A stretch of DNA of 64,000 nucleotides from Phycisphaerales bacterium (lineage in GTDB: Bacteria; Planctomycetota; Phycisphaerae; Phycisphaerales; SM1A02). How positions within the stretch are numbered: position 1 is the stretch's first letter; each line of letters starts with the position of its first letter. The stretch spans positions 1 to 64,000 of the forward strand of contig JAKVBQ010000015.1 of NCBI GenBank assembly GCA_022447205.1, in the 5' to 3' direction. The notes beneath the pieces are model-generated. The model saw only the letters and a list, made by a program, of their open reading frames with translations, made no database searches and had not been told where the DNA came from. This document shows, in pieces, positions 1 through 64,000 of this stretch. The position numbers and the translations under genes were made by a program.

Positions 1-70
1 ACTCCTCATGGTCCTCGCCGGCACTGAGGGCAGATTCGCTGTGACGGATCACGTGGCTCGCGTCGCTCAT
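1..70 (-). CDS. possible 5' end of a gene leaving the window (partial)
   Basis: An ATG read on the minus strand opens a frame without a stop to the window edge, giving about 23 residues beginning MSDASHVIRHSESAL. It starts 7 bases after the stop of the neighbouring HAF-repeat gene on the same strand, which fits a co-transcribed next gene. No clear ribosome binding site or family signature is visible in so short a piece, so this may be a chance frame. Confidence 0.3.
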   Translation of the reverse strand, partial: MSDASHVIRHSESALSAGEDHEE

Positions 71-77
71 CCCGAAG

Positions 78-1445
78 CTACACGTCCCAGTCACCGAGGC
101 AGAGCGTGAGGTCGACGCCGTCGATCACGCCGTTCATGTCCAGGTCCGGGCCGCAGACACCGTCCGTCGGATACTGACCCCAGTGGCCGAGGATCAGTGC
201 GAGGTCGGTGCCGTTCACGAGACCGTCGCCGTTCGCATCACCCGGACGCGCTGGCGTCAGGATCGCGCACGGTCCGTAGGAATTGCTGCAGAACTCGACC
301 GCGACCTGACCGGCGTCGTTCATGTCGATCACTGAACAGAGATCCAACGTCGCCGGACTCTCGCCGATCACCCGCTCCTGCAACGGCATGAACCCGCCCG
401 ACAACGACGCGACGTACGGGGTGTGCTGGTACTGCTGGTTCAACACCACGCCCAGGATGTCGCCTTGCTCGTTCCCGGTCGTGATCAACGCCTGGATCGT
501 CCCCTCGGGCAACGCGATCTCCTGCATCCCCGACTCGAGCGTCCAGACCCCCAGGTGCGGACCCGTGCTCGACTCGACCCAGCACGTCGCCATCGCGCCC
601 GTTTCCGCGGCGACCACCTGCTCGCTGTACGCGTCGGCAGGGAAGGTCGGTCCCTCGTACAGGATCGTGAGGGTGTCCGCGTCCACGACCTGATACCGCG
701 CCGTGCCGACCGCGTCATCGTCGTGCTCGACCAGGATCCGCCCCGAATCGTCGATCGACAAGGCACGTGAATCGCCCGTCCAGCCGGCTCCGAAATCGGT
801 GCGCACGCCGTCCCGGTAGTGGAACGCACGTGCCTCGTAGTGCAAACCGACGTAGCCGACCACGTCGCCCGCGGCGTTGATGTCGTTCGCCTGGGAGGAC
901 GACTGGTCCGGCGCGACCTTGATGATGCCCGATGCCTCCGACCAGGTGAACCCCTCGTACCGGCTCGAACCGAGGGGACGGTACCCGGCGAACCGGCCGT
1001 CGTCATTCATGGCGCGGAAGTACATGCTGACCCCGAAGAGGTCGCCGAGGTCACCGAGGTCGGTCGTGGCGTCCTCGGTGTAGTGCAACACGTGGCCGTC
1101 GTCGAAGTCGACGCCGACACAGAGCCCGGCATCGTTGATCCGGAGGCCGTCGGTCCAGTAGGCCGTGGTCGGCAGGATCGTCGGAACCCCGTCCTTCCAG
1201 ATGAACGGCTTGTGGGTGATCGGTTGGCCGAATCCGAGGAACGCGAAACCCGCGGCGTCACCGGATTCGTTGATGTCCTTGATGACCAGGCTCTGGGCGT
1301 CCGGGTGTTCGACCAGCTCGATCGTGTAGCGGAGCGCGCCGGTCTCAAGGTCGTTCATCGCGAGGGCTGCTGTCGAACAGAGCGCCGCCGATGCGCTTGC
1401 AAGGCAGGCCAGTCGAGTCACGCGGCCGGGGCGGTCGTGTCCCAT
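78..1445 (-). CDS. secreted HAF-repeat protein with dockerin-like tail
   Basis: A 455-residue exported protein. The start at 1445 is chosen because it opens a signal peptide (basic MGHDRPGRVTR, then an Ala/Leu/Ser-rich core ending near residue 29) and has a -10-like hexamer 7 bases upstream; the open frame continues further 5' but only into the divergent gene. The body carries repeated short units of the type IND-GxVxG followed by an aromatic W/Y-K/R-DG turn (for example AGFAFLG, NDINAAGDVVGYVG, AMNDDGRFAGY), the pattern of HAF-family extracellular repeats, which probably fold as a beta-propeller. The last 55 residues hold two dockerin-like calcium loops (DANGDGLVNGTDLALILGHW and a second ending CLGDW). 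The ligand is unknown. Divergent from the deacetylase-fold gene at 1666. Confidence 0.8.
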   Translation of the reverse strand: MGHDRPGRVTRLACLASASAALCSTAALAMNDLETGALRYTIELVEHPDAQSLVIKDINESGDAAGFAFLGFGQPITHKPFIWKDGVPTILPTTAYWTDGLRINDAGLCVGVDFDDGHVLHYTEDATTDLGDLGDLFGVSMYFRAMNDDGRFAGYRPLGSSRYEGFTWSEASGIIKVAPDQSSSQANDINAAGDVVGYVGLHYEARAFHYRDGVRTDFGAGWTGDSRALSIDDSGRILVEHDDDAVGTARYQVVDADTLTILYEGPTFPADAYSEQVVAAETGAMATCWVESSTGPHLGVWTLESGMQEIALPEGTIQALITTGNEQGDILGVVLNQQYQHTPYVASLSGGFMPLQERVIGESPATLDLCSVIDMNDAGQVAVEFCSNSYGPCAILTPARPGDANGDGLVNGTDLALILGHWGQYPTDGVCGPDLDMNGVIDGVDLTLCLGDWDV

Positions 1446-1452
1446 GGGATCG

Positions 1453-1458
1453 ATCCTA
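1453..1458 (-). promoter_or_regulatory. -10-like hexamer TAGGAT, 7 nt before start at 1445
   Basis: Reads TAGGAT on the minus strand, with CTGGCA (4 of 6 matches to TTGACA) 17 bases further upstream at 1476-1481. Transcription would begin at or next to the ATG, so the message would be leaderless. There is no Shine-Dalgarno sequence. Confidence 0.45.
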
Positions 1459-1665
1459 GTCGATCGAGATGGGGATGCCAGACCTTTCCGCGACCAGGTC
1501 GGTTCGGCCGGTAAGAGCAGGCCCCATTGCCGGCCATCGTTTGCGCCGGTTGGACACGCCTTCACACCCGTTCGCGCAGCCGGACGGCGGTTCGCACGGC
1601 TTCTTCCCGCTCGAGTCTTGAGTGTGCCGTCGGCAGTTGTGATGATGCAGCTCGGAGAAACGCTC

Positions 1666-2637
1666 ATGAACGCCAGCACCATCCGCTTCGTGCTCCCTGC
1701 GCTCGTCGCATCGATCGGCCTCGAACATGCCGTGCATGCCGACGAGTCCGACACCGTTCCGCGCTACATCACCGTCATCCACTGCGAGCCGCAGGAAAGC
1801 GATGAATCGGAATGGCCTTCGCTGGTCAACATGATCAAGGCGTGCGAGGACCGCGGCATCAAGGCCTGCATCCAGTTCTCGGATGAATGGATCCCGTTCA
1901 TCGTCGACAACTCCGCACGCCTCGACAAGATCCGTTCGTGGCGCGACTGGGGGCACGAGATCAGTGCGCACCACCACACCCTCGACCATCCTTCCTACTG
2001 GGACGGCTACTCGAACGATCCCGACGCGGCCGATCGTCACGGCTATCAAGGTGACATGCAGGATTTCCGCTGGCTGATCAGCTCGGTCCTGCCGGCCAAC
2101 TCCAGGCTCACCAGCATCTCCACCTTCGATGACGACATGCCGGCGGGCATTCCCTTCCAGGTCGGTGGCGACGGCGGCCCCGGACCCGACATGGCGGTCT
2201 CGATACCGACCCTCAAGTGGCTCACCCAGGGACCCGCGTGGAACCTGACCACCGCGGCACTCGAGCAGGGGGGCACCTGGTACTCCGACATCCTCCAGAC
2301 GATCTTCCTGAAGACGCCTGCCGATTCGGTCTTCGGCATCGCGATCCATCCGCACGCCTACCACGAAGGCGAGGAGGCGGAGTTCGACGCGTGGCTCGAC
2401 TTCCTCGCGGCACAGGATCCCGGTGGCACCCGCAGCGCGACACCGACCGAGATCCTCACCCCGTATGCGTTCACCGCGGGGGACACCAACTACGACGGCA
2501 CCGTCGATGGGAGCGATCTCGCGATGATCCTCGCGGCCTGGGGGACCGAGGATCCCCATGCGGATCTCAACGCGGATCGGATCGTCGACGGCAGTGATCT
2601 TGCAACGGTGCTTGCCAACTGGACGATCGACGGCTGA
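1666..2637 (+). CDS. secreted polysaccharide-deacetylase-fold protein with dockerin-like tail
   Basis: A 323-residue exported protein. The start has a GGAGAAA ribosome site 8 bases upstream and opens a signal peptide ending near Ala-Asp at residues 25-26. The body resembles the NodB-type deacetylase/glycoside hydrolase barrel: a beta strand YITVIHCEP, then WGHEISAHHHTLDH at about residues 95-108, corresponding to the metal-binding H-(S/T)-x-x-H motif. The usual first motif (TFDD) is not evident, so catalysis is uncertain. Two dockerin-like loops (NYDGTVDGSDLAMILAAWG and NADRIVDGSDLATVLANW) end the protein. The likely substrate is a secreted or cell-wall polysaccharide, but this is inference. 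Confidence 0.7.
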   Translation: MNASTIRFVLPALVASIGLEHAVHADESDTVPRYITVIHCEPQESDESEWPSLVNMIKACEDRGIKACIQFSDEWIPFIVDNSARLDKIRSWRDWGHEISAHHHTLDHPSYWDGYSNDPDAADRHGYQGDMQDFRWLISSVLPANSRLTSISTFDDDMPAGIPFQVGGDGGPGPDMAVSIPTLKWLTQGPAWNLTTAALEQGGTWYSDILQTIFLKTPADSVFGIAIHPHAYHEGEEAEFDAWLDFLAAQDPGGTRSATPTEILTPYAFTAGDTNYDGTVDGSDLAMILAAWGTEDPHADLNADRIVDGSDLATVLANWTIDG

Positions 2638-2649
2638 GCGGTGATCACG

Positions 2650-2666
2650 GGGGATTTATCATCCCC
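2650..2666 (+). terminator. hairpin downstream of the deacetylase-fold gene
   Basis: GGGGAT / ATCCCC stem with a 5-base loop, 12 bases after the stop codon, with an outer GTGA/TCAC pairing at 2641-2644 and 2672-2675. There is no T-run, so it may be a weak or factor-dependent terminator. Confidence 0.35.
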
Positions 2667-2770
2667 GACGGTCACGCGTATCCCGCTTCTGGCAGGTTCT
2701 CGATGGGAATCCTCGATCGCCGTGCTACTTTGGGGGATCGATCGACTGTCCTACCGAACCGGAGAAAGTC

Positions 2771-4567
2771 ATGCGCAACGTCCTGCCCCTCCTGATGGGT
2801 TCATGCTGTTCCTGCTTCGCCCTGTCCGGCGCCGTTCTGGCCGTCGGTTCAGGCAGTGGCGATGATGGGAGCGGGGGGGTCTGCGATCCCGCCGACCAGC
2901 CGTGGATCTATCCGGCGGAAGCCGAGGACACCACCGATCCGGAAAGCTGGCTGCGCTTCGCCTGGGATGGCTTCATCGCACTCAACTGGCCGCAGCTCGA
3001 TGGTGGTCAACCCGGTGAACCCGACACCAGCACGACGCTCTGCGACAGTCCTGGCGCACGACCCGCGTTCCTCCAGTGGATGCAGAAGGGGCAGCTGCTC
3101 CTCGAGGGCGGCGCCGACCCGGGCACGTGGGCGGAACCGACCTACGCCACCCCGATGTACGCACCACCCGGGGGTGGTCCGGAACTGCCCCTCCTCGGCG
3201 CGCTCTCGAAGTCGGACGACCCGAACATCGTCGATGAGTTCGACGAGGCGTTCAGTGGACGACCACTGATCGACCAGGACGGCAACTACGTCCTCTACCA
3301 GATCTTCCTCAACAAGTCGGAGTTCGAGTACTTCAGCCAGAACGGCTACTACGACGCCGTGAACCAGTACCGGGCGTTCCTGCCGGGTGGTCACTTCGTC
3401 GGCTTCCCGGACAACGGGGAACCGGACAACTTCGATCCCCCGATCGAACTCGAGGACTGGGCGCGTCAGGGCGCGATCGAACTCAAGGCCTCCTGGAAGC
3501 AGCTCAACGACGATGAGATCGCGAGCGGACGCTTCTTCATGCAGGACGTCTACTACGCGAGCAACATCAGCGCCGTGGATCCCCCGTGTGGCCCGGTCAC
3601 CGTGGGGCTCGTCGGACTCCACGTGCTGCAGCTCACGCCGAGTACCGGGAAGACCTGGTTCTGGGCGACCTTCGAACAGGTCGACAACGTCGAGGTCGGT
3701 CCCGATCACCCGACCGGTCTGCCTTCGTTCAATCCCGGTCCGGACGGTGACTGTGCGCCCCCGGTTCCCGACGGCTATCCCGACGGCTACACCTGCAACG
3801 CCTCGACCTGCACCCCGGCGGAACCGCCGTTCGGAAGCGCGGACTGTCCGCCCCCGGCACCGGAGGAGAACGCTCCGCCCGACGTCTGCAACACGGACCC
3901 GAGCCGTGCGGTGAACGTCTCTCGGATTCCCGAGATGGCGATTCCCGGCAGCGTCGAGGCGATCAACCAGGAGTATCGCGACCAACTGCCCGCTCCCTGG
4001 CGCTACTACCAGCTGCTCAACACACTCCAGCCCGATGAAGATGGTCCCTGCTGCATTCCCCCGATCGCCGAGAACCGGGTGAACACCTGCTACCTGACCA
4101 ACGTCACGATGGAGACCTACACGCAGTACTACGACTTCATCGACCTGCCGCGGTGCACGATCTCGAGCACGCCGGAGAACAGCATGAACTGCACCGACTG
4201 CCACGCGGTCGCGAGGCCGCTTGGTGCGCCGGTCTACGAGGACACGCCGTATCCGGAACCGAGCTACCAGGTGTTCACCTTCATGCTGAACAACGCCTCC
4301 AGCTCCTGTCCCTCGGACCTCAATTTCGACGGCAAGGTCGACGGTGTCGATCTTGCGATCCTGCTCGGACGGTGGGGTCTCGACGACCTCCTGGCGGATC
4401 TCGACGGGAACAACGTGGTGAACGGCTCGGACATCAGCCTCCTGCTGGCGGCATGGGGAGACTGCTCGCCTTCCGAGGGTCTTTCAAGCGGGGATGACCG
4501 AGATGGAACGCCCCTCGATGACACCGTGGCGGTGCGGCGGTACCTCGACACGTTCTCCAACGAGTGA
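2771..4567 (+). CDS. secreted CxxCH haem-binding protein with dockerin-like loops
   Basis: A 598-residue exported protein with a GGAGAAAG ribosome site 6-7 bases before the ATG and an N-terminal signal peptide (MRNVLPLLMGSCCSCF onward). Near residues 474-478 it has one CTDCH motif, the c-type haem attachment signature, inside a region ending NCTDCHAVARP. The front part has the pattern WDGFIALNWPQ, seen by recollection in a family of secreted cytochrome-c-like proteins of unknown role. It is rich in Cys and Pro in the middle. Two dockerin-like loops (NFDGKVDGVDLAILLGRWG, NNVVNGSDISLLLAAWG) lie near the end but are followed by about 30 further residues, unlike the other tails in this window, which are terminal. 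A haem protein tagged with a dockerin-like tail is unusual; substrate and redox partner are unknown. Confidence 0.7.
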   Translation: MRNVLPLLMGSCCSCFALSGAVLAVGSGSGDDGSGGVCDPADQPWIYPAEAEDTTDPESWLRFAWDGFIALNWPQLDGGQPGEPDTSTTLCDSPGARPAFLQWMQKGQLLLEGGADPGTWAEPTYATPMYAPPGGGPELPLLGALSKSDDPNIVDEFDEAFSGRPLIDQDGNYVLYQIFLNKSEFEYFSQNGYYDAVNQYRAFLPGGHFVGFPDNGEPDNFDPPIELEDWARQGAIELKASWKQLNDDEIASGRFFMQDVYYASNISAVDPPCGPVTVGLVGLHVLQLTPSTGKTWFWATFEQVDNVEVGPDHPTGLPSFNPGPDGDCAPPVPDGYPDGYTCNASTCTPAEPPFGSADCPPPAPEENAPPDVCNTDPSRAVNVSRIPEMAIPGSVEAINQEYRDQLPAPWRYYQLLNTLQPDEDGPCCIPPIAENRVNTCYLTNVTMETYTQYYDFIDLPRCTISSTPENSMNCTDCHAVARPLGAPVYEDTPYPEPSYQVFTFMLNNASSSCPSDLNFDGKVDGVDLAILLGRWGLDDLLADLDGNNVVNGSDISLLLAAWGDCSPSEGLSSGDDRDGTPLDDTVAVRRYLDTFSNE

Positions 4568-4605
4568 GACTTCTCGACCTCCGTTCCGTCGTGCGATCTT
4601 GCGGC

Positions 4606-4611
4606 TATGGT
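4606..4611 (+). promoter_or_regulatory. -10-like hexamer TATGGT, 6 nt before start at 4618
   Basis: TATGGT lies 6 bases before the ATG of the peptidase gene. There is no ribosome site in between, and no good -35 hexamer was found at 16-18 bases upstream. Confidence 0.35.
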
Positions 4612-4617
4612 GTGGGC

Positions 4618-6036
4618 ATGCGCCACCTCCCGAGCCTGCTCCTCTCGTGCACCTTCCTCATCGCCGCCGAGGCGCCTGCCGATGATCCGCCACCGGTGGT
4701 CTCGGTCAGCGACATCTCCCAGGAATTCAGCTTCTACATGGACGGTCGGTTCCACCGGCAGTACCTGAAGGACTGCGGGGGCTGGGACGTGCGCAACTGG
4801 GGGAGCCTCTCGAAACTCGACCTCGAACCGTTCAACCTGCTGCTCCTGACCGGCGGCAATCCGCGCATCCCGTATGACCAGGGCGCGCAGGACAACATCT
4901 GGAACTTCGTCCAGGACGGTGGCACCGTCCTCCTCATGGCGGACGGCACCGCGCCCGATCTCCCGGCGCACGTCCTGGCGGAACGATTCGGCATCACCCT
5001 CTCCGACCAGCGCGCGGTCAAGCCGCTGCGTGGTGTCGGGGAACTCGAGGGTCGGGAGATCACCTTCCGCAACGGCAACGTGCTCGACTTCGGTGACGAG
5101 GCCGACGCCTGGACGCCGCTCGTCGTCGACCGCGACGGCCGACCGGTGCTCGCTGCCCGCGAGTACGGTCCGGGGGGAACCGGTGACGTGGTGATCGGCT
5201 CCCGTGGTCTCTTCGGTCGGAAGCCCGATGCTTCCGATCCGATCAACGCGGACTGGGTGACCCCGATGCTGCAGTCGAGGGCCGTCGAACGCGAACGGTT
5301 CAAGCGACCCCGCACCACCCGGGCGGAACTGAGCCGTGACATCGGACCACTCACCCTCGAGTACCACGACGGCACCGAGCAGTTCGCGGAGGCGATCTAC
5401 GAGGTCTACAAGGAGGTGCGACCGCACCTCATCGCCATCACCGGTTGCGAGCAGTCGCCCGGGATGATCAAGTCGATGCTGATCCTGCCCACCGGAGGTG
5501 GCGGCTTCTCAAGCGGCGTCAAGATCGCGATCGGCGCCTGGTGGGGGAACTACCCGGAGAAGCGCTATCCGATGGTCGAACTGATCGCGCACGAGGCGGG
5601 CCATTCCTGGGTGCTTCCGCATGCGGAGCCGCTCTGGAACGAACCGATCGCCACCTGGCTCGGCATCAAGGTCGGGCAGCGACTCGAGATGCCGGAAGCG
5701 GACGAGAAGCTCGCACGACAGATCGCCAAGGCCCGTCGATACGACCCCGACCTGACCGAGGTCGACCCGCAGTCGGATGGCGTCCATCGCGACCTCGTCT
5801 GGGGCAAGTCCTACTTCGTCTTCGAGGAACTCGAACGGAACCATGGTCCGGGGGCACTGCAGAAGTACTTCGCCGCCAAGCGGTCGCTCATCGATCGTGA
5901 TCGCCCCGACTACACGATGGACGACTGCGTCGCGGTCTGGAGTCGCGGCATCGGTGAGGATCTCTTCCCGTGGTTCAGGTCACTGGCCTTCGACGTCGAT
6001 GCGCAGCGAACCGATCTCTGGCCGGTCACGGAATGA
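4618..6036 (+). CDS. secreted gluzincin-type metallopeptidase
   Basis: A 472-residue protein with a signal peptide (MRHLPSLLLSCTFLIAAEAPA). An upstream in-frame ATG at 4564 overlaps the previous stop but would bury the signal, so 4618 is preferred. Residues 325-329 are HEAGH, the zinc-binding HExxH motif, followed 12 residues later by WNEPIATWLG, which matches the W-x-E-(G/P)-x-A helix that gives the third ligand (Glu) in peptidase MA-type gluzincins. The N-terminal half (about 30-200) looks like a GATase-like/ThuA-like flavodoxin fold (LLLTGGNPRIPYDQGA), with a possible regulatory or binding role. Substrate unknown. It converges with the NHL gene across a shared terminator. Confidence 0.7.
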   Translation: MRHLPSLLLSCTFLIAAEAPADDPPPVVSVSDISQEFSFYMDGRFHRQYLKDCGGWDVRNWGSLSKLDLEPFNLLLLTGGNPRIPYDQGAQDNIWNFVQDGGTVLLMADGTAPDLPAHVLAERFGITLSDQRAVKPLRGVGELEGREITFRNGNVLDFGDEADAWTPLVVDRDGRPVLAAREYGPGGTGDVVIGSRGLFGRKPDASDPINADWVTPMLQSRAVERERFKRPRTTRAELSRDIGPLTLEYHDGTEQFAEAIYEVYKEVRPHLIAITGCEQSPGMIKSMLILPTGGGGFSSGVKIAIGAWWGNYPEKRYPMVELIAHEAGHSWVLPHAEPLWNEPIATWLGIKVGQRLEMPEADEKLARQIAKARRYDPDLTEVDPQSDGVHRDLVWGKSYFVFEELERNHGPGALQKYFAAKRSLIDRDRPDYTMDDCVAVWSRGIGEDLFPWFRSLAFDVDAQRTDLWPVTE

Positions 6037-6037
6037 A

Positions 6038-6065
6038 GACACCCCGCTCCGGGGAACGGGGTGTC
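6038..6065. terminator. bidirectional terminator hairpin
   Basis: A perfect 9-bp stem GACACCCCG / CGGGGTGTC with a 10-base loop sits between the convergent peptidase and propeller genes, beginning 2 bases after the peptidase stop. On the minus strand it is followed by TTCATTCC. Confidence 0.7.
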
Positions 6066-6093
6066 GAATGCATCATTCGGGATGGCTCCGCAC

Positions 6094-7260
6094 TTACGGG
6101 CAGACGCCCCAGGAGCCGAGGAAGAGCGTGAGGTCCGCACCGTCGACCGTGCCGTTGCCGTCGAGGTCGGCGGGGCAGGGCACCACGCATGGCGTGGGAT
6201 CGAAGCGGTACATGCTGCCTTCGTAGAACGTGCAGAAGTAGATCATGCCGTCGATCACTTCGATGCCGGTGGGGAGCCACAGGCCTCCCATGACCTGAGT
6301 GATCGCGCCGGTCGTGAGATCGACCCGGTCGATCGAACCGGTGCCTGGGCTGAAGATGCCGTTGTTCAAGTCGAACGAACCGGCCGAGCAGACCAGCAGG
6401 GTGCCGTCCGTGTCGAGCTCGCAGTCGACGAGGGTCGTCGCGCCGGTGACGATCACCGAGGTGGTGCCGTCATTGGCGATGCCCCAGATCCTGGAGTTGC
6501 CCGCGATGAACGGAAAGCCGGTGAGTTCGACCATGATGAACGCCATCGAACCGGGCTGGCCGTCGTTCGGGACGTGGATGATCCTGGTGGGCACCGACTC
6601 GGATGCCGCACCGCCGGCGGGATTGGGAATGCTGGGGAAGGTCGCGAAGACCGAATTGGTTCCGGTGGTGTCGACCTTGATGACCATGTTCGCACCGGCG
6701 TCCGCCACGAAGAGGTTGCCGAAGGGATCCTCGGCGACCGAGTAGACGTTGGTGTCCGGTCCACCCGCGCCGAGAGCGAAGGAGCCGGTCGGGAAGACGT
6801 TCATGACCGGCGCACCGCAGGGAGCGCTCGTGCAGGGTGGATAGGGTCCGGCCTCTGCCACCGAAGGAATGGTGCTGTACTGGATCACGCCGCCCCATTG
6901 CGGGGTGGCGGGTGGTCCGCCCACCGCAAGCAGGAGGTTGCCGACGTTGTCGATCGTGACATGATGAACACCCGCACCTTCTCCGTTGTTCGGGTTGATC
7001 GCGATCGGATAGTTCTCGATGAAGGGGTTCAGGGTCTTCTGGCCCACGTAGAACCAGCTGACCGAGCCGTTGCCCGGGGCGACCAGTGCACCCATCTGGG
7101 AGAGCCAGGCGCGTGCGCGGTTGTCGACCTCGAGCCCGACGGGACCCTCGAGACCGGTCATGTGGAGTTCGGCGCCGCCTCCGCCCATCTGGGCCATGAG
7201 GGGTGAACCGAATCCTGCAGTCGCTGCAATCACTGAGGCAACCATGGTGCTACGAAGCAT
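6094..7260 (-). CDS. secreted NHL/ScyD-like beta-propeller with dockerin-like tail
   Basis: A 388-residue exported protein. The start at 7260 is set by an AGGAG ribosome site 9 bases upstream and by the signal peptide (MLRSTMVASVIAATAGFGSPLMAQ). The body has several NHL/SMP-30-type blade units such as EDPFGNLFVADAGANMVIKVD and GLWLPTGIEVIDGMIYFCTF. The order and the opening 'GLEGPVGLEVDN' match the ScyD/ScyE family of propellers, where a blade begins G-L-x-x-P-x-G-(I/L). A single dockerin-like loop (DLDGNGTVDGADLTLFLGSW) follows a CPxxC-like spacer at the end. No catalytic residues can be assigned; it may bind a ligand or a surface partner. Confidence 0.75.
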   Translation of the reverse strand: MLRSTMVASVIAATAGFGSPLMAQMGGGGAELHMTGLEGPVGLEVDNRARAWLSQMGALVAPGNGSVSWFYVGQKTLNPFIENYPIAINPNNGEGAGVHHVTIDNVGNLLLAVGGPPATPQWGGVIQYSTIPSVAEAGPYPPCTSAPCGAPVMNVFPTGSFALGAGGPDTNVYSVAEDPFGNLFVADAGANMVIKVDTTGTNSVFATFPSIPNPAGGAASESVPTRIIHVPNDGQPGSMAFIMVELTGFPFIAGNSRIWGIANDGTTSVIVTGATTLVDCELDTDGTLLVCSAGSFDLNNGIFSPGTGSIDRVDLTTGAITQVMGGLWLPTGIEVIDGMIYFCTFYEGSMYRFDPTPCVVPCPADLDGNGTVDGADLTLFLGSWGVCP

Positions 7261-7294
7261 GTGTCTGTTCTCCTGTTTCACGCATTTGTTCGTA

Positions 7295-7311
7295 TGAGCC
7301 CGATCGGGGCT
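7295..7311. promoter_or_regulatory. dyad upstream of the propeller gene
   Basis: GAGCCC and GGGCTC separated by GATCG, 35 bases upstream of the start codon at 7260. The position fits an operator or a leader hairpin. Dyads of this length are not rare in high-GC DNA, so the call is weak. Confidence 0.25.
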
Positions 7312-7860
7312 CGTCCAGTGTATCGATCGATGCGCCTGCCTCATCGGGCAAACAATCAGAAACGACGAGCAAGGGGCTCGCCGGGCAGATCCATCGCCCG
7401 GCCCGCCCACGGCATGGAGTTGGTGGCCTGCCAGCAGGTCGCAGGCGTCTTTTTACCGGCGGATCTTCCGGCTGGGGAGAACCGTCCGATCGGTGCGCGC
7501 GTATGTACTCCTTGTCCGATCCTCTTCGAAAGCCGTTCGCCTCGTCACAGGCCATGCGTGCGGCAGGGGACCCGGACACGAGAAGACGGGGCGGATCGTG
7601 CATCACTGCACGAACTGGAGCAGAAGACGTGTACCACCAGAAGAACGGCTGGCGTCATCACACGGCGTCAGCTCTTCGCTGACAGACCCCTTGCAATGAA
7701 AATCGGATGTCCGTCGTCGGATGACTCATGTCCGGCTCGAGGTGATCCACATCCCGGGTGGTTGATCCTTCAGGCCGATTCGTGACTCGCCGTCCTGTGG
7801 ACGCATTTGTCCCCAGCGCTCGTTGGCGTCGACAGTTCGCCGTCGACCTGGCATTCGAAA

Positions 7861-7875
7861 CGCGCCGGCGGCGCG
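7861..7875 (-). terminator. terminator of the antiporter gene
   Basis: On the minus strand a CGCGCC-GCC-GGCGCG hairpin begins 3 bases after the antiporter stop and is followed by TTT. Confidence 0.5.
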
Positions 7876-7878
7876 CGG

Positions 7879-9231
7879 TCAGGAGCCGTGCTGCCGCCGG
7901 TGCCTTTTGCCCTGTGCCGCGAACAGCACGCTGCGCAGCGGCCTGCGGAGGCGCACTCGACTCGTCCGATGCCGATTCAGGGATTCCGAAGCGGCCATCA
8001 GTGCGCTCGACTGGAGCAAGATGCCGATCACCACGGCCCCGAAGGTCATCGCGAGGATCAGCTCCCTGTTCTCAGGCGAGCCGCCGAGCTGCATCGGGAG
8101 TGACAGCGCCAGCGCGACCGAAAGCGCACCGCGCACGCCGGCGAGCGAGACCGGCATGATGAACTGGTACGCGGAGCCGAGCTTCATCAGCACCGCGAGC
8201 CCGGCGTAGCCGATCGTCACCGTCGTTACACGTGCGAGGAAGACCGTCAGCCACGCCCCGATTCCGAGGAGGATGAACCCCAGTTGCCAGTTGACGGTCA
8301 GCACCTCGACACCGATCAGGAGGAAGAACATCGACGCGAGGCAGCGTTCGATCAGCGACCAGGTGTTCATCACCGCGGGCATCGGCCGGATGCTCGGACT
8401 GGTCCTCAGGATCCACATCGTCGCGAGTCCGGTGGTGACCACCGCGACCGGACCGGACCCACCGAGCGAGTCGGCCGCCGTGAAGCTGCCCGATGCCGCT
8501 CCGATCCCGATCAGCAGGCGACCCTCCATGTTCTCCGGGTCCATGATGAAACCGAGCAAGCCGACCGCGATCACCACGCCCAGGCCGATCCCGACCGCGA
8601 TCAGCACCTCCTGCAGGAACATCTCCATGAAGTGGACGTTGCCACCAGGCATCTCCTCGCCGAGGATCGAACCCAGCACCAGGGTGAAGATGATGAGGGC
8701 GATCGCGTCGTTGAAGAGCGACTCGCCGGTCACGATCGCCTTCCATGTGCGCCAGCCCTTGATCTTCTCGGTGATCTTCGAGACCGCGATCGGATCGGTC
8801 GGTGCGATGATCGCTCCGAAGAGCAACGCGATGCTCGGACTCATCGGAATGCCCAGCGCGATCCCGATCCAGTACGTCCCGATCGCGACCAGGATCACCG
8901 ACATGACGGTGCCTGCGGTCGCGAAGAAGAGGATCGGCAGGGCGTGCCTGCGCAGGACCTTCGCGTCGATCGAGGTGGCCGCCGCGTAGAGCATGAGCGC
9001 GAGGCTCGAGTTGATCAGGAAGTCCTGGAAGTCCTGCCCGCTTGGCAGGATCTTCTTGAGTTCGGTCGAGGCGGGAAGTCCCACCGCATCGAGCACCAGC
9101 ACGATGCCGACCACGCCCAGCGAGATCAGCACCAGCCCCATCGCGGTCGGCAGCTTGAGGTACCGGCTGTTGATCATCAGCGCGTAGCCGGTCGCCGAAA
9201 CGAGGATGGCGAAGAGCGCGAAGCCACTCAT
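7879..9231 (-). CDS. CPA1-family sodium/proton antiporter
   Basis: A 450-residue polytopic membrane protein with about 12 hydrophobic segments from residue 5 to about 410, the usual core size of CPA1 exchangers. Diagnostic stretches are GAIIAPTDPIAVSKI (about residues 137-151) and GESLFNDAIALI (about 167-178), where the Asn-Asp pair is the ion-binding ND motif of electroneutral Na+/H+ exchangers. It would exchange cytoplasmic Na+ (or another cation) for protons across the inner membrane for pH and salt homeostasis. An AAGGAG ribosome site lies 9 bases before the ATG. The basic C-terminal 30 residues look like a short cytoplasmic tail; no RCK domain is present. The exact cation cannot be told from sequence. 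Confidence 0.9.
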   Translation of the reverse strand: MSGFALFAILVSATGYALMINSRYLKLPTAMGLVLISLGVVGIVLVLDAVGLPASTELKKILPSGQDFQDFLINSSLALMLYAAATSIDAKVLRRHALPILFFATAGTVMSVILVAIGTYWIGIALGIPMSPSIALLFGAIIAPTDPIAVSKITEKIKGWRTWKAIVTGESLFNDAIALIIFTLVLGSILGEEMPGGNVHFMEMFLQEVLIAVGIGLGVVIAVGLLGFIMDPENMEGRLLIGIGAASGSFTAADSLGGSGPVAVVTTGLATMWILRTSPSIRPMPAVMNTWSLIERCLASMFFLLIGVEVLTVNWQLGFILLGIGAWLTVFLARVTTVTIGYAGLAVLMKLGSAYQFIMPVSLAGVRGALSVALALSLPMQLGGSPENRELILAMTFGAVVIGILLQSSALMAASESLNRHRTSRVRLRRPLRSVLFAAQGKRHRRQHGS

Positions 9232-9279
9232 CCCGAGGACTCCTTCGGGCCGACTCGGTCACCGACCTGTCGCGACGGG

Positions 9280-10506
9280 TCAGTCACCCTTCGAGTCTTC
9301 CTTCACGGGCTGGACGGGCTGGATCCATGCCATCTCCAGGTCACCTTCCGCGTAGGGACGTGGATGGAGTCGGGTGCTCCTGACACGTGCGCGCACGTAG
9401 AGCTCGTCGCCGTCGAACGTGTAGGAGGCGGGATTCGCGTTGGTGATGGCCAGAACCTGGCCGGGCGTTCCCACGTCGCCTTCGCCCAGGCTGGTGCCGA
9501 GGAATTCCGTGACGTACTGGACGCCCGGGTCCTCCTTGATGTGGATGGTCAGCGTCCCGCCGTCATGCGTGATGTCCTCGAGTTCGACGCCGGAGGACGC
9601 GTAGAAGTCCCCCTTCTTCATCGCAGTGATGATCGAGTCGGCATCAAGGGAGTCGGCGCGCACCATGATCCAGCCCCGACCCGGCACCGAGACCGCATCG
9701 ACGACGTAGTGATCATGGGCATCGTCGGTGGCGAGACCGTAGAGGAGTCCGCCGTCCCCGGCGCCGTCGCGAAGGCGCATGGTCAGAGCCCGGTCCCAGA
9801 CCTCCTCGAGGGAGGGCCGGTCGCCGATCCGCTCGTTCTCCACGCTTCGGTGGCCGTTGTAGACCTCGAAGAAGCGCTCGCCCTTCATCTCCGCCAGGTT
9901 CGAGGCGCCGAGTGACTTCCGGAAGTTGGGGTGGTTGAGATGCGCAAGGACCTGCCGGTCGTTCTCCTTGCCGTGCTTGATGATCGCATCGAGGTTGTTC
10001 TGGATCGTCTCCTGGACGGAGTCGCCGTGCTGCGGCTTGATCGGGCCCGCGAGATTCAGTCCGTTGATGTGCACCTCGGCGAGCCGGTAGCGATCGGTCA
10101 CCTCCTCGCCCGGGATCAGGATGAAGTCGCCGGCCGATTCGAATCGTTCCTTCAGTTCATCGAGGGTACGCAGCCGCATCTCGGTCTTGCCGTCCTCTTC
10201 ACGCGTCTCCGCCCAGTCCTCGCCGAAGTCGCGGCCCAGGCCTTCGACCTTCTCCGGGGTCAGCCGGCCACCCTTCGCGATCTCGAACCAGGTCTCGCCC
10301 TGCTGCATCAGGTTGTGGTCGCTCAGGACCAGGAAGTCGTACTCGTTGTCGACGTACCACTTCACGGCGTGCTCCGGTGGGGCGTCCCCGTCACTCCAGA
10401 GGGTGTGGGTGTGGGTGTTCCCCCGATACCAGGCGGGCCCCTCCTCGACGGTGCCGGTCATCAGCAGTGAGGAGGTGATCAGGACGTTCGTGCAGGTCGT
10501 CAGCAT
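9280..10506 (-). CDS. PHP-domain metallohydrolase (CehA/McbA-like), probably exported
   Basis: A 408-residue protein. After a short hydrophobic leader (MLTTCTNVLITSSLLMTG) comes the PHP metal-binding start GNTHTHTLWSDGDAPP (about residues 29-44), then FLVLSDHN (about 57-64). Later histidines and aspartates include EEVTDR, HLNHPNF and ATDDAHDH, consistent with the trinuclear metal centre of PHP hydrolases. The closest remembered architecture is the CehA/McbA family, which cleaves carbamates or related esters, but the substrate here is unknown. A GGAGACC ribosome site precedes the ATG. It is divergent from the sulfatase gene, with only 32 bases between the two start codons, so the pair may share regulatory DNA and a substrate pathway. 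Confidence 0.75.
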   Translation of the reverse strand: MLTTCTNVLITSSLLMTGTVEEGPAWYRGNTHTHTLWSDGDAPPEHAVKWYVDNEYDFLVLSDHNLMQQGETWFEIAKGGRLTPEKVEGLGRDFGEDWAETREEDGKTEMRLRTLDELKERFESAGDFILIPGEEVTDRYRLAEVHINGLNLAGPIKPQHGDSVQETIQNNLDAIIKHGKENDRQVLAHLNHPNFRKSLGASNLAEMKGERFFEVYNGHRSVENERIGDRPSLEEVWDRALTMRLRDGAGDGGLLYGLATDDAHDHYVVDAVSVPGRGWIMVRADSLDADSIITAMKKGDFYASSGVELEDITHDGGTLTIHIKEDPGVQYVTEFLGTSLGEGDVGTPGQVLAITNANPASYTFDGDELYVRARVRSTRLHPRPYAEGDLEMAWIQPVQPVKEDSKGD

Positions 10507-10526
10507 GATGGTCTCCAGTGGTGCGG

Positions 10527-10532
10527 TACCAT
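10527..10532 (+). promoter_or_regulatory. -10-like hexamer TACCAT, 6 nt before start at 10539
   Basis: The hexamer lies in the 32-base gap between divergent start codons, so any -35 region for the sulfatase would sit inside the opening codons of the PHP gene. Confidence 0.35.
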
Positions 10533-10538
10533 CATGGC

Positions 10539-12143
10539 ATGTTCACCACCTTTCTGACAGTGATCCTGACCGCGTTCTCCGCTGAAACGACCAACATCGT
10601 CTGGATCAGCGTCGAGGACATGTCGCCCTGGCTCGCCTGCTACGGGGACGACACCGCACCGACCCCGAACATCGACCGCCTCGCCCGGGAGGGCGTCCGC
10701 TACACGAACGCCCATGCCAACACCCCGGTCTGTGCGCCCGCCCGGTCGACCCTGATCACGGGGATGTACGCGACCTCGATCGGATCGATGCACATGCGCA
10801 CCGGGAATCCGAGCGGCGCCGCGCTCGAACGTGACCCGAACGCCTACGACGGCATTCCGAACTACGAGGCGGTGCCGCCGGCGGGTGTGCGTTGCTTCAC
10901 CGAGTACCTCCGAGAAGCGGGCTGGCACTGCACCAACCGGAGCAAGCAGGACTACCAGTTCAAGGCGCCGGTCACCGTCTGGGATGCGTCGGGTGGCAAG
11001 GCGCACTGGCGACAGCGTGATGGAGACCAGCCCTTCTTCGCGGTCTTCAACATCACCGGCACCCACGAGAGCGGAACGTTCCCGAATCGAAGGCCGCCGA
11101 AGACGGTGGTCGATCCCGCCGACGTCGAGGTGCCTCCGTACTTCCCCGACACGCCGCTGGTCCGATCGGACATCGCACGGACCTACGACAACATCGTGGC
11201 GATGGACGGTCGGGTCGGGTCGATCATGAACCAGCTCGAGCAGGACGGCCTGCTCGAGGACACCATCGTGGTCTTCTTCAGCGATCATGGCGTGGGACTG
11301 CCTCGCGGGAAGCGTTCGATCTACGCCTCCGGGACGCACGTGCCGCTCATCATCCGCTGGCCGGACGGGCGTGGGGCGGGGACGGTCGACGATCGACCGG
11401 TCGCCTTCGTCGATTTCGCACCGACCATGTTGTCGCTCGCAGGCCTTCCCGTTCCCGGACACCTTGAGGGACATGTCTTCGCCGGAGCGGATGCAGACAA
11501 GCCGAAGCCGCACGTCTTCATCAACGCGGACCGGATGGATTCGGTCACCGACCGCACCCGTGCGGTGACCGACGGGCGCTACCGCTACGTCCGCAACGGC
11601 ATGACCGATCGTCCGCGCCTCTATCCGGTCGCCTACGCGGAGAACATTCCGATGATGGCCGACATTCATGCCCTGCGCGCTTCGGGCGAGTCGACCGAGG
11701 CGCAGTGGCAGATGGTCTCCCCGACCAAGCCCGCCGAGGAACTCTACGACCGGTCCGGCGATCCGCATGAGGTGGTCAACCGCATCGACGATCCCGAGCT
11801 CGCATCAGTGCGTGCGGAACTCTCCGCTGCGCTCGATGCCTGGATCGAACGGACCGGCGATCTCGGCATGCTGCCCGAGGCGGCGATGGTGCGGGAACGA
11901 CTGTGGGGGGGTGCGGAGAGCAAGCCGCGGACGGAGCGTCCGAACGTCCTGCGTTCAGGTGACGGGCTGGTCACCATCCGTTGCGCCACCGAGGGTGCCT
12001 CGATCGGGTATCGGTTCGGGGAGGAGGGTCCCTGGTCGATCTACACCGAACCGTTCCCGCTGCCGGACGACACCTGGATGACGGTCGTCGCACATCGGAT
12101 CGGCCATCTTCCGAGCACGGAGGTCAGGATGAAGACCGACTAG
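10539..12143 (+). CDS. secreted type I sulfatase
   Basis: A 534-residue sulfatase with a short signal (MFTTFLTVILTAFSA). Residues 65-69 are CAPAR, the CxPxR core whose Cys is converted to formylglycine, preceded by NIVWISVEDMSPW (metal ligands D-x-D-like) and followed later by FFSDHGVGLPRGKRSIY, the conserved D-H and K region. It should hydrolyse a sulfate ester on an organic substrate such as a sulfated polysaccharide, outside the cytoplasm; an anaerobic or FGE-type maturase must be encoded elsewhere. The last 60 residues (GASIGYRFGEEGPWSIYTEP onward) look like a chitobiase-C-terminal/FN3-associated beta domain. GTG codons at 10518-10523 are alternative starts. Its stop overlaps the convergent lipoprotein stop by 4 bases. 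Confidence 0.9.
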   Translation: MFTTFLTVILTAFSAETTNIVWISVEDMSPWLACYGDDTAPTPNIDRLAREGVRYTNAHANTPVCAPARSTLITGMYATSIGSMHMRTGNPSGAALERDPNAYDGIPNYEAVPPAGVRCFTEYLREAGWHCTNRSKQDYQFKAPVTVWDASGGKAHWRQRDGDQPFFAVFNITGTHESGTFPNRRPPKTVVDPADVEVPPYFPDTPLVRSDIARTYDNIVAMDGRVGSIMNQLEQDGLLEDTIVVFFSDHGVGLPRGKRSIYASGTHVPLIIRWPDGRGAGTVDDRPVAFVDFAPTMLSLAGLPVPGHLEGHVFAGADADKPKPHVFINADRMDSVTDRTRAVTDGRYRYVRNGMTDRPRLYPVAYAENIPMMADIHALRASGESTEAQWQMVSPTKPAEELYDRSGDPHEVVNRIDDPELASVRAELSAALDAWIERTGDLGMLPEAAMVRERLWGGAESKPRTERPNVLRSGDGLVTIRCATEGASIGYRFGEEGPWSIYTEPFPLPDDTWMTVVAHRIGHLPSTEVRMKTD

Positions 12144-12694
12144 TCGTTCTTCTTCGCCAGGTCCTTCGCCATCGCGTCGACTTCCATCAACCGCTTCGCG
12201 CTGAATCCCTGATCCCAGAACCAGCGCACCACGCCGTCCGCGTCGATCAGCAGGATGCGGCCGTTGCGTGGGTTCTCGTTGCCGGTGAACTCGACCACCG
12301 GTTGCGCCTCGTCCCCGTAGAGGGTGACCACGCTCACCCAGTCCTCCCTCGGAATGCCGCTGCGCATGCCGTTGTCGATCATCCCCTTGAACATCGAGGC
12401 CATCGCGTTCGGAATGGTGGGGACCTCGACGATCCGACAGGGGAACTGCACCTGGGTGAACCCGATCGCCCAGCGGTCGAGGTCGAACTGGGTCGCCTGG
12501 ACGTAGCCCACCATGTAGAGGGCGGGTTCGCCCTCGTAGGCCGTGGGCAACGTGATCGAGTCATCCTCGAGCGTGGCGCCGGTCGCTTCCGGAAAGGTCT
12601 CCCCGACCGGATTCCGATTGGGGTGCGTCGTCGAACAGGCACCGGTCAGGAGCAGGAGGATGACACTCAATTGTTTGTACGTTCTGGCGGGCAT
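12140..12694 (-). CDS. lipoprotein, possible thioredoxin-like fold
   Basis: A 184-residue lipoprotein: MPARTYKQLSVILLLLTGAC with the lipobox LTGAC and Cys20 as the lipidation site. After a linker comes VGETFPEATG, then YEGEPALYMVGYVQATQFDLDRW, and finally NGRILLIDADGVVRWFWDQG near residues 145-165. This order (target sequence, strand, helix, and a strand with I-D-x-x-G-x-V-R) resembles thioredoxin-fold proteins of the ATP10/peroxiredoxin type, but no CxxC is present, so it is not an ordinary thiol oxidoreductase. AAAGGA ribosome site upstream. Function unknown; the fold assignment is a by-eye inference. Confidence 0.6.
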   Translation of the reverse strand: MPARTYKQLSVILLLLTGACSTTHPNRNPVGETFPEATGATLEDDSITLPTAYEGEPALYMVGYVQATQFDLDRWAIGFTQVQFPCRIVEVPTIPNAMASMFKGMIDNGMRSGIPREDWVSVVTLYGDEAQPVVEFTGNENPRNGRILLIDADGVVRWFWDQGFSAKRLMEVDAMAKDLAKKND

Positions 12695-12782
12695 CGGCAG
12701 GTCCTTTCCTACTCCGGCAGCCTACCATCTGCGTGTTCGGTGGACATCCTGGACGTTCAGGGCCACCACCATCCGCTGCGGG

Positions 12783-12788
12783 TATCGT
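12783..12788 (+). promoter_or_regulatory. -10-like hexamer TATCGT, 10 nt before start at 12799
   Basis: This is the only promoter-like element seen before the polyketide operon. No ribosome site separates it from the ATG. Confidence 0.35.
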
Positions 12789-12798
12789 CTGTGCCGAC

Positions 12799-13506
12799 AT
12801 GAAGGTTCGAAACCTCCAACCCGAACTGATGGACGACCCGGACATCGATCCCGACGTGCATCGGTCGGCGCTGCGCGGACTGGCCCGCGTCAACACCATC
12901 AGTGATGCCGCCACACCGATCGCCCGGGCGATCCGGGAGACCCTGCTCGCTGATGGTGCAGTGCCGGAACGGCTCTCGATTCTCGATGTCGCGACCGGAA
13001 GCGGTGACCTGCCGATCCGACTCGCGCATCTCCTCGAGACCCCGGGCTGCTCCCTGGAACTCCATGCCTGCGACATCAGCGAGACCGCGCTCGCCTCGAC
13101 CCGTGAACGCAGTGCCGAGACCGGGGTCCCGATCGAGACGCATGCCCTCGACATCCTCGAGCAACCACTCCCCGAAGCTGATGTCGTCACCTGCGCGCTC
13201 TTCATGCACCACCTGACGGAACCGGATGCGGTGCGCGCCCTGCAGGCGATGGCACGCGCCGCGCGCAAGCTGCTCGTCGTCAGCGATCTCCGCCGGTCAC
13301 GAAGCGGACTGGTCATGGCGGCGATCGCCACCCGACTCTTCACCCGCTCCCACGTGGTTCATGTCGATGCGATCCGTTCCGTGCAGGGTGCGTTCACGAT
13401 CCCGGAACTGGAAGGGCTTGCCGGGGAGGCGGGACTGTCCGGCGCGACGGTGGACCCGATCCGACCCGCCCGCATGCTGCTTCGATGGCAGCCGGTGAAC
13501 CGATGA
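12799..13506 (+). CDS. SAM-dependent methyltransferase of the type III PKS operon
   Basis: A 235-residue class I methyltransferase. SAM-binding motif I is ILDVATGSGD (residues 61-70), followed by LHACDISETAL (acidic end of strand 2) and VVTCALFMHHL (motif near strand 4), with methyltransferase-typical FTIPELEGLAGEAGL later. It would methylate a polyketide hydroxyl or carbon in the cytoplasm. Its stop overlaps the next start by ATGA, so translation is coupled to the FAD oxidoreductase and then the PKS. Methyltransferase / flavoprotein / type III PKS trios of this order recur in Planctomycetota and in other bacteria, and alkylresorcinol-type products have been reported for planctomycete examples. 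The product here is unknown. Confidence 0.85.
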   Translation: MKVRNLQPELMDDPDIDPDVHRSALRGLARVNTISDAATPIARAIRETLLADGAVPERLSILDVATGSGDLPIRLAHLLETPGCSLELHACDISETALASTRERSAETGVPIETHALDILEQPLPEADVVTCALFMHHLTEPDAVRALQAMARAARKLLVVSDLRRSRSGLVMAAIATRLFTRSHVVHVDAIRSVQGAFTIPELEGLAGEAGLSGATVDPIRPARMLLRWQPVNR

Positions 13507-14669
13507 CGCAGGGCACCGAAGAGCACCCGGTCTCGACGATCGATCCCGACCGGGCCGCCGGTGTCGACTGGGATGCGGTGGTCGTCGGCGCGGGACTCGC
13601 CGGCTCGATCGCCGCGCGGGGACTCGCCCGTTCAGGGCGTCGGGTCCTCCTTGTCGAACGCACCGCGTTTCCCCGACCGAAGGTGTGCGGATGCTGTCTC
13701 GGCCCGCTGGGCCGGGCGACGCTCGAGTCGGTCGACCTGGGACACGTACTCGATGCCTGTCGTGCACGTCCGCTCGAATCCGTTCAGCTGCATGTCGGAC
13801 GACGCCCCGCCCACGTTCCGTTGCGCGGAGTGGTGGGGGTGTCGCGAGAGGCGCTCGATCAACACCTCGCGCGAGAGGCGGTGGCTTCCGGCACGGAGCT
13901 CTTGCTCGAGGCCCGTGCGGAACCTCGACCGGACGGAACGGTCGGCCTGCAGGTGGATGGTCGTCGATTCGAGCTCGCTGCCCGGACCGTGCTCCATGCA
14001 GGCGGACTTCGGGCGCATGACTCGGACGGCCCGGGACATGGTGAGGACGTGATGGTCGGCTTCGGTGCCCTGGTCCCGACACCGGGACGACTGCGTGGTG
14101 CTGACCGCGTCGAGATGGTGCTCGACCGCGACGGCTACGTGGGTGTCGCACCGCTCGATGACGGTCGCATGACGGTCGCCTCCGCGCTGCGCACCGAAGC
14201 GATCAAGCGAACCGGTGGCCCTCGTGCGGTCGTCAAGCGCCTGCTGCATGGAGCGGGGTTGGGTGAGCTCGTCGATGAGACGACGCGCTTCACCGGTGTT
14301 CCCGCCCTCCGTCGTCGTCGCACTCTGGTCCAGGAGGATCGTCTGCTCGCGATCGGTGATGCGGCGAGCTTCGTGGAACCGATCACCGGTGAAGGCATGT
14401 CCTGGGCACTCGCCAGCGGTGCGGCGGTGGTGCCGTGTGCCGAAGCGGTCATCGCCCATGGTCCGGGGGTCGATCACTGGACGACGGCGTGGCGTCGCCT
14501 GATGCGACGTCGTCACCTGCGCTGTTCGATCGTCGGTTCCTGCATCCGGCGTCCTGCCCTGGTGCGTGCGGCCCTGGCGGTATCGAGCATCCTGCCGGTC
14601 ATGCGTGCGCCGATCCTCTCCGGACTGCTCGGTGGCAGGGAGTCCATGCCGGAAGGAGAACCTGCATGA
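13503..14669 (+). CDS. FAD-dependent oxidoreductase (geranylgeranyl-reductase-like) of the PKS operon
   Basis: A 388-residue flavoprotein. The dinucleotide fold is AVVVGAGLAGSIAARG (about residues 25-40), ending in the acidic LLVER; then FPRPKVCGCCLGPLG, characteristic of geranylgeranyl-reductase/halogenase-like flavoproteins; then LLAIGDAASFVEPITGEG, the second FAD-binding GD motif. The likely role is reduction or hydroxylation of the polyketide chain or ring. The gene begins within the methyltransferase stop (ATGA) and ends with the same overlap onto the PKS gene, so the three are one transcription unit. The in-frame ATG at 13485 is upstream of the overlap and less likely. Confidence 0.85.
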   Translation: MTQGTEEHPVSTIDPDRAAGVDWDAVVVGAGLAGSIAARGLARSGRRVLLVERTAFPRPKVCGCCLGPLGRATLESVDLGHVLDACRARPLESVQLHVGRRPAHVPLRGVVGVSREALDQHLAREAVASGTELLLEARAEPRPDGTVGLQVDGRRFELAARTVLHAGGLRAHDSDGPGHGEDVMVGFGALVPTPGRLRGADRVEMVLDRDGYVGVAPLDDGRMTVASALRTEAIKRTGGPRAVVKRLLHGAGLGELVDETTRFTGVPALRRRRTLVQEDRLLAIGDAASFVEPITGEGMSWALASGAAVVPCAEAVIAHGPGVDHWTTAWRRLMRRRHLRCSIVGSCIRRPALVRAALAVSSILPVMRAPILSGLLGGRESMPEGEPA

Positions 14670-15754
14670 ACGCCTGGTTGCACGGCATCGGCTGCTTCCA
14701 ACCGGAACACCAGATGCCACAGGACAAGGCCGTGGACATCGCCGCAGCCCTCGCGGGTGCCGATGGCCGTGGCGCACGTCGGATGAACGCGGTCTTCAGC
14801 CGCGCGGGGGTCGACTCGAGAAGCGGCGTGAGCATGGTCGAACACGACGGTGGTCTCGAACATCGCTGGCTTGCCGGTGCGGTCGATGGTGTGGATCCCT
14901 GCCCCGGTACCGGGGAACGGATCGCTCAGTTCATGGAACTGGCTCCGGAGATGGCGTGTGCCGCATCCGCCGCGGCACTGGAGCGGTCCTCGATCGCGCC
15001 GAGCGAGGTCACCCACATCGTCACCGCATCGTGCACCGGCTTCGCCTCGCCGGGGGTCGACCACATCATCATCGATCGACTGGGCCTGCCCCGGGGCACC
15101 CGACGGACCAACGTGGGGTTCATGGGATGCCATGCCGCGATCAACGCACTGCGCGTCGCGATCGCCTTCGCGCGTTCGGAACCGGATGCGGTGGTGCTGG
15201 TCTGTTGCGTCGAGGTGTGCTCGCTGCATTTCCAGAAGGGTTCGACCCGGGATGCGCTCCTCGCGAACGCGCTCTTCGCCGACGGGGCCGCCGCGGCGGT
15301 GGTCAGTGGTCGGGAGCCGTCGGGGGACACCGGTGTCCGGCTCGATGCGACCGCCTCCCAGTACCTGCCGGATTCGAACGACCTGATGACCTGGACGGTC
15401 ACCGATGACGGGTTCCGGATGACCCTCGCTCCGGAGGTGCCTCACCGGCTCGAGGCTTCGGTCGGGGACTGGGTCGCGGACTGGCTTGGATCGGAAGGAC
15501 TCGCCATACCCGGGATCGAGGCCTGGGCGATTCATCCCGGCGGACCGCAGATCCTGGACGCGGTCCGTGACGGCCTCGGCATCGAGGAGTCGATGTGTGC
15601 GACCAGTCGTGGCGTTCTGGCCCGGCACGGCAACATGTCCTCCCCGACGATCCTCTTCATCCTCGACCTCCTGATGCGTGCGGAGACGCCTCGGCCGTGG
15701 GGGGTGCTGGCCTTCGGGCCCGGCCTCGGGGCCGAGGGGCTGCTTGTCCGCTGA
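14666..15754 (+). CDS. type III polyketide synthase
   Basis: A 362-residue chalcone/stilbene-synthase-fold enzyme, a normal length for the family. The catalytic triad can be placed: Cys155 in NVGFMGCHAAIN, His290 in WAIHPGGPQI, and Asn323 in RHGNMSSPT. The TASCTGFASPGVDH segment (about 120-133) matches the conserved substrate-pocket loop, and the glycine-rich AFGPGLGAEGLLV closes the protein as in the family. It condenses malonyl-CoA onto an acyl starter to make a resorcinol, pyrone or related ring. The partners encoded just upstream would methylate and reduce or oxidise it. Lipophilic alkylresorcinols are one plausible product class; this is inference. Confidence 0.93.
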   Translation: MNAWLHGIGCFQPEHQMPQDKAVDIAAALAGADGRGARRMNAVFSRAGVDSRSGVSMVEHDGGLEHRWLAGAVDGVDPCPGTGERIAQFMELAPEMACAASAAALERSSIAPSEVTHIVTASCTGFASPGVDHIIIDRLGLPRGTRRTNVGFMGCHAAINALRVAIAFARSEPDAVVLVCCVEVCSLHFQKGSTRDALLANALFADGAAAAVVSGREPSGDTGVRLDATASQYLPDSNDLMTWTVTDDGFRMTLAPEVPHRLEASVGDWVADWLGSEGLAIPGIEAWAIHPGGPQILDAVRDGLGIEESMCATSRGVLARHGNMSSPTILFILDLLMRAETPRPWGVLAFGPGLGAEGLLVR

Positions 15755-15825
15755 TCGCTGGTTTCCCGAAGCGCTCGGGATTACCATGGTGCCTCGACGT
15801 CTCACCACCCGAACGAGGTACCACC

Positions 15826-16215
15826 ATGGGCACGATCTACATCATCAAGGGCCGCGACAACGGCGCCATCTACTCGCTGACCGACGAACCCTGCATCATC
15901 GGCCGAAGCGAGAAGTGCAGCGTGAAGCTCGATGATGATCGCGTCTCCGGCGCGCACCTGCGGATCAGCAGGACCCCGGATGCCACCACCTTCACCGCCG
16001 AGGACACCAAGAGCACCAACGGCACCTGGATCAACGGACGCGCGTTGACGGTGCCCTCCGAACTCGCCAACGGCGACAAGATCGAACTCGGTTCGACCGT
16101 CATCGAGTTCACCACGATGACCTTTGACTCCGTCGATGCCGCGAAGGCGGCACGTGAGGGCACCGCCTTCACCGCACCGCCCACCATGATGGAGGATCGG
16201 AACCGGAGCTTCTGA
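15826..16215 (+). CDS. FHA-domain protein
   Basis: A 129-residue protein that is essentially one forkhead-associated domain (residues about 3-95). Conserved elements are IIGRSEKCSVKLDDDRVSGAHLRI (Gly-Arg, Ser and His that bind phosphothreonine) and TKSTNGTWINGR. It should recognise a phosphothreonine peptide, for example from a Hanks-type kinase, in the cytoplasm. A GAGGT ribosome site and a TACCAT hexamer (15782-15787) precede it, so it may have its own promoter despite lying 71 bases after the PKS gene. The C-terminal 30 residues (FTAPPTMMEDRN) are probably disordered and Thr-containing. Confidence 0.85.
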   Translation: MGTIYIIKGRDNGAIYSLTDEPCIIGRSEKCSVKLDDDRVSGAHLRISRTPDATTFTAEDTKSTNGTWINGRALTVPSELANGDKIELGSTVIEFTTMTFDSVDAAKAAREGTAFTAPPTMMEDRNRSF

Positions 16216-16335
16216 TCCGGTTTGACGCCCATCGATCGGGCGCCATCTCCACGTTCATCGCCGACCCCCCGTCCTCCCGCGGTCCTGCCCGGGACCTGCC
16301 ATCCGACCACCTGCCATGACTCCGGGCTCCTCCCC

Positions 16336-18189
16336 ATGACCACCACCGCCAACGCCGATCTCCGCAACGTCGCCATCATTGCGCATGTCGATCATGGCAA
16401 GACGACCCTCGTCGATTCACTGCTGGCCTTCTGCGGGTCGCTGGCTGCCGAACGGGAACAGACCGACTGCGTGCTCGATTCCGATCCGCTCGAACGCGAG
16501 CGGGGGATCACGATCACCTCCAAGAACTGCGCGGTCAACTACCACCCGTCGACGGGTGACCACGCCGACAACAACCATCGCATCAACCTCATCGACACCC
16601 CGGGCCACGCCGACTTCGGTGGGGAGGTCGAGCGTGTGCTCAAGATGGCGGACGGAGTCCTGCTGCTCGTGGATGCGTTCGAGGGTCCGATGCCGCAGAC
16701 CAGGTTCGTGCTGGGCAAGGCGCTGGAACTCGGGCACCCGATCGTCGTGGTGATCAACAAGTGTGACCGGCCGAACGCGCGCCCCACCGAGGTCATCGAC
16801 GAGATCTTCGATCTCCTGATCTCACTGGAAGCGGATGACGATCGACTGGACTTCCCGGTGGTCTACGCTTCCGGTCGCGATGGCTGGACCTCGCTCGAGG
16901 ACGATGCGACCGAAGGTGACATGGGTCCGTTGCTCGACGCGATCGTCACGCATCTTCCGGCTCCGATCGGTGACGCGGATCGACCGCTCCAGATGCTGAT
17001 CGCCAGTCAGGACTACTCGCCGTACGCGGGTCGGATCGCGATCGGGCGCGTCTTCGCCGGTTCGATTCGTTCCGGGGAGGATGTCACGATCTGCCATGAG
17101 GACGGCAACCGGATCGCGCGGGTGCAGAAGCTCTACCGTTTCCAGGATCTCGGCCGCGCCGCGGTCGACGAGGTGCTGGTCGGGGACCTGTGTGCGGTGG
17201 AAGGACTCGGTGACTTCGAGATCGGCGACACCATCGCCTGCCCGGAGTCTCCCGAGGCGATCGCACGGATCGCCGTCGACGAGCCGACGCTGCACATGCT
17301 CTTCCGGATCAACGACTCACCGAACGCCGGGACCTCCGGGAAGTACGTGACCTCTCGCCAGCTCAAGGAACGACTGGCGCGCGAAGTCCGCGCGAATCTG
17401 GCTCTCCGCGTCGAGCCCGGTGACACCGCCGAGGAGTTCCGTGTCTCCGGCAGGGGGCTCCTCCACCTCGGAATCCTCCTCGAGAACATGCGTCGAGAGG
17501 GGTACGAACTCACCGTGGGACGTCCCCAGGTCATCGAGCGGGAGATCGACGGCAAGCGATGCGAACCGATCGAACGACTGACCGTCGATGTCGACCAGGA
17601 CCAGGTCGGTTCGGCGATGGAACTCCTCGGGGCCCGAGGTGGCGAGGTGCAGTCGCTCGAACCCCGTGCCGATCGGATGCACATCGACTGCGAGATGCCC
17701 GCCCGCGGGTTGATCGGGATGCGCAGCCAGATGCTCACCGCCACCGCAGGTGATGCCGTCATGTACCACTCGTTCCTTCGCTATGCGCCCGCCAAGTCGA
17801 GCGTCTATCGACGAACGAACGGAGTGCTGGTCGCGACCCAGGCTGGTCAGGCGACGACCTACTCGATGCTGAACCTCACCCAGCGAGGGACGATGTTCGT
17901 CGAGCCGCAGGACGTCATCTACGCCGGTCAGGTCGTCGGCGAGAACAGTCGCGACAACGATCTCGGCGTGAACGTCGTCAAGGGCAAGGCGTTCTCCAAC
18001 GTCCGTGAGTCCACCAAGGAGGCGACGGTGGTCCTGAAGGCCCCGAAGCTCCACACCCTCGAGAGTGCCCTCGAGTACATCGAGGACGACGAACTGGTGG
18101 AGATCACCCCCGATGCGATCCGAATGCGCAAGAAGGTTCTCGACGAGAACAAGCGCAAGCAGATGAGTCGTCGCAAGGAAAAGGCCTGA
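16336..18189 (+). CDS. typA: ribosome-associated GTPase TypA/BipA
   Basis: A 617-residue translational GTPase of normal TypA length. G1 is [10 protein letters not shown] (residues 16-25), switch II/G3 is [15 protein letters not shown]4 is NKCDRPNAR, and the TypA-specific C-terminal part includes [11 protein letters not shown] and [17 protein letters not shown]. It binds 70S ribosomes and acts in ribosome assembly and stress adaptation. No clear Shine-Dalgarno sequence is seen before the ATG; an upstream in-frame start at 16222 would add a Pro-rich stretch foreign to the family. The gene ends 3 bases before the GTG of the next flavoprotein, implying co-expression. Confidence 0.95.
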
Positions 18190-18192
18190 GTC

Positions 18193-19431
18193 GTGTCGCG
18201 GCCCGACTCGAGCCAGGTCCTCGTCATCGGCGCGGGCATGTCCGGTCTCGCCGCGGCCCGGACCCTCGTCGAGCAGGGTCGGTCGGTCCGGGTGCTCGAG
18301 GCGAGCGATCGAGTGGGCGGCCGGCTCGGTGGTCGCGTCGTGGATGGCATCGCCTGTGACCTCGGTTTCCAGGTCCTGATGTCGAACTACACGGCACTGG
18401 AACAGCTGGTGCCCCGTTCGGTCGTGCCGAGGCGTGCCTTCCTTCCTGGCGCACTGGTCTGGACCGGTTCGGAACACATCAGGGTGATCGATCCCAAGCG
18501 ATCCTTCCTCGCCGCGTGGAGGCCGCTGCGGAGCGGGCTTGTCGGGTGGCGTGACATCAGGGCGGCGAATCGATGTCGGCTCATGGCTCGAAGCCTCGAT
18601 CGAGGTGGTGCGGGTCAGCCGGGTTCGGCGATGGCCCTGATCGAGCGCGTGGGTTTCCGTCCCACCTTCATCGAACGGTTCCTGAGACCCTTCTTCGGCG
18701 GGGTGTTCCTGGACGAGTCGCTCGACGTGCCTGCGGATCGCTTCCTCGAGACCCTGCATCGATTCTCGACCGGTTTCGCGGAGCTGCCTGAAGGCGGGAT
18801 GCAGGGAGTCGCCGAGGCGATGGCCGATCCGATTCGTGAACTCATCGAGCTGGATGCCCGCGTGGAATCGATCGAACCCGGCGTCGGCGTGACCCTCGTC
18901 GACGGCCGGAGAGTCGAGTCCCCGACCCTGGTCCTTGCCACCGAGCATGATGTCACGAGGGGACTTCTCGAAGGGACCGACGGGATGGACTCCGATGAGG
19001 GTTGGTCGGGCACCACGGCGGTCCATTTCATCTCGGATCGACCGGCGGTAACGGAACCGATCATCGCGCTGAACGGAAGTGGAGTCGGTGCATTGAACCT
19101 GGTCTGCAGCCCGAGTTCGGTCTCACCGGGTTACGCGCCTGCTGGTTCCCAGAGCATTCTTGCCAGCATGCGACCAGGGAACCGTGCGTTGGGCACGGTC
19201 GACGTCGAACAGGTGCGTTCGGAGGCGGGAATGGTCCTTGGTGTCGACGCTTCGGGATGGCGTCATGTCACCACGATGTCGATACCCCGCGCCCTGCCCG
19301 CGACCACGCCATCGGAGCTGACGGCTGAAGGTCCGGCTGGTGTTCACGTGGTCGGTGACTGGATGGGGCATCCTTCGATCGAAGGTGCGGTTCGGAGCGG
19401 CATTCGAGCCGCAAAGACGATCCTCTCCTGA
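18193..19431 (+). CDS. FAD-dependent amine-oxidase/phytoene-desaturase-like oxidoreductase
   Basis: A 412-residue flavoprotein starting with GTG 3 bases after typA; the first internal ATG falls inside the FAD fold (GAGMSGL), so GTG is required. The N-terminus is VLVIGAGMSGLAAARTL followed by VLEASDRVGGRLGG, the GG-R(V)GGR signature of protoporphyrinogen oxidase/monoamine oxidase/CrtI-like enzymes, and the C-terminus has GVHVVGDWMGHPSIEGAVRSG, the second FAD contact. It would oxidise an amine or desaturate a lipid-like substrate. Context gives no clear pathway beyond coupling to typA, which is probably incidental. Confidence 0.85.
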   Translation: MSRPDSSQVLVIGAGMSGLAAARTLVEQGRSVRVLEASDRVGGRLGGRVVDGIACDLGFQVLMSNYTALEQLVPRSVVPRRAFLPGALVWTGSEHIRVIDPKRSFLAAWRPLRSGLVGWRDIRAANRCRLMARSLDRGGAGQPGSAMALIERVGFRPTFIERFLRPFFGGVFLDESLDVPADRFLETLHRFSTGFAELPEGGMQGVAEAMADPIRELIELDARVESIEPGVGVTLVDGRRVESPTLVLATEHDVTRGLLEGTDGMDSDEGWSGTTAVHFISDRPAVTEPIIALNGSGVGALNLVCSPSSVSPGYAPAGSQSILASMRPGNRALGTVDVEQVRSEAGMVLGVDASGWRHVTTMSIPRALPATTPSELTAEGPAGVHVVGDWMGHPSIEGAVRSGIRAAKTILS

Positions 19432-19486
19432 AGGTTTCTCGCGCCGGCTCGTTCGGTTCCCCTGAATTCGATGGCGATGGTGTTCT

Positions 19487-20014
19487 TCAGGCAAGCCTGG
19501 GCGGTCGCTCCAGGAGTCCGACTCGGAGTGCTCCGTGGAGTCCGATCAGGATCGCCTCCGCAGCATCGTGCTTGAGGGCACCTCTTGGTTTCGGTGCGCC
19601 ACTCCAATCGATGATCTTCCTGGCCAGTCCGTCCGCTTCGCGTTTGGCCCGGTCGCCCGACCTCTGCTGGCGTGGGAGCATCAGGCCCCGCCTCCAGTCC
19701 TCCGCCTGAATCTGATTGAATCGAATGTCACGGAAGGCCGCGTGCTTCTCCCAGATCAGTGCGAGGTCGCCGCCTCCCTCGAGCCAGATCCACCCGAGAC
19801 CCGGATGACCGTCGATGATGCTTGCCGAGCCCCTGCGGAGTTCGGCGTTCGAGGAGAAGTGCTTCGACCGATACGAGACCAGTCGTCCGTCCGGTCCGTA
19901 GAGCGCCAGCCCCGTTCGAAGACCGAGGTCGACCGCCAGGAGATGACGGTGCGACGCATCGCCCTGGGACGTCGTGGTTGATTCTGGTGACCCTGTCGGT
20001 GGCTTGTCGGACAC
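19487..20014 (-). CDS. RuvC/RNase H-fold protein
   Basis: A 175-residue protein starting with GTG. It has the RNase H-like opening LLAVDLGLRTGLALYG (about residues 25-40; first catalytic Asp), a central Glu in WIWLEGGGDLALIW (about 75-88) and a terminal HDAAEAILIGLHG (about 148-160) that supplies the last acidic residue, the same order as RuvC/YqgF resolvases. It is about the length of RuvC but without RuvC's usual DNA-binding loop motifs. A role as a structure-specific nuclease or resolvase is an inference. It lies downstream of the RlmK-like gene on the same strand but has its own -10-like element. Confidence 0.6.
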   Translation of the reverse strand: MSDKPPTGSPESTTTSQGDASHRHLLAVDLGLRTGLALYGPDGRLVSYRSKHFSSNAELRRGSASIIDGHPGLGWIWLEGGGDLALIWEKHAAFRDIRFNQIQAEDWRRGLMLPRQQRSGDRAKREADGLARKIIDWSGAPKPRGALKHDAAEAILIGLHGALRVGLLERPPRLA

Positions 20015-20020
20015 GGAGCC

Positions 20021-20026
20021 ATGCTA
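20021..20026 (-). promoter_or_regulatory. -10-like hexamer TAGCAT, 6 nt before GTG at 20014
   Basis: TAGCAT read on the minus strand, directly followed by GGCTCC and the GTG start. Confidence 0.35.
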
Positions 20027-20038
20027 GCACCTGGCGTG

Positions 20039-21076
20039 TCAGTCCCGCACCTGGTCCTGGTCGCCGGAGTCCGTCCTTCGCCGATTCTTCGGTTTCCAAC
20101 CTTCCGCCAGTCGCCAGCACCTGTGGATCCGACGATTGCGAAAGTCCTCGGGCACGGAGCGGTGACTGATCTCATGCGCGCCGAAGCCTGACGGCACCTT
20201 CGTCATGTCGAGGTCGAAGCTCCGGGAATTCGTCGAGAAGAAGACCTCGCCACCCGGAGCGACGAAACGCGATATCCAGTCCAGAAGTTGCGGATGGTCG
20301 CGATCGATTGCGAAGGAATCCGCCTTCATGCGCTTGGAGTTCGAGAACGTGGGGGGGTCGCAGATCACGATGTCATAGCGATCCTCGCCCTGTGGTCCGG
20401 CCTCGAGCCACTGCAGGCAGTCTGCACGGATCGCCTGATGGTCCGCGTCAAGGATCATGCCGTTGAGCCCGAGGTTGCGTTCGTACCATTCGAGGTAGGT
20501 TCGCGACATGTCGATGGTGGTCGTTCTTGCCGCGCCTCCGGCACGGGCATGCACGCTGAATGCGCCGGTGTATGCGAAGAGGTTCAGGACCCGCTTCCCC
20601 GATGCCCGCTGGCGGACGGCAAGGCGAGTGGGACGGTGGTCCAGGAAGAGCCCGACGTCGAGGTAGTCCGTCAGGTTGATCTCGAACCTGGACCCGTGCT
20701 CGAGAACGAACTTCACCTCACCCCTGGATTCGAGTTTTTCATACTGCAGGCGCTCACCATGACCGCTGCGCTGCCTGCCTCGGTACTTCGTGAAGAGTCG
20801 GGATCGAGTGATGTCCAGCCCCGACAGGATCTCCGCCTCCGCGGCACGGCGGTAGGCCAGTGCCTCATCGAGATCCTCGTCCCGCCTCCGCTCATGAAAC
20901 CAGGCGACGGCATCCCCTTCACGTGATGGATCCTCCGACCCGAGGTCACCGAACCAGTCGATGACGATCGGGTACTCGGGGATGTCGCGCTCATAGAGAC
21001 GAAAGCAGGTGATGTCCTGCTTTCGCGCCCATTTGGCGAGGTGCTTCATTCTCCTGGCGAGTCGATCCGCGAGCAT
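20039..21076 (-). CDS. rlmK: 23S rRNA methyltransferase, stand-alone RlmK type
   Basis: A 345-residue protein matching the C-terminal half of E. coli RlmKL, the part that makes m7G2069 in 23S rRNA. Visible signatures are LARRMKHLAKWARKQDITCFRLYERDIPEYP cut into the usual two helices and strand, NLTDYLDVGLFLDHRPTR, LNLFAYTGAFSVHA (SAM motif I), DMSRTYLEWYERN and ICDPPTFSNSKRM (catalytic DPP-F). The THUMP/RlmL half that is fused in gammaproteobacteria is absent here, so this is a single-activity version. No separate rlmL is seen in the window. No Shine-Dalgarno; -10-like element just upstream. Confidence 0.85.
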   Translation of the reverse strand: MLADRLARRMKHLAKWARKQDITCFRLYERDIPEYPIVIDWFGDLGSEDPSREGDAVAWFHERRRDEDLDEALAYRRAAEAEILSGLDITRSRLFTKYRGRQRSGHGERLQYEKLESRGEVKFVLEHGSRFEINLTDYLDVGLFLDHRPTRLAVRQRASGKRVLNLFAYTGAFSVHARAGGAARTTTIDMSRTYLEWYERNLGLNGMILDADHQAIRADCLQWLEAGPQGEDRYDIVICDPPTFSNSKRMKADSFAIDRDHPQLLDWISRFVAPGGEVFFSTNSRSFDLDMTKVPSGFGAHEISHRSVPEDFRNRRIHRCWRLAEGWKPKNRRRTDSGDQDQVRD

Positions 21077-21083
21077 CCATCAA

Positions 21084-21089
21084 AGGATA
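21084..21089 (-). promoter_or_regulatory. -10-like hexamer TATCCT, 7 nt before start at 21076
   Basis: TATCCT on the minus strand is followed by TTGATGG and the ATG. Confidence 0.35.
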
Positions 21090-21122
21090 ACAGCCCGCCT
21101 GAGCGCCGCTGCCTGACCGGGA

Positions 21123-22565
21123 TCAGGGTGCCCAGCCGCCCAGAACCAGTGACAGGTCGGAGCCGCTGACCGAACCGTCGCCATCGATGTCCCCCGGACA
21201 GTCGCCGCACGCTCCCCAGGAACCAAGGAGGATCGCGATGTCGGCACCATTCACGCGTCCGTCCCGGTCGAGGTCGGCGAGGTCATGGAAGGTCAGTTCG
21301 AGCTCCGCCGTGGTGGTGCGTCCGCGCTTTCCGGTCGAACTGGCATGGCTGTCCGCCCACAGTCGGTATGCCCCGGGTGGGAGTTCGATCTCGACCGAGT
21401 CACATTCCGTGCCTTCACTCTCCAGGAATGAATAGTAGAAGGACTGCTTGGTGGCGGGTTCCCAGACCCGGATCTCGGTGAAGCCGGAATCGGCATCGGT
21501 CGCCTCGTCGCCCGGATAGGGGTGCTGCGAGGAGTCGTGGCAGCTCCGGATGTCGATGGTGGACGCTCGCTGGAGTTGGAAGTCGAAGTCGTAGTAGATG
21601 TCCGACTGCCATGCCAGGTAGCAGAGGCCCGCGTTCGTGTCGCCGGCGGTCCTCGTGGTGGCCTCCGACGTCAACAGGATGACGTTGCCGTTCGCGATGC
21701 CCCGCGTAGCCGTGCTGCAACGGTTCCTGTCGGCATCGACCGAGTAGCATGACCCGTCCTCGTCACCTTCGAATGAACGGGAGAAGAAGCTCGGAAGGTC
21801 CTCGTAGCTCTCCGTGAGCTGGGTCTCGTCATGACTCGTCGATTCGGCGGGGAACTCACCGGTGAAATCCTGCTGGACGAAGACTCCGATGCCATCGAAG
21901 ATCGTCATGGAGGGAACGGGTCGTGCCTGGAGCGAGATCTGGAGCTCGGTCGATGATCCGCAGTTGCAGCTGGATCCGGCATCGAACTCGAACGTGAGTG
22001 TGTAACTTCCCGCTGGCAGCATCCGCTCGTAGAACCCGCAGCTGGTTCCATCCATCGTGCTCGAGGCCCAGATCTGCGTCACGACGTCGCCGGTCGCGGT
22101 GTTGGTCAGGAGCGCCGAACCGGAGCTGTAGGTGCTGCCCATGTCGTAGTAGTCGCTGTGGTATCCGGTCTTGCAGGTCTCGAAGCGGACGTGGGCATCG
22201 CGGAGGATCGTGAAGGACACCACGGTGTCGTTGTTGCTGTAGGCGTAGATGTATTCGCCGAAATCCTCGTTGCCGCCGGCCTCGGTTCCGGTGGTGACCA
22301 CGAATCCATTCTCGAAGATGGAACCCTCCGTCGATGAACTCAGGTTTCCGAAGAGCTGGCAGTCCGCTGTCTCGTCGATCGTGATCGGGAGTTCGGCGAA
22401 GTCATCAGCGGAATCGCTGTACGAGTCGCCGTCGTTGCCGCAGCTCGACTGGAAGTAGCCGGAGATCTCCGATGTCATGGAGTCGACCTGCAGCACATCC
22501 CCGGCCATGGCGGAGGAGGCGGCAATGAGCAGGCTCATGGTGGTGTTCGTCGTCGAGTTCAGCAT
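21123..22565 (-). CDS. secreted duplicated-module protein with dockerin-like tail
   Basis: A 480-residue exported protein with an AAGGG ribosome site and signal peptide (MLNSTTNTTMSLLIAASSAMA). It contains two divergent copies of one beta-rich module: both have an acidic Asp/Glu-Asp-Cys start, a C-x(5-6)-G/A turn, a T-x-Y/F-D-F or V-V-S-F strand, an R-x-C pair (ILRDAHVRFETC and LQRASTIDIRSC) and end in an L-P-(A/P)-G-(S/A)-Y strand (ERMLPAGSYTLTFEF and EIELPPGAYRLWADS). The Cys pairs suggest disulfides, fitting an exported location. The shape resembles pre-peptidase/PPC-like or carbohydrate-binding beta-sandwiches. Two dockerin-like loops (DLDRDGRVNGADIAILLGSW, DIDGDGSVSGSDLSLVLGGW) finish it. 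Ligand unknown. Confidence 0.7.
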   Translation of the reverse strand: MLNSTTNTTMSLLIAASSAMAGDVLQVDSMTSEISGYFQSSCGNDGDSYSDSADDFAELPITIDETADCQLFGNLSSSTEGSIFENGFVVTTGTEAGGNEDFGEYIYAYSNNDTVVSFTILRDAHVRFETCKTGYHSDYYDMGSTYSSGSALLTNTATGDVVTQIWASSTMDGTSCGFYERMLPAGSYTLTFEFDAGSSCNCGSSTELQISLQARPVPSMTIFDGIGVFVQQDFTGEFPAESTSHDETQLTESYEDLPSFFSRSFEGDEDGSCYSVDADRNRCSTATRGIANGNVILLTSEATTRTAGDTNAGLCYLAWQSDIYYDFDFQLQRASTIDIRSCHDSSQHPYPGDEATDADSGFTEIRVWEPATKQSFYYSFLESEGTECDSVEIELPPGAYRLWADSHASSTGKRGRTTTAELELTFHDLADLDRDGRVNGADIAILLGSWGACGDCPGDIDGDGSVSGSDLSLVLGGWAP

Positions 22566-22721
22566 CTTTCGGACCCTTCCTGGTCATGGAGGCACTTGCT
22601 TGAAACAGCCGGAAGCCAAGGGCTCGATCCTACCGGACGCCCCGGCCGGCACTCAAGGCTGGTTTCGAACTTGGTCCCCGTTTTTCGCCCCCCATGAACG
22701 ACAGGGGGGTGGTTATCGCGG

Positions 22722-23606
22722 TCAGCCCGGTTGGTTCCCGTTCGGGGGTCCCTCATCCGGTAGCTCGAGAAGGAACCGTTTCGCCGATCGAGGTTCCTCT
22801 TCCAGGAGCACCAGGTATTCCTCTTCGTCGGAGAGGAAGCACTTCAGCCACGTGAGGGCGATCCGGCCGACGTCGCCATCGGCATTCGTCGGACTGTAGG
22901 CGAGTGAATGCGAACCGTCGCGGACTTCGTAGTAGAGCCGGGGGGTGGTGTCCGGTGTCTTCCTGAAGTGGACCAGTGCATGCATGCTGGGTGGTGCCGG
23001 GGTGTCATCCTCACCGGCGAGGATCATCACCGGGACCGGATGATTGAAGGAGTGACCCGGTTTCCAGGGGCACAAGGCCAGCACCACGTCGAGATCAGGA
23101 TCCTGGACGGCCGCCTGTTGTGCGCCACCTCCACCCATCGACCAGCCGCCGACGCCGATGCGTTCGGTGTCGAGTCTGCCGTTCAGGGGAGACTCCTTCC
23201 GTGTGTTCTCCGCCTCCAGCGTGGTCACTGCATCGAGGAGTGCATCCGCCCGGGCTTCCGGCATCGCATTCCGCTGGTTGGTGCCGATGGTCATCGTCAC
23301 GATGCCGTGGGATGCCAGGAACGGTCCCCATCGACTGACGGAGCGTTCCGATGCCATGAAACCGGGGACGATCACGATGCCCGGCAGGGGGCCTTCGGCA
23401 TCGGTCGGGTAGTGAATCGTCGCGCCGTCGTAGCCGGGCCCGTTCCGGATGCCGTCGCGTTCCCTCAGTTTCGCCGTCTCATGGGGGCCCGATCCGGTGA
23501 CCGATGCCTTCAGCCGTCCGATTCGATCGTCCTGGGCCGAGTCCTGTCCATGAAGAGGACTCGTTGCGAACAGGAGACACGTGACAAGACCCGTGAGAGG
23601 ACGCAT
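22722..23606 (-). CDS. secreted PETase/cutinase-like polyester or lipid hydrolase
   Basis: A 294-residue exported alpha/beta hydrolase (signal MRPLTGLVTCLLFATSPLHGQ). It matches, from memory, the whole core of bacterial cutinases and Ideonella PETase: IVIVPGFMASE (oxyanion residue Phe83 where PETase has Tyr87), RWGPFLASHGIV, GGWSMGGGG with nucleophile Ser156, CPWKPG (Trp181, equivalent to the PETase wobbling Trp), AGEDDTPAPP (Asp201) and DGSHSLAY (His233). Trp155 before the serine and Ser234 after the histidine are the PETase-type choices rather than the His/Phe of thermophilic cutinases. The two cysteine pairs of PETase are missing. It probably cleaves polyester, cutin-like or lipid esters. 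Last gene of a three-gene operon, 10 bases after the upstream stop. Confidence 0.85.
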   Translation of the reverse strand: MRPLTGLVTCLLFATSPLHGQDSAQDDRIGRLKASVTGSGPHETAKLRERDGIRNGPGYDGATIHYPTDAEGPLPGIVIVPGFMASERSVSRWGPFLASHGIVTMTIGTNQRNAMPEARADALLDAVTTLEAENTRKESPLNGRLDTERIGVGGWSMGGGGAQQAAVQDPDLDVVLALCPWKPGHSFNHPVPVMILAGEDDTPAPPSMHALVHFRKTPDTTPRLYYEVRDGSHSLAYSPTNADGDVGRIALTWLKCFLSDEEEYLVLLEEEPRSAKRFLLELPDEGPPNGNQPG

Positions 23607-23616
23607 GATTTCTCGC

Positions 23617-25536
23617 CTATCGGCCACGTCGCTCACCACCGTTCTTCTTGTTCGGGTCCTCCGGCGGGGTCTTGCCTCGTCTTCTCGGAAGAGCTTCGGC
23701 GCACTCCATGCCGGTGAGGAGCGCTTGCAGTCGGCTGTCGATCTGCTCGTCGACTGCACCGAACTGTTCTGCACCTGGCTCCCGCCAGCCGGAGACACCG
23801 ATTGGGACACTGCTCTTTCGTCCGAGCATGCCGTCGATTCTCGCCTGTGCAATCCTTGGTTCGGTGGCCACTCGGATCTGGATCGCCTGCATCCTGATCG
23901 GCTCGAGTTGCGCCGTGAGATCCGAGGCATATTGAAGGACGGTGTTCCTGCGTTCCTCGTCCAGGTCCTCGCAGGATTCCACGGCGGAGATCGCATGCTC
24001 GCTCCAGCGCGTGCGCACCTGCGGTGCGAATCCCTGTGCCCTGGCGATTCGGGAGAAGCGTCCCGCAGCTTCCGGATCCGACTTCGCGATCATCCCCTCC
24101 AGTTCCGACTGTCCGGCGATCAGGCGGTCCCTGATCGAGATCGCCGCGCTGAGTTCGCTTCGCGCCCGTTGTCCGTGGTTCTCGGTGAGGTTCCTGATGC
24201 CTGAATCGTCTTCATGTCCGTAGGCGACGAAGAGTTCAAGTCCCGAGCGTTCGCGATCCATGCGTGCGCTGTTCCATCGGTCGACCAGTTGGAGCAGCTC
24301 GACCATCGCCGCATCCAGCGAGTCGCGGGTCTCCTCGCTCATCATCGTCTCCCCGAGTGCCTCGCGGATCGCGAGTTCGAGGTTGATGCGCGAGCCGCCC
24401 AGCTTGGAGTCGATCCTTGCCTGTTCGAGGATGAAGCTGTCGAAGATCCCATCCAGTGCCTGTCGCTGTTCTTCGTCGAGAACAAGCACCATGCTCCGGA
24501 CCAGATCCTCGCGCATGCCCCTGCGGTCCGCCTGGAGCGCCTTCGCCAGCTTGAGCGCCTGCTTTCCATCCTGCGGCGTCGCGACCGCCCGGTCGAGATC
24601 GACTCGGCGCCTGTCGATCGCCTTACGGATGGCGTTGATCGATCCCTCGAAACGGTCGACGGCATTCGCCATCCGGACCTGTCTCTCCCCGTCCTCGATC
24701 TTCTCGTCGATCCTGTCACGCATCTCGGTCCAGTCGATCGTCGAACTCACCATGTCGAGGGTGGTGTTCGCTTTCTTGACCCTGGCCAGCATCGTCTCCT
24801 TGCCGTATCGCGTTCGTGCGGCACGAATCGCATCCTTCAGTTCCTCGGCCCTGCGTTCGTAGGTGGTCACGTAATCCTGCAACAGGGTCTCGATGATCGC
24901 ACGGGTCGCTTCGTCCAGTTCCAGCTCCCGAGAGAAGAACTTCAGGTCACGCATCAGGAATTCCGGCCTGATCAGGGTCCGAACGTCGCCCGCATCGGGG
25001 ATTCGAAGTCGGATGGGTGCGAGATTCCCGGTTCGATCGGCATCAAGCATTCGGTCCGACCAGTCGACACCGTCGTTCTTGAACTTGTGGAAGAAGCGGA
25101 CGTCGATGACCTCGAGCCATGTCGAGAGTGCTTCGCCACGCGAGATCGAACCTGTGTAGTGGAGATCGATGATCTCCTCCCTGAATCCCGCGAGTTCATC
25201 CTGCTGCTGGTTGTCCTCGTAGCCATCGAGGTAGATCGCCATCCCGACGTCCGGGCTCAGGGCGTCTTCGGCGGCGGCATAGAGTTCCTTGAGTTCATCG
25301 ATGCCGATCTCGGAATCATCGAGGAGTGCGGCAAAGGCACGAAGGCCGCCTCCAAAGTCCTCGAGCAGCTGTTCGTCCTCCGCCGGCTGGTCGGCCTCCT
25401 CTTCCGGCCGGTCCTCCTCCTGTGCATGAACCAGCACGCAGGAGATCAGCAACAGCGCGATCATCATGACCCGGCAAGCGTGTCCCTGGAAGGGGTGGAA
25501 TCGGGAGCGTGCCGTCTTCAGCTCGTCTGCCGTCAT
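23617..25536 (-). CDS. secreted helical/coiled-coil protein of unknown function (paralogue B)
   Basis: A 639-residue protein of unknown family. An export signal is likely internal to the N-terminus (VMMIALLLISCVLVHAQ, about residues 23-39), preceded by a basic stretch. The rest is almost entirely charged helix, rich in Glu, Arg, Asp and Leu. It is a full-length paralogue of the upstream gene: shared landmarks include RPEFL-RDL, LDEATR-IIE-LL-DYV, FILEQ-R-DSKLGGSRI, RERSGLELFVAY, QGFAPQVRTRWSE, and a late GWREPG-x(5-6)-DEQ-(I/V)-D segment. The C-terminus is Arg/Lys/Gly-rich. The start overlaps the upstream stop (ATGA), so the two paralogues are translationally coupled. Function unknown; a periplasmic scaffold or binding role would fit the composition. 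Confidence 0.75.
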   Translation of the reverse strand: MTADELKTARSRFHPFQGHACRVMMIALLLISCVLVHAQEEDRPEEEADQPAEDEQLLEDFGGGLRAFAALLDDSEIGIDELKELYAAAEDALSPDVGMAIYLDGYEDNQQQDELAGFREEIIDLHYTGSISRGEALSTWLEVIDVRFFHKFKNDGVDWSDRMLDADRTGNLAPIRLRIPDAGDVRTLIRPEFLMRDLKFFSRELELDEATRAIIETLLQDYVTTYERRAEELKDAIRAARTRYGKETMLARVKKANTTLDMVSSTIDWTEMRDRIDEKIEDGERQVRMANAVDRFEGSINAIRKAIDRRRVDLDRAVATPQDGKQALKLAKALQADRRGMREDLVRSMVLVLDEEQRQALDGIFDSFILEQARIDSKLGGSRINLELAIREALGETMMSEETRDSLDAAMVELLQLVDRWNSARMDRERSGLELFVAYGHEDDSGIRNLTENHGQRARSELSAAISIRDRLIAGQSELEGMIAKSDPEAAGRFSRIARAQGFAPQVRTRWSEHAISAVESCEDLDEERRNTVLQYASDLTAQLEPIRMQAIQIRVATEPRIAQARIDGMLGRKSSVPIGVSGWREPGAEQFGAVDEQIDSRLQALLTGMECAEALPRRRGKTPPEDPNKKNGGERRGR

Positions 25537-27497
25537 TGCTTGCCGCCTGCCTTGCCTCCTGAACGACCGCTTCCGCCGTTCTTCCCCCCGGATGCACCCT
25601 TGCCGCCCGCGCCCTTGCCGGAGCCCTTGCCGCCGTCACCCTTGCCCTTCGCGTCCTCTGGCGCCTTGGGCTCGATCGCTCCGGGTCGGCGTGGCAGGGA
25701 TTCAGCGCAGGCGAGACCCTGCAGGAGGGAATCGAGCTGCATGTCGACCTGGTCGTCGAGCACTTCGAACCGATCGACGCCGGGCTCCCGCCACCCGGCG
25801 AGGCCGAGTGAGTCGCCCGCTTCATCGGTGATGTCCCGGATCTTCTCCCGAGCGATCCTCGGTTCGACGTCCATCCTGTCCAGGATGGCCTGCATCCTGA
25901 TCGGTTCGAGCTGCTCGGAGACAGCCGATTCGTATTCGATCAGGACATCTCGGGCATCCTCGTCGAGGTCGGCACATGCCAGAGCGGATGCCAGGGCGCG
26001 TTCGCTCCACCGGGTTCTCATCTGAGGCGCGAATCCCTGCTCTCGGGTGGTGGCGACGAATCGGCGAGCCACCTCCTGGTCCGAACCGGCAAGCACGGTC
26101 TCGAGTTCCGACTGGGCTGCGAGGAGTCGATCACGAATCGCGATGGCGGCATTGAGTTCACTCGTCGCGCGTTGTGCATGATTCCTCGCCATTCGTTCCG
26201 CGCCCGGTTCGCCGCTGCGTTCGTAGGCGACGAAGAGTTCCAGCCCGGAACGTTCCCGGTCGATGCGTGCATTCGTCCACTGATCCACGAGCTGCAGGAC
26301 CTCGCCCGTCGCTTCTTCCAGGGTCTCCCTGGTGCCGTCGTCCATCGGTCGGTCCTCGAGCGACAGTTCAAGGGCGCCCTCGAGATCGATCCTGGAGCCG
26401 CCCAGCTTCGAGTCGAGCCGACCCTGTTCGAGGATGAACTGGTCGAAGATCGCCTCGAGCGCCTCCTTCTGACGGTCGTCGAGGACCAGTCGAATGCTCT
26501 CGATCAGTTCGGCCCGCATCCTGGGGCGTTCCGCCTGGAGGTTTGCAGCGAGCCTGAGGACGTCCGGCCCCTCTGGTGCCGATTCGATCGTCCGATCCAG
26601 CGAGGCATGTCGTTGTTCGATCGCCTGCTGGACGTTGGGGAGCGTCTCCGCGAAACGGTCGATCGCGGCGATCATGCCTGCCTGCTTCTCTCCGTCACCG
26701 ATGCGTTCGGCGACCCGGCTGCGAGCCCGGTCCCAGTCGATCGAGCCTGCAAGGTCGTTGAACATCGTTCGTGCCCTGTCGACTTCGCGGATTCTCCACT
26801 GTCGTCCTGCTCGGCCTCTCGATTCTCGAATGGCGGAGCGAAGCTCCTCGGTTCGCTGTTCGTAGGTGTTGACGTAGTCGTCCAGGAGCAGCTCGATGAT
26901 CGACCGCGTCGCCTCGTCGAGTCGGAGTTCACGACCGAAGTACTGCAGGTCACGCCTGAGGAATTCCGGTCGGGTGAGCACCCTGACGTCGCCGCCGTCG
27001 GGTATGCGCAGGTGGATCGACGCCATGCGTCCGTTCCGGGCGGCGTTCTCGAGCCGGTCGCTCCAGTCGTTCTCCTTCCCGTCCTCGGTTTCCTGGCCCT
27101 TCCCGCTTTCGTCCATGACGGTCATCCACGTCGACAAGGCGTCCTCCCTGGATATCGAACCGTTCATGACCGCGTCCTTGAGCTCGCCTCCGAACGCATC
27201 CAGCTCCTCCTGCTGCTGGTTGGCCTCATAGTCCTCGAGGTAGATCGCCATGCCCTCGTCGCTCTTGTCGGGGAAGAGTGCATCGGCAGCGGCCCCGTAG
27301 ATCTCCCTGAAGTTGATGTCGGGATCCTCCAGGGTCCAGCCGACTGCCTTGAGTCCGGATCCGAAGTCCTCGAGCATCTGTTCCTCGGCGGTCGACTCCC
27401 TCTCGTCATCCTGCTCCTGGGCCAGGCTGATCATCGACGTGATCCCAAGGATCCCGAGGGCGAGGAGGGAGAAGAGAGAACTGGATCGGATTGCCAT
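25533..27497 (-). CDS. secreted helical/coiled-coil protein of unknown function (paralogue A)
   Basis: A 654-residue paralogue of the next gene, first of the operon. The start at 27497 has an AGGAG ribosome site 9 bases upstream and opens a signal peptide (MAIRSSSLFSLLALGILGITSMISLAQ); a further 14 codons upstream are open but spoil the signal. After an acidic stretch (EQDDEREST) come long amphipathic helices, including LEDYEANQQQEEL, RPEFLRRDLQYFGREL, FILEQGRLDSKLGGSRI and GFAPQMRTRWSER. Its distinguishing end is a 40-residue low-complexity tail of Lys, Gly and Ser (KGKGDGGKGSGKGAGGKG and similar), strongly basic, which could contact anionic polysaccharide or the cell surface. No catalytic motif seen. 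Confidence 0.75.
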   Translation of the reverse strand: MAIRSSSLFSLLALGILGITSMISLAQEQDDERESTAEEQMLEDFGSGLKAVGWTLEDPDINFREIYGAAADALFPDKSDEGMAIYLEDYEANQQQEELDAFGGELKDAVMNGSISREDALSTWMTVMDESGKGQETEDGKENDWSDRLENAARNGRMASIHLRIPDGGDVRVLTRPEFLRRDLQYFGRELRLDEATRSIIELLLDDYVNTYEQRTEELRSAIRESRGRAGRQWRIREVDRARTMFNDLAGSIDWDRARSRVAERIGDGEKQAGMIAAIDRFAETLPNVQQAIEQRHASLDRTIESAPEGPDVLRLAANLQAERPRMRAELIESIRLVLDDRQKEALEAIFDQFILEQGRLDSKLGGSRIDLEGALELSLEDRPMDDGTRETLEEATGEVLQLVDQWTNARIDRERSGLELFVAYERSGEPGAERMARNHAQRATSELNAAIAIRDRLLAAQSELETVLAGSDQEVARRFVATTREQGFAPQMRTRWSERALASALACADLDEDARDVLIEYESAVSEQLEPIRMQAILDRMDVEPRIAREKIRDITDEAGDSLGLAGWREPGVDRFEVLDDQVDMQLDSLLQGLACAESLPRRPGAIEPKAPEDAKGKGDGGKGSGKGAGGKGASGGKNGGSGRSGGKAGGKQ

Positions 27498-27647
27498 GGC
27501 CTGTGCTCCTTGAGTGTGGGCGCCGGTGGTTCGACTCATGATAGATGTGAATACGATCGCCCCGCAATCCTTCTCTCGGACGGATCTGCGCGGCCCCGCC
27601 TGGAGGGCATTTCAATCCTCCCCAGCCTGTCACGAATCGTCGATTGT

Positions 27648-27653
27648 TACAAT
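27648..27653 (+). promoter_or_regulatory. -10-like hexamer TACAAT, 9 nt before start at 27663
   Basis: A five-of-six match to the sigma-70 -10 box in the 165-bp divergent gap between the coiled-coil operon and the ATP-grasp gene. No matching -35 was found. Confidence 0.4.
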
Positions 27654-27662
27654 CACCGCCAC

Positions 27663-28706
27663 ATGACCAGGAACTCCGACTCCTTGCGCATATGTCTCCT
27701 GACCACCCAGGATCTCGATGCCGATCCGTTCCCCGAGGACGACTGGCCGTGCGATCCACGCCCCTTCATGCCGGAGGCGGACTGGCACGTGGCGGTTCTC
27801 GAAGGCAAGGTGGCCTCGGTTGCCCGGGTCGAGGAGCTGATCGCCTCGAAGCGTTTCGATCTCTTCTTCAACCTGTGTGATGGGGCGGCCGACCAGGACA
27901 TTCCCGGGATCGAGGTCATCCAGGCCATGGAGCGTCACGGCGTTCCCTTCGCGGGCGCGAGTTCCGAGTGCTACGAGCCGACCCGGGTCGAGATGAAGGA
28001 GGCGTGTCATGCGCTCGGCATCGCGACCCCTGACTACGTCGTCGCGAGCACACCGGAGGATGTCGAGCGAGCTGCTGAGACCCTCCGATTCCCGTTGTTC
28101 GTGAAGCACTACAGCAGCTATGCCAGCGTCGATCTCAGTCGGCGATCCCGGGTGCGCACGCCGGAAGGCCTCCGCATCCAGGCACGCAAGATCATGTCGC
28201 GTCATGGTGCCGCCCTGATCGAGGAGTACATCGAAGGGACGGAGTGCACGGTGCTGGTCGCGGAGAACCCCGATGATCCGGAAAACCCCATCTCCTACAC
28301 CCCGGCGCAGTATCGATTCCCGGAAGGGGAGCACTTCAAGCACTCCGATCTGAAATGGGTCGACTACGAGGGGCTCTCCTCCTTCCCGGTCGAGGACCCG
28401 GTCCTCGCGGCCAGGCTTCGTGATGAATGCGCCCGTTTCTTCGTCAAGCTGAAGGCGGCGAGTTTCGGGCGCTGTGACCTCCGCGTCGACAAGACCGGGA
28501 CGCCGTACATGCTCGAGATCAATGCGAACTGCGGGATCTACTATCCGCCCGCCGACTACGGCAGTGCGGACATCGTGCTCTCCCTCGATCCCGCCGGGCA
28601 CGAGGGGTTCACCCGGCAGCTGGTGGCAGCGGCGTTCGCCCGGCATGAGCGTCTTGCGACTGCGCCTGGCGCCCCTGAATCCGAAGGTTCAAACGAGTCA
28701 AGATGA
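27663..28706 (+). CDS. D-Ala-D-Ala-ligase-like ATP-grasp enzyme
   Basis: A 347-residue ATP-grasp ligase. It has the preATP-grasp N-domain (RFDLFFNLCDGAADQDIPGIEV), a central ATP-binding region (FPLFVKHYSSYASVDLS, LIEEYIEGTECTVLV) and the metal-binding C-terminal signature FGRCDLRVDKTG followed by LEINANCG, where Asp, Glu and Asn bind Mg2+. The F-N-L-C-E/D-G and H-G-V-P-F-x-G-x-x-S order is that of D-alanine-D-alanine ligases, but the ligase-specific omega loop residues could not be confirmed, so the dipeptide formed is unknown. Divergent from the coiled-coil operon and convergent with the LpoB gene. Confidence 0.8.
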   Translation: MTRNSDSLRICLLTTQDLDADPFPEDDWPCDPRPFMPEADWHVAVLEGKVASVARVEELIASKRFDLFFNLCDGAADQDIPGIEVIQAMERHGVPFAGASSECYEPTRVEMKEACHALGIATPDYVVASTPEDVERAAETLRFPLFVKHYSSYASVDLSRRSRVRTPEGLRIQARKIMSRHGAALIEEYIEGTECTVLVAENPDDPENPISYTPAQYRFPEGEHFKHSDLKWVDYEGLSSFPVEDPVLAARLRDECARFFVKLKAASFGRCDLRVDKTGTPYMLEINANCGIYYPPADYGSADIVLSLDPAGHEGFTRQLVAAAFARHERLATAPGAPESEGSNESR

Positions 28707-28707
28707 A

Positions 28708-28739
28708 GACAACGGCGACGGGGGTCCGTCGCCGTTGTC
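28708..28739. terminator. bidirectional terminator hairpin
   Basis: A perfect 14-bp stem (GACAACGGCGACGG and its complement) with a 4-base loop begins 2 bases after the ATP-grasp stop and lies between convergent genes. There is no T-run on either side. Confidence 0.75.
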
Positions 28740-28791
28740 GCTTCGTCCAGTGATCAGCACCCCAGTGGGGTGACGTCGGTTCGGCATCTGT

Positions 28792-29376
28792 TCAGAAGCC
28801 GACTCCGGGCTTCGTGCCCTGCTTGGTCATGTCCGCGACCTCGGTCCAGACTTCCCGGCCGGTACGCATGTTGGTGAGGGTGAGCCGGAAGCTGTAGGTG
28901 GTCTGCTTCATTCTGCCCGCACTGGCACGGAGCTGGGTGATCTTCCCGGTCAGGGCGAAGTCGGGATCGAACGCCTCGGCGGTCGTGCCTTCACGGAAGG
29001 CCTGGCTCCTGAGGGCTTCCTGCGCAGCCCTCGATTCCGGGTCGTTGCCGTACGAGGTCTCGACCGTGGCCTGTCCCGAGTTGACGAGTTGTGCCCGCAT
29101 TCGCATCAGGAGTTCATCGATGTCGAATCGGGTGCTGGTCGCGTTGGTCACATTGTCGACCACCACGCGTGCGGGCTGATTCTTCGCCTGCTTGAGGACG
29201 CCGTTTGAGATCAGGGAGTCGAGCAGGTCACTGCTTGCATTCAGGATGTCCTGTATGTTGACCTGGTCGACGTTGACGACTGACTGTGTTCCACCGGTCT
29301 CGATGTAGGTGGCCTTCTGGCCGCAGCCTGCGCCAACCAGGGTCAGTATGCCGATCATGAAGAATTTCTTGGTCAT
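28792..29376 (-). CDS. LpoB-family outer-membrane lipoprotein
   Basis: A 194-residue lipoprotein; MTKKFFMIGILTLVGAGC carries the lipobox with Cys18. It follows the LpoB pattern: VDQVNIQDILNASSDLLDSL, RVVVDNVTNATSTRFDID, an acidic/Gln middle and a terminal YSFRLTLTNMRTGREVW strand. In gammaproteobacteria LpoB activates the peptidoglycan synthase PBP1b from the outer membrane, and its fold is related to CsgG. Whether that partner exists here is unknown. An AAGGAG ribosome site is clear. Last gene of a four-gene envelope operon. Confidence 0.85.
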   Translation of the reverse strand: MTKKFFMIGILTLVGAGCGQKATYIETGGTQSVVNVDQVNIQDILNASSDLLDSLISNGVLKQAKNQPARVVVDNVTNATSTRFDIDELLMRMRAQLVNSGQATVETSYGNDPESRAAQEALRSQAFREGTTAEAFDPDFALTGKITQLRASAGRMKQTTYSFRLTLTNMRTGREVWTEVADMTKQGTKPGVGF

Positions 29377-29411
29377 CCGGGGTATCTCCTTGGGTGACGA
29401 TGGTTGGGTGT

Positions 29412-29825
29412 TCAGTTCGATCGACGGACCTGGATGGTGAAGTCCGTCGCGGAGTCATTGGGTGCGACCGAGCTCAGGGTGGTCGAGCCGCCGGACGCCA
29501 CGGAAGCCGACTTCCATGTCGAGGCCTGGGTCGGGATCACGTTGCCTCGTTCATCGAGCCACGTGAACTTGTACGCGAAACCTCGATAGCGGAAGTCATC
29601 GTTCGCGACGTCGACTTGTGCCTGCAGAGGTCCACCCTTCGAGGGAAAGACCCTGACGTCCGTGCACTTGATGAAGAAGCTCGACAGAAGATCGTTGATC
29701 TGTTCGCGGAGCGGTTGCACCGAGTCATCGGGTGCCGTGGTCCGCGTGCTCACGGTGTTCACCGATCCGCATGAAGCCATGATGAGGGCGGTCAGGCCCA
29801 GTCCGTACAAGACGCATCGTTTCAT
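29412..29825 (-). CDS. YcfL-family (DUF1425) lipoprotein
   Basis: A 137-residue lipoprotein with signal MKRCVLYGLGLTALIMASC (Cys19). The body has the YcfL pattern: an early L-x-x-(Q/E)-V-D-V-(A/x)-N segment, RGFAYKFTWLDERGN in the middle and a TLSSVAPN-SATDFTIQVR end. YcfL proteins are usually encoded next to LpoB, as here. An AAAGGGG ribosome site is present and the start overlaps the upstream stop (ATGA). Likely periplasmic face of the outer membrane; exact function unknown. Confidence 0.8.
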   Translation of the reverse strand: MKRCVLYGLGLTALIMASCGSVNTVSTRTTAPDDSVQPLREQINDLLSSFFIKCTDVRVFPSKGGPLQAQVDVANDDFRYRGFAYKFTWLDERGNVIPTQASTWKSASVASGGSTTLSSVAPNDSATDFTIQVRRSN

Positions 29826-31282
29826 TGAGTCACCCCTTTCGGGTCGTCTGGAACTGCATTATTCGGGGTCTTCCGCCCAGGGTTCCTGCCGCTGAGCTGG
29901 ATCGAGTCGATTGCCGCACGTGGCGCTGCAGTCGAGGGTAGCGTGACCACCACCAGGTTGCATTCGCCAGGTATGACACTCGTAGTGCCGAGTGAACGTC
30001 CGGATGCGGTCGAGAGCGTGAGCTTGCCCGAATCGGGTGTGAGTGTCCGCGCGACGAGAATCTGCTTCGGAAGTGTGCGCCAGCTGCGCAGATCCGCGGA
30101 AGTCGTCGCGGCCTGATAGAGAATCCCCGCAAGCTGTGCGTACTCGCCGGCGGATTCCCTGGCTGCCCAGGTCGCTGCCGCCTTGGTCGCCGAACTGGTG
30201 ATCTCCTGAAGGATGATCGTGGGCAGCCGGACGGAGAATTCACTCCCGACAACATCATCCATGTCGACGAGGAGGCTCCCTCTTGCGTTTGCATCCTGCC
30301 CGGCTGCGACATCGAGCGTGTCTGCGGGGTTCGGGGTGGTTTCAAGGCGGGGGAATGCCGCCGATACGTAGTTGACATTGCCCACAGGAATCGGGATATC
30401 CAGCCGGAACTCCTCGAAATGCGCCACTTCGCCAGTCATGAAGTAGACCCATGTCGTTGGTGGTTGTGCCTGGGTCCGGTTCTGGAGCACGGCAAGATCT
30501 GCGGCAAGTGCGGGGAGGCAGGCCGGGTTCATCTCCGCGGCCTGGCGCAATTCGAATTCGGCATTGCTCCGGTCGCCCGGGCCCGAGCCACATGCCATCA
30601 GGTAGATGCCACGCAGATGTGATGCGAACGGATTGCCATAGTCGCCATAGCCTGAGAGGTCCTCGAGATTCGCGTAGAAGGAACGCATGTACTCGGGGAC
30701 TCCGTCCGGCAGGTCTTCGTCGAGATCCTTCTTTCTCGCCTGACTCCGGATCTTCTTCTGGGCAGCCTCGATCTGGCTTGCGTACCGGTCGCTTGCATCC
30801 TCCTGCCAGTCGGCGGCCCTGTTCAACTCGATCCTGGCCAGGTCCAGGTCCCCGAGTGCCAGGAAGTTGATGGCATTCAGACTGGTGCTCATGATCCGTT
30901 CGCCGGGGGTGGCCTTGTAGGTCGACATGGCCTGGTTGACCGCAGTGGTCACGATCCCCTCGGTGATGCTGTCTTCCGCCTTGTTGCTGAGGTACGGACG
31001 GGTGTCCTCATAGACGGCGTCGTAGTAGGTGCTGCTGGCCTCGTGCTTTCCGGCGACCTGGGCGGTCCGGGCTGCCTCGAGGTTGTAGATCACACGTTCG
31101 GTTTCGTCATTCTGGTTGCGTTCCGCACCCTGTGCACTGAGTGATGCCGCGAGCGGGTAATCCCCTGAGGTGTACGCCGCGACCACGGAAGTGGTGTGCG
31201 ATCGGTAGGCGGATTGACAGCCGGTGCCTGCAGCGAGCAGGAGGGTGAGCATGCTGTAGGCGTGCTGTCTTGGTCCCGGCAT
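29822..31282 (-). CDS. COG3014-type lipoprotein with TPR-like helices
   Basis: A 486-residue lipoprotein with signal MPGPRQHAYSMLTLLLAAGTGC (Cys22). The N-terminal half has TPR-like alpha-helical pairs (YTSGDYPLAASLSAQG, YNLEAARTAQVAGKHEASS, SLNAINFLALGDLDLARIELNRA). This is the hallmark of the COG3014 proteins that are encoded with LpoB and YcfL in marine gammaproteobacteria. The C-terminal half has a beta-rich region ending LIVVTLPST-like. The function is unproven; it may scaffold the LpoB-like lipoproteins. It overlaps the YcfL gene by 4 bases and follows the CsgG-like gene after a 58-base gap holding a hairpin. Confidence 0.75.
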   Translation of the reverse strand: MPGPRQHAYSMLTLLLAAGTGCQSAYRSHTTSVVAAYTSGDYPLAASLSAQGAERNQNDETERVIYNLEAARTAQVAGKHEASSTYYDAVYEDTRPYLSNKAEDSITEGIVTTAVNQAMSTYKATPGERIMSTSLNAINFLALGDLDLARIELNRAADWQEDASDRYASQIEAAQKKIRSQARKKDLDEDLPDGVPEYMRSFYANLEDLSGYGDYGNPFASHLRGIYLMACGSGPGDRSNAEFELRQAAEMNPACLPALAADLAVLQNRTQAQPPTTWVYFMTGEVAHFEEFRLDIPIPVGNVNYVSAAFPRLETTPNPADTLDVAAGQDANARGSLLVDMDDVVGSEFSVRLPTIILQEITSSATKAAATWAARESAGEYAQLAGILYQAATTSADLRSWRTLPKQILVARTLTPDSGKLTLSTASGRSLGTTSVIPGECNLVVVTLPSTAAPRAAIDSIQLSGRNPGRKTPNNAVPDDPKGVTQ

Positions 31283-31303
31283 GTCTTGAGTCCATACAGG
31301 AGA

Positions 31304-31327
31304 CCACCCGACCTGAAGGCCGGGTGG
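31304..31327 (-). terminator. inter-cistronic hairpin (attenuator or terminator)
   Basis: CCACCCG and CGGGTGG separated by 10 bases, between the stop of the CsgG-like gene (31341) and the start of the COG3014 gene (31282). It may reduce read-through, so the downstream three lipoproteins could be expressed at a different level, or it could protect the upstream message. Confidence 0.4.
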
Positions 31328-31340
31328 ATCTGGGCAGTCG

Positions 31341-33476
31341 TCAGTTGTTGTCGATCAGCTGGTTCCAGAACGTTGGAGTATTGATGTTGAGTGTTCTCAG
31401 CTGTGAAGTGTCGATCGTCATTCGACTGTTCCTGAGGAACTCAGCGAGCGCTTTCGCCTTCTCGAGTTCGGCTTCGCGAAGGACGGCTCCGTCCTTCAGT
31501 GACTCGAAGAAGCGCGTCTGTTCCATCCAGCGGGCACGACCTTCCACGGAGAGTGCCATTGGAATCGGAATCGGGTCCATGTTGGGGCGGGCGTTGACGA
31601 AGTACTCCATCGGTTCGAGCATCGGTCGTTCGATCGTCACTCGGTGGGCACCCCGTGTCATCATGATCGGTCCGGGCGCGCTTCCTGCGAGGACGCCGTC
31701 GACCTTGACCGTACAGGTCAGTGGCTGGAGCTGGTATCGGTTCGCGCCGATCACGTAGTCGCCGTTCTCCTGCTTCGTGATCTCAGGGACACTGAGATCG
31801 GCAAGTGCGATGTTGAACCTGACCTCGACCATGTCGTCGGACACGGAGGGCCGTCGTGTACCGGGAGCTGCCATTGCCATCCGGACCTGTTGGCCGATCT
31901 GGTTGGCGTCATCTCGGAGCAGGGTGTCCACGTTGAAGGTCCTGGTCTGGTTTTCGGTGTTGCGGATGCCATCTCGTGCCTGCGCGATACCGGATGCGAT
32001 GCTGCCTCCGGTCCCTCCGTCGAGCACGTTCCAGGTGACGTCAAGGGTGTAGAAGATGTTGTCGTAGTTGCCGCGCTGGGGATCCCTGACTTCCCGACGG
32101 TCCTTGACCAGGGAGGTGATCGTCGCGACGACGAGTCCGTCCGCGCCGAGGAGTCTCGAGAGCCCGACGGCGGAGCTCTGGTCGGAAAGCACTCGTTCCG
32201 ACATGGTCTTCATCGGATCACCGGTGCCCTTGTTCGCGCCGGCCTTCGAGAAAGCACTGACCGCGTTGAGGACTTCCGCCCGGTTGATGACCTCGATCTG
32301 GCGATTCGTCAGCCAGGACGTGATGTAGGCTTCCAGAACCGAGACCTTGGCATCAGGGACTTCAGGTGAGACATCACGAATGAAGAGTGCGAGTCTGATC
32401 GGCTCTTCATCACCTGATGCGGTGCTGGTGTCTGTTACGCGTTCAGGCGTTTCGCCAGTCGTTGCAGTGGTCTCAGGCGACGTGGCGCTTTCATTCGCAC
32501 GGGTGTTCCCTGCGGTGTTGGTGGCCGTTCCGCGGGCCTTGTCGTCCGGGTTCACGCCATCGGGCAGCCCGTTTGGACTGAGGCGCATGATGGCACCCTT
32601 CTCGATCCCGAAGTCCTGAATCGCCTGTGCCGTGGAGAACTTGGGAAGGACTGAAGTGACTTGCGCCCATCCGATGGGGATCTCTTCCGAACCAAGGGAC
32701 TCGCCGGTATCCGGATCGATCAATTCCTCGCCGGCAAAGAGGATCTGCCAGTACTGGCCGACCTCGACTCCGGTGCCCTCGCCTCGGTTGAAGGTGATGT
32801 TGCCGATGGTGTACGCAAGGACCTTCGCTGGAACCAGGACGTTCATGATCCGATTGGCGGACTGGGTTGCAAAGGACTTCGTGATCTTGCCGATCAGGGC
32901 GTTGGTGGGGCGACCCTGCTGTTCCACGCCGGGAAGGATCTCGTTGAGGGAGGAGTCCTCGATCGTGATCGTGGCGGCATTCAGGAGGACCCCGGTGGTC
33001 GTGTCGTAGATCTTGATCGTCGCCTGGAGCTGGATCGTCCTGCGTTCGGCAGGAGAACTGCCAAAGCCACCTTCAAGCACGGTCCGCTGTGCGATGTCCT
33101 GGTAGTTGTCCGCGGTGACCGTGGCGACATAGCGAGCGCCCGCCATGTTGAATGCCCGTGCGATCTGGGGATCTGCTGGGTTCACGTCTCCGGATTGACC
33201 GATCGCCTGTTCCTTGAGAATCGTCCGGTAGTCGGACCGAGCAACGATGTCGAAGCGGCGCGTCTGAGTGATCGCGGACATCAGCAGGCCGTCCGATCCC
33301 TGCAGGATCTGCTCGAGGACGTTGAGCTGCCCTTGTTCACGCGCCTGCCTTTTCACGGCATCGGTTGCGTTGATGTCCTGGATCGCGAGCCGTGGCTTTT
33401 CGACCTGGGCTGTCGCGGGCATGGTGATGAATGCAGCCAGGATCAGGGTGATCACGCGTGCGATGTTCGTCTTCAT
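31341..33476 (-). CDS. large exported CsgG-like protein with PEGA-type C-terminus
   Basis: A 711-residue exported protein; the start at 33476 opens signal MKTNIARVITLILAAFITMPATAQ. Residues about 25-215 match a CsgG-like domain (KPRLAIQDINATD, RFDIVARSDYRTILKEQ, AFNMAGARYVATVTADNY). Next is a FlgT-C-like beta barrel (about 225-300: GVEVGQYWQILF, DTGESLGSEEIPIGWAQV), then a Thr/Glu-rich linker, a second CsgG-like domain (about 375-570: VISVLEAYITSWL-type helix, RLLGADGLVVATITSLV) and a PEGA-like domain (VKVDGVLAGSAPGPIMMTRGAHRVTI). It lacks a lipobox, unlike true CsgG. It heads the operon with COG3014, YcfL and LpoB proteins, so it probably works in the same outer-envelope assembly. Domain limits are approximate. 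Confidence 0.8.
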   Translation of the reverse strand: MKTNIARVITLILAAFITMPATAQVEKPRLAIQDINATDAVKRQAREQGQLNVLEQILQGSDGLLMSAITQTRRFDIVARSDYRTILKEQAIGQSGDVNPADPQIARAFNMAGARYVATVTADNYQDIAQRTVLEGGFGSSPAERRTIQLQATIKIYDTTTGVLLNAATITIEDSSLNEILPGVEQQGRPTNALIGKITKSFATQSANRIMNVLVPAKVLAYTIGNITFNRGEGTGVEVGQYWQILFAGEELIDPDTGESLGSEEIPIGWAQVTSVLPKFSTAQAIQDFGIEKGAIMRLSPNGLPDGVNPDDKARGTATNTAGNTRANESATSPETTATTGETPERVTDTSTASGDEEPIRLALFIRDVSPEVPDAKVSVLEAYITSWLTNRQIEVINRAEVLNAVSAFSKAGANKGTGDPMKTMSERVLSDQSSAVGLSRLLGADGLVVATITSLVKDRREVRDPQRGNYDNIFYTLDVTWNVLDGGTGGSIASGIAQARDGIRNTENQTRTFNVDTLLRDDANQIGQQVRMAMAAPGTRRPSVSDDMVEVRFNIALADLSVPEITKQENGDYVIGANRYQLQPLTCTVKVDGVLAGSAPGPIMMTRGAHRVTIERPMLEPMEYFVNARPNMDPIPIPMALSVEGRARWMEQTRFFESLKDGAVLREAELEKAKALAEFLRNSRMTIDTSQLRTLNINTPTFWNQLIDNN

Positions 33477-33706
33477 CGTTGTCGCCACTCTTTCCGTAGT
33501 GTCAGAAACGTCCTTGACGGTGCGTTTCTCATGGATGTTCGTGTTCGGACCAGGGGCCGGAAGAACCTGATCGTCATTGGAGTAGGTTAGATCATGCAAG
33601 ATGGCTTGTCACCCTGATGAGCGTCGCTCGATTTCGTGCGTACCCGGCAATGGCGGCGGGTCACGCCAGGCATTACCGCCCCCACAACACTTCGGATGCA
33701 GGAACC

Positions 33707-33832
33707 ATGTCGATCTTGACAAGGGCATCCTGTCCGGCATGTGGCAGAAAGCAGGCTGACGTCCCCAAAGACCTGATTCTTTGTGGTCGATGCTTCGATT
33801 TCCTGCGGGGAAAACTACAATCGATCGCATGA
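33707..33832 (+). CDS. 41-residue zinc-ribbon microprotein
   Basis: A 41-residue open frame (MSILTRASCPACGRK to LCGRCFDFLRGK) with two CxxC knuckles separated by 17 residues, the spacing of a zinc ribbon. It has an AGGAA-type ribosome site just upstream, and its TGA overlaps the ATG of the dockerin-tailed esterase (ATGA), a coupling signature used throughout this window. Too short for an enzyme; it may bind a nucleic acid or protein, or simply serve coupled translation. The frame is convincing but the product could also be a short regulatory leader peptide. Confidence 0.5.
   Translation: MSILTRASCPACGRKQADVPKDLILCGRCFDFLRGKLQSIA
33816..33821 (+). promoter_or_regulatory. -10-like hexamer TACAAT, 7 nt before start at 33829
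   Basis: It lies inside the microprotein frame. If used, the esterase message would be leaderless and independent of the microprotein; if not, the ATGA overlap would couple the two. Confidence 0.35.
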
Positions 33833-34914
33833 AGACCATCACAGCGCTGCTCATCACCCTTCTGTGTTCGACGATCACGATCCATGCCGAGGATCTCACG
33901 AATGCAACCGAAATCGACATCACCAGGACCTGGTCGCAGGAGCCGGGCGGGTGGACCTATCCAATGGCGATCAGATTGCCGGACGTCGAGGCTCCCTCCC
34001 AGGGGTATCCGGTCTGCATCCTGCTGCACGGCAACGGGGGCAATGGCCAGGGAACGCTGAACCAGTTCTCACAGATCCTCACCTGTCACGCACTGGTGGC
34101 ACCGAGCGGCTATGCGTCGAGCTGGAACATCTGCGGTGAGAACAGTGATGCGCCGGACGTCTCGATGATCGATGAACTGATCACGAGACTCCAGACGTAT
34201 GACAACGTCGATGCGGACCGGATCAGAATCGTCGGGTCCTCCAACGGTTCGGCTCTTGCCAACAGGGTCCTCATCGAGAACATGAATCCCGGACTTGATG
34301 CGGTCTGCGCCGTCGTGTCCCAGCTTTCAGAACCGCAGTACCACGATGACGATTTTCATTCTCCCTCCGGCATGACCGATCCCGACGATCCGTACTGTGG
34401 CTACGACCAGGTGAAGGCACCGATCACGAACCGCAAGTACCTCGGGATCAGCAACGTGAACGATGGAATCATCCCCTACAAGGGAGGTCAGTCACCGGTC
34501 GGTGTCAGCTTCCTGCCCGCCGAATATGCCGCCTACATGATCGCCAGACTCATGGGGTATGAGGGCGAGCAGTTCGAGGGTCCCGGCGACCCGCTGGGTT
34601 CGGACGTCTTCGCGCATCCCTACCTCGATGACCAGGTGGTCATGCTTCGCGGCTTCGCTGGGCACGGCATGAACTCCGTCCAGCGGGACTACATCTCGAG
34701 TTTCCTGATGGATTGCGTGGCCATCCCTGAAACGTGCCTGGAGGACTTCAACGAGGACTTCCGGGTCGATGGTGCGGATCTGACCCTTCTGCTCGGTGAA
34801 TGGGGGGAGGAGGTCGATCCGCCCGGAAGCGGCTATGACCTCAATGGTGACGGACTCGTTTCGGGCCCGGATCTCTCCCAGGTCCTCGGTTTCTGGGGGA
34901 AGTGCGGCTACTGA
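33829..34914 (+). CDS. secreted alpha/beta esterase with dockerin-like tail
   Basis: A 361-residue exported hydrolase (signal MKTITALLITLLCSTITIHA). It has the PHB-depolymerase/feruloyl-esterase-like pattern: VCILLHGNGGNGQG (oxyanion His-Gly), RIVGSSNGSALANRV with nucleophile Ser in G-S-S-N-G, and late GISNVNDGIIPY (Asp) and FAGHGMNSVQ (His). It resembles the dockerin-tailed esterase at 47852 in order and length. Two dockerin-like loops (DFNEDFRVDGADLTLLLGEW, DLNGDGLVSGPDLSQVLGFW) end it. Likely acts on an ester bond in a polymer outside the cytoplasm; substrate unknown. Confidence 0.8.
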   Translation: MKTITALLITLLCSTITIHAEDLTNATEIDITRTWSQEPGGWTYPMAIRLPDVEAPSQGYPVCILLHGNGGNGQGTLNQFSQILTCHALVAPSGYASSWNICGENSDAPDVSMIDELITRLQTYDNVDADRIRIVGSSNGSALANRVLIENMNPGLDAVCAVVSQLSEPQYHDDDFHSPSGMTDPDDPYCGYDQVKAPITNRKYLGISNVNDGIIPYKGGQSPVGVSFLPAEYAAYMIARLMGYEGEQFEGPGDPLGSDVFAHPYLDDQVVMLRGFAGHGMNSVQRDYISSFLMDCVAIPETCLEDFNEDFRVDGADLTLLLGEWGEEVDPPGSGYDLNGDGLVSGPDLSQVLGFWGKCGY

Positions 34915-35102
34915 TCGGCCTGCCATCCTTCGTCGGGAGGAATGCGCTTTCGGCGCCCGGCGATCCCACGGAGATGGTTGAACGTGTCGCGGCGATCCTC
35001 GGGGACGATGCGCTCCATGCGGATGCCCACCGGGAAGAGCTTGAGAACGCACACGATCGTTTCTCCATCGGGAGGATGGCGACCGAGTACCACCAGCTCT
35101 TC

Positions 35103-35930
35103 TCAGCCCTCGTCGAGGGCTCTGGTCACGGGGTCGGTTGACGCGCAGTTCGTGCAGCCGGAGTCGGAATCGCCGGGGATCGGATACTGGCAGGACGGGC
35201 AGAGTCGATGTTCGACCACCTCGAGTCCATGGCCGACCGCGATCCGTTCGTCGAAGACGAAACAAGCACCCTGCCACCGGCTCTCTTCCCTGGGAATCCG
35301 GCGCAGGTAGTTCAGGATGCCGCCGTGCAGGTGGTACACGTCCTCGATGCCACGTTCCTTGAGAAGTGCCGTGGACTTCTCGCAGCGGATGCCGCCGGTG
35401 CAGAACATGGCGACCTTCGGCTGCCGGCCGACTTCGATGTGCTCGTCGATCCAGGTCGTGAGTTCACCGAACGAGTCGATGTCCGGATTGACTGAGTCCT
35501 CGAAAGTCCCGATCGCGACCTCGTAGTCATTCCGGGTGTCGACGACGATGACATCCGGATCATCGAGCAGCCGGTTCCAGTCCTCCGGTTCCACGTAGGT
35601 GCCGACGGAACGTCGGGGGTCGATGCCCGGCAGGCCCAGGGTGACGATCTCCTTCTTCAGCCTGACCCGCATGCGTTGGAATGGCTGCTCGTTCGCGTTC
35701 GATTCCTGCCAGGTGAGCGCCGCGAAGCGTGGGTCCTTCTTCAGGTGTTCGAGCACCGACAGGACACCGCCGCGCGGACCTGCGATCGTCGCATTGATCC
35801 CTTCCCCGGCCAGCAGGATCGTGCCACGCACGTCGTGCTCGAGGCATGTCGCCTCGATGTCACGTCGCATCGAGGCCGGGTCCTCGAGGTGGGTGAAGCG
35901 ATAGAAGGTGGCGATGAGGATGTCCTGCAT
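35103..35930 (-). CDS. trhO: tRNA uridine-34 hydroxylase TrhO (rhodanese family)
   Basis: A 275-residue protein of the usual TrhO length. It has the N-terminal acylphosphatase-like domain (GTILLAGEGINATIAG), then the rhodanese domain with VIVVDTRNDYEVAIGTF and the active-site loop FCTGGIRCEKST in which Cys177 is the predicted catalytic residue. A C-terminal zinc-knuckle-like CPSCQYPIP-x(6)-GCTNC follows. TrhO hydroxylates U34 in tRNAs that read xxU codons. It lies 56 bases beyond the GH16 gene start on the same strand but is functionally unrelated to it; a TATGAT hexamer sits 24 bases before the ATG. Confidence 0.92.
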   Translation of the reverse strand: MQDILIATFYRFTHLEDPASMRRDIEATCLEHDVRGTILLAGEGINATIAGPRGGVLSVLEHLKKDPRFAALTWQESNANEQPFQRMRVRLKKEIVTLGLPGIDPRRSVGTYVEPEDWNRLLDDPDVIVVDTRNDYEVAIGTFEDSVNPDIDSFGELTTWIDEHIEVGRQPKVAMFCTGGIRCEKSTALLKERGIEDVYHLHGGILNYLRRIPREESRWQGACFVFDERIAVGHGLEVVEHRLCPSCQYPIPGDSDSGCTNCASTDPVTRALDEG

Positions 35931-35986
35931 GATTCGTCCGGTCGTTCCGGATCATCATACTCATCGCGATCGTGTTCCAGCTTGCT

Positions 35987-38155
35987 TCATCCGGTCATCC
36001 AGTTGGCGAGCAGCAGATTGAGGTCCGCGCCGTCGACCAGTCCCGATCCATCGAGGTCGGAATCGGTGTTCGACGAGTTCCAGTTCCCCAGCAGGATGCT
36101 CAGATCCGCTCCGTCGACGAGTCCGTCGTGATTCAGGTCACCGGTTGGTGATTCGATCGGATCGATGCCCGACGGGTAGGACTCCGGATCCGCCCAGGCC
36201 AGGTTCGGCACCGTCTCGTCCACCCAGAGATCGCGCGGCTGGTCGAATGGTGTGATGCGGACCCAGGCGATGTGCGCTGCAGTGGTATCGAAGTCCGGAT
36301 CACCGGTCCAGCCCACGTTGTCGGCATATCCAGCCGCCGGGAACCAGGTGCCCAGCCAGAACCGAGCGGCGCGGAAGGGGACGTTGCCCTGTCCGAACGG
36401 AACGTCATGGAGCTCGTCGACCAGTCTTCCGTCGATCAGCCAGCGAACCGATCCGACTTCGGTCCTGGTGATCGCCTCGTCACCGAGGTCCGCACCCGAA
36501 CGCCATTCGATCGTGAAGGTGTGGTAGCGACCGTCGAACGCCTCGAGTGCAAGGTCAAGGGGCGCACCGTTCTCGTCGGTCAGCACCTTGCGTCCCTTGT
36601 GCTCACCGCCTTCACCTCCGAACTGCCCGCCCCAGGAATTGGTGCGGGCCTTCGTGAAGGAGAAGTTCCCGGTGTCGCTTCCGGCGAGGTCGGTGGGGAA
36701 CTCCCAGTCGATCTCGGTGTTTCTGCGCGGGTTCGGCTCATGCCAGTACCCGGCCTCGCCCATCCGGTGGTCGATGTAGTGGAACGGCCAGAAGGCGGTG
36801 CAGGTTCCGTACTCGGGTGCGATCTTCGCCCGGACCTCGTAGCGTCCTGATGCGTGGTAGGTCCGTGTCGCGATCGCCGCGCCGACCCGGGTACGCCGTC
36901 CATTGTGTTCGAGGTCGCCGGTATAGAGGTCGCCGTGCGCCTCGAGTCGAAGTGCGACGATCGGCTGGCCCTCGTCGACGTCCTCGACCAGCATGACATT
37001 GGCTGGTGCGACCCCGCCGTTGTCGCCACCCCAGGCCTTGCCGGAGACGAGCCATCGTTCGGAGTCGAGGGTGCCGCTGGAGAAGTCGTCGAAGAAGACC
37101 TCCGTCTGCCGTTGCGGCGGCGAGGCGAGGGTCGGCATCCATTCTCCTCCGATCGCGGTGAAGGACACCTTCCGGTACCAGGCGGCACCGGGCTGGTTCT
37201 TCCAGTTTTCGAGGGTCAGCTTGCCGTTTCGGACCCATCGGTCCTCGGTACGGAGTTCAAGTTCGATCGTCTCCCACTCGGTGTTCCCGAAGGAACGGGT
37301 GACGAGGAACTCCTCGCTTCCCGTGAAGTAGGCGCTGGCCACCACATCGGGATCGGTCCTGACCTCCATGGAGATTCGCCACTCGCCACCGGGCGGAAGC
37401 GTCACGTCGATCGTCTGCGAGGCGCGGGAGGTGTCGGGTCCCGAAAGAAGGCGCATTGCCGGAGGGTCGTCTTCGGTGATCGTCGCGTTGATGCCAAGCG
37501 CCCATGCGCCACCGGTCGGATCGTCGAAGGCCGGGTTGCGCAGGAGTGAATCACCGGCGGCAGGTGCGACCGAGATCACCGGGGCACCCGGCCACGCCTC
37601 GTCTCCGGGGTCTGCGGTGGGGGGCGCCTGTCGTCCTGACCAGAGGCGGACATCATCGAACTCCACGGTCGGGGCGTCGTCCGTCTGCCACCCCTGGAGA
37701 TAGACCTCGAATGCAGTGGCATCGTCATCCACGTGAACCTCGAAGCGCCGTTCCAGCCATCGGTCTTCGTCATCGATCGCGACCCAGCCATGCGCCTTCG
37801 CAATCTGTGCGCCGTTGCGAATACCAAGGATCGGTGGGGCCAGATGGTCATCGGTCCGGATGCGAGCAGCGATCGTGTATCGACCGCGCGGTTCCAGACC
37901 GTCGACCCACTGTGCGAGTTCAGCGGTGTCGCCGGGGCCCGGCTGCATGCGGACCGATCTCGATCCCTGCCATGCGACCTCCTGGATGAACACGGGGCCG
38001 GTTGCCGTCCAGCCGTCCAATCCCGTTTCGAAGGAACCGTTCTCGAGGAGGTTCTCCTGAGCGTGGGCGGATGCTCCGGCGGCGAGGAGCACGAGGGTGG
38101 ACAGGCCGCAGCGCACACGCCCTTCGACGTGATGCACGAATCGATGGAATGGCAT
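35987..38155 (-). CDS. secreted GH16-type beta-glucanase with CBM-like and dockerin-like domains
   Basis: A 722-residue exported glycoside hydrolase. After a signal ending in ASAHAQ, an N-terminal CBM4_9-type carbohydrate-binding domain begins NLLENGSFETGLDGW; a second beta-sandwich region (SLLRNPAFDDPTGGAWALG) follows. The catalytic GH16 signature is EIDWE at residues 481-485 (Glu nucleophile, Asp, Glu acid/base). Downstream are further GH16-consistent strands (TFTIEWRSG, RFWLGTWFP). Two dockerin-like loops (DLNHDGLVDGADLSILLGNW, DLDGSGLVDGADLNLLLANW) finish it. It probably cleaves beta-1,3 (or mixed) glucan such as laminarin, an abundant marine algal polysaccharide. Confidence 0.85.
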   Translation of the reverse strand: MPFHRFVHHVEGRVRCGLSTLVLLAAGASAHAQENLLENGSFETGLDGWTATGPVFIQEVAWQGSRSVRMQPGPGDTAELAQWVDGLEPRGRYTIAARIRTDDHLAPPILGIRNGAQIAKAHGWVAIDDEDRWLERRFEVHVDDDATAFEVYLQGWQTDDAPTVEFDDVRLWSGRQAPPTADPGDEAWPGAPVISVAPAAGDSLLRNPAFDDPTGGAWALGINATITEDDPPAMRLLSGPDTSRASQTIDVTLPPGGEWRISMEVRTDPDVVASAYFTGSEEFLVTRSFGNTEWETIELELRTEDRWVRNGKLTLENWKNQPGAAWYRKVSFTAIGGEWMPTLASPPQRQTEVFFDDFSSGTLDSERWLVSGKAWGGDNGGVAPANVMLVEDVDEGQPIVALRLEAHGDLYTGDLEHNGRRTRVGAAIATRTYHASGRYEVRAKIAPEYGTCTAFWPFHYIDHRMGEAGYWHEPNPRRNTEIDWEFPTDLAGSDTGNFSFTKARTNSWGGQFGGEGGEHKGRKVLTDENGAPLDLALEAFDGRYHTFTIEWRSGADLGDEAITRTEVGSVRWLIDGRLVDELHDVPFGQGNVPFRAARFWLGTWFPAAGYADNVGWTGDPDFDTTAAHIAWVRITPFDQPRDLWVDETVPNLAWADPESYPSGIDPIESPTGDLNHDGLVDGADLSILLGNWNSSNTDSDLDGSGLVDGADLNLLLANWMTG

Positions 38156-38288
38156 TCCGGTCTTCCCGCAACGAGTGAATCCGCCCGGTGTCCTGTGCGC
38201 CGTCGGTATCGCGTCGTCTTCGCTGCCCCGTTCACGATACGGCTCGATCGGAAGAACGGTTCGGGTCCTTGTCCGTTCCAGTGAAGAA

Positions 38289-38318
38289 AATGCGCCCCGC
38301 CGGGTGACGGGGCGCATT
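38289..38318 (-). terminator. intrinsic terminator
   Basis: AATGCGCCCCG and its complement around an 8-base loop; on the minus strand the stem is followed by TTTTCTTC, 47 bases after the stop of the GYF-like gene. Confidence 0.75.
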
Positions 38319-38364
38319 CAGGTGCCTTTGTGTGTTGTCATCGTCCGGCGATTGCCGGCGTCGT

Positions 38365-39474
38365 TCAGCCCATCATGCCGGCGGTGCCGCCACCACCTGC
38401 AGGATCAGGAAGCTTGACCTGGCCGACGAGCTGCATCAGGACGACCAGCATGATCACGATCACGAAGACCATCGCCACCCTGAGGAGCATGGACATGGCG
38501 GCTTCGCTGCCGGTTTCATCACCGCGGCTGGTGAGGCAGTCCGAAAGCAGCATGATCACGCCGAGTCCGGTGCAGCCGATCGCGCCGAGGTTGCCGATCT
38601 GCTCGAGGAAGCCACGAACACCGGAGTCATCGTTCATCAGTGAACTGATCGCAGTCATCAGAGGGCGGGCCATCAGGCCGCCAAGGATCAGGTACAGGGC
38701 GTTCTGGGTCCGGCCTGAAAGGGGGGTACTCATATCACGGAGCTCCTTGAATGGGTTGTTGATTGTTTCCAGGACCGTCGGGCCCTCGGTTTTCGTCATG
38801 TCCTTCGGTGGGTCCTGTCCCACGTCATCCACTTCAATCGGGGCAGGTTCTTCGCTCTGCCACTGATCGTCCTCCTCGATGAAGGCTTCGAACGTCTCGT
38901 CGTCCTCGCCTTCATCCCGGAGCATGTTCGTCTGCACTTCCGTCTCAGCCACGGGGGTGGCCACCTCGATGTCCGGATCCTCCGCGTCCATGATCGCTTC
39001 GTTTCGCTGCGTGTCGGCCAGATCCTCTTCTTCCGAACCGACTTCCTGGTCCGGGGGCTCTTCATGGTCGGTCACGGGCGTCGCATCGATCTTCGGTGCC
39101 GCCACCTCTTCCCGTGGCTGCTCGGTCGGCATCCGCTCAGGTGTGGTCTCCCGTGCCGTCTGCTCGACTTCCTGTTCGACATCGGTGACCGGTGCCGGAT
39201 CCGCTGCAGGTTCCGCCTCCGGGGCCGGGATCGGCTCCGGCTCCTGTTCCTCGACCGGAGCGTGAACAGCTTCCTGGGCCTGCATCTCGATGTTCTGGGT
39301 GATGAGCTTCGCGAGGTCGGGGACCTTCATCACGTCGTGCCATGTCTGGTGCCCGATGCGACGGATCCGGTCTCCCTTGGTCAGACTTCCGGAACGTGCC
39401 AGGTCACGGAGACCATTGGAGCTGAACGGCGCCTCGGTCCTTCCATCGGATCTCTTGACCTGATACTGCGACAT
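38365..39474 (-). CDS. membrane protein with N-terminal GYF-like domain and acidic linker
   Basis: A 369-residue protein; an AAGGGG ribosome site selects 39474 over the upstream in-frame ATG at 39495. The first 55 residues have the GYF_2-like order: YQVKRSDGRTEAPFSSNGLRDL, then SGSLTKGDRIRRIGHQTWHDV and a V-P-D-L end. A 170-residue acidic linker rich in Glu, Pro, Asp and Thr follows. The C-terminus has two hydrophobic segments (about 280-300 and 330-355), anchoring it in the inner membrane. Such proteins often place a peptide-binding domain in the cytoplasm; the partner is unknown. No enzyme motif is present. Confidence 0.6.
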   Translation of the reverse strand: MSQYQVKRSDGRTEAPFSSNGLRDLARSGSLTKGDRIRRIGHQTWHDVMKVPDLAKLITQNIEMQAQEAVHAPVEEQEPEPIPAPEAEPAADPAPVTDVEQEVEQTARETTPERMPTEQPREEVAAPKIDATPVTDHEEPPDQEVGSEEEDLADTQRNEAIMDAEDPDIEVATPVAETEVQTNMLRDEGEDDETFEAFIEEDDQWQSEEPAPIEVDDVGQDPPKDMTKTEGPTVLETINNPFKELRDMSTPLSGRTQNALYLILGGLMARPLMTAISSLMNDDSGVRGFLEQIGNLGAIGCTGLGVIMLLSDCLTSRGDETGSEAAMSMLLRVAMVFVIVIMLVVLMQLVGQVKLPDPAGGGGTAGMMG

Positions 39475-39568
39475 GAGCACATCCCCTTGCTTCAACGCAC
39501 AAGCGATACTCTACATGCCATGGCATTGCGTCTGCAAACCGGTCGCTTCCCGTCGGGAACGGGCCCCG

Positions 39569-40783
39569 ATGCGGGCTTCCCAGGGCCAGAAAGGAACCAG
39601 GATCACGATTCGGCGGCACCATCACAATGAACACGTCAGAGCGGGACGAAGCTGCCCGAAGGACGTTCGCGACGTGCTGCCCGGGTCGATGCGAGCCGAG
39701 GCGCGCAAGACGATCACCGACTGGCCCGGGTATCGCCCGACCGATCTTCGTCAACTGGAACAACTGGCTGAAGAACTCCGTCTTGGTGCGCTGTACTACA
39801 AGGATGAGTCGGCCCGCTTCGATCTGGCGAGCTTCAAGGCATTGGGTGGCGCCTATGCCGTTCAGTTGGTGCTCCGCGAGATGATCGAGGCGAAGCTCGG
39901 CAGGCCGGTCACATTGGAAGACGTCGATCGTGTGCGTCATCCCGAAGTGGCTTCCACGATCACGGTGGTCACCGCGACCGACGGCAACCACGGACGTTCG
40001 GTGGCGTGGGGCGCGCGCCGTTTCGGGTGCAACTGCGAGATCTTCATGCATCACCAGGTGAGTCAGGGTCGACAGGATGCGGTGGAGGCGCTTGGTGCCC
40101 GGGTGCGACGGATCAGGGGCAACTACGACGACTCCGTGCATGCGGCGGCGGAAGAGGCTCGTGCGAACGGCTGGCTGGTGGTGTCGGACACCTCCTGGGA
40201 TGGGTACGTCGACATACCGCGTGACGTGATGGCGGGGTACACCGTGATGAGCAGCGAGGCGATGGATCAATGGCCGATGCCAGAGCCGCCCACCCATGTC
40301 TTCATCCAGGGAGGCTGCGGAGGACTGGCCGCAGCGATCTGTGTCGACATGTGGGATCGGTACGGTGATCGGATGCCTCGCCTCGTCATCGTCGAGCCGG
40401 TGTCGGCGGCATGTCTTCACGAGAGTGCTCGTCTCGGCATGCAGTCAAGGGTCGACATCACCACCGAAAGCGTGATGGCCGGTCTTTCCTGTGGCGAGGT
40501 CTCGTTGATCGCCTGGCCGATCATCGCATCCGGAGCCAGTGACTTCCTCGCCATCACCGATGAACCGATCGGGCCTCTCATGCGTCGACTTGCCCGTGAG
40601 GAATCGATCGTCGCCGGCGAATCCGCCGTGGCGGGACTCGCGGGCCTGACCGAAGCGCGCAAGGACGATCGACTCTGGACTCGGCTCGGGCTCTCGAAGG
40701 AGAGTCGGGTTCTGGTCTACGGAACGGAAGGTGCGACCGATCCCGAGATCCATCGTTCGATGGTGGGTGTGATGGGGACGTGA
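39569..40783 (+). CDS. diaminopropionate ammonia-lyase-like PLP enzyme
   Basis: A PLP-dependent lyase of the DpaL/YgeX family, 404 residues from this start. Key segments are WPGYRPTDL, ALYYKDESARFDLASFKALGGAYAV (Schiff-base Lys in SFKALGG), TVVTATDGNHGRSVAWGARRFGC (PLP phosphate/substrate loop), FIQGGCGGLAAAI (glycine loop binding the PLP phosphate) and AGESAVAGLAGL. The family converts 2,3-diaminopropionate to pyruvate plus ammonia. The N-terminus is uncertain: ATG at 39569 has no good ribosome site, and ATG at 39689 (MRAEARK) starts only 11 residues before the family-specific WPGYRPT. A frameshifted ATG-led stretch at 39627 may be the original N-terminus. Its ATGA stop overlaps the next start region. 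Confidence 0.8.
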   Translation: MRASQGQKGTRITIRRHHHNEHVRAGRSCPKDVRDVLPGSMRAEARKTITDWPGYRPTDLRQLEQLAEELRLGALYYKDESARFDLASFKALGGAYAVQLVLREMIEAKLGRPVTLEDVDRVRHPEVASTITVVTATDGNHGRSVAWGARRFGCNCEIFMHHQVSQGRQDAVEALGARVRRIRGNYDDSVHAAAEEARANGWLVVSDTSWDGYVDIPRDVMAGYTVMSSEAMDQWPMPEPPTHVFIQGGCGGLAAAICVDMWDRYGDRMPRLVIVEPVSAACLHESARLGMQSRVDITTESVMAGLSCGEVSLIAWPIIASGASDFLAITDEPIGPLMRRLAREESIVAGESAVAGLAGLTEARKDDRLWTRLGLSKESRVLVYGTEGATDPEIHRSMVGVMGT

Positions 40784-40881
40784 CCGGCCCTGAATTCCTG
40801 ATAGCTTGGTTCCGGAGCTGGTTCGAGGTTCGTCCGCAATCCCCCCACATGAAACCTGTATGGAAGGATGTAAGAGTCTTC

Positions 40882-41694
40882 ATGATCCACCTGCCGAGTC
40901 GAACGGTTCTCGCGGTCCTTCTTCTTGCCCTTCTCGGGTGTCGGACCCATGCTCCGGTGGCGAACGACTCCGAACATCTCGTTGTCTGCTTCTTCGGAGG
41001 TGGTGCGTGGCGGTACCAGCGGATGACGCACTTCATCCCCGGCTTCCTCGGCTTCGATGTCGACGGCAACCTCGATGACTGGGATCTTCGGGACGTCACG
41101 CGCGAGGCACATCGGGCCGGGGTGAAGGTGGTCGTCAGTTTCGACGGTGAACACTGGGAGGAAAACTTCCTACCGATGAGCGACAACCGGGACGGTTCAC
41201 GGGACCGGTTCATCGAGAACATCCTCGCGTACTGTCTCGAGAACGATGTCGATGGCGTCGACTACGACTGGGAGATCGGTGGCGGTTTCTCGGAGGAACA
41301 CCAGACGCTCTACAGCGACCTGGTGGTGGCGACCAGGGAGGCCTTCGACCCACACGGGCTCACCGTGAGCATCGACGTCTACTTCCGGGATGAACTGAAC
41401 GCCGAAGGCATCGCGGCGGTCGACTGGTTGCAGCTCATGTCCTACGAGGACCTGGATGAGATGCATTCGATGGTGGACTACTGGACGTCACGTGGCGTCC
41501 CCCGGGAGAAGATGCTGATCGGCATGGCGGTGGGCTGGGGTGACGAAGGTGAGGGCTTCGATGCGGAACTGGTCCGTGCCAAGACCCGCTTCGCGCTCGA
41601 CAACGGCTATCGCGGAGTCATGCTCTTCAGGACCGATCTCGATCCCGAAGACGACACGGCCATGCTGGAGGTCGTCCACGAGACAGGCCGCTGA
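40882..41694 (+). CDS. GH18-like lipoprotein glycosidase
   Basis: A 270-residue lipoprotein; MIHLPSRTVLAVLLLALLGC carries the lipobox with Cys20, and a GGAAGG lies 14 bases upstream. The body is a GH18 (chitinase/ENGase-type) barrel: GVKVVVSFDGEH (strand 3), DVDGVDYDWEIGGG with the catalytic Glu131 in the D-x-x-D-x-D-x-E motif, LTVSIDVYF, VDWLQLMSYEDLDE and GVPREKMLIGMAVGWG. It should cleave a beta-1,4-GlcNAc linkage in chitin, peptidoglycan or glycoprotein glycans, anchored to the envelope. In-frame ATGs at 40780 and 40849 lie further upstream but put extra non-signal residues before the lipobox. Confidence 0.8.
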   Translation: MIHLPSRTVLAVLLLALLGCRTHAPVANDSEHLVVCFFGGGAWRYQRMTHFIPGFLGFDVDGNLDDWDLRDVTREAHRAGVKVVVSFDGEHWEENFLPMSDNRDGSRDRFIENILAYCLENDVDGVDYDWEIGGGFSEEHQTLYSDLVVATREAFDPHGLTVSIDVYFRDELNAEGIAAVDWLQLMSYEDLDEMHSMVDYWTSRGVPREKMLIGMAVGWGDEGEGFDAELVRAKTRFALDNGYRGVMLFRTDLDPEDDTAMLEVVHETGR

Positions 41695-41764
41695 CCGGCT
41701 CCATCCTGATAAGCTGGCCTGCGGAGTTTCATCCCTGACGTCACCTGCACCAAGGAGATCCGAC

Positions 41765-42064
41765 ATGCACATCCTGATCATCAACTTCAATCTCGAGGGC
41801 ATCACTCGCGCCGAGTACGAATCGGTGTGTGACGAGGTCGCTCCGGCCTTCGCGGCGATCCCCGGACTGGTCTGCAAGCACTGGCTCGCGGATGAGGCCA
41901 CCAATACGTACGGGGGCGTCTACCTCTTCGAGTCCGAGCAGGCGTTGCAGGACTATCAGGCATCGGAACTCTTCGCACAGGTAGCGGGGAATCCCGCCTT
42001 CGCCAACTGCACCGCCCGTGCCTTCGGTCGTCTCGAGGGGCCATCGGCAGTGACGCGTGGCTGA
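41765..42064 (+). CDS. YdhR-family monooxygenase-like protein
   Basis: A 99-residue ferredoxin-like-fold protein. The order INFNLEGITRAEYESVCDEVAP, FAAIPGLVCKHWLADEATNTYGGVYLFESEQALQDYQ, then KVFDV-like CTARAFGRLEGP is that of YdhR, a dimeric putative monooxygenase related to ABM/EthD proteins. Substrate unknown. An AAGGAG ribosome site 7 bases upstream is clear. Its stop overlaps the GTG of the next membrane protein by 8 bases. Confidence 0.8.
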   Translation: MHILIINFNLEGITRAEYESVCDEVAPAFAAIPGLVCKHWLADEATNTYGGVYLFESEQALQDYQASELFAQVAGNPAFANCTARAFGRLEGPSAVTRG

Positions 42065-42437
42065 GGGCCATCCTCCAACTCGGCCTGACGGATTTGCTGG
42101 CGAAGCGTCGAAGGGATCGGGCGGTGGTGCTTGGCGTCCGGAAACGAAGTCCGGTCAAGTGTCCCTCACCTTGTCCTTGCTCTGCTTCGGTTTGTGGATG
42201 GTCACCGCCTTCATCGGCCTCATCCACCTCTTCATGGCGGTCCCCTGGATGGTCGTCTCGATCGCGTTCCTTGCCGTCACGGTCGTGGTCGTCGTGGTCT
42301 GCATTGTCCGCTCGTCCTCCGACGACAATGTCCTCCAAGACGGTTCGAGCTACGTCCTGTCATTCGTGCTGCTCTTCCTCGCCCCGGCCCCCTTCGTGCT
42401 GCTCTGCTACATCCGCCTGGGGAACTGGTGGGGGTAG
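42057..42437 (+). CDS. small membrane protein of unknown function
   Basis: A 126-residue protein starting with GTG, overlapping the YdhR gene by 8 bases. After a 35-residue polar head (Pro/Gly-rich, cytoplasmic) come three hydrophobic segments (about 36-60, 64-87, 103-121). No family recognised. The overlap with YdhR suggests co-translation and perhaps a shared function, though GTG starts inside an upstream gene can be false. Confidence 0.5.
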   Translation: MAEGHPPTRPDGFAGEASKGSGGGAWRPETKSGQVSLTLSLLCFGLWMVTAFIGLIHLFMAVPWMVVSIAFLAVTVVVVVVCIVRSSSDDNVLQDGSSYVLSFVLLFLAPAPFVLLCYIRLGNWWG

Positions 42438-42551
42438 TTTTCCCCATCAGACACCGCCTTGCCGGGATGTTCTATCATCGCACTTCGCGTCTCGTCGCCC
42501 ACGTTCGTGGCTGATCCTCTCCATGCCGTCTGTTCCAAGGGAATGCATCCA

Positions 42552-43568
42552 ATGACCGACAACACCCACCGTCGACTTCGAACTCCGTTCCTCTTCCTTG
42601 GAGGGCTTCTCGCAGCCACCGCCCTGTTCGGCATGAGCGCCGATCGGAACCCCGTCGAGGGGCCTGCCGAGGAGGCGATGCAGAAGATGCGGGACTACGT
42701 CGGTACCTTCGACTTCAAGGCGACCCTGGACCTGACGCCACTGGGCCAGCCCGGTGTCCAGATCACGTTCCCCGGCACGGCCAGCAGCCAGTTCGTGCTG
42801 GGTGGTTCCGGGATCCTTGGTGTCTCCGAGGCCGACAACAAGCAGTCCGTCTCCTACATCGGCTATCGAACCGACACCAACGAGTACTACAACCTGAACA
42901 TGGATGCGAACCAGACCGGACTCTCGTACATGTCGGGCAATTATGCGAAGCCTGATCTTCTCAAGATGAGGGATCCCACGACCGGGGTGAACATGGAGGT
43001 TGTCTACGGCAAGGACGGGGCTTCGACCGCCACGGTCCGAATCCCTCCCACGCAGGCGGTCCTGCTGAAGAGCGAGACCACGCAGACCTCACGAAACGCG
43101 GGGGACGTCCTCGGCCGACTGCTGTCGGGTCCGGTCAAGCCGACCCGGGTGAACCGCAAGGCCGACAATCCCAATCCAGCGGAGAACTACGCACGTTCCC
43201 ACGACCTTCTCCACAAGCTTGCCGGCAAGTTCGTCAGTGAAGATGGGTACAAGGCCGTTTCCCGGATGGTCGGTGAGGGCCGTTACGTCCTCACCCATGT
43301 CACCGGGGGGCGGGGTGAGTTTCTGACCTTCACGGCCTACAACAATGCGGGTGGTTTCTTCCAGCAGATGATGGTCGGCCCGTCACTGCCGACACCGATC
43401 TATCTGCAGGGTGGGATGAAGCCTGACGGTTCGATCGAGCTGGCCGACCCGTTCAATCCCAACGGCATCTCGGTCCTGCTCTCCTTCGATTCGGGAGGCG
43501 GGTATTCAGCCACCGCTTCGATGGGCGGTCAGGTCGTCGAGGAGCGGGCCTGGCGACTCGAGAAGTAA
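42552..43568 (+). CDS. exported protein of unknown function (DUF1579-like)
   Basis: A 338-residue protein with signal-anchor-like N-terminus (MTDNTHRRLRTPFLFLGGLLAATALFGMS); an AAGGGA ribosome site lies 9 bases upstream, and ATG 42543 is a weaker alternative. The body has the DUF1579-like pattern: an early W/F-D-F-K-A and G-T-F-D-F-K strand, then YIGYRTDTNEYYNLNMD, a GGSGILGVSEA loop, and a second similar region LTFTAYNNAGGFFQQMM. It appears to be two related beta-rich halves, perhaps lipocalin-like, suggesting binding of a small molecule. Convergent with ppc, 16 bases apart. Confidence 0.55.
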   Translation: MTDNTHRRLRTPFLFLGGLLAATALFGMSADRNPVEGPAEEAMQKMRDYVGTFDFKATLDLTPLGQPGVQITFPGTASSQFVLGGSGILGVSEADNKQSVSYIGYRTDTNEYYNLNMDANQTGLSYMSGNYAKPDLLKMRDPTTGVNMEVVYGKDGASTATVRIPPTQAVLLKSETTQTSRNAGDVLGRLLSGPVKPTRVNRKADNPNPAENYARSHDLLHKLAGKFVSEDGYKAVSRMVGEGRYVLTHVTGGRGEFLTFTAYNNAGGFFQQMMVGPSLPTPIYLQGGMKPDGSIELADPFNPNGISVLLSFDSGGGYSATASMGGQVVEERAWRLEK

Positions 43569-43584
43569 TTCACGCCCATCGACT

Positions 43585-46245
43585 TCAGCCGGTGCTCTGC
43601 ATGGCCGCGGCCAGTGCGTTCACGCTCAGCAGGATCAGTGCATCGAGTTCCGGGTCACCGTCGCTCTCCCGTCCCCGGCGGAGGAGTTCCACCTGAAGCG
43701 CGTTGATGATGTCGGTGTCCCCGTTGCGTTCCTCGATCGAGTTCTGGATGACCGGGTTGTTGTCGAGCAGTCGTTCCTGCCCGGTGATCGAGAGGATCGT
43801 TTCCTTTGCCAGCCGATACTCCGTTGCAACGGTCTCGGTGAGCGTTCGGTCGACGCCGGCCGTGTACCAGGCCGCGACCAGGGGCCGGGCGCGTGCCAGC
43901 TCCTGCTGGGCGTTGTCGATGAAGGCCCGGAAGCTGCCTCCGGTTCGATACGCTTCCCGGCAGATCGCCAGCCGGTCTTCATCGTGGAGGACCAGCTTCT
44001 CGAAGGCGGTGCCGAGGCCGTACCACCCCGGAACGTTGTGGCGCATCTGGGTCCACGCGAAGACCCATGGAATCGCTCGGAGGTTGTCGAAGGTGACGTC
44101 GCTTCCCGCACGTGAGACGGGCCGCGAGGCGATCGGGAGATCCCCGATGTGCAGCACCGGAGAGCGTGAGATGAAGACCGGCCAGAATCCTTCGTCGTCG
44201 ACGAGTCGTCGGTAGGTGTCCCGGGAGATCTCCGAGAGTTCATCCATGAGCTCGACGGGCATGCCCGCGCTCGACGGTGCGGAGACCTCGCCCTCGGTCA
44301 CCAGGATCATCGCGTTCACGATCTGCTCGAGATGGCGATGCGCGACTTCCGGCATCGCGTAGCGGAAGGAGATCACCTCGCCCTGTTCGGTGAACCTGAT
44401 CCGACCGTTCCTGGTTCCCGCCGGGCTGGCGAGGATCGCCCGGTTCGCGCGGCCTCCGCCGCGTGCGACGGAGCCGCCCCGGCCGTGGAAGAACCGGAAT
44501 TCGAGGCCCGCCTCGCGGGCGATGCTCGAGAGTTCGGCCTGTGCCTCTTGCAGTCGCCAGTTCGCGGCCCAGTAGCCACCGTCCTTGTTGGAATCGGAGT
44601 AGCCGAGCATCAGTTCCTGGAAACCGCCCCTGGCCTCGAGCTGCCGTGCGTAGGCGGGGTTCTCGATCATCTCCGAGAGGATGCGACCGGACCGGTCGAG
44701 GTCGTCGACGGTCTCGAAGAGGGGGGCGACATCGATCGAACAGTGGACTTCCTCGTCGATCATCGTCCAGATGCCGACTTCACGGAGGAGGACCAGCACT
44801 TCCAGGACGTCACTCACCTCATGCGCCATCGAGATGATGTAGCTCCCGACCGAGTCCGGGTCGCGATCGATCGCCTCCGCGAACGCCCGAAGGCCGTCGA
44901 GGAGTTCTCCGGTCGTGGTCGAGACCTCGATGCCCGATGGGAGCAGGGGGCGTGCGGTGGAGAGCTCGCGTTCCAGCAGGGCACGACGGTTCGATTCGTC
45001 GAGTTCGGCGTAGCCGTCGGTGACGCCCGCGAGGTCGAGCATCTCGCTGATCGCGGCTTCGTGGACACGACTGTGCTGGCGGATGTCGAGTGCCGCCAGG
45101 TGGAATCCGAACGTCCGTGCCGCCACCAGGGCGTCCGCGATCGTGCCACGTTCCGCGGTCTCGACCATGCCGGCGTGTCGCAAGGCATTCTGGATGAGGA
45201 CGAGGTCCGCAAGGTAGTCCCCGATGGCGTAGCCCGGCTCTCCGAGTCGGGACTGCATGTGCGTGATCTTCAAGCGGAACGGTTCATGTCGCAATCGCTT
45301 CGTCGTCGTCGGATCCAGGGGACGTTCACGTTCGTCCTTCTCCAGGGACGCCACCAGTGCGGGATCGACCTCGATCCTGCGATCGGAGAGGCTGAGTTCA
45401 CGGTGGAGGCTGGTCAGCATCTCGTGGTGTCGTTCGATTGCGGTGTCGCGCATGCGTTCGAACGCCTGCCGAGATCGCTCCGCGGTCACGAAGGGGTTGC
45501 CATCTCGGTCGCCACCGATCCATGATCGGTATCGAAGCATGATGGGGATCTCGACCCGTTGGTGGTAGTTGGTCTCGATCGCGTCGCAGAGGTCGCGGTG
45601 GAGCTCGGGTATCGCGCGCCAGATCGCCCCGCCGAGGTAGTGGATGCCGTTGCGGACCTCGTCGAGGACGTCGATCCGATGGGAGCGGATCTCGTCGGTC
45701 GTCATCAGCTGACCGAGGGTCTGCCTGACCTCGCTCTCGAGCGTCCTGTTCTCCGCGGCAGTGACCCGGGATCTGTTGCGCGAGATCAGCAGTTCACCGA
45801 TCCGGTCCTGCTTCGCGATGACGCTTCGTCTTCGTGACTCGGTGGGGTGCGCGGTCAGGGTTGGCTGGATGTCGAGCCTGTCGAGGGTCTCGACGAGTCG
45901 TTCGAGTGGAACGCCTCGTTCCGCCAGCGTGTGGATCGCCTCGGCAAGTGATTCCGATCGTGGCTGGTCGAGCGCTGACTCGAGTTCCCGTTCCCGGTTG
46001 ACGCGGGTGATGTGGAGTTGCTCCGCCTTGTTCCGGAGGTGGAATCGGATCGTCAGCAGCTTCAGGATGCCGTCGATTCGGTCGAGGGAGAGGCCTCGAA
46101 GTGACTCGTCCGGCGTGCCCGTCTCGATCATCCGGGCGGCGGCCGCTCCCACCAGTGCGACATCCGACAGAACCTCGGCCGAAGCGGCCTCGTCCAGTCG
46201 GGAGTGGAGCCAATCGATGTCGCGAGCGAGTGGTGGGGCGGTCAT
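43585..46245 (-). CDS. ppc: phosphoenolpyruvate carboxylase
   Basis: An 886-residue PEP carboxylase of normal length. The catalytic segment TAHPTE lies at residues 131-136, the Mg2+/bicarbonate region YRSWIGGDRDGNPFV is present, and the conserved loops GYSDSNKDGGYWAANW and FHGRGGSVARGGG follow. The C-terminus (LSVNALAAAMQSTG) matches the family's NGIAAGMRNTG end, which positions the catalytic histidine and glycines. It makes oxaloacetate from PEP and bicarbonate for the TCA cycle. The start at 46245 is preceded 6 bases upstream by TACGCT; there is no ribosome site. Confidence 0.96.
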   Translation of the reverse strand: MTAPPLARDIDWLHSRLDEAASAEVLSDVALVGAAAARMIETGTPDESLRGLSLDRIDGILKLLTIRFHLRNKAEQLHITRVNRERELESALDQPRSESLAEAIHTLAERGVPLERLVETLDRLDIQPTLTAHPTESRRRSVIAKQDRIGELLISRNRSRVTAAENRTLESEVRQTLGQLMTTDEIRSHRIDVLDEVRNGIHYLGGAIWRAIPELHRDLCDAIETNYHQRVEIPIMLRYRSWIGGDRDGNPFVTAERSRQAFERMRDTAIERHHEMLTSLHRELSLSDRRIEVDPALVASLEKDERERPLDPTTTKRLRHEPFRLKITHMQSRLGEPGYAIGDYLADLVLIQNALRHAGMVETAERGTIADALVAARTFGFHLAALDIRQHSRVHEAAISEMLDLAGVTDGYAELDESNRRALLERELSTARPLLPSGIEVSTTTGELLDGLRAFAEAIDRDPDSVGSYIISMAHEVSDVLEVLVLLREVGIWTMIDEEVHCSIDVAPLFETVDDLDRSGRILSEMIENPAYARQLEARGGFQELMLGYSDSNKDGGYWAANWRLQEAQAELSSIAREAGLEFRFFHGRGGSVARGGGRANRAILASPAGTRNGRIRFTEQGEVISFRYAMPEVAHRHLEQIVNAMILVTEGEVSAPSSAGMPVELMDELSEISRDTYRRLVDDEGFWPVFISRSPVLHIGDLPIASRPVSRAGSDVTFDNLRAIPWVFAWTQMRHNVPGWYGLGTAFEKLVLHDEDRLAICREAYRTGGSFRAFIDNAQQELARARPLVAAWYTAGVDRTLTETVATEYRLAKETILSITGQERLLDNNPVIQNSIEERNGDTDIINALQVELLRRGRESDGDPELDALILLSVNALAAAMQSTG

Positions 46246-46251
46246 GCCAAG

Positions 46252-46257
46252 AGCGTA
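46252..46257 (-). promoter_or_regulatory. -10-like hexamer TACGCT, 6 nt before start at 46245
   Basis: TACGCT on the minus strand, followed by CTTGGC and the ppc ATG. Weak by consensus (4 of 6) but consistent in position with the other leaderless-type elements here. Confidence 0.3.
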
Positions 46258-46403
46258 CCCGTCCGGGGATCGATCCGCACGCTTCCGGGTTTTCTCGCCA
46301 TGAATACCTCGCTTCGGACGGTTTCGCTCCACTGTCTTCGGGTGATGCCATCGATGAATCTGCCACGCCATCGTGTACAGTGTCCGCATTCAATGGAGAC
46401 GTG

Positions 46404-46769
46404 ATGACCGACACGACTGCGATCAATGCCTGCGTCGAACACTACTACGAAAGCCTGCGTACCTCGGATCCCGAAGGGGTCCGTGCGGTGTTCCATGAGA
46501 ACGCCCGCATCACCGGCTACCTGCCCGATGGGCTGCACCAGATGACGGTCGAGGAGTTCGCCGGTTTCGTCGCCGCCCAGCAGCCGTCCCCGGAGGCGAA
46601 CGGCGAGCCGAGGATGCTCGAGATCCTCTCCTGCGACATCGCGGGGCATACCGCTTCGGTGCGATTGCGGGAGTCCTACCTCGGCATGACCTTCCTGGAC
46701 ACCTTCGCGATGCTCCAGATCGATGGCGCATGGACGATCTACAACAAGCTCTTTCACGTCGAGTCCTGA
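46404..46769 (+). CDS. NTF2-like (SnoaL/lumazine-binding-type) protein
   Basis: A 121-residue protein of the NTF2 superfamily: an N-terminal helix AINACVEHYYESLRTSDPEGV, F-H-E-N-A-R-I-T-G strand, a later VEEFAGFVAAQQP helix and a strand FAMLQIDGAWTIYNKLFHVES. Such proteins are small ligand-binding or polyketide-cyclase-like modules. GGAGAC ribosome site; a TACAGT hexamer 22 bases upstream. Divergent from ppc. No catalytic residues can be named, so function is unknown. Confidence 0.7.
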   Translation: MTDTTAINACVEHYYESLRTSDPEGVRAVFHENARITGYLPDGLHQMTVEEFAGFVAAQQPSPEANGEPRMLEILSCDIAGHTASVRLRESYLGMTFLDTFAMLQIDGAWTIYNKLFHVES

Positions 46770-46800
46770 TCCGGTCTCCATCCAAACAGGAGCCTTCAAC

Positions 46801-47820
46801 ATGATGTTCGATTCCTCGCAAGCAGCGGCTTCCAACCGAACACTGGACCGTCGTGCCTTCCTGGGCACGGTCGCCCTGGGATCCTTCGCGATCTCGCTGC
46901 CTCGGGCGGCGATGGCGGCTGTCGGTCGACTCGAGAAGCCGGTTCGCCTCGGCGTCATCGCCGACCTGCACCAGGATGTCATGCACGACGGGCTCGAGCG
47001 CATGAAGGCGTTCACGCAACGGATGGAAGTCGTCAAGCCTGATGCCATCCTGCAGCTCGGGGACTTCGCATATCCGAATGCCGACAACAGCGATGTGATC
47101 GATCTCTTCAACAAGGCACACCCCACGTCCCTGCATGTCATCGGGAACCACGACATGGATGCGGGCATGACCCGCAAGAACTGCATCGATGTCTGGGGCA
47201 TGCCGGGCCGCTACTACGAGCACGAGGTCGGAGGACTGCATCTTCTGGTCCTGGACGGCAACGATGCCGGTTCACCGACGTACACCGGTGGCTATGCCGC
47301 CTACGTCGGTGAAGAACAGGTCGCGTGGTTGAAGGCGCGGCTCGAGGCGATAGACGGGCCGATCGTCGTCGTCTCCCACCAGCCGCTGGCCGGACCGTCC
47401 GCAGTCGACAACGCGGTCGAGATCCAGAAGATCCTTGGAGCGGCTTCCGACAAGGTGATCCTGGCCGTCAACGGACACACCCACATGGACGAGGTCATCC
47501 GTGTCGACGGCGTGCCGTACCTGCATGTCAATTCGGCGTCCTACAACTGGGTCGGTGGGAACCACAAGAACGAAAGCTATGCTCAGGAGATCCATCAGGC
47601 GCATCCCTGGATCTCGTACACCTGCCCCTATCGGGACCCGTTGTTCGCGACCCTCACCGTGGACCCCGTCTCCTCGACGGTCCGTGTCGAGGGAGCCACG
47701 AGCAGCTGGGTCGGGAAGTCCCCGTCCGAGCTTGGTGTCGCTCGTTCCGAGGATCGGGCCGACGGGAAGCAGGTCGTCCCGCTGATCCGTGATCGGGAAT
47801 TGGTGCGCAAGGACACGTGA
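46801..47820 (+). CDS. Tat-exported calcineurin-like metallophosphoesterase
   Basis: A 339-residue protein. The N-terminus has DRRAFLGTVALGSFAISLP, a twin-arginine (Tat) signal, so the protein is likely folded before export, which fits a metalloenzyme. Metal-binding motifs of the calcineurin superfamily are clear: GVIADLHQD (D-x-H), LQLGDFAYPN (G-D), VIGNHDMD (GNHD), VSHQPLAG (H) and NGHTHMDE (GHxH). The substrate may be a phosphodiester or phosphomonoester; no C-terminal binding domain is visible. AGGAG ribosome site. The 5' UTR is short, so it may share transcription with the NTF2-like gene 31 bases upstream. Confidence 0.85.
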   Translation: MMFDSSQAAASNRTLDRRAFLGTVALGSFAISLPRAAMAAVGRLEKPVRLGVIADLHQDVMHDGLERMKAFTQRMEVVKPDAILQLGDFAYPNADNSDVIDLFNKAHPTSLHVIGNHDMDAGMTRKNCIDVWGMPGRYYEHEVGGLHLLVLDGNDAGSPTYTGGYAAYVGEEQVAWLKARLEAIDGPIVVVSHQPLAGPSAVDNAVEIQKILGAASDKVILAVNGHTHMDEVIRVDGVPYLHVNSASYNWVGGNHKNESYAQEIHQAHPWISYTCPYRDPLFATLTVDPVSSTVRVEGATSSWVGKSPSELGVARSEDRADGKQVVPLIRDRELVRKDT

Positions 47821-47851
47821 CGGGGTCGGTGCCCGGTCGTCAAACCTGAGC

Positions 47852-48913
47852 TCACTCCGGACAGTCTCCCCAGAATCCGAGCAGGATGGTCAGGTCGCCG
47901 CCTCCGACGAGGCCGTCCCCGTCGATGTCGTACCGTTCGTCCGTGCTGTCCCAGGCCGAAAGCAGATCGTTCAGGTCGGCGCCCTCGACGGAGCCATCGC
48001 CGTTCACGTCGGCGGGGCATTCCGGGGGCTCGTACCGTCGGTGTTCGAGCAGCCAGTCGACCAGCTCCCTCCGGAAATTCGGGTTGAACGAGGGTCCGTG
48101 GCTGCCGCCGTTGATCGTCCAGAGTTCGGTCGCGCCACGCTCGGCGCATCCTTCGGTGATCAGGGTCCTGGTCGTCTCCGCTCCCGAGATGCTGCTGTCG
48201 AGATCGAGGTCCATTCCGGTCTCCATGGTCCCATCGCACTGGTTGTATTCGGCCCAGAGCATGATCGATTCCAGTGCACCCGGATAGCAGGCGTAGAAGG
48301 GGATGCATCCACCGCCGTAGCGGATCGTCGTGTCCTCGGTGCCGTGGATCTGGAGCGCATGCACCTGTTCGCTCGGCGTGCAGTCGGAACGAACGGAGAA
48401 CGTCGCCCCGGCCAGACTCGCGACGGAGGACACGAGGTCGGCGTGGTCGCACGCCATGCGATAGGACATGAATCCGCCGTTGGAATGCCCGACCACGTGG
48501 ATGCTTTCGAGATCCACCGGATGGTCGGCGATGACCGTCTCGATCAGTGAGCGGAGGTACCCCGAGTCATCCGGGTTCTGGTCGCTGAAGTCGCAGCAGA
48601 AGTCGGTCGCATTCCAGAATCGATCGCCCTGGGCATTCTGGAGCCCGTTCGGAACGCACAGCAGGAACTGACTCTTGTCGACCCTGCTCCGCAGGTTGAA
48701 GTAGTTCTCGTGCTGGCTGCCGTTGCCGGTGTACCCGTGGAGGGAGACCACCAGAGGCAGGAGTGCATCCGGCTCGGCATCGGACGGCAGGTAGAGCGGC
48801 ACGTTTCCCCGTTCGGTCTGGATCTGTTCGAGTTCGTACGCTTCAGCCGTGGTCACGGCCCATGCCAGCAGGCATGAGGCGGCCAAGGCACCATTCACGA
48901 GTCGTCTGCACAT
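47852..48913 (-). CDS. secreted PHB-depolymerase/esterase-like protein with dockerin-like tail
   Basis: A 353-residue exported esterase (signal MCRRLVNGALAASCLLAWAVTTAEA; GGAGAA ribosome site). It follows the LpqC/PHB-depolymerase pattern: PLVVSLHGYTGNGSQHE (oxyanion), ALQIHGTEDTTIRYGG (Asp), SIHVVGHSNGGFMSYRMAC with nucleophile Ser in GHSNG, and GGSHGPSF with the catalytic His. Six extra Cys suggest disulfides. Two dockerin-like loops (DVNGDGSVEGADLNDLLSAW, DIDGDGLVGGGDLTILLGFW) end it. Paralogous in design to the esterase at 33829, though the sequences differ; both are likely polymer-ester hydrolases outside the cytoplasm. Confidence 0.8.
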   Translation of the reverse strand: MCRRLVNGALAASCLLAWAVTTAEAYELEQIQTERGNVPLYLPSDAEPDALLPLVVSLHGYTGNGSQHENYFNLRSRVDKSQFLLCVPNGLQNAQGDRFWNATDFCCDFSDQNPDDSGYLRSLIETVIADHPVDLESIHVVGHSNGGFMSYRMACDHADLVSSVASLAGATFSVRSDCTPSEQVHALQIHGTEDTTIRYGGGCIPFYACYPGALESIMLWAEYNQCDGTMETGMDLDLDSSISGAETTRTLITEGCAERGATELWTINGGSHGPSFNPNFRRELVDWLLEHRRYEPPECPADVNGDGSVEGADLNDLLSAWDSTDERYDIDGDGLVGGGDLTILLGFWGDCPE

Positions 48914-49093
48914 GGTTCGTCTTCTCCGGCACCTCCCGGTGCCTTGCCCCGTCACCTGTGCCCCATTTGCTGGTTCGCGCGTCGAGTCCTGTCTTCTCGA
49001 ACAGCGCGAGCCCAGGGAACCCTACGCATGATGAGGACCGATGGTTTGCCGCCATTCACGGGTTCCCGGGATTTCTTGTTCCGGAGGATGACC

Positions 49094-51352
49094 TCAGTCC
49101 TTCAGGGTCTCGAGCATCGCAAGCCGCGATTCGAGGGACTGGTCCATGAAGCGTTCGAAGCCTTCGTAGAACGCATCGATCGTCTCGAAGTCCGTGCTCT
49201 CGCAGAGCGCCCGTTCCCAGCCGACCCGGTCAACCAGCGGGAAGTACTCCGTGAAGTAGGTCCTGATGCTCCGTGATGGCGTGTGGTCGATGAGATAAGC
49301 CACCGCCCAGGCCCCGGCGTCATAGGCCAGTTCCCGGTGCCACCGTGCGATGAGCGGCCCGGCGGTCTCGATCTCCTCCATGTCTCGGATCGTGTAGCGA
49401 AGGTCATCCGCATTCTCGAGGGAACGGGCGTACCACTCCATGGTGCGGTCGCGCATGCCCCAGCCGTTCTGCTCGCCGAGATGGCAGGCGAGCAGCTCCG
49501 CACCGCCCTCCATCATCCAGGTGGGGGTGAATTCGAACGCCTTCTGGAAGACGTGCGTGTACTCGTGGATGCCGCGCGTGGGCATGTCCTCTTCACCGAA
49601 GTTGTGCGCGTTGATGAAGACGATCTCCGCGCGCGGTGGATCGGAGTCCATCGCCATCGTCAGGTACGCCGCGGACTCGCCGTTGATCGCCTTCTCCACG
49701 AGGTCTCGCCCGTCACCATCAAGGCAATCCTGCATCGGATAGTCGCTGCCGGCGGTGTGGATGTCGCAGTAGACCCGTGCGATCTCCTCCCGGTGCTCGG
49801 GGTCGTCCAGCTCATCGGACTCCTGGCCGATGATGTAGACCTGCAGCGGACCGTAGTTTCCGAGGTACTCGCGTGCAGCATCGACGCCCGCCTTCATGGC
49901 ATCCGACCAGCGGTCGTCGTAGCCGTGGCTGATGAAGTAGTCCGGTGGCGCATCGAGCTTGCGTGTCCAGGGGTCACGCAGCCGATCGAGGTGCTCGTTC
50001 ATCATGTCGAACGTCTCGACCGTCAGTTCGTCCGCGATCAGGACCGGTTCGCCGAGCATCTTCTCGAGCAAGGCCCGCTCCCAGCGAAGATGGCCGCTCC
50101 CGTAGACCACCATGACCCGGTCGTGCTCCGCGAGCATCCGGGCCTCCAGTTCGACGAGGTTGTACTCCCGAGCCTTCATGGTCAGGATCGCGATCTGGCG
50201 GAGGATGCTCGGTTCGTCGACGAGTTGCGGGGACACCTCGCGTCGGACCTCTCTCGGATCAAGGGGCTTGCCGGTTCGATCCTCGTACCAGGCACGGAAC
50301 CCGTCAGGATCCATGTCGGAGTCGACATCGAAGCGACGTTTCAGGTTCGCGATCGCACGTGCGATCCTCCGGTCCTCGTCGTCCATCTGGTCGTTGCGCA
50401 CCATCGATGTGATGTTGCGCGCGACGAGGAACCCCAGCAGGTCGTCATCCGAGAAGCCTGCCTCGCGAACGATGTCGGTGGTCGCCGACGGATCCGGTTC
50501 ACCACCGATGACGACCGCCCCTTGCTCGTCGGCCAGTACCGCGGCATAGGGGGACTCGCCCAGCTGCCCGGTCCGGATGCGTCGTCGGGCACTTTCCAGC
50601 AGGCGTTGCGGCTGGGTGCCCTCGCTGGTCGGGAGTCCTTCGATGATCACCACCTGAGGTCGAAAACCCTCGATCGCGGCACGGACCATCCGATGCGTCG
50701 GGGCGTTCTCGATGTCCCTCTGGTGTGCGGCACCGATGAAGAGCAGTTGTTTCGGTCCGCGCTGGAAGAGCACCGCATGGGGTGAGCGGCTGATGCCTTC
50801 GTCGCGATCGGAGCTCCGACGGGGTTGGAGCAGCGAGAGGTCCGGGACGAATTCGGGACCCGTTTCGCGATCGTCACGTCCGGGTGCCGGCTGGTTCGAA
50901 CCCGGACCAAGGACGATGATCGTCTTCCACTCCGGTTCTCCACCACCATCCGGGACGTCCTCGTATCCGATCCGGACCACTTCCGGGTCACGAGGAATGA
51001 GGAACAACCCCCAGGCCGTCGTCTCTTCGCGGTTGCCGCTGTCATCCGGTCCGGCATCGACCGTGAGTCGGAGTTCACGGTTCGTCGTTTCCAGTGACGT
51101 CGCGACGACCCGTTGCAGGTCCATGGCACGACCTCGCAGGGCGAGGACCAGTCGGCACTGCTCGAAGTCGACGAACGGCTGGCCGATGCTCGAGCCGTCA
51201 TGAGTGCGCTTCCATGCCTCGGCGAGCGCATCCGCATCGTTGATCAGTTCGAGATGCGTTTCCTCGACTCCGGAATGCGGACCGCCCCATTGGACGATCG
51301 GTGGCGGGTCGGGCAGCGCGACCAGCAGCAAAAGGGTGGTGATGATGGTCAT
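49094..51352 (-). CDS. exported fusion: PrcB-like domain, TraB/TIKI-like domain and gluzincin peptidase
   Basis: A 752-residue fusion. Start at 51352 (MTIITTLLLLVALP) is preferred over the GTG at 51358 because TATGGT lies exactly 6 bases before it. Residues about 25-105 resemble the PrcB C-terminal domain (VDFEQCRLVLALRG). Residues about 190-440 are TraB/TIKI-like: LLFIGAAHQRD (GAAH 207-210), VVIIEGLPTSEG, and VVYGSGHLRW (GSGH 418-421), the G-x-x-H / E-G / G-x-G-H metal core. Residues about 570-700 are a zinc peptidase: HEYTH at 596-600 and WMMEGGAEL with Glu615 as third ligand. Such a three-part order is not one I recall. Likely a periplasmic or secreted protease with a regulatory arm. Confidence 0.75.
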   Translation of the reverse strand: MTIITTLLLLVALPDPPPIVQWGGPHSGVEETHLELINDADALAEAWKRTHDGSSIGQPFVDFEQCRLVLALRGRAMDLQRVVATSLETTNRELRLTVDAGPDDSGNREETTAWGLFLIPRDPEVVRIGYEDVPDGGGEPEWKTIIVLGPGSNQPAPGRDDRETGPEFVPDLSLLQPRRSSDRDEGISRSPHAVLFQRGPKQLLFIGAAHQRDIENAPTHRMVRAAIEGFRPQVVIIEGLPTSEGTQPQRLLESARRRIRTGQLGESPYAAVLADEQGAVVIGGEPDPSATTDIVREAGFSDDDLLGFLVARNITSMVRNDQMDDEDRRIARAIANLKRRFDVDSDMDPDGFRAWYEDRTGKPLDPREVRREVSPQLVDEPSILRQIAILTMKAREYNLVELEARMLAEHDRVMVVYGSGHLRWERALLEKMLGEPVLIADELTVETFDMMNEHLDRLRDPWTRKLDAPPDYFISHGYDDRWSDAMKAGVDAAREYLGNYGPLQVYIIGQESDELDDPEHREEIARVYCDIHTAGSDYPMQDCLDGDGRDLVEKAINGESAAYLTMAMDSDPPRAEIVFINAHNFGEEDMPTRGIHEYTHVFQKAFEFTPTWMMEGGAELLACHLGEQNGWGMRDRTMEWYARSLENADDLRYTIRDMEEIETAGPLIARWHRELAYDAGAWAVAYLIDHTPSRSIRTYFTEYFPLVDRVGWERALCESTDFETIDAFYEGFERFMDQSLESRLAMLETLKD

Positions 51353-51358
51353 GGACAC

Positions 51359-51364
51359 ACCATA
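51359..51364 (-). promoter_or_regulatory. -10-like hexamer TATGGT that decides the start at 51352
   Basis: It directly abuts the alternative GTG start at 51358, which could not then be translated from a transcript starting about 7 bases downstream; the ATG at 51352 fits the 6-base rule. Confidence 0.4.
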
Positions 51365-51437
51365 CAGGCAGGAGGATTCAGGAGGGCGGATCCTCCGCCC
51401 CTCGAGGCATGCTGATGCTGTGACCTTGCCCCCGGGC

Positions 51438-52265
51438 TCACACCCAGATCGCGACCAGCGCCATCACCCCTGCACCGAGAATCGCCCAGAGCAGTCGTCG
51501 GCCTCGATTGGTGCCGCCCGGGAAGAACTCCTCGCGCACGATGTCGAGTGTCGCGATGTAGAGGAACGTGCCCGCAGCCACCGCCTTGAACCAGGCTTCT
51601 GCGGCACCGCTCCCTGCGCCGAAGAGATCGATTGCGGCGCCGCCCAGGAGGACCCCGAGCGGAGTGCTGCCGACGAAGACCAGCAGCGCAGGAATGCACG
51701 TGCGTGGTGGAATCGCTGCTTCCCGAAAGGTCGAACCGAGCGCGAAACCCGCTGCACCCTTGTGCGCCAGAATCGCGATCAGGAGGACGCCTGCTCCGGC
51801 GGCACTTGAGATGCCGAGGGTCACTCCCGCGATGATGCTGTGGATCGAGAGCGTGAGGAGGAGGAGGTAGGGGGCGAGGCTCCGTCCCTTCGTGGCGCCA
51901 AGCATCGCGGCCGATTCCGGGTCGGCACCATCTGAGCCCGTGTTCAGGGCCTGGGGGATGACTCGTTCGATGCCGAGAACCAGGATGAAGACGAAGGTCG
52001 CGACAGCGTAGGCCGCGGGGTAGTCGAGGTCCGGATAGGCGGTCGAGAAACCGTCGCTTGCATCGGCGAGGAGGTGGATGAGCCCGGCAGCGAGGAGCAC
52101 ACCACCGGCGAAGCTGTTGCCGTAGGCGATCGCGCGTCCCCCCGCGCCGCGAGCGGCGAGCCAGGGGGCGAAGACTCCGAACCCGCCGACTGCGGCGATC
52201 AATGCCGCCCAGAGGATGATGAGGCCGAGTCCGATCGAAGGTTCAGTGGTGGTTGATGCAAGCAT
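51438..52265 (-). CDS. ZIP-family divalent metal transporter
   Basis: A 275-residue polytopic protein with about eight transmembrane helices, the normal ZIP count. The metal-binding helices 4 and 5 are recognisable as LTLSIHSIIAGVTLG and LLIAILAHKGAAGFALG. In helix 4 the canonical H-S-x-x-E-G has Ala in place of Glu, which may alter metal choice. It would import zinc, iron or manganese across the inner membrane. The start at 52265 has a TAGAAT hexamer 9 bases upstream. Confidence 0.8.
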   Translation of the reverse strand: MLASTTTEPSIGLGLIILWAALIAAVGGFGVFAPWLAARGAGGRAIAYGNSFAGGVLLAAGLIHLLADASDGFSTAYPDLDYPAAYAVATFVFILVLGIERVIPQALNTGSDGADPESAAMLGATKGRSLAPYLLLLTLSIHSIIAGVTLGISSAAGAGVLLIAILAHKGAAGFALGSTFREAAIPPRTCIPALLVFVGSTPLGVLLGGAAIDLFGAGSGAAEAWFKAVAAGTFLYIATLDIVREEFFPGGTNRGRRLLWAILGAGVMALVAIWV

Positions 52266-52274
52266 GGGATCGTC

Positions 52275-52280
52275 ATTCTA
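52275..52280 (-). promoter_or_regulatory. -10-like hexamer TAGAAT, 9 nt before start at 52265
   Basis: A five-of-six match to TATAAT on the minus strand; it falls within a CGATCGTC-AGAATGACGATC-like dyad region upstream of the ZIP gene. No clear -35. Confidence 0.4.
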
Positions 52281-52343
52281 GACGATCGTCGGCTCATTGA
52301 TGTCCGGTCACCTGCCAGATTGCTCCAGGAGGGCGATCGCGAC

Positions 52344-52466
52344 TCACCTGTGAGGACCGTCGGGAACTGGTGCGTCGTGCAGATCGTGGATGGTCATGAC
52401 ATCGACCACCTTCTGGTCCCTGCACAGCGTGATCCCGGATCGGGTCTCCGACCTTGATCGGTGGTC
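52344..52466 (-). pseudogene. decayed 3' end of a UDP-glucose/GDP-mannose dehydrogenase gene
   Basis: Read on the minus strand this piece translates to about 40 residues (HRSRSET to DGPHR, stop) that align end to end, including the stop codon, with the last 40 residues of the intact dehydrogenase at 55542 (HRCTPEI to DGLYW, stop). By eye 16 of about 36 aligned positions match (for example G-I, Q-x-V-x-D-V, L-H-D-x-P, D-G), with one codon deleted. There is no start codon, and similarity fades upstream of the His-Arg. It is therefore a relic, either of a partial duplication or of an older paralogous gene. The phosphatase gene lies between relic and intact copy. Confidence 0.6.
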
Positions 52467-52686
52467 GGTCTTGGGCGGAATCTGCCGTGGAGCAAGGCAC
52501 TCCCCGCTCACACGTCCCGGTTGAACCTCTCGGACTCGTTTATCGACGTCTGGTATCGGATGACGGTGGTGAATTGATTTGGAGTTGCTCTTCGGAGCAT
52601 GGATGGGAGTGAATGCAGGGTAGAGTGATGTGAGAACTTGCATGGAATCTGTGGTCACGTTCAGCCGTGATGGCACTGGAGATCCG

Positions 52687-55476
52687 ATGCGGAATTGCAC
52701 CCTGATCGCCGTTCTTCTCGCCTTGTGGACATCCATGGCTTCCGCAGATCCACCCCACAATGGTGTGGCGATCGTCGAGCCGTTCCTCGGCAAGGCCACG
52801 CCCACCTCGATTCACATCGCATGGGAGACATCGAGCGGCACCGATACGCAGGTGCTCTACGGAACCTCGCCCTTGCTGGGTTTCACGGCAACCGGTGACT
52901 GGGAGACCGGATTCGGTGCTGCCCGCGTGCACCATGTCGATTTGGAAGGCCTTGAGCCGGACACGAAGTACTACTACCAATGTGTCTCGGCACCATATTC
53001 ATCCGGGACATACACATTCAGGACGCCGCCTGCGGAAGCGACCGGGGAGATGTTCACCTTCAGTGTCTATTCGGACGCCCAGTACGGTTCCGGTGGCGTG
53101 AAGCACCACGAGGTCGTCAACGAGGGGATCATCGACTTCTACGCCGAGGAGTATGGCGGAGCCATCGAGGATTCGCTTGCTTTCGTCCTCGTGCCCGGTG
53201 ACCTGGTCTCCACTGGGTCGAACTATTCCCATTGGACGGATCACTTCTTCGGCCAGGCGGCGAATCTGTACAGGAACGTGCCGCTCTATCCGGCACTGGG
53301 CAACCACGAGGCGAATGCCGACCTCTACTACCTTTACTTCGATCTCTTCGACAACGCGCCGGCGGGTCTCGAGGAGCACTGCTACTGGTTCGACTACCAG
53401 AACATCAGGGTGATCACCCTCGATTCGAATTCCGGATTCGCGACGCAGGCGCAGCTCGACTGGCTGGACGGCATCCTCGCCGATGCATGCGACGACGACG
53501 ACATCGACTTCGTCTTCGCGCAATTCCACCATCCCCACAAGTCCGAGTCCTGGACGCCGGGTGAATCGAACTTCTCGAGTTCGGTGGTCTCGAGAATGGA
53601 ACAGTTCTCGTCCGACTGCGGCAAGCCCTCGATCCATTTCTTCGGGCACACCCACAGCTATTCACGAGGCCAGAGCAGGGATCACGACCACCTCATGGTG
53701 AACGTCGCCAGTGCGATGGGGTCCCTCGACTACTGGTGGGACTATCCGAACCAGGACTACGACGAATTCCAGATCACGCTGCAGGAATGGGGCTTCGTCC
53801 AGATGGAGGTCGAATCCGGGGACACCCCGTCGTTCCGCCTGCGCCGGGTCAGTCGAGGCAACGACTACGTCGCCCGTGACAACGAGATCCGCGACGAGAT
53901 CGTCGTCCGGCTGGACAACGACGGTCCCGCGACACCAGCCGGGGTCTTCCCGACGATTGCCGACGGAGCGATATCCGGTGACGACGTCATGCTGCAGGGC
54001 ACGGTCTTCGATGACCCCGATGGTGATGTCGCACTCGAGAGCCATTGGCAGGTCGCGACGGCTCCTGATGGATTCTCGAATCCGGTCATCGACGAGTGGA
54101 AGCGGCGGGAGAACTGGTATCGGCCCGGGAATGGAGATGGTTGGTACAGCGTGGACACGGTCACTGATCCGGACATCACCAGGGTGACGCTCGAGGAGGC
54201 GCTGCCGGGCTGCATGACGCTTCATTGGCGTGTCAGGTATCGAGACGAAGCACTCGGTTGGAGCGAATGGTCCGATCCGGTCGCCTTCACAGTCGGGGAA
54301 TCAAGCGCCGGGACGAGCGCTCCCATGCCGGCTCCCGACGCGGAAGGCGTCGACCCCGGGACCGAGCTCGCCTGGTTCCCCTGTGAAGAGGCGGATGCCT
54401 ACGATGTCTACTTCGGAACGACCACGCCCCTGGATGCAGGCGACTACCAGGTGACCCAGTCGGCAACGACCCATGATCCGGGCGAACTGGATTTCGACAC
54501 GCGATACTTCTGGCGAATCGACAGCCACGAGGGTGATGAGATCCTCGAGGGGCCGACATGGTCGTTCGTGACGATGGAATCATTGCCGACGGCGGGTACG
54601 GCGGAGTGGCGGTTCGACGATGAGGATCCTGCCGTCGACATGCCGCTCGAGGCGGCGCACGGAGAGTCGACGATGACGCCGAGGGGCATGATCGAAGGTG
54701 TCGAGTGGGCGGTCGGCAGGAGCGATGGCACCACGATCCCGCACATCGATGGTGTCGAGACCGGATACATCATGCTCGACAACGTCCACGGAACCGGAAG
54801 AGGGCTCGAGACGTACTACATGGCCCCGGGCAATGGAGGCGGTGGATGCTGTGACGTGTATCACTTCACGATCATCTGGGACGTCTTCATCCCGACCAAC
54901 CAGTTCGAACTGCAGTGCCTCTGGCAGGGGAATGCCACCAATTCCAACGACGGGGAGTTCTTCCTCGACTGTTCCAACGGCGGCTTCTGGGTGAGGGGCA
55001 CCGGGTACATCGGGGAAAGCCTCTGGCGGAAGGGTGAGTGGGTTCGGATCGCCCACAGGGTCGACTACGACTCGAATTCATCCGCCATCTTCGTGAACGG
55101 CGTCAAGGTGCTCTCGGATGACGAACTGGCGGGGGCCGACTGGCTCTACGGATCAGGCAGTGGCGATCCGGTCTGGATGATCAGCGACAACGGACCTGAT
55201 TCGGATGTCTCGGTCGTCCATTGTGCGAACCTCGCCATCGTGGACCGCCTGCTTCCCGACGCGACGATCGCCGGCCTGGCCGGACCGAATGCCGGCGGGA
55301 TCATCGAGCCCGCCTCCCCGGTCATCACTGGTGACTTCAACGGTGACGGTCTGGTGAACGGTTCGGATCTCAGTTACCTGCTGGGCTACTGGAACCTGCC
55401 GAATGGCGACCTTGACGGTGACGGCAACACGACCGGATCCGATCTCTCGATCCTCCTGGGGAACTGGACCGGTTGA
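52687..55476 (+). CDS. secreted purple-acid-phosphatase-like protein with FN3, LamG-like and dockerin-like domains
   Basis: A 929-residue exported protein; GGAGA ribosome site, signal MRNCTLIAVLLALWTSMASA. An N-terminal FN3-like domain (TSIHIAWETSSGTDTQVLY and LEPDTKYYYQC) precedes a calcineurin-like phosphoesterase: FSVYSDAQYG, LVPGDLVSTG, ALGNHEAN, AQFHHPHKS and FFGHTHSYSRG, the FN3-plus-phosphatase design of purple acid phosphatases. Two more FN3-like domains (about 390-500, 545-640) follow, then a LamG/concanavalin-like region (GTAEWRFDDEDPA to LAIVDRLLPD) and two dockerin-like loops (DFNGDGLVNGSDLSYLLGYW, DLDGDGNTTGSDLSILLGNW). It probably releases phosphate from organic phosphate outside the cell. 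Confidence 0.85.
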   Translation: MRNCTLIAVLLALWTSMASADPPHNGVAIVEPFLGKATPTSIHIAWETSSGTDTQVLYGTSPLLGFTATGDWETGFGAARVHHVDLEGLEPDTKYYYQCVSAPYSSGTYTFRTPPAEATGEMFTFSVYSDAQYGSGGVKHHEVVNEGIIDFYAEEYGGAIEDSLAFVLVPGDLVSTGSNYSHWTDHFFGQAANLYRNVPLYPALGNHEANADLYYLYFDLFDNAPAGLEEHCYWFDYQNIRVITLDSNSGFATQAQLDWLDGILADACDDDDIDFVFAQFHHPHKSESWTPGESNFSSSVVSRMEQFSSDCGKPSIHFFGHTHSYSRGQSRDHDHLMVNVASAMGSLDYWWDYPNQDYDEFQITLQEWGFVQMEVESGDTPSFRLRRVSRGNDYVARDNEIRDEIVVRLDNDGPATPAGVFPTIADGAISGDDVMLQGTVFDDPDGDVALESHWQVATAPDGFSNPVIDEWKRRENWYRPGNGDGWYSVDTVTDPDITRVTLEEALPGCMTLHWRVRYRDEALGWSEWSDPVAFTVGESSAGTSAPMPAPDAEGVDPGTELAWFPCEEADAYDVYFGTTTPLDAGDYQVTQSATTHDPGELDFDTRYFWRIDSHEGDEILEGPTWSFVTMESLPTAGTAEWRFDDEDPAVDMPLEAAHGESTMTPRGMIEGVEWAVGRSDGTTIPHIDGVETGYIMLDNVHGTGRGLETYYMAPGNGGGGCCDVYHFTIIWDVFIPTNQFELQCLWQGNATNSNDGEFFLDCSNGGFWVRGTGYIGESLWRKGEWVRIAHRVDYDSNSSAIFVNGVKVLSDDELAGADWLYGSGSGDPVWMISDNGPDSDVSVVHCANLAIVDRLLPDATIAGLAGPNAGGIIEPASPVITGDFNGDGLVNGSDLSYLLGYWNLPNGDLDGDGNTTGSDLSILLGNWTG

Positions 55477-55541
55477 ATCCAGATCCCTTCTCCGTCACGT
55501 CTTTCAGGCGCCTCGGGCCTGCCGTACGTCGTGCGCCGGGG

Positions 55542-56852
55542 TCACCAGTAGAGACCGTCGTAGCCCGGAACGTCGTGGAGTTCGGGGATGTTGATGACGT
55601 CGATCACCCGCTGGTTCTCGCGCCACTTGATCCCGGCCCAGATCTCCGGCGTGCACCGGTGGCTGACCACGATGATGTCCGCTCGGTCCACGACTTCCTG
55701 CATGTTCTCGGTGAGCAGTTCCGCCAGGTGGGGGATGCTCTGCAGGGCGAAGTTGAGGTTCTCGCCGACGAGATTCGCGAGCGAGAGGTAGCGGTCGTAG
55801 ATGCAGACGGGGTGACCCTTGCCGCAGAGCCGTTCCACGAGCGTCACGATGGGTGACTCGCGGACGTCGTCCGTACCTTCCTTGAAGGCGAGGCCGAGGA
55901 TGCCGACCGTCGGGCGGTCCGGTGAGACGATCCGCTTGAGCAGCGATTCGATCTGCAGGGGGTTGGAGTCCCGGATGCCGCTGAGCATCGGCAGGCCGGT
56001 CGCGGTCTGTCGTGCGCCGTCGAGGATGCCTCGGATGTCCTTCGGCAGGCATGAGCCGCCGTAGGCGAATCCGGGCTTCAGGTAGCGGGGGGAGATGTTC
56101 AGTTTCCGGTCGGCACAGAAGATGTCCATGACCGCGTGGGAATCGATCCCCATTGCCTTGCAGATCATCCCAATCTCGTTGCCGAAGGTGACCTTGGCCG
56201 CATGGAAGCAGTTGTCGGCGTACTTGACCATGGAGGCGACACCGGGCGTGACGAAGAAGGTCTCCGCATCGATGCCCGGATACAGCTCTCGGCAGATGGC
56301 TTCGCTCTTCTTGTCGGTCGCGCCGAAGACGATCTTGGGCGGGTTGTAGAAGTCCTCGACCGCGACACCCTCGCGGAGGAACTCGGGGTGGCACACGTAG
56401 CCGATGCCTTCGCCCATCTTCCTGCCGGATGAGGCTTCGAGGACTTCCTGCATCTTCTCGTGGATGTAGGGGAGGCCCGTCGATCGGTTGAGGATCGTGA
56501 AGAATTCCTTGTCGTGCTTCTTGACCGCGGCACCGATCTGTTCGCTGACGCGAATCAGGTACTCGTCGTTGACGCCTCCGGAAGGCGTGGACGGGGTGCC
56601 GACGCAGACCAGCGCGAGGTCGGAGTCACGAACGGCGTCGTCGGCGGAGGTGCAGGCGGAGATGCGCCCTGCGGCGTGGACCTTGGCCATGATCTCGTCG
56701 AGACCATCCTCGATGATCGGGGACTCGCCCTTGCCGATGCGTTCGACCTTGACGTCGTTGACATCGACGCCGATGACGTCATGTCCGAGATCACCCAGGC
56801 AGCTGCAGCTGACCGTGCCGACGTACCCGAGGCCAAAGACACTGATTCTCAC
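55542..56852 (-). CDS. UDP-glucose/GDP-mannose 6-dehydrogenase (AlgD-like)
   Basis: A 436-residue NAD-dependent nucleotide-sugar dehydrogenase starting with GTG (GTGA overlap with the upstream GT4 stop). N-terminal NAD fold: MRISVFGLGYVGTVSCSCL; then LALVCVGTPS and the family signature GFAYGGSCLPKD with catalytic Cys268; the middle domain has YADNCFHAAKVTFGNEIG and LNISPRYLKPGFAYGG. Closest by memory to GDP-mannose 6-dehydrogenase (AlgD) rather than UDP-glucose dehydrogenase. It would oxidise a sugar nucleotide to the uronate for an acidic exopolysaccharide. The usual RST-x-LPGT loop is altered (RSTGLPYI). It is the second gene of a two-gene operon. Confidence 0.85.
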   Translation of the reverse strand: MRISVFGLGYVGTVSCSCLGDLGHDVIGVDVNDVKVERIGKGESPIIEDGLDEIMAKVHAAGRISACTSADDAVRDSDLALVCVGTPSTPSGGVNDEYLIRVSEQIGAAVKKHDKEFFTILNRSTGLPYIHEKMQEVLEASSGRKMGEGIGYVCHPEFLREGVAVEDFYNPPKIVFGATDKKSEAICRELYPGIDAETFFVTPGVASMVKYADNCFHAAKVTFGNEIGMICKAMGIDSHAVMDIFCADRKLNISPRYLKPGFAYGGSCLPKDIRGILDGARQTATGLPMLSGIRDSNPLQIESLLKRIVSPDRPTVGILGLAFKEGTDDVRESPIVTLVERLCGKGHPVCIYDRYLSLANLVGENLNFALQSIPHLAELLTENMQEVVDRADIIVVSHRCTPEIWAGIKWRENQRVIDVINIPELHDVPGYDGLYW

Positions 56853-58072
56853 GATTCTGTCCGCCCTTTCTTGCCACGGCGCCTGAGACTCGTCTCGAGG
56901 GCCAGGCGTATTGCAGAGTCGATCTTATCGACCATGTTCTGGATGCTCACCTCGTCCCGCATGAGTGCGCGGGCATTGGCGCAGATCCGTGTACGCTCAT
57001 CGTCATTCTCCATGACATGCTTGAGCGTAGACAGCAGTTCCGGGATATTCCCGCGCTCGAAACGCCATCCGGTCTCCTCGTGCCGGACGATCTCGCTGTC
57101 CGGGCCCGGCTCCTCGGCCACGATGGTGGGCTTGCCGAAGGCCAGGCACTGGTTGATCGCCAGGCCGAGCCCTCCGCAGAAGACGTTCAGGTCGGACGCG
57201 CCGATCCAGATGTAGTCCTCGCCCTCGGGAACCCGCCCCAGGACGTGGATCCGATCGGGGTCGGCGGCCTTCGCCATCTCCCGGACCGTGTCCAGGTACT
57301 CCCCGCCCCCGACGAAGACGAGCTCCATCCCGGGGTCCCAGTCGCGGATCGTCTTCCAGGCCTCGATCAGGTCGCCCTGTCGCTTCTTCTCGTACATGGT
57401 CGCGCAGCAGAGGAGGATCCGCTTGTCGGCGAGACCGTGCCTGGCCTTCAGCTCCTGCCCCTGCCGGAGGAGTTCATCGGTCTCCTCGAAGATCCGGTTG
57501 GTGTCGATCGTGTTGTTTGCGATGCGGATCCGGTCTCCGGGGTAGCCAAGGGAGACCAGGTCATCGTAGGACGTCTGCCCGTAGACGATCTGCGCGTCGA
57601 ACGCCTTGTAGAAAGGTCGCTTCGCGGCTTGGATGATCGGGGCGGGTATCGAGGAGAAGCTCTGGACCTTGGTCCAGCCCACCGTGCCGAGGCCCAGCCT
57701 GGGTGCGGCGCGGGGAATCTGCCAGCATCCGAGGTTCCGGATGTTGTTCTCCATGACGAGGACATGGGGGCGTTCTCTCTCGAGCCGTTCCATCATGTCG
57801 GGCCAGCGCTGGTACCCCAGGCCGAGGAAACTGCGTTCATCGACATCCCTCTGGTTGATGTACGGCCTCGTGCCGCCACCGAAGGTGTGCCCGTCGTCCA
57901 GTCGGCCGTAGACCTCGACCGTGTAGTCATTCTTGTTCTTCTCGATCAACCGGTCCCAGATCGGCAGTCGGTAGTGCCAGACCTTGTCCTGGCTGAACCA
58001 CACGCGCGGAAGGGGCTCGCCCGATGCGCTCGGTGTGTCTTCGGAGGCCGGATTCGGGGTGTTGGTGCTCAC
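56849..58072 (-). CDS. glycosyltransferase family 4 protein
   Basis: A 407-residue GT-B glycosyltransferase starting with GTG. After an 18-residue Ser/Thr/Pro-rich start, the N-terminal domain contains FSQDKVWHYRLPIWDRL and the C-terminal domain has RILLCCATMYEKKRQGDLIEAW, LVFVGGGEYLDTV, HVLGRVPEGEDYIWIGASDLNVF and GPDSEIVRHEETGW, the GPDSE-type loop where Glu binds the sugar nucleotide. Coupled to the AlgD-like gene by a GTGA overlap, so the pair probably makes and transfers a sugar in exopolysaccharide or envelope glycan synthesis. Acceptor unknown. Confidence 0.85.
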   Translation of the reverse strand: MSTNTPNPASEDTPSASGEPLPRVWFSQDKVWHYRLPIWDRLIEKNKNDYTVEVYGRLDDGHTFGGGTRPYINQRDVDERSFLGLGYQRWPDMMERLERERPHVLVMENNIRNLGCWQIPRAAPRLGLGTVGWTKVQSFSSIPAPIIQAAKRPFYKAFDAQIVYGQTSYDDLVSLGYPGDRIRIANNTIDTNRIFEETDELLRQGQELKARHGLADKRILLCCATMYEKKRQGDLIEAWKTIRDWDPGMELVFVGGGEYLDTVREMAKAADPDRIHVLGRVPEGEDYIWIGASDLNVFCGGLGLAINQCLAFGKPTIVAEEPGPDSEIVRHEETGWRFERGNIPELLSTLKHVMENDDERTRICANARALMRDEVSIQNMVDKIDSAIRLALETSLRRRGKKGRTES

Positions 58073-58385
58073 GGGCGATTCAGTCCACTTTCCGGGGTCC
58101 CCATCGTCCGTTGCCGCAAGCCTTCAGTGATCGTGGCCGGTGTGGGGAGCCTGTTCGATCGGGCATCATAAGGCCTCGGAAGGGGTCCTGCTCCCCCGGA
58201 TGGCCGGCTCAGGGAGGGCACTTCTCACCCGGAGGAAGGCGCTCCGCCCGGAATCTGCCGTGGGAAGGACAGAGTCATGGAACGGGCAGGAAAGACATGG
58301 CCGGCGTCGTTGCATGTGTGGCGCATCGAGGGCGTAGAATCGTATCGAGCAGGTGGGCGGGACCTTCCGGCTCTGGAGCAGAACG
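58073..58385. other. 313-bp divergent intergenic region
   Basis: Between the GT4 start and the SOUL gene start. It holds the candidate promoter at 58310-58340; no open frame with a ribosome site, and no repeat or RNA fold of note, was seen. Confidence 0.45.
58310..58340 (+). promoter_or_regulatory. candidate promoter of the SOUL lipoprotein gene
   Basis: TTGCAT (58310) and TAGAAT (58335) separated by 19 bases; the -10 is a five-of-six match and lies 45 bases before an ATG with a GGAG ribosome site, so this message would have a normal leader. Confidence 0.35.
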
Positions 58386-59036
58386 ATGAACGAAGCACGG
58401 TCACGAGCGACGAAACGAAGGAAGCTTGCCTCCCGGCTGCTCTTCATTCCCCTCGCCGGCACGGTCCTGGTCCTCGTGAGTTGCGTGCGAACGTCAGGCG
58501 GGACCTGGTACTTCGATTCCGCGCCGCTTCCAGAAGGTTGGCCGGAGTTGACTCCGGTCGGTGAGGTCGAGATCCGGGAGTACCCGACCTACCGTGCCGC
58601 GGTCGTGAGCGAGAAGGACGGCCGCTCGGGAACGACCCCGATGTTCAGGTCGCTCTTCCAGCACATCAGTTCGAACGACATCCCGATGACCTCACCGGTC
58701 GACATGACCTACGACGAGGATGACTCTCGGATGACCGGCATGGCCTTTCTCTATCGAACTCCGGACCTCGGTCCTGTCGGGGCGGATGGCGTGGTTCGTG
58801 TCGAGGATGTCCAGCCACAGGCGTATGCGAGCACTGGTATGCGGGGTTCCTACTCCGACGCGCACCATGCCGAGGGGCTTGCACGTGTCCAGGCATGGCT
58901 TGCGGCACAGTCCAAGTGGAAGGCTGACGGCCCGTCTCGCTACCTCGGTTACAACAGCCCCTTCGTGCCGTGGTTCTGGCGGTACGGCGAGGTGCAGGTG
59001 CCCGTGGTCCGCGCGACGGATGGGGTTGATCCCTGA
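58386..59036 (+). CDS. SOUL-family haem-binding lipoprotein
   Basis: A 216-residue lipoprotein; signal ends in LVLVSC (Cys33). The body has the SOUL signature VEIREYPTYRAA (about 56-67), then NDIPMTSPVDMTYDED and an APAYPFVPW-like end (SPFVPWFWRYGEVQV). SOUL/HBP proteins bind haem or tetrapyrroles in several organisms. A GGAG ribosome site 8 bases upstream fixes the start at 58386 over 58353. Downstream lies an out-of-frame dockerin relic, so this gene once may have ended in a longer tail or the relic belongs to a lost neighbour. Confidence 0.8.
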   Translation: MNEARSRATKRRKLASRLLFIPLAGTVLVLVSCVRTSGGTWYFDSAPLPEGWPELTPVGEVEIREYPTYRAAVVSEKDGRSGTTPMFRSLFQHISSNDIPMTSPVDMTYDEDDSRMTGMAFLYRTPDLGPVGADGVVRVEDVQPQAYASTGMRGSYSDAHHAEGLARVQAWLAAQSKWKADGPSRYLGYNSPFVPWFWRYGEVQVPVVRATDGVDP

Positions 59037-59039
59037 CGT

Positions 59040-59181
59040 CTACGAGCGCAACCAGGTCAATTGCGGAGGTTGCATCGAGAACGATTGCAACGTCTGCGTC
59101 ATGACCGATCCTGCCGACCTCGACTTCGACGAAATTGTGGATGGCGGCGATCTCTCGCGGCTCCCTGGGGCATGGGGCTGA
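59040..59181 (+). pseudogene. orphan dockerin-like tail in a shifted frame
   Basis: In the +1 frame relative to the SOUL gene, the sequence encodes a Cys-rich spacer (NCGGCIENDCNVC) followed by TDPADLDFDEIVDGGDLSRLPGAWG and a stop. That is a clear single dockerin-like loop (D-x-D-x-D-x-I-V-D-G-G-D-L-S-R-L-x-G-A-W-G), with G to E and L to P changes. No start codon with a ribosome site precedes it. Because the preceding gene ends only 4 bases earlier, either a frameshift has separated a former tail from the SOUL protein or the tail is the remains of a deleted neighbouring gene. Confidence 0.55.
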
Positions 59182-59231
59182 ACTGTCCTCTCCAGGTCTT
59201 CTTGAAGAAGTGGATTGGTGCGGGGTGTTCT

Positions 59232-60431
59232 TCAGGCCCGGGCTCTTGGCAGTTCGGGGAGGCACGAGTGAATCGAATCGACGATTCTGTCGCCGGCGCG
59301 TCTCGCTCCCGCGATGTTCCGTGACACCGGGCCCAGTTCAAGTTCGGCAAGCGGCCCGGAGACGTAGACTCGAGGGTGCCAGCGCAGGCTGGTGTCGATG
59401 ATGGGGTACCCACAGCATGCACAGGGGAGGGATGCCGAGGCGATCAGGTCGTCGACCATCGACCCTCCGGGACGCCGCGAGTCGAATCCGGTCGCGAGGA
59501 AGATGCGATCCACGGACACCTCGGTTGCACCGTTGACCTTCAGCAGGAGGTCCTCGTCACCCGGGACGAGCTGGTCGACTTCACCTTCATGCCATTGGAT
59601 CCGCTTCCGTGCAATCGCCCTGCGCAGTGAGCGTCCTATGTCGGGAGAGACCGAACCCTTGTTGCGAGCATCCGTGATCACCGCGCGGCGTTGATCCGGA
59701 TCCTGCTCCTGGCTGAAGATCGACGTGTATTTCCAGCCCAGCCAGCCGGGATCGCTGTCGAACTGATGCTGTCGCAGGGGGTGGCGGGAGACGAGATGGA
59801 CATCATGGCCTGCCTTCAGCAGTCGCAGTGCGACGTGCCCGGCGGAGATGCCGCCTCCGACCACTGCGACCGTTTCGGGTGCCTCGGGGCTTCCATCGAA
59901 GCCATGCTCGAAGATGTGCTGGATCCTTGGCTCGTTCCGGGGCGCCCAGTCCGGCCACTCGGGTTCCTCGCTTGAACCGACGGCCAGCACCAGGTTCTGC
60001 GTGTCGAGTTCGCGCCCGTCGTCAAGTCGGACCCCGACCCGGTCGTGGTCGATCGTGCACTTCACGACCCGGCTCCTGACCTGGAGCTCCCCGAGCCCGA
60101 AGGTCTTCTCGATCTGATCGCAGTGATCATTGAAGAGTGCAAGCGAGGGTCGCTCGAAGGGGAGGGCGAACTGGCCGGACCTCTGACGTTTGCGTCTTCG
60201 TGCAAATCGTTGAAGGCTTCCATGTTCGAGCCCGAGGTGGTGCACTGAAGGTGAGCGCAGGTGCGTCATGCCTGTGGCGGCAGTACAGCTTCGCCACCGT
60301 TCAAGGAGTCGGTCGCCCGGATCCACGATGCGGAGGCGATCGGGTGAGACCTTCGCATCTCCGACCAGGCGGGCGGCGATGTGCACCCCGTGGATGCCGC
60401 CGCCGATGATCAGCCAGTCAAGCTTCGTCAT
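59232..60431 (-). CDS. FAD/NAD(P)-binding monooxygenase-like protein
   Basis: A 399-residue flavoprotein; the start at 60431 is favoured because the upstream open frame overlaps the zinc-ribbon gene. N-terminus LIIGGGIHGVHIAARL (FAD), then EPVAVVGGGISAGHVALRL-type second Rossmann fold at about residues 187-205 (NADPH), and a terminal IFLATGFDSRRPGG-like motif, as in class B flavin monooxygenases/L-lysine N6-hydroxylase-like proteins. Substrate unknown. It is the second gene of a pair, 4 bases after the zinc-ribbon stop. Confidence 0.75.
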   Translation of the reverse strand: MTKLDWLIIGGGIHGVHIAARLVGDAKVSPDRLRIVDPGDRLLERWRSCTAATGMTHLRSPSVHHLGLEHGSLQRFARRRKRQRSGQFALPFERPSLALFNDHCDQIEKTFGLGELQVRSRVVKCTIDHDRVGVRLDDGRELDTQNLVLAVGSSEEPEWPDWAPRNEPRIQHIFEHGFDGSPEAPETVAVVGGGISAGHVALRLLKAGHDVHLVSRHPLRQHQFDSDPGWLGWKYTSIFSQEQDPDQRRAVITDARNKGSVSPDIGRSLRRAIARKRIQWHEGEVDQLVPGDEDLLLKVNGATEVSVDRIFLATGFDSRRPGGSMVDDLIASASLPCACCGYPIIDTSLRWHPRVYVSGPLAELELGPVSRNIAGARRAGDRIVDSIHSCLPELPRARA

Positions 60432-60435
60432 GGGA

Positions 60436-60681
60436 TCAGCAGTTGCACCCCTGGCCGGAGCAGCAGCCACCGCCACCGATTCCCAGGTTCTTGCCGGATC
60501 TCGGCGCGAGCACGTGTCCGGTCCCGAGCAGTCTTTCGACCGGTGCCTCGCGATCCGTCTTCCCGACATCGACCGAGGCCATGTCGCACAACTCGCCCCA
60601 CGTGGTGATCCGTGCGCTCATCGCGTGGAACACGCTGACTTCGCGGCCGTTCTCCGGGCAGACATAGTCATACGTGGGCAT
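60436..60681 (-). CDS. FmdB-type zinc-ribbon protein
   Basis: An 81-residue protein beginning MPTYDYVCPENGREVSVF, the FmdB-like opening with its first CxE-type knuckle; a cysteine-rich end (GGGGCCSGQGCNC) follows, as in planctomycete relatives. GGAGG ribosome site 7 bases before the ATG at 60681; the ATG at 60687 is too close to the ribosome site to be used. FmdB-like proteins are often annotated as transcription regulators, but most are of unknown function. It is encoded in front of the flavoprotein and probably co-transcribed. Confidence 0.75.
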   Translation of the reverse strand: MPTYDYVCPENGREVSVFHAMSARITTWGELCDMASVDVGKTDREAPVERLLGTGHVLAPRSGKNLGIGGGGCCSGQGCNC

Positions 60682-60952
60682 CTGCATACCTCCATGGTGC
60701 GGTTGATCGCGTGACACAGACACAAGGGATCAACCACCTGCGGGCCTGAAAAGGGGCTTTGTTGACAATAGGTTGCCAACAGCCTGAAGGCAAGTCTGTT
60801 GGATCGGCTCCGTCGGCTGGGCGGTCTTTCTGCCATCTGCACACGTGTCCGCCGTGCCGAGGCCTCATCACGATCCGGTCCGGTGTCAGTCATTTTCTAT
60901 GATGACCTGCCCTTGCCATTCGAGATGACCAGTCCGTCAAAGGAAGCGTCTC

Positions 60953-61909
60953 ATGACCAGTGCCGAAGAGCTTCAGCTCGCCATCCACGCTGCTCTCGAT
61001 GCTCCACCGATCGACTGGGCCTACCGAGACCTTGATTCGGCGGGGGAAGCTGGATGCTGCGTCTGCGGCGATTACCTGTCACTCGGGAGTCCCGGTGAAG
61101 TGCAGTTCGGTCCGAATGCGACCCTGCCCATCCACAAGGAATGTCACATCGCACGGGACGGCCTTTCCAGCAAGGCGTGCAGGCTGAGCATGATCGGTTA
61201 CTCGTTCCTTGTTCGGGCTTCGATGGCTCCCAAAGACACGACTCCCAAAGGCTGGAGAAAGACCTTTCTGGAGGCGTTCCTCCAGGAACATGGGCGTACC
61301 GCTGGAACCTGGTTGATCGGATATGGCGTTCCATGGTGGGAGCGTTCCGCTGGATTCACGTCCCTTGATGAATTTGTCCGCTGGAGCCGCTGGTGCTTCA
61401 TCTATGAGCGTGATCCGGGGAAGTTCACCAGCATGGGCAAGGAGATTCCTCACTGGGACGAGGAACAGGAGTCCTGGCGGGAGTACATCGCCTGTGGTCA
61501 CAGCAAGCAGGTCTACGGCACCTTTTATTCCGCGCTCTACAGGGAGCCTCGGACAACACGCGGGAAGACCCCCAAGTGTGACTCTCGAATCCTCGCCCGA
61601 ACGGCAGGGCGGTGCGGCCTCTGCCACGACACCATCCTGACGGATGGGCCGCGCGGGAAGTTCTCCGGCGTGTCCGACCACATCTTTCCCGATTCCAAGG
61701 GGGGGCTTGAGTCGATCGAGAACATCCAGCCTGCCCATGTCTGCTGCAACTCGTCCAAGAGCTCGATCAGTGGGGGGCACGCGCCCCTGGCGTGGATGCT
61801 CGGAAGATTCGCGTTGGAACAGCTGGCTTTGCCGGATGGTTTCTCGAACTGGAAGTCGCTTGCTGGTGAAGCGGTCAAAGCGACCAGGAAATTCGCCGAC
61901 CGGTTCTGA
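60953..61909 (+). CDS. HNH endonuclease-domain protein
   Basis: A 318-residue protein with an AAGGAAG ribosome site. An N-terminal zinc-binding-like region (CCVCGDYLSLG-x(16)-LPIHKECH) and an unfamiliar middle (about 80-215) precede a typical HNH: RCGLCHDTIL, VSDHIFPDSKGGLESIENIQPAHVCCNSSKS, where Asp242-His243 supply the catalytic pair and the two CxxC bind structural zinc. The HNH suggests a DNA-cutting enzyme, perhaps a defence or mobile-type nuclease, but there are no partner genes such as a methyltransferase next to it. Stands alone between divergent and unrelated genes. Confidence 0.7.
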   Translation: MTSAEELQLAIHAALDAPPIDWAYRDLDSAGEAGCCVCGDYLSLGSPGEVQFGPNATLPIHKECHIARDGLSSKACRLSMIGYSFLVRASMAPKDTTPKGWRKTFLEAFLQEHGRTAGTWLIGYGVPWWERSAGFTSLDEFVRWSRWCFIYERDPGKFTSMGKEIPHWDEEQESWREYIACGHSKQVYGTFYSALYREPRTTRGKTPKCDSRILARTAGRCGLCHDTILTDGPRGKFSGVSDHIFPDSKGGLESIENIQPAHVCCNSSKSSISGGHAPLAWMLGRFALEQLALPDGFSNWKSLAGEAVKATRKFADRF

Positions 61910-62041
61910 TTCGCTCCACCCCTGCGAAGACCTCTGCCGACTCCGGTATGATGGCCCCGTCATCGAAAGACCGTGGTACGCCGGGTACCACCGCTCGCAG
62001 ATCCGTTTCCTGGACACTTCTCTACAAGAACGGCACACACC

Positions 62042-63067
62042 ATGCGCAACACCTGCATCACCGTGAGCGTGCTCTCCTGCATGCTCCTCTCCACCTCCGT
62101 CCACGCCGATGACGACATGGTCATGCCGTCTTCGATGGAGGAGTTCGTGAACTGGCAACTGGATCACGGCGCATGCGGCACCTGGGTCGAGACCGGGGTC
62201 ACGGAGAAGATGTGGGTGGGCATCCCCGCGGGTCTGAGCTACACCAACACCAACATGATGTGGTACGAACCGGCGACCGAGCAGCTGTTCCACAGTCACC
62301 ACATGGTCACCGATGATGGTCGTGTCATCTCCACCGGGGCCGGGCTGATGGCCTGGGATGCCGCTCGCAATGCGCCCGTCGGGAGTGGTTCGGGGTACGA
62401 CCTGGGGAAGCCCTACCACGGCACCTCCATCCTCAAGGGCATGAACAGCGACACCATCGTCTGGGAGTACACCGAGCAGTCGCAGGGCAAGACCACGACG
62501 TACATCAACTCCGTCGCGTACACCGGTCCGAACACCCGGACCAACTCCGTTCGCGAAGGCGATGACGGCACCCCCTGGGTCAGCACGGTGGTCCGTGCGA
62601 ACCCCGGTGGTGACCTGATGAAGGCCACCGGACTCGTGGGTACGTGGGACTTCGAAATGCCCGACGGCCGCACGATGCGCCGCGTGATCTCATGGATGGC
62701 CGACAAGCGGGTCCTGAAGCAGGAACGAACGATCGTCGGTGAGACCGACGAGCCCATGGACCTCTACCTGATGTACTGGGACCCCGTGAACGACCACATC
62801 GCGACCCTGTACCTGGACGATCACGGCACCGTGATCCATGGCAAGGTCGACTCCATCACCGATCGTGACGGCACGGTGACGGTCATCTCCTCCCACGAAG
62901 GCAGTCGATTCGGTGACCTGACCATGAGCACGCAGATGACCCAGGTCGTCACCGACAAGACGCTGACCACGACGTTCCAGGGCATGTCCCTCGACGGCGT
63001 CCGGCACGGTCTCAGCTGGAGTGAAGACGCGAGCGTGAACGACCGCGTGTCTTCCGCCGACAACTGA
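62042..63067 (+). CDS. exported protein of unknown function (DUF1579-like)
   Basis: A 341-residue exported protein (signal MRNTCITVSVLSCMLLSTSVHA). The ORF opens upstream, but the ATG at 62042 begins the signal; no strong Shine-Dalgarno is present, and a TATGAT hexamer lies about 90 bases upstream. The middle and end have LVGTWDFEMPDGRTMRRVISWM and a repeated Y-L-x-Y-W-D/D-x-H-G strand pattern (LYLMYWDPVNDHIATLYLDDHGT), a beta-rich fold resembling DUF1579 and the protein at 42552. Function unknown. Confidence 0.6.
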   Translation: MRNTCITVSVLSCMLLSTSVHADDDMVMPSSMEEFVNWQLDHGACGTWVETGVTEKMWVGIPAGLSYTNTNMMWYEPATEQLFHSHHMVTDDGRVISTGAGLMAWDAARNAPVGSGSGYDLGKPYHGTSILKGMNSDTIVWEYTEQSQGKTTTYINSVAYTGPNTRTNSVREGDDGTPWVSTVVRANPGGDLMKATGLVGTWDFEMPDGRTMRRVISWMADKRVLKQERTIVGETDEPMDLYLMYWDPVNDHIATLYLDDHGTVIHGKVDSITDRDGTVTVISSHEGSRFGDLTMSTQMTQVVTDKTLTTTFQGMSLDGVRHGLSWSEDASVNDRVSSADN

Positions 63068-63176
63068 AACTGGCAGGCGGCATCGACAAGATGAGTGGCG
63101 ATCTCGCTGCAACGATGTACCGACAAATGATCGATACCGTGCACAGGCAACTTCAAGACACGAGGTTCGTTCAAGC

Positions 63177-63926
63177 ATGAAGATAAGCGTGATCACTGCG
63201 ACCTGGAACAGTCAGCAGACAGTGGCGGACACACTTCGCTCACTTGATGCTCAGCTGTATCAGGACACCGAGTATCTCGTCATCGACGGGGCCTCGACGG
63301 ACAACACGCTTGATATCGTCAGGAGCCATGGAGGCCGTGTGGACAAACTGATCAGTGAACCTGATCAGGGAATCTATGACGCACTCAACAAGGGAATCGA
63401 AGCGGCGACCGGAGACATCGTCGGCTTCTTGCACTCTGACGATGTGTACGCCAACAACAAGGTGCTTGCCAAAATCGCCGAGGCATTTGCATCCACGAAT
63501 GTGGATGCCATCTATGGTGATCTGGATTATGTGTCAAAGGACGAAAACGACAGACTCGTACGTCATTGGAAGAGTCATCCATTCAAACGCAGGAAGTTGC
63601 GATACGGATGGATGCCCCCACACCCGACTTTCTACATGCGGACCCAGCTCTATCGTGACTTGGGCGGCTTCGATCTTCGCTTCAAGATTGCCGCTGATTA
63701 CGATTCACTGCTCCGCTATCTGTGGAAGAATCAGATAACGGTCGGCTACATACCGGAAGTGTTGGTCAAGATGAGACTGGGCGGCGCCAGCAACCGCAGC
63801 ATCAAGAACATGATTCAAAAATCCCGAGAAGATTGCCTGGCCATGAATGCCAATGGCATCTCTCCATTCATCGCTCTTCCAGTGAAGAACTTGTCGAAAC
63901 TGCCGCAGTTCTTCAAGAAAAGCTAG
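63177..63926 (+). CDS. glycosyltransferase family 2 protein at a lower-GC edge
   Basis: A 249-residue GT-A glycosyltransferase: MKISVITATWNSQQTV, DTEYLVIDGASTDNT, DQGIYDALNKGIEAATGDIVGFLHSDDVY (Asp-x-Asp metal site) and GGFDLRFKIAADYDSLLRYLW. Such proteins add sugars to exopolysaccharide or envelope glycan. Base composition is visibly less GC-rich than the rest of the window and codon choice differs (for example GAT/AAA-rich), suggesting acquisition, possibly as the start of an exopolysaccharide cluster continuing past the window. Start at 63177 has a weak GAGG ribosome site. Confidence 0.85.
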   Translation: MKISVITATWNSQQTVADTLRSLDAQLYQDTEYLVIDGASTDNTLDIVRSHGGRVDKLISEPDQGIYDALNKGIEAATGDIVGFLHSDDVYANNKVLAKIAEAFASTNVDAIYGDLDYVSKDENDRLVRHWKSHPFKRRKLRYGWMPPHPTFYMRTQLYRDLGGFDLRFKIAADYDSLLRYLWKNQITVGYIPEVLVKMRLGGASNRSIKNMIQKSREDCLAMNANGISPFIALPVKNLSKLPQFFKKS

Positions 63927-64000
63927 CTCGCCCGCTTTCGCAGCAAGGAAGCTTGTGCCTGGACACCTCAAAGTCCAAGGCGATCACGCGATCTGGATGA

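Follow-up and report, generated by a model that had tools for sequence, protein, structure and literature searches.

A tandem pair of exported helical proteins, possibly Spy-like chaperones, encoded with a PETase-like esterase in Phycisphaerales and related to proteins heading type II secretion operons

Pseudomonas combines a lipase-specific foldase (Lif) and its lipase with type II secretion, and CnrX binds metal through histidine and other side chains. The LTXXQ family (PF07813) includes Spy, CpxP and ZraP, and forms a superfamily with CnrX. Spy suppresses the aggregation of outer membrane proteins, according to the accessible part of PMC8546600. Among enzymes of the PETase type, PET30 of Kaistella jeonii is described as PET-active in the accessible part of PMC8767016.

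The DNA analyzed here (the window) is a stretch of 64,000 nucleotides from a Phycisphaerales bacterium. It encodes two paralogous proteins and a PETase-like hydrolase (Table 1), which resemble Lif and its lipase in logic, not descent, in that a helical exported protein is encoded beside a secreted lipase-like enzyme. Unlike Lif, the paralogues have no match to PF03280 at E ≤ 1, and their family is not confined to genomes that encode the hydrolase. The paralogues share 312 of 626 aligned residues (50% identity) and the hydrolase gene starts 10 bases past the stop codon of paralogue 2, in agreement with the preliminary description of the locus in terms of protein lengths, ATGA overlap and spacing. 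The three genes probably form a single transcription unit; a scan for promoters and terminators gave no excess over shuffled sequence and nothing on the strand of the operon. The paralogues had been described as exported, helical and highly charged, with a Lys/Gly/Ser tail on one of them, and this holds. By eye, each of the three proteins starts with a hydrophobic stretch that has a signal-peptide-like end. The AlphaFold2 model contains helices and no other secondary structure, and 126 D/E were counted against 75 K/R in the core of paralogue 1. The 48-residue tail of paralogue 1 includes 19 G, 10 K/R and 4 D/E.

Table 1. Coordinates of the locus and its features in the window
Feature	Residues	Position	Strand	Remark
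Paralogue 1	654 aa	25533..27497	-	Exported, helical; probable tandem LTXXQ-like modules and Lys/Gly/Ser tail
Probable signal peptide, paralogue 1	1-26	27420..27497	-	By eye
Module A, paralogue 1	172-366	26400..26984	-	Putative CnrX-like hairpin by fold, residues 179-360
LTXXQ motif 1 region, module A	182-220			By profile alignment
LTXXQ motif 2 region, module A	308-353			By profile alignment
Module B, paralogue 1	367-492	26022..26399	-	Match to whole CnrX
Module C, paralogue 1	493-606	25680..26021	-	C-end LLTxEQ..LPRR motif region, 579-602, degenerate in both paralogues
Lys/Gly/Ser tail, paralogue 1	607-654	25536..25679	-	Hallmark of family
ATGA overlap		25533..25536	-	ATG of paralogue 2 on TGA of paralogue 1; kept in G001
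Paralogue 2	639 aa	23617..25536	-	Plan as paralogue 1; tail short, without Gly/Lys repeats
PETase-like (PF12740) alpha/beta hydrolase	294 aa	22722..23606	-	Exported

The paralogues had been assigned to no known family, and indeed have no significant match in Pfam or NCBIfam; they can nevertheless be recognized as distant tandem relatives of LTXXQ proteins with the Spy/CnrX fold. Each probably consists of three tandem modules that are remote kin of the LTXXQ superfamily. In a search of its own genome, paralogue 1 scored 12.6 bits against LTXXQ, below the curated cut-off of 24.3 bits, and the paralogues are therefore classed as distant relatives and not as members. LTXXQ was absent at E ≤ 1 from the Pfam searches of the paralogues and of 11 aligned family members. 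Using hhalign, we compared the family with 24 planctomycete LTXXQ segments, drawn from 30 loci of which six partial or sub-cut-off loci were excluded. Motif 1, motif 2 and, at the C-terminal end, motif 2 again were aligned in the correct order, at the regions given in Table 1. The probabilities for the three sites are weak (3.5, 11 and 19% at full length; 10, 27 and at most 52% when modules were aligned singly), and forward-against-reversed controls reached at most 1.8%.

The signal is higher for related proteins. A set of 15 distant paralogues matched LTXXQ at 92, 90 and 80% across the three modules (reversed, at most 3%), and a second type of protein linked to gsp genes, discussed below, matched at 94, 64 and 19% (reversed, at most 2.1%). 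The paralogue family itself matches the distant set at 99.9% and the gsp-linked set at 99.7% (99.3% in another comparison). Only two of the 15 distant paralogues gave a Pfam LTXXQ signal (best E 0.32), and a PDB sequence search with the family and distant-set profiles returned no Spy or CnrX chain. The relationship to LTXXQ is supported, although below family thresholds. The C-terminal LTxEQ letters are degenerate in the two paralogues of the window, while their relatives mostly show LxLD and LLTxEQ. Pfam, NCBIfam and PDB sequence searches also gave weak scattered matches to SbsC_C (0.033), apolipoprotein E (0.036) and YjgA (0.029). For the 11 aligned members, 16 Pfam families were listed, none of them matched by more than one member, and these were taken as chance.

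CnrX is the best fold match that spans a whole solved domain. The module A model aligns 103-109 of 106-109 residues with CnrX (Z 5.5-5.9, rmsd 3.0-3.9) and the module B model 109 of 111 residues (Z 10.5, rmsd 2.5); the models are modest (pLDDT 63.8 and 77.3), and helical bundles can reach such Z scores by chance, according to the tool. Equally high fold scores were obtained with coiled coils, among them SMC and alpha-actinin; matches to alpha-actinin, SMC and BAR were discarded, as a matter of judgement, as partial matches of long helices. With Foldseek, neither model had a match at E ≤ 0.001. The paralogues resemble LTXXQ proteins and the CnrX domain in being exported and all-helical, in the apparent order of their motif regions and in their putative CnrX-like hairpin modules. 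They differ in that a chain probably has three modules where those proteins have one, in their inserts and basic tail, in scoring below the cut-off and in lacking conserved His or Cys.

A sister type with the same three-module plan was found in at least 149 of the 181 genomes of the family. It is followed by gspE in 47 of 48 loci, the 48th being interrupted by a contig end (on the same strand, 29 of 30 and 18 of 18 loci in two sets). In the genome of the window, the Pfam domains T2SSE, T2SSF, T2SSG and T2SSK were confirmed at the operon of the sister type, and the sister-type gene itself has no Pfam match. Elsewhere in the order, outside this family, one to three tandem open frames of this kind precede gspE-gspF at 13 of the 20 loci inspected, and two further loci of family f2 show the same arrangement. 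The gsp-linked type and the window pair are alike in their three-module plan, in their profile match (see above) and, by eye, in their signal-like start, and the gsp-linked type is often in tandem in family f2, as is the window pair. In contrast, the gsp-linked type heads a type II secretion operon, the window pair heads an esterase gene, and the Lys/Gly/Ser tail of paralogue 1 is a further difference. No gspE gene was detected near the Lys/Gly-tail family at 29 places (37 loci) in the flanks examined. A phylum-wide search with the alignment of distant paralogues gave matches at 1e-10 in five of 246 genomes, namely the genome of the window and four from a single f2 genus, so that perhaps only a few families of the order possess the superfamily. 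We found no name for the gsp-linked tandem LTXXQ-like proteins of Phycisphaerales, and no description of such a linkage in the accessible parts of the literature on LTXXQ, type II secretion and gspE in Planctomycetes or Phycisphaer-. In family f4, tandem pairs occur in surroundings without gsp genes.

Our best explanation, which we hold tentatively and somewhat short of probable, is that the paralogues are Spy-like chaperones that are exported and have a link to type II secretion, and that in the window such a chaperone has been duplicated and tied to a single secreted esterase. Most likely as in Spy, proteins that are unfolded or await export would be held in the periplasm, here by a series of helical cradles. 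Since the commonest member of the superfamily is the first gene of a type II secretion operon, one would expect the clients to be proteins that leave through the type II secretion machine, and the position of these cousins suggests help in the folding or exit of secreted proteins. In this genus, one gene would have been duplicated in tandem and coupled to the PETase-like esterase, the probable preferred client of the pair. The analysis establishes the anatomy of the proteins, their paralogy, the tail, the gene order in two genomes and the gsp linkage of the sister type, and we infer chaperone activity, the esterase as client and its export by type II secretion. The idea can be extended to the order: Phycisphaerales may have made Spy-like proteins of three modules a built-in part of type II secretion, as chaperones or accessory factors (one to three copies heading gsp), with extra copies coupled in some lineages to single secreted enzymes as dedicated chaperones. 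We consider this extension rather doubtful.

The paralogues may instead serve the cell envelope in general, in a structural or Spy-like role, with the esterase simply located downstream in one genus and no functional partnership between them, which is quite possible if on balance doubtful. The three-gene order is kept in one further genome of the genus (G001), with both junctions, including the ATGA overlap and the 10-base gap, and the conservation of the operon rests on these two genomes. Agreement at fourfold third bases between the window and G001 is 0.53, 0.51 and 0.48 for the three genes (composition expectation 0.33, 0.31 and 0.33). Fourfold sites have therefore covered 70-78% of the distance to the agreement expected by chance, and both junctions are nonetheless retained; the recurrence of the arrangement thus exceeds chance, which argues against a neutral neighbourhood. 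Other observations favour it. Downstream of the esterase, G001 has a methyltransferase gene 13 bases on, whereas another gene intervenes in the window. Among the 181 family genomes, 35 encode the paralogue family and 15 the hydrolase (E ≤ 1e-30 each); 10 encode both. The two genomes of this genus are the only ones with both on a single contig, and the remaining eight have them on different contigs (draft assemblies, some with short contigs). Outside the genus, the hydrolase was beside the paralogue family at none of 28 places, with flanks of mostly 1.5 kb per side, and by eye the neighbours of single-copy family members include no common partner. Three of four hydrolase genera have the paralogue family, as do 10 of the 41 other genera, a weak co-occurrence (p = 0.066). 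Counted by genome it is stronger (p = 3e-5), with the caveat that the genomes are not independent of one another. The parts are largely scattered in related genomes, the outcome that the preliminary description had named as refuting its proposal; the operon stands, and a conserved, dedicated module does not generalize beyond the genus.

That description had also seen the paralogues as a binding or scaffolding module for an extracellular hydrolase. As such a scaffold, they would be surface proteins whose basic tail attaches to a polymer or to the cell surface and keeps the hydrolase in place. A basic, usually Gly-rich tail on proteins exported by sequence could bind acidic polymers or surfaces. 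However, the tail marks most members of the paralogue family, and both tail and family occur mostly in genomes without the hydrolase, paralogue 2 lacks the tail repeats, and no binding domain was found with Pfam or NCBIfam. We consider a scaffold improbable, and the analysis gave no support for lipid attachment or polyester binding. A periplasmic role in binding or sensing metal, of the CnrX/ZraP type, is suggested by the CnrX fold match but is very improbable, because His and Cys stay below 50% at every column of a 40-sequence family alignment and paralogue 1 has three His and two Cys in total, which favours a Spy-like role over a metal-sensing one.

If the Spy-like reading is true, Phycisphaerales have a large protein superfamily, so far unannotated, that would now be named and tied to type II secretion. 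The reading would also provide a simple way to test how enzymes are prepared for export in these bacteria, and a natural helper for producing the planctomycete polyester-type esterase. Regardless of function, the near-constant gspE neighbourhood of a gene without Pfam match is a new and checkable fact.

The hydrolase was rightly described as PETase-like, as it matches the Pfam PETase family PF12740 with 185.6 bits (1.5e-54; cut-off 28), and alignment to solved relatives places its catalytic triad at S156, D201 and H233. MHETase belongs to the tannase family PF07519, and a search for a PET catabolic setting with PF07519 gave no match, but the control was equally silent everywhere. The M5 motif of functional marine PETases, as given in the accessible part of PMC12224614, comprises a Ser-helix with GGGG and Met, [PG]G[YF], an aromatic clamp, the triad and a C-terminal DxDxR(Y)xxFxC. 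By eye, and leaving aside the exact spacing rules of the motif, the hydrolase has all of these elements except the C-terminal one, where it reads FLSDEEEYLVLLEEE and the Arg, Phe and Cys are missing. Under that scheme, its sequence would make it at best an M4 'pseudo-PETase'. However, the best solved relative is PET30 (PDB 7pzj, 273.9 bits, E 1.8e-80), an enzyme described as PET-active. Both enzymes have the Ser-Asp-His triad and lack the cysteines of the IsPETase active-site disulfide, and PET30 differs by a C-terminal Por sorting domain (accessible part of PMC8767016) that is missing in the hydrolase. Set against PET30, the hydrolase is characterized by the cleft residues F83-M157-W181 (F-M-W).

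The tandem genes in the window were described in the preliminary description as two full-length paralogues coupled by an overlap and followed 10 bases later by a PETase-like hydrolase, and this account is accurate. The ATGA is shared by the genes for paralogue 1 and paralogue 2 on the minus strand, and a 10-base gap separates the second from the downstream hydrolase gene. The two paralogues are 50% identical over 626 aligned columns.

Genes of the three-gene unit and loci of related types (G000, the window's own genome; L-numbers, individual loci)
Feature	Position	Strand	Description
Paralogue 1	27497-25533	minus	654 aa, full-length
Paralogue 2	25536-23617	minus	639 aa, full-length
Hydrolase	23606-22722	minus	294 aa
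G000:C25	L144:2256-3731		distant paralogue of own genome, 491 aa
G000:C52	L145:5864-7879		EF-hand sister type; likewise L017, L018, L020, L021, L023, L026
Other-family loci	L194, L200-L204, L207-L213, L142, L143		one to three LTXXQ-like genes in a row before gspE, with no Pfam assignment, as for G000:C25 and the family loci L146-L193

Direct searches of Pfam, NCBIfam and PDB sequences with the paralogues gave no identification; on the strength of profile, intermediates and fold, the label 'unknown family' can give way to 'distant tandem LTXXQ/Spy-like'. The family alignment (40 sequences, some places entered twice) was compared with LTXXQ (PF07813; Spy/CpxP/ZraP) using 24 planctomycete segments from 24 of the 30 loci found with PF07813, which matched 32 of 119 phylum genomes. 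Motif 1 falls on residues 182-220, and motif 2 on 308-353 and, a second time, on 579-602, with low probabilities of 3.5, 11, and 19% at full length and higher ones of 10, 27, and up to 52% by module (forward-against-reversed controls, at most 1.8%). Fifteen distant paralogues, taken from the window's genome and its relatives, serve as intermediates: they align to LTXXQ in three places (92% for motif 1 only, 90 and 80% for whole modules), and the window's family matches them at 99.9% (E 3e-36). AlphaFold2 models built with seven sequences are all-helical, with a mean pLDDT of 63.8 overall and 77.3 for residues 366-612. The hairpin fold of CnrX is that of Spy. In the predicted models, residues 179-360 match CnrX over almost its full length (Z 5.5-5.9) and residues 367-492 match it at Z 10.5 (rmsd 2.5, 109 of 111 residues); according to the tool's warning helical bundles can attain such values without kinship, and other coiled coils reach comparable Z against these models. 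The Pfam cut-off for LTXXQ was missed (12.6 bits versus 24.3), only two of the 15 distant paralogues match LTXXQ in a Pfam search (best E 0.32), and neither Spy nor CnrX is among the matches listed in profile searches of PDB sequences. Profile alignment, intermediates and fold are three indirect lines that converge on LTXXQ-like modules, and a distant kinship of the modules to LTXXQ is quite probable. The window's paralogues are relatives of LTXXQ and are not filed as members.

More interesting than the three-gene unit is the near-constant type II secretion (gsp) neighbourhood of a sister type with the same three-module plan, of which we found no description in the literature searched. The gene for G000:C25 lies 80 bases upstream of a gene with PF00437 T2SSE and MshEN, after which come T2SSF, T2SSG, and T2SSK genes. 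Its profile, which also catches the EF-hand sister type, matches 176 of 181 genomes of the window's family (E<=1e-30); among the places listed, the match starts within the first 25 positions of the profile, like that of the gsp-linked type, in at least 149 genomes. gspE lies downstream on the same strand in 29 of the 30 best-scoring loci (the 30th stops 17 bases past the match) and in 18 of 18 further loci, or 47 of 48 (L146-L193), which are higher-scoring places biased toward closer relatives.

Across the order, 102 of 201 genomes match (E<=1e-5); 35 of the 102 belong to other families than the window's, and one place was surveyed in each of 22 of these 35. gspE-gspF follows the paralogues in 12 of 14 loci of family f2, plus the genomes G042 and G046, and 11 of those 12 have two or three such open frames in tandem. 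gspE-gspF also follows them at the single locus of f3 and at none of five in f4, four of which are tandem pairs in a different setting; G042 and G046 aside, the arrangement upstream of gspE occurs in 13 of 20 loci. These f4 helical-paralogue pairs (L195, L196, L198, and L199) lie in similar surroundings that lack gsp genes, and a nearby gene resembles ribonuclease III by eye. When the distant-paralogue alignment was searched more strictly across the phylum, five of 246 genomes matched, and a GspE-like gene flanks two of 30 loci of the phylum-wide LTXXQ set within 1.5 kb (L127 and L129, both single-module, from other planctomycetes). In the flanks examined, gspE is found beside none of 10 loci of the EF-hand type and none of 37 loci (29 places) of the window's Lys/Gly-tail family. 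Since the latter matches the gsp-linked proteins at 99.7% and 99.3% in profile comparisons and has no gspE nearby, the window's proteins are, by sequence, cousins of the gsp-linked proteins without a gsp linkage of their own. The helical modules of the EF-hand type are surrounded by Gly/Arg-rich repeats, with an EF-hand-like loop near the C-terminal end; EF-hand_1 matches eight of the 15 distant paralogues (E<=1, best 1.7e-4).

Spy is a periplasmic chaperone that is reported to keep its clients in a dynamic ensemble (PMC8546600). Given three Spy-like modules, export, and a commonest form encoded with type II secretion, the chain would most simply be read, by analogy, as a holdase for periplasmic proteins awaiting export. 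The window's unit would be a duplicated copy co-transcribed with a single secreted enzyme.

The three-gene unit itself is a genus-level arrangement. The order proposed as an operon is kept in G001, together with the ATGA overlap and the 10-base gap, but was not seen elsewhere among the 181 family genomes, where the parts lie apart; G000 and G001 are all the genomes of the genus that the search returned. Amino-acid identity between them is 0.68, 0.58, and 0.68 for paralogue 1, paralogue 2, and the hydrolase, and the proportion of matching fourfold third bases is 0.53, 0.51, and 0.48, against 0.33, 0.31, and 0.33 expected by composition. This synonymous divergence is sufficient for the tight junctions to look retained, not merely recent. 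In a tree of 35 rows, the four genus proteins form one clade (support 100/100) and each paralogue pairs with its G001 counterpart (98/95 and 100/99), which places a single tandem duplication between the departure of their line from the rest of the tree and the split of the two genomes.

Paralogue matches were found in 16 of 61 relatives' genomes (E<=1e-5) and hydrolase matches in 14, own genome included. At E<=1e-30, 35 of 181 family genomes carry the paralogue family (counting G172, a weak match that may be of the sister type) and 15 the hydrolase. Both occur in 10 (G000, G001, G033, G095, and G160-G165), on one contig only in G000 and G001 and on separate contigs of draft assemblies in the other eight. 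The 36 paralogue loci examined represent 29 distinct places, one being the G001 operon, whose flank ends before the hydrolase; no hydrolase lies in the flanks (mostly 1.5 kb) of the other 28. Conversely, of the 14 hydrolase loci in other genomes, only that of G001 includes a paralogue. Co-occurrence is significant when counted by genome (p = 3e-5) and not when counted by genus (p = 0.066). The leading alternative, a functionless pairing of the paralogues with the esterase, carries nearly the same weight as the favoured holdase reading. A role of the paralogues in metal sensing is unlikely: neither His nor Cys is conserved to 50% in any column of the 40 sequences.

Of 30 rows surveyed for the C-terminal tail, one is truncated where the locus stops and another, whose true end is also basic, was mis-split by the search pattern. 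K/R exceeds D/E after the conserved LP.R motif in all other 28, and most of these tails are Gly- and Ser-rich; the Gly/Lys repeats are missing from paralogue 2 and its G001 counterpart. The basic tail is thus a mark of the family, independent of the hydrolase.

The hydrolase matches PF12740 'PET hydrolase-like' at 185.6 bits (cut-off 28), and its best solved relative is 7pzj (273.9 bits; next row 168.6), PET30 of Kaistella jeonii (PMC8767016). It has the catalytic triad S156, D201, and H233 and an F-M-W cleft (F83, M157, and W181), which is tabulated for several PET-hydrolysing enzymes (Table 3, PMC8767016). PMC12224614 lists M1-M4 enzymes from Planctomycetota and Phycisphaerales, among others; its motif scheme requires a further C-terminal DxDxR(Y)xxFxC, and it reports measurable PET activity only where this is present. 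The motif is missing from the window's hydrolase; this is not final, as its closest solved relative, PET30, is reported to be PET-active (PMC8767016). We would call the hydrolase a secreted esterase.

Between the hydrolase and methyltransferase genes lies a gene for an exported 480-aa protein (21123-22565, minus strand), whose C-terminal end resembles by eye a dockerin-type pair of calcium loops. G001 lacks it at that place, and the methyltransferase gene there starts 13 bases after the hydrolase. A run of exported or lipoprotein genes at 28792-33599 (minus strand) presumably resembles the LpoB/YcfL/CsgG-type cluster of other bacteria.
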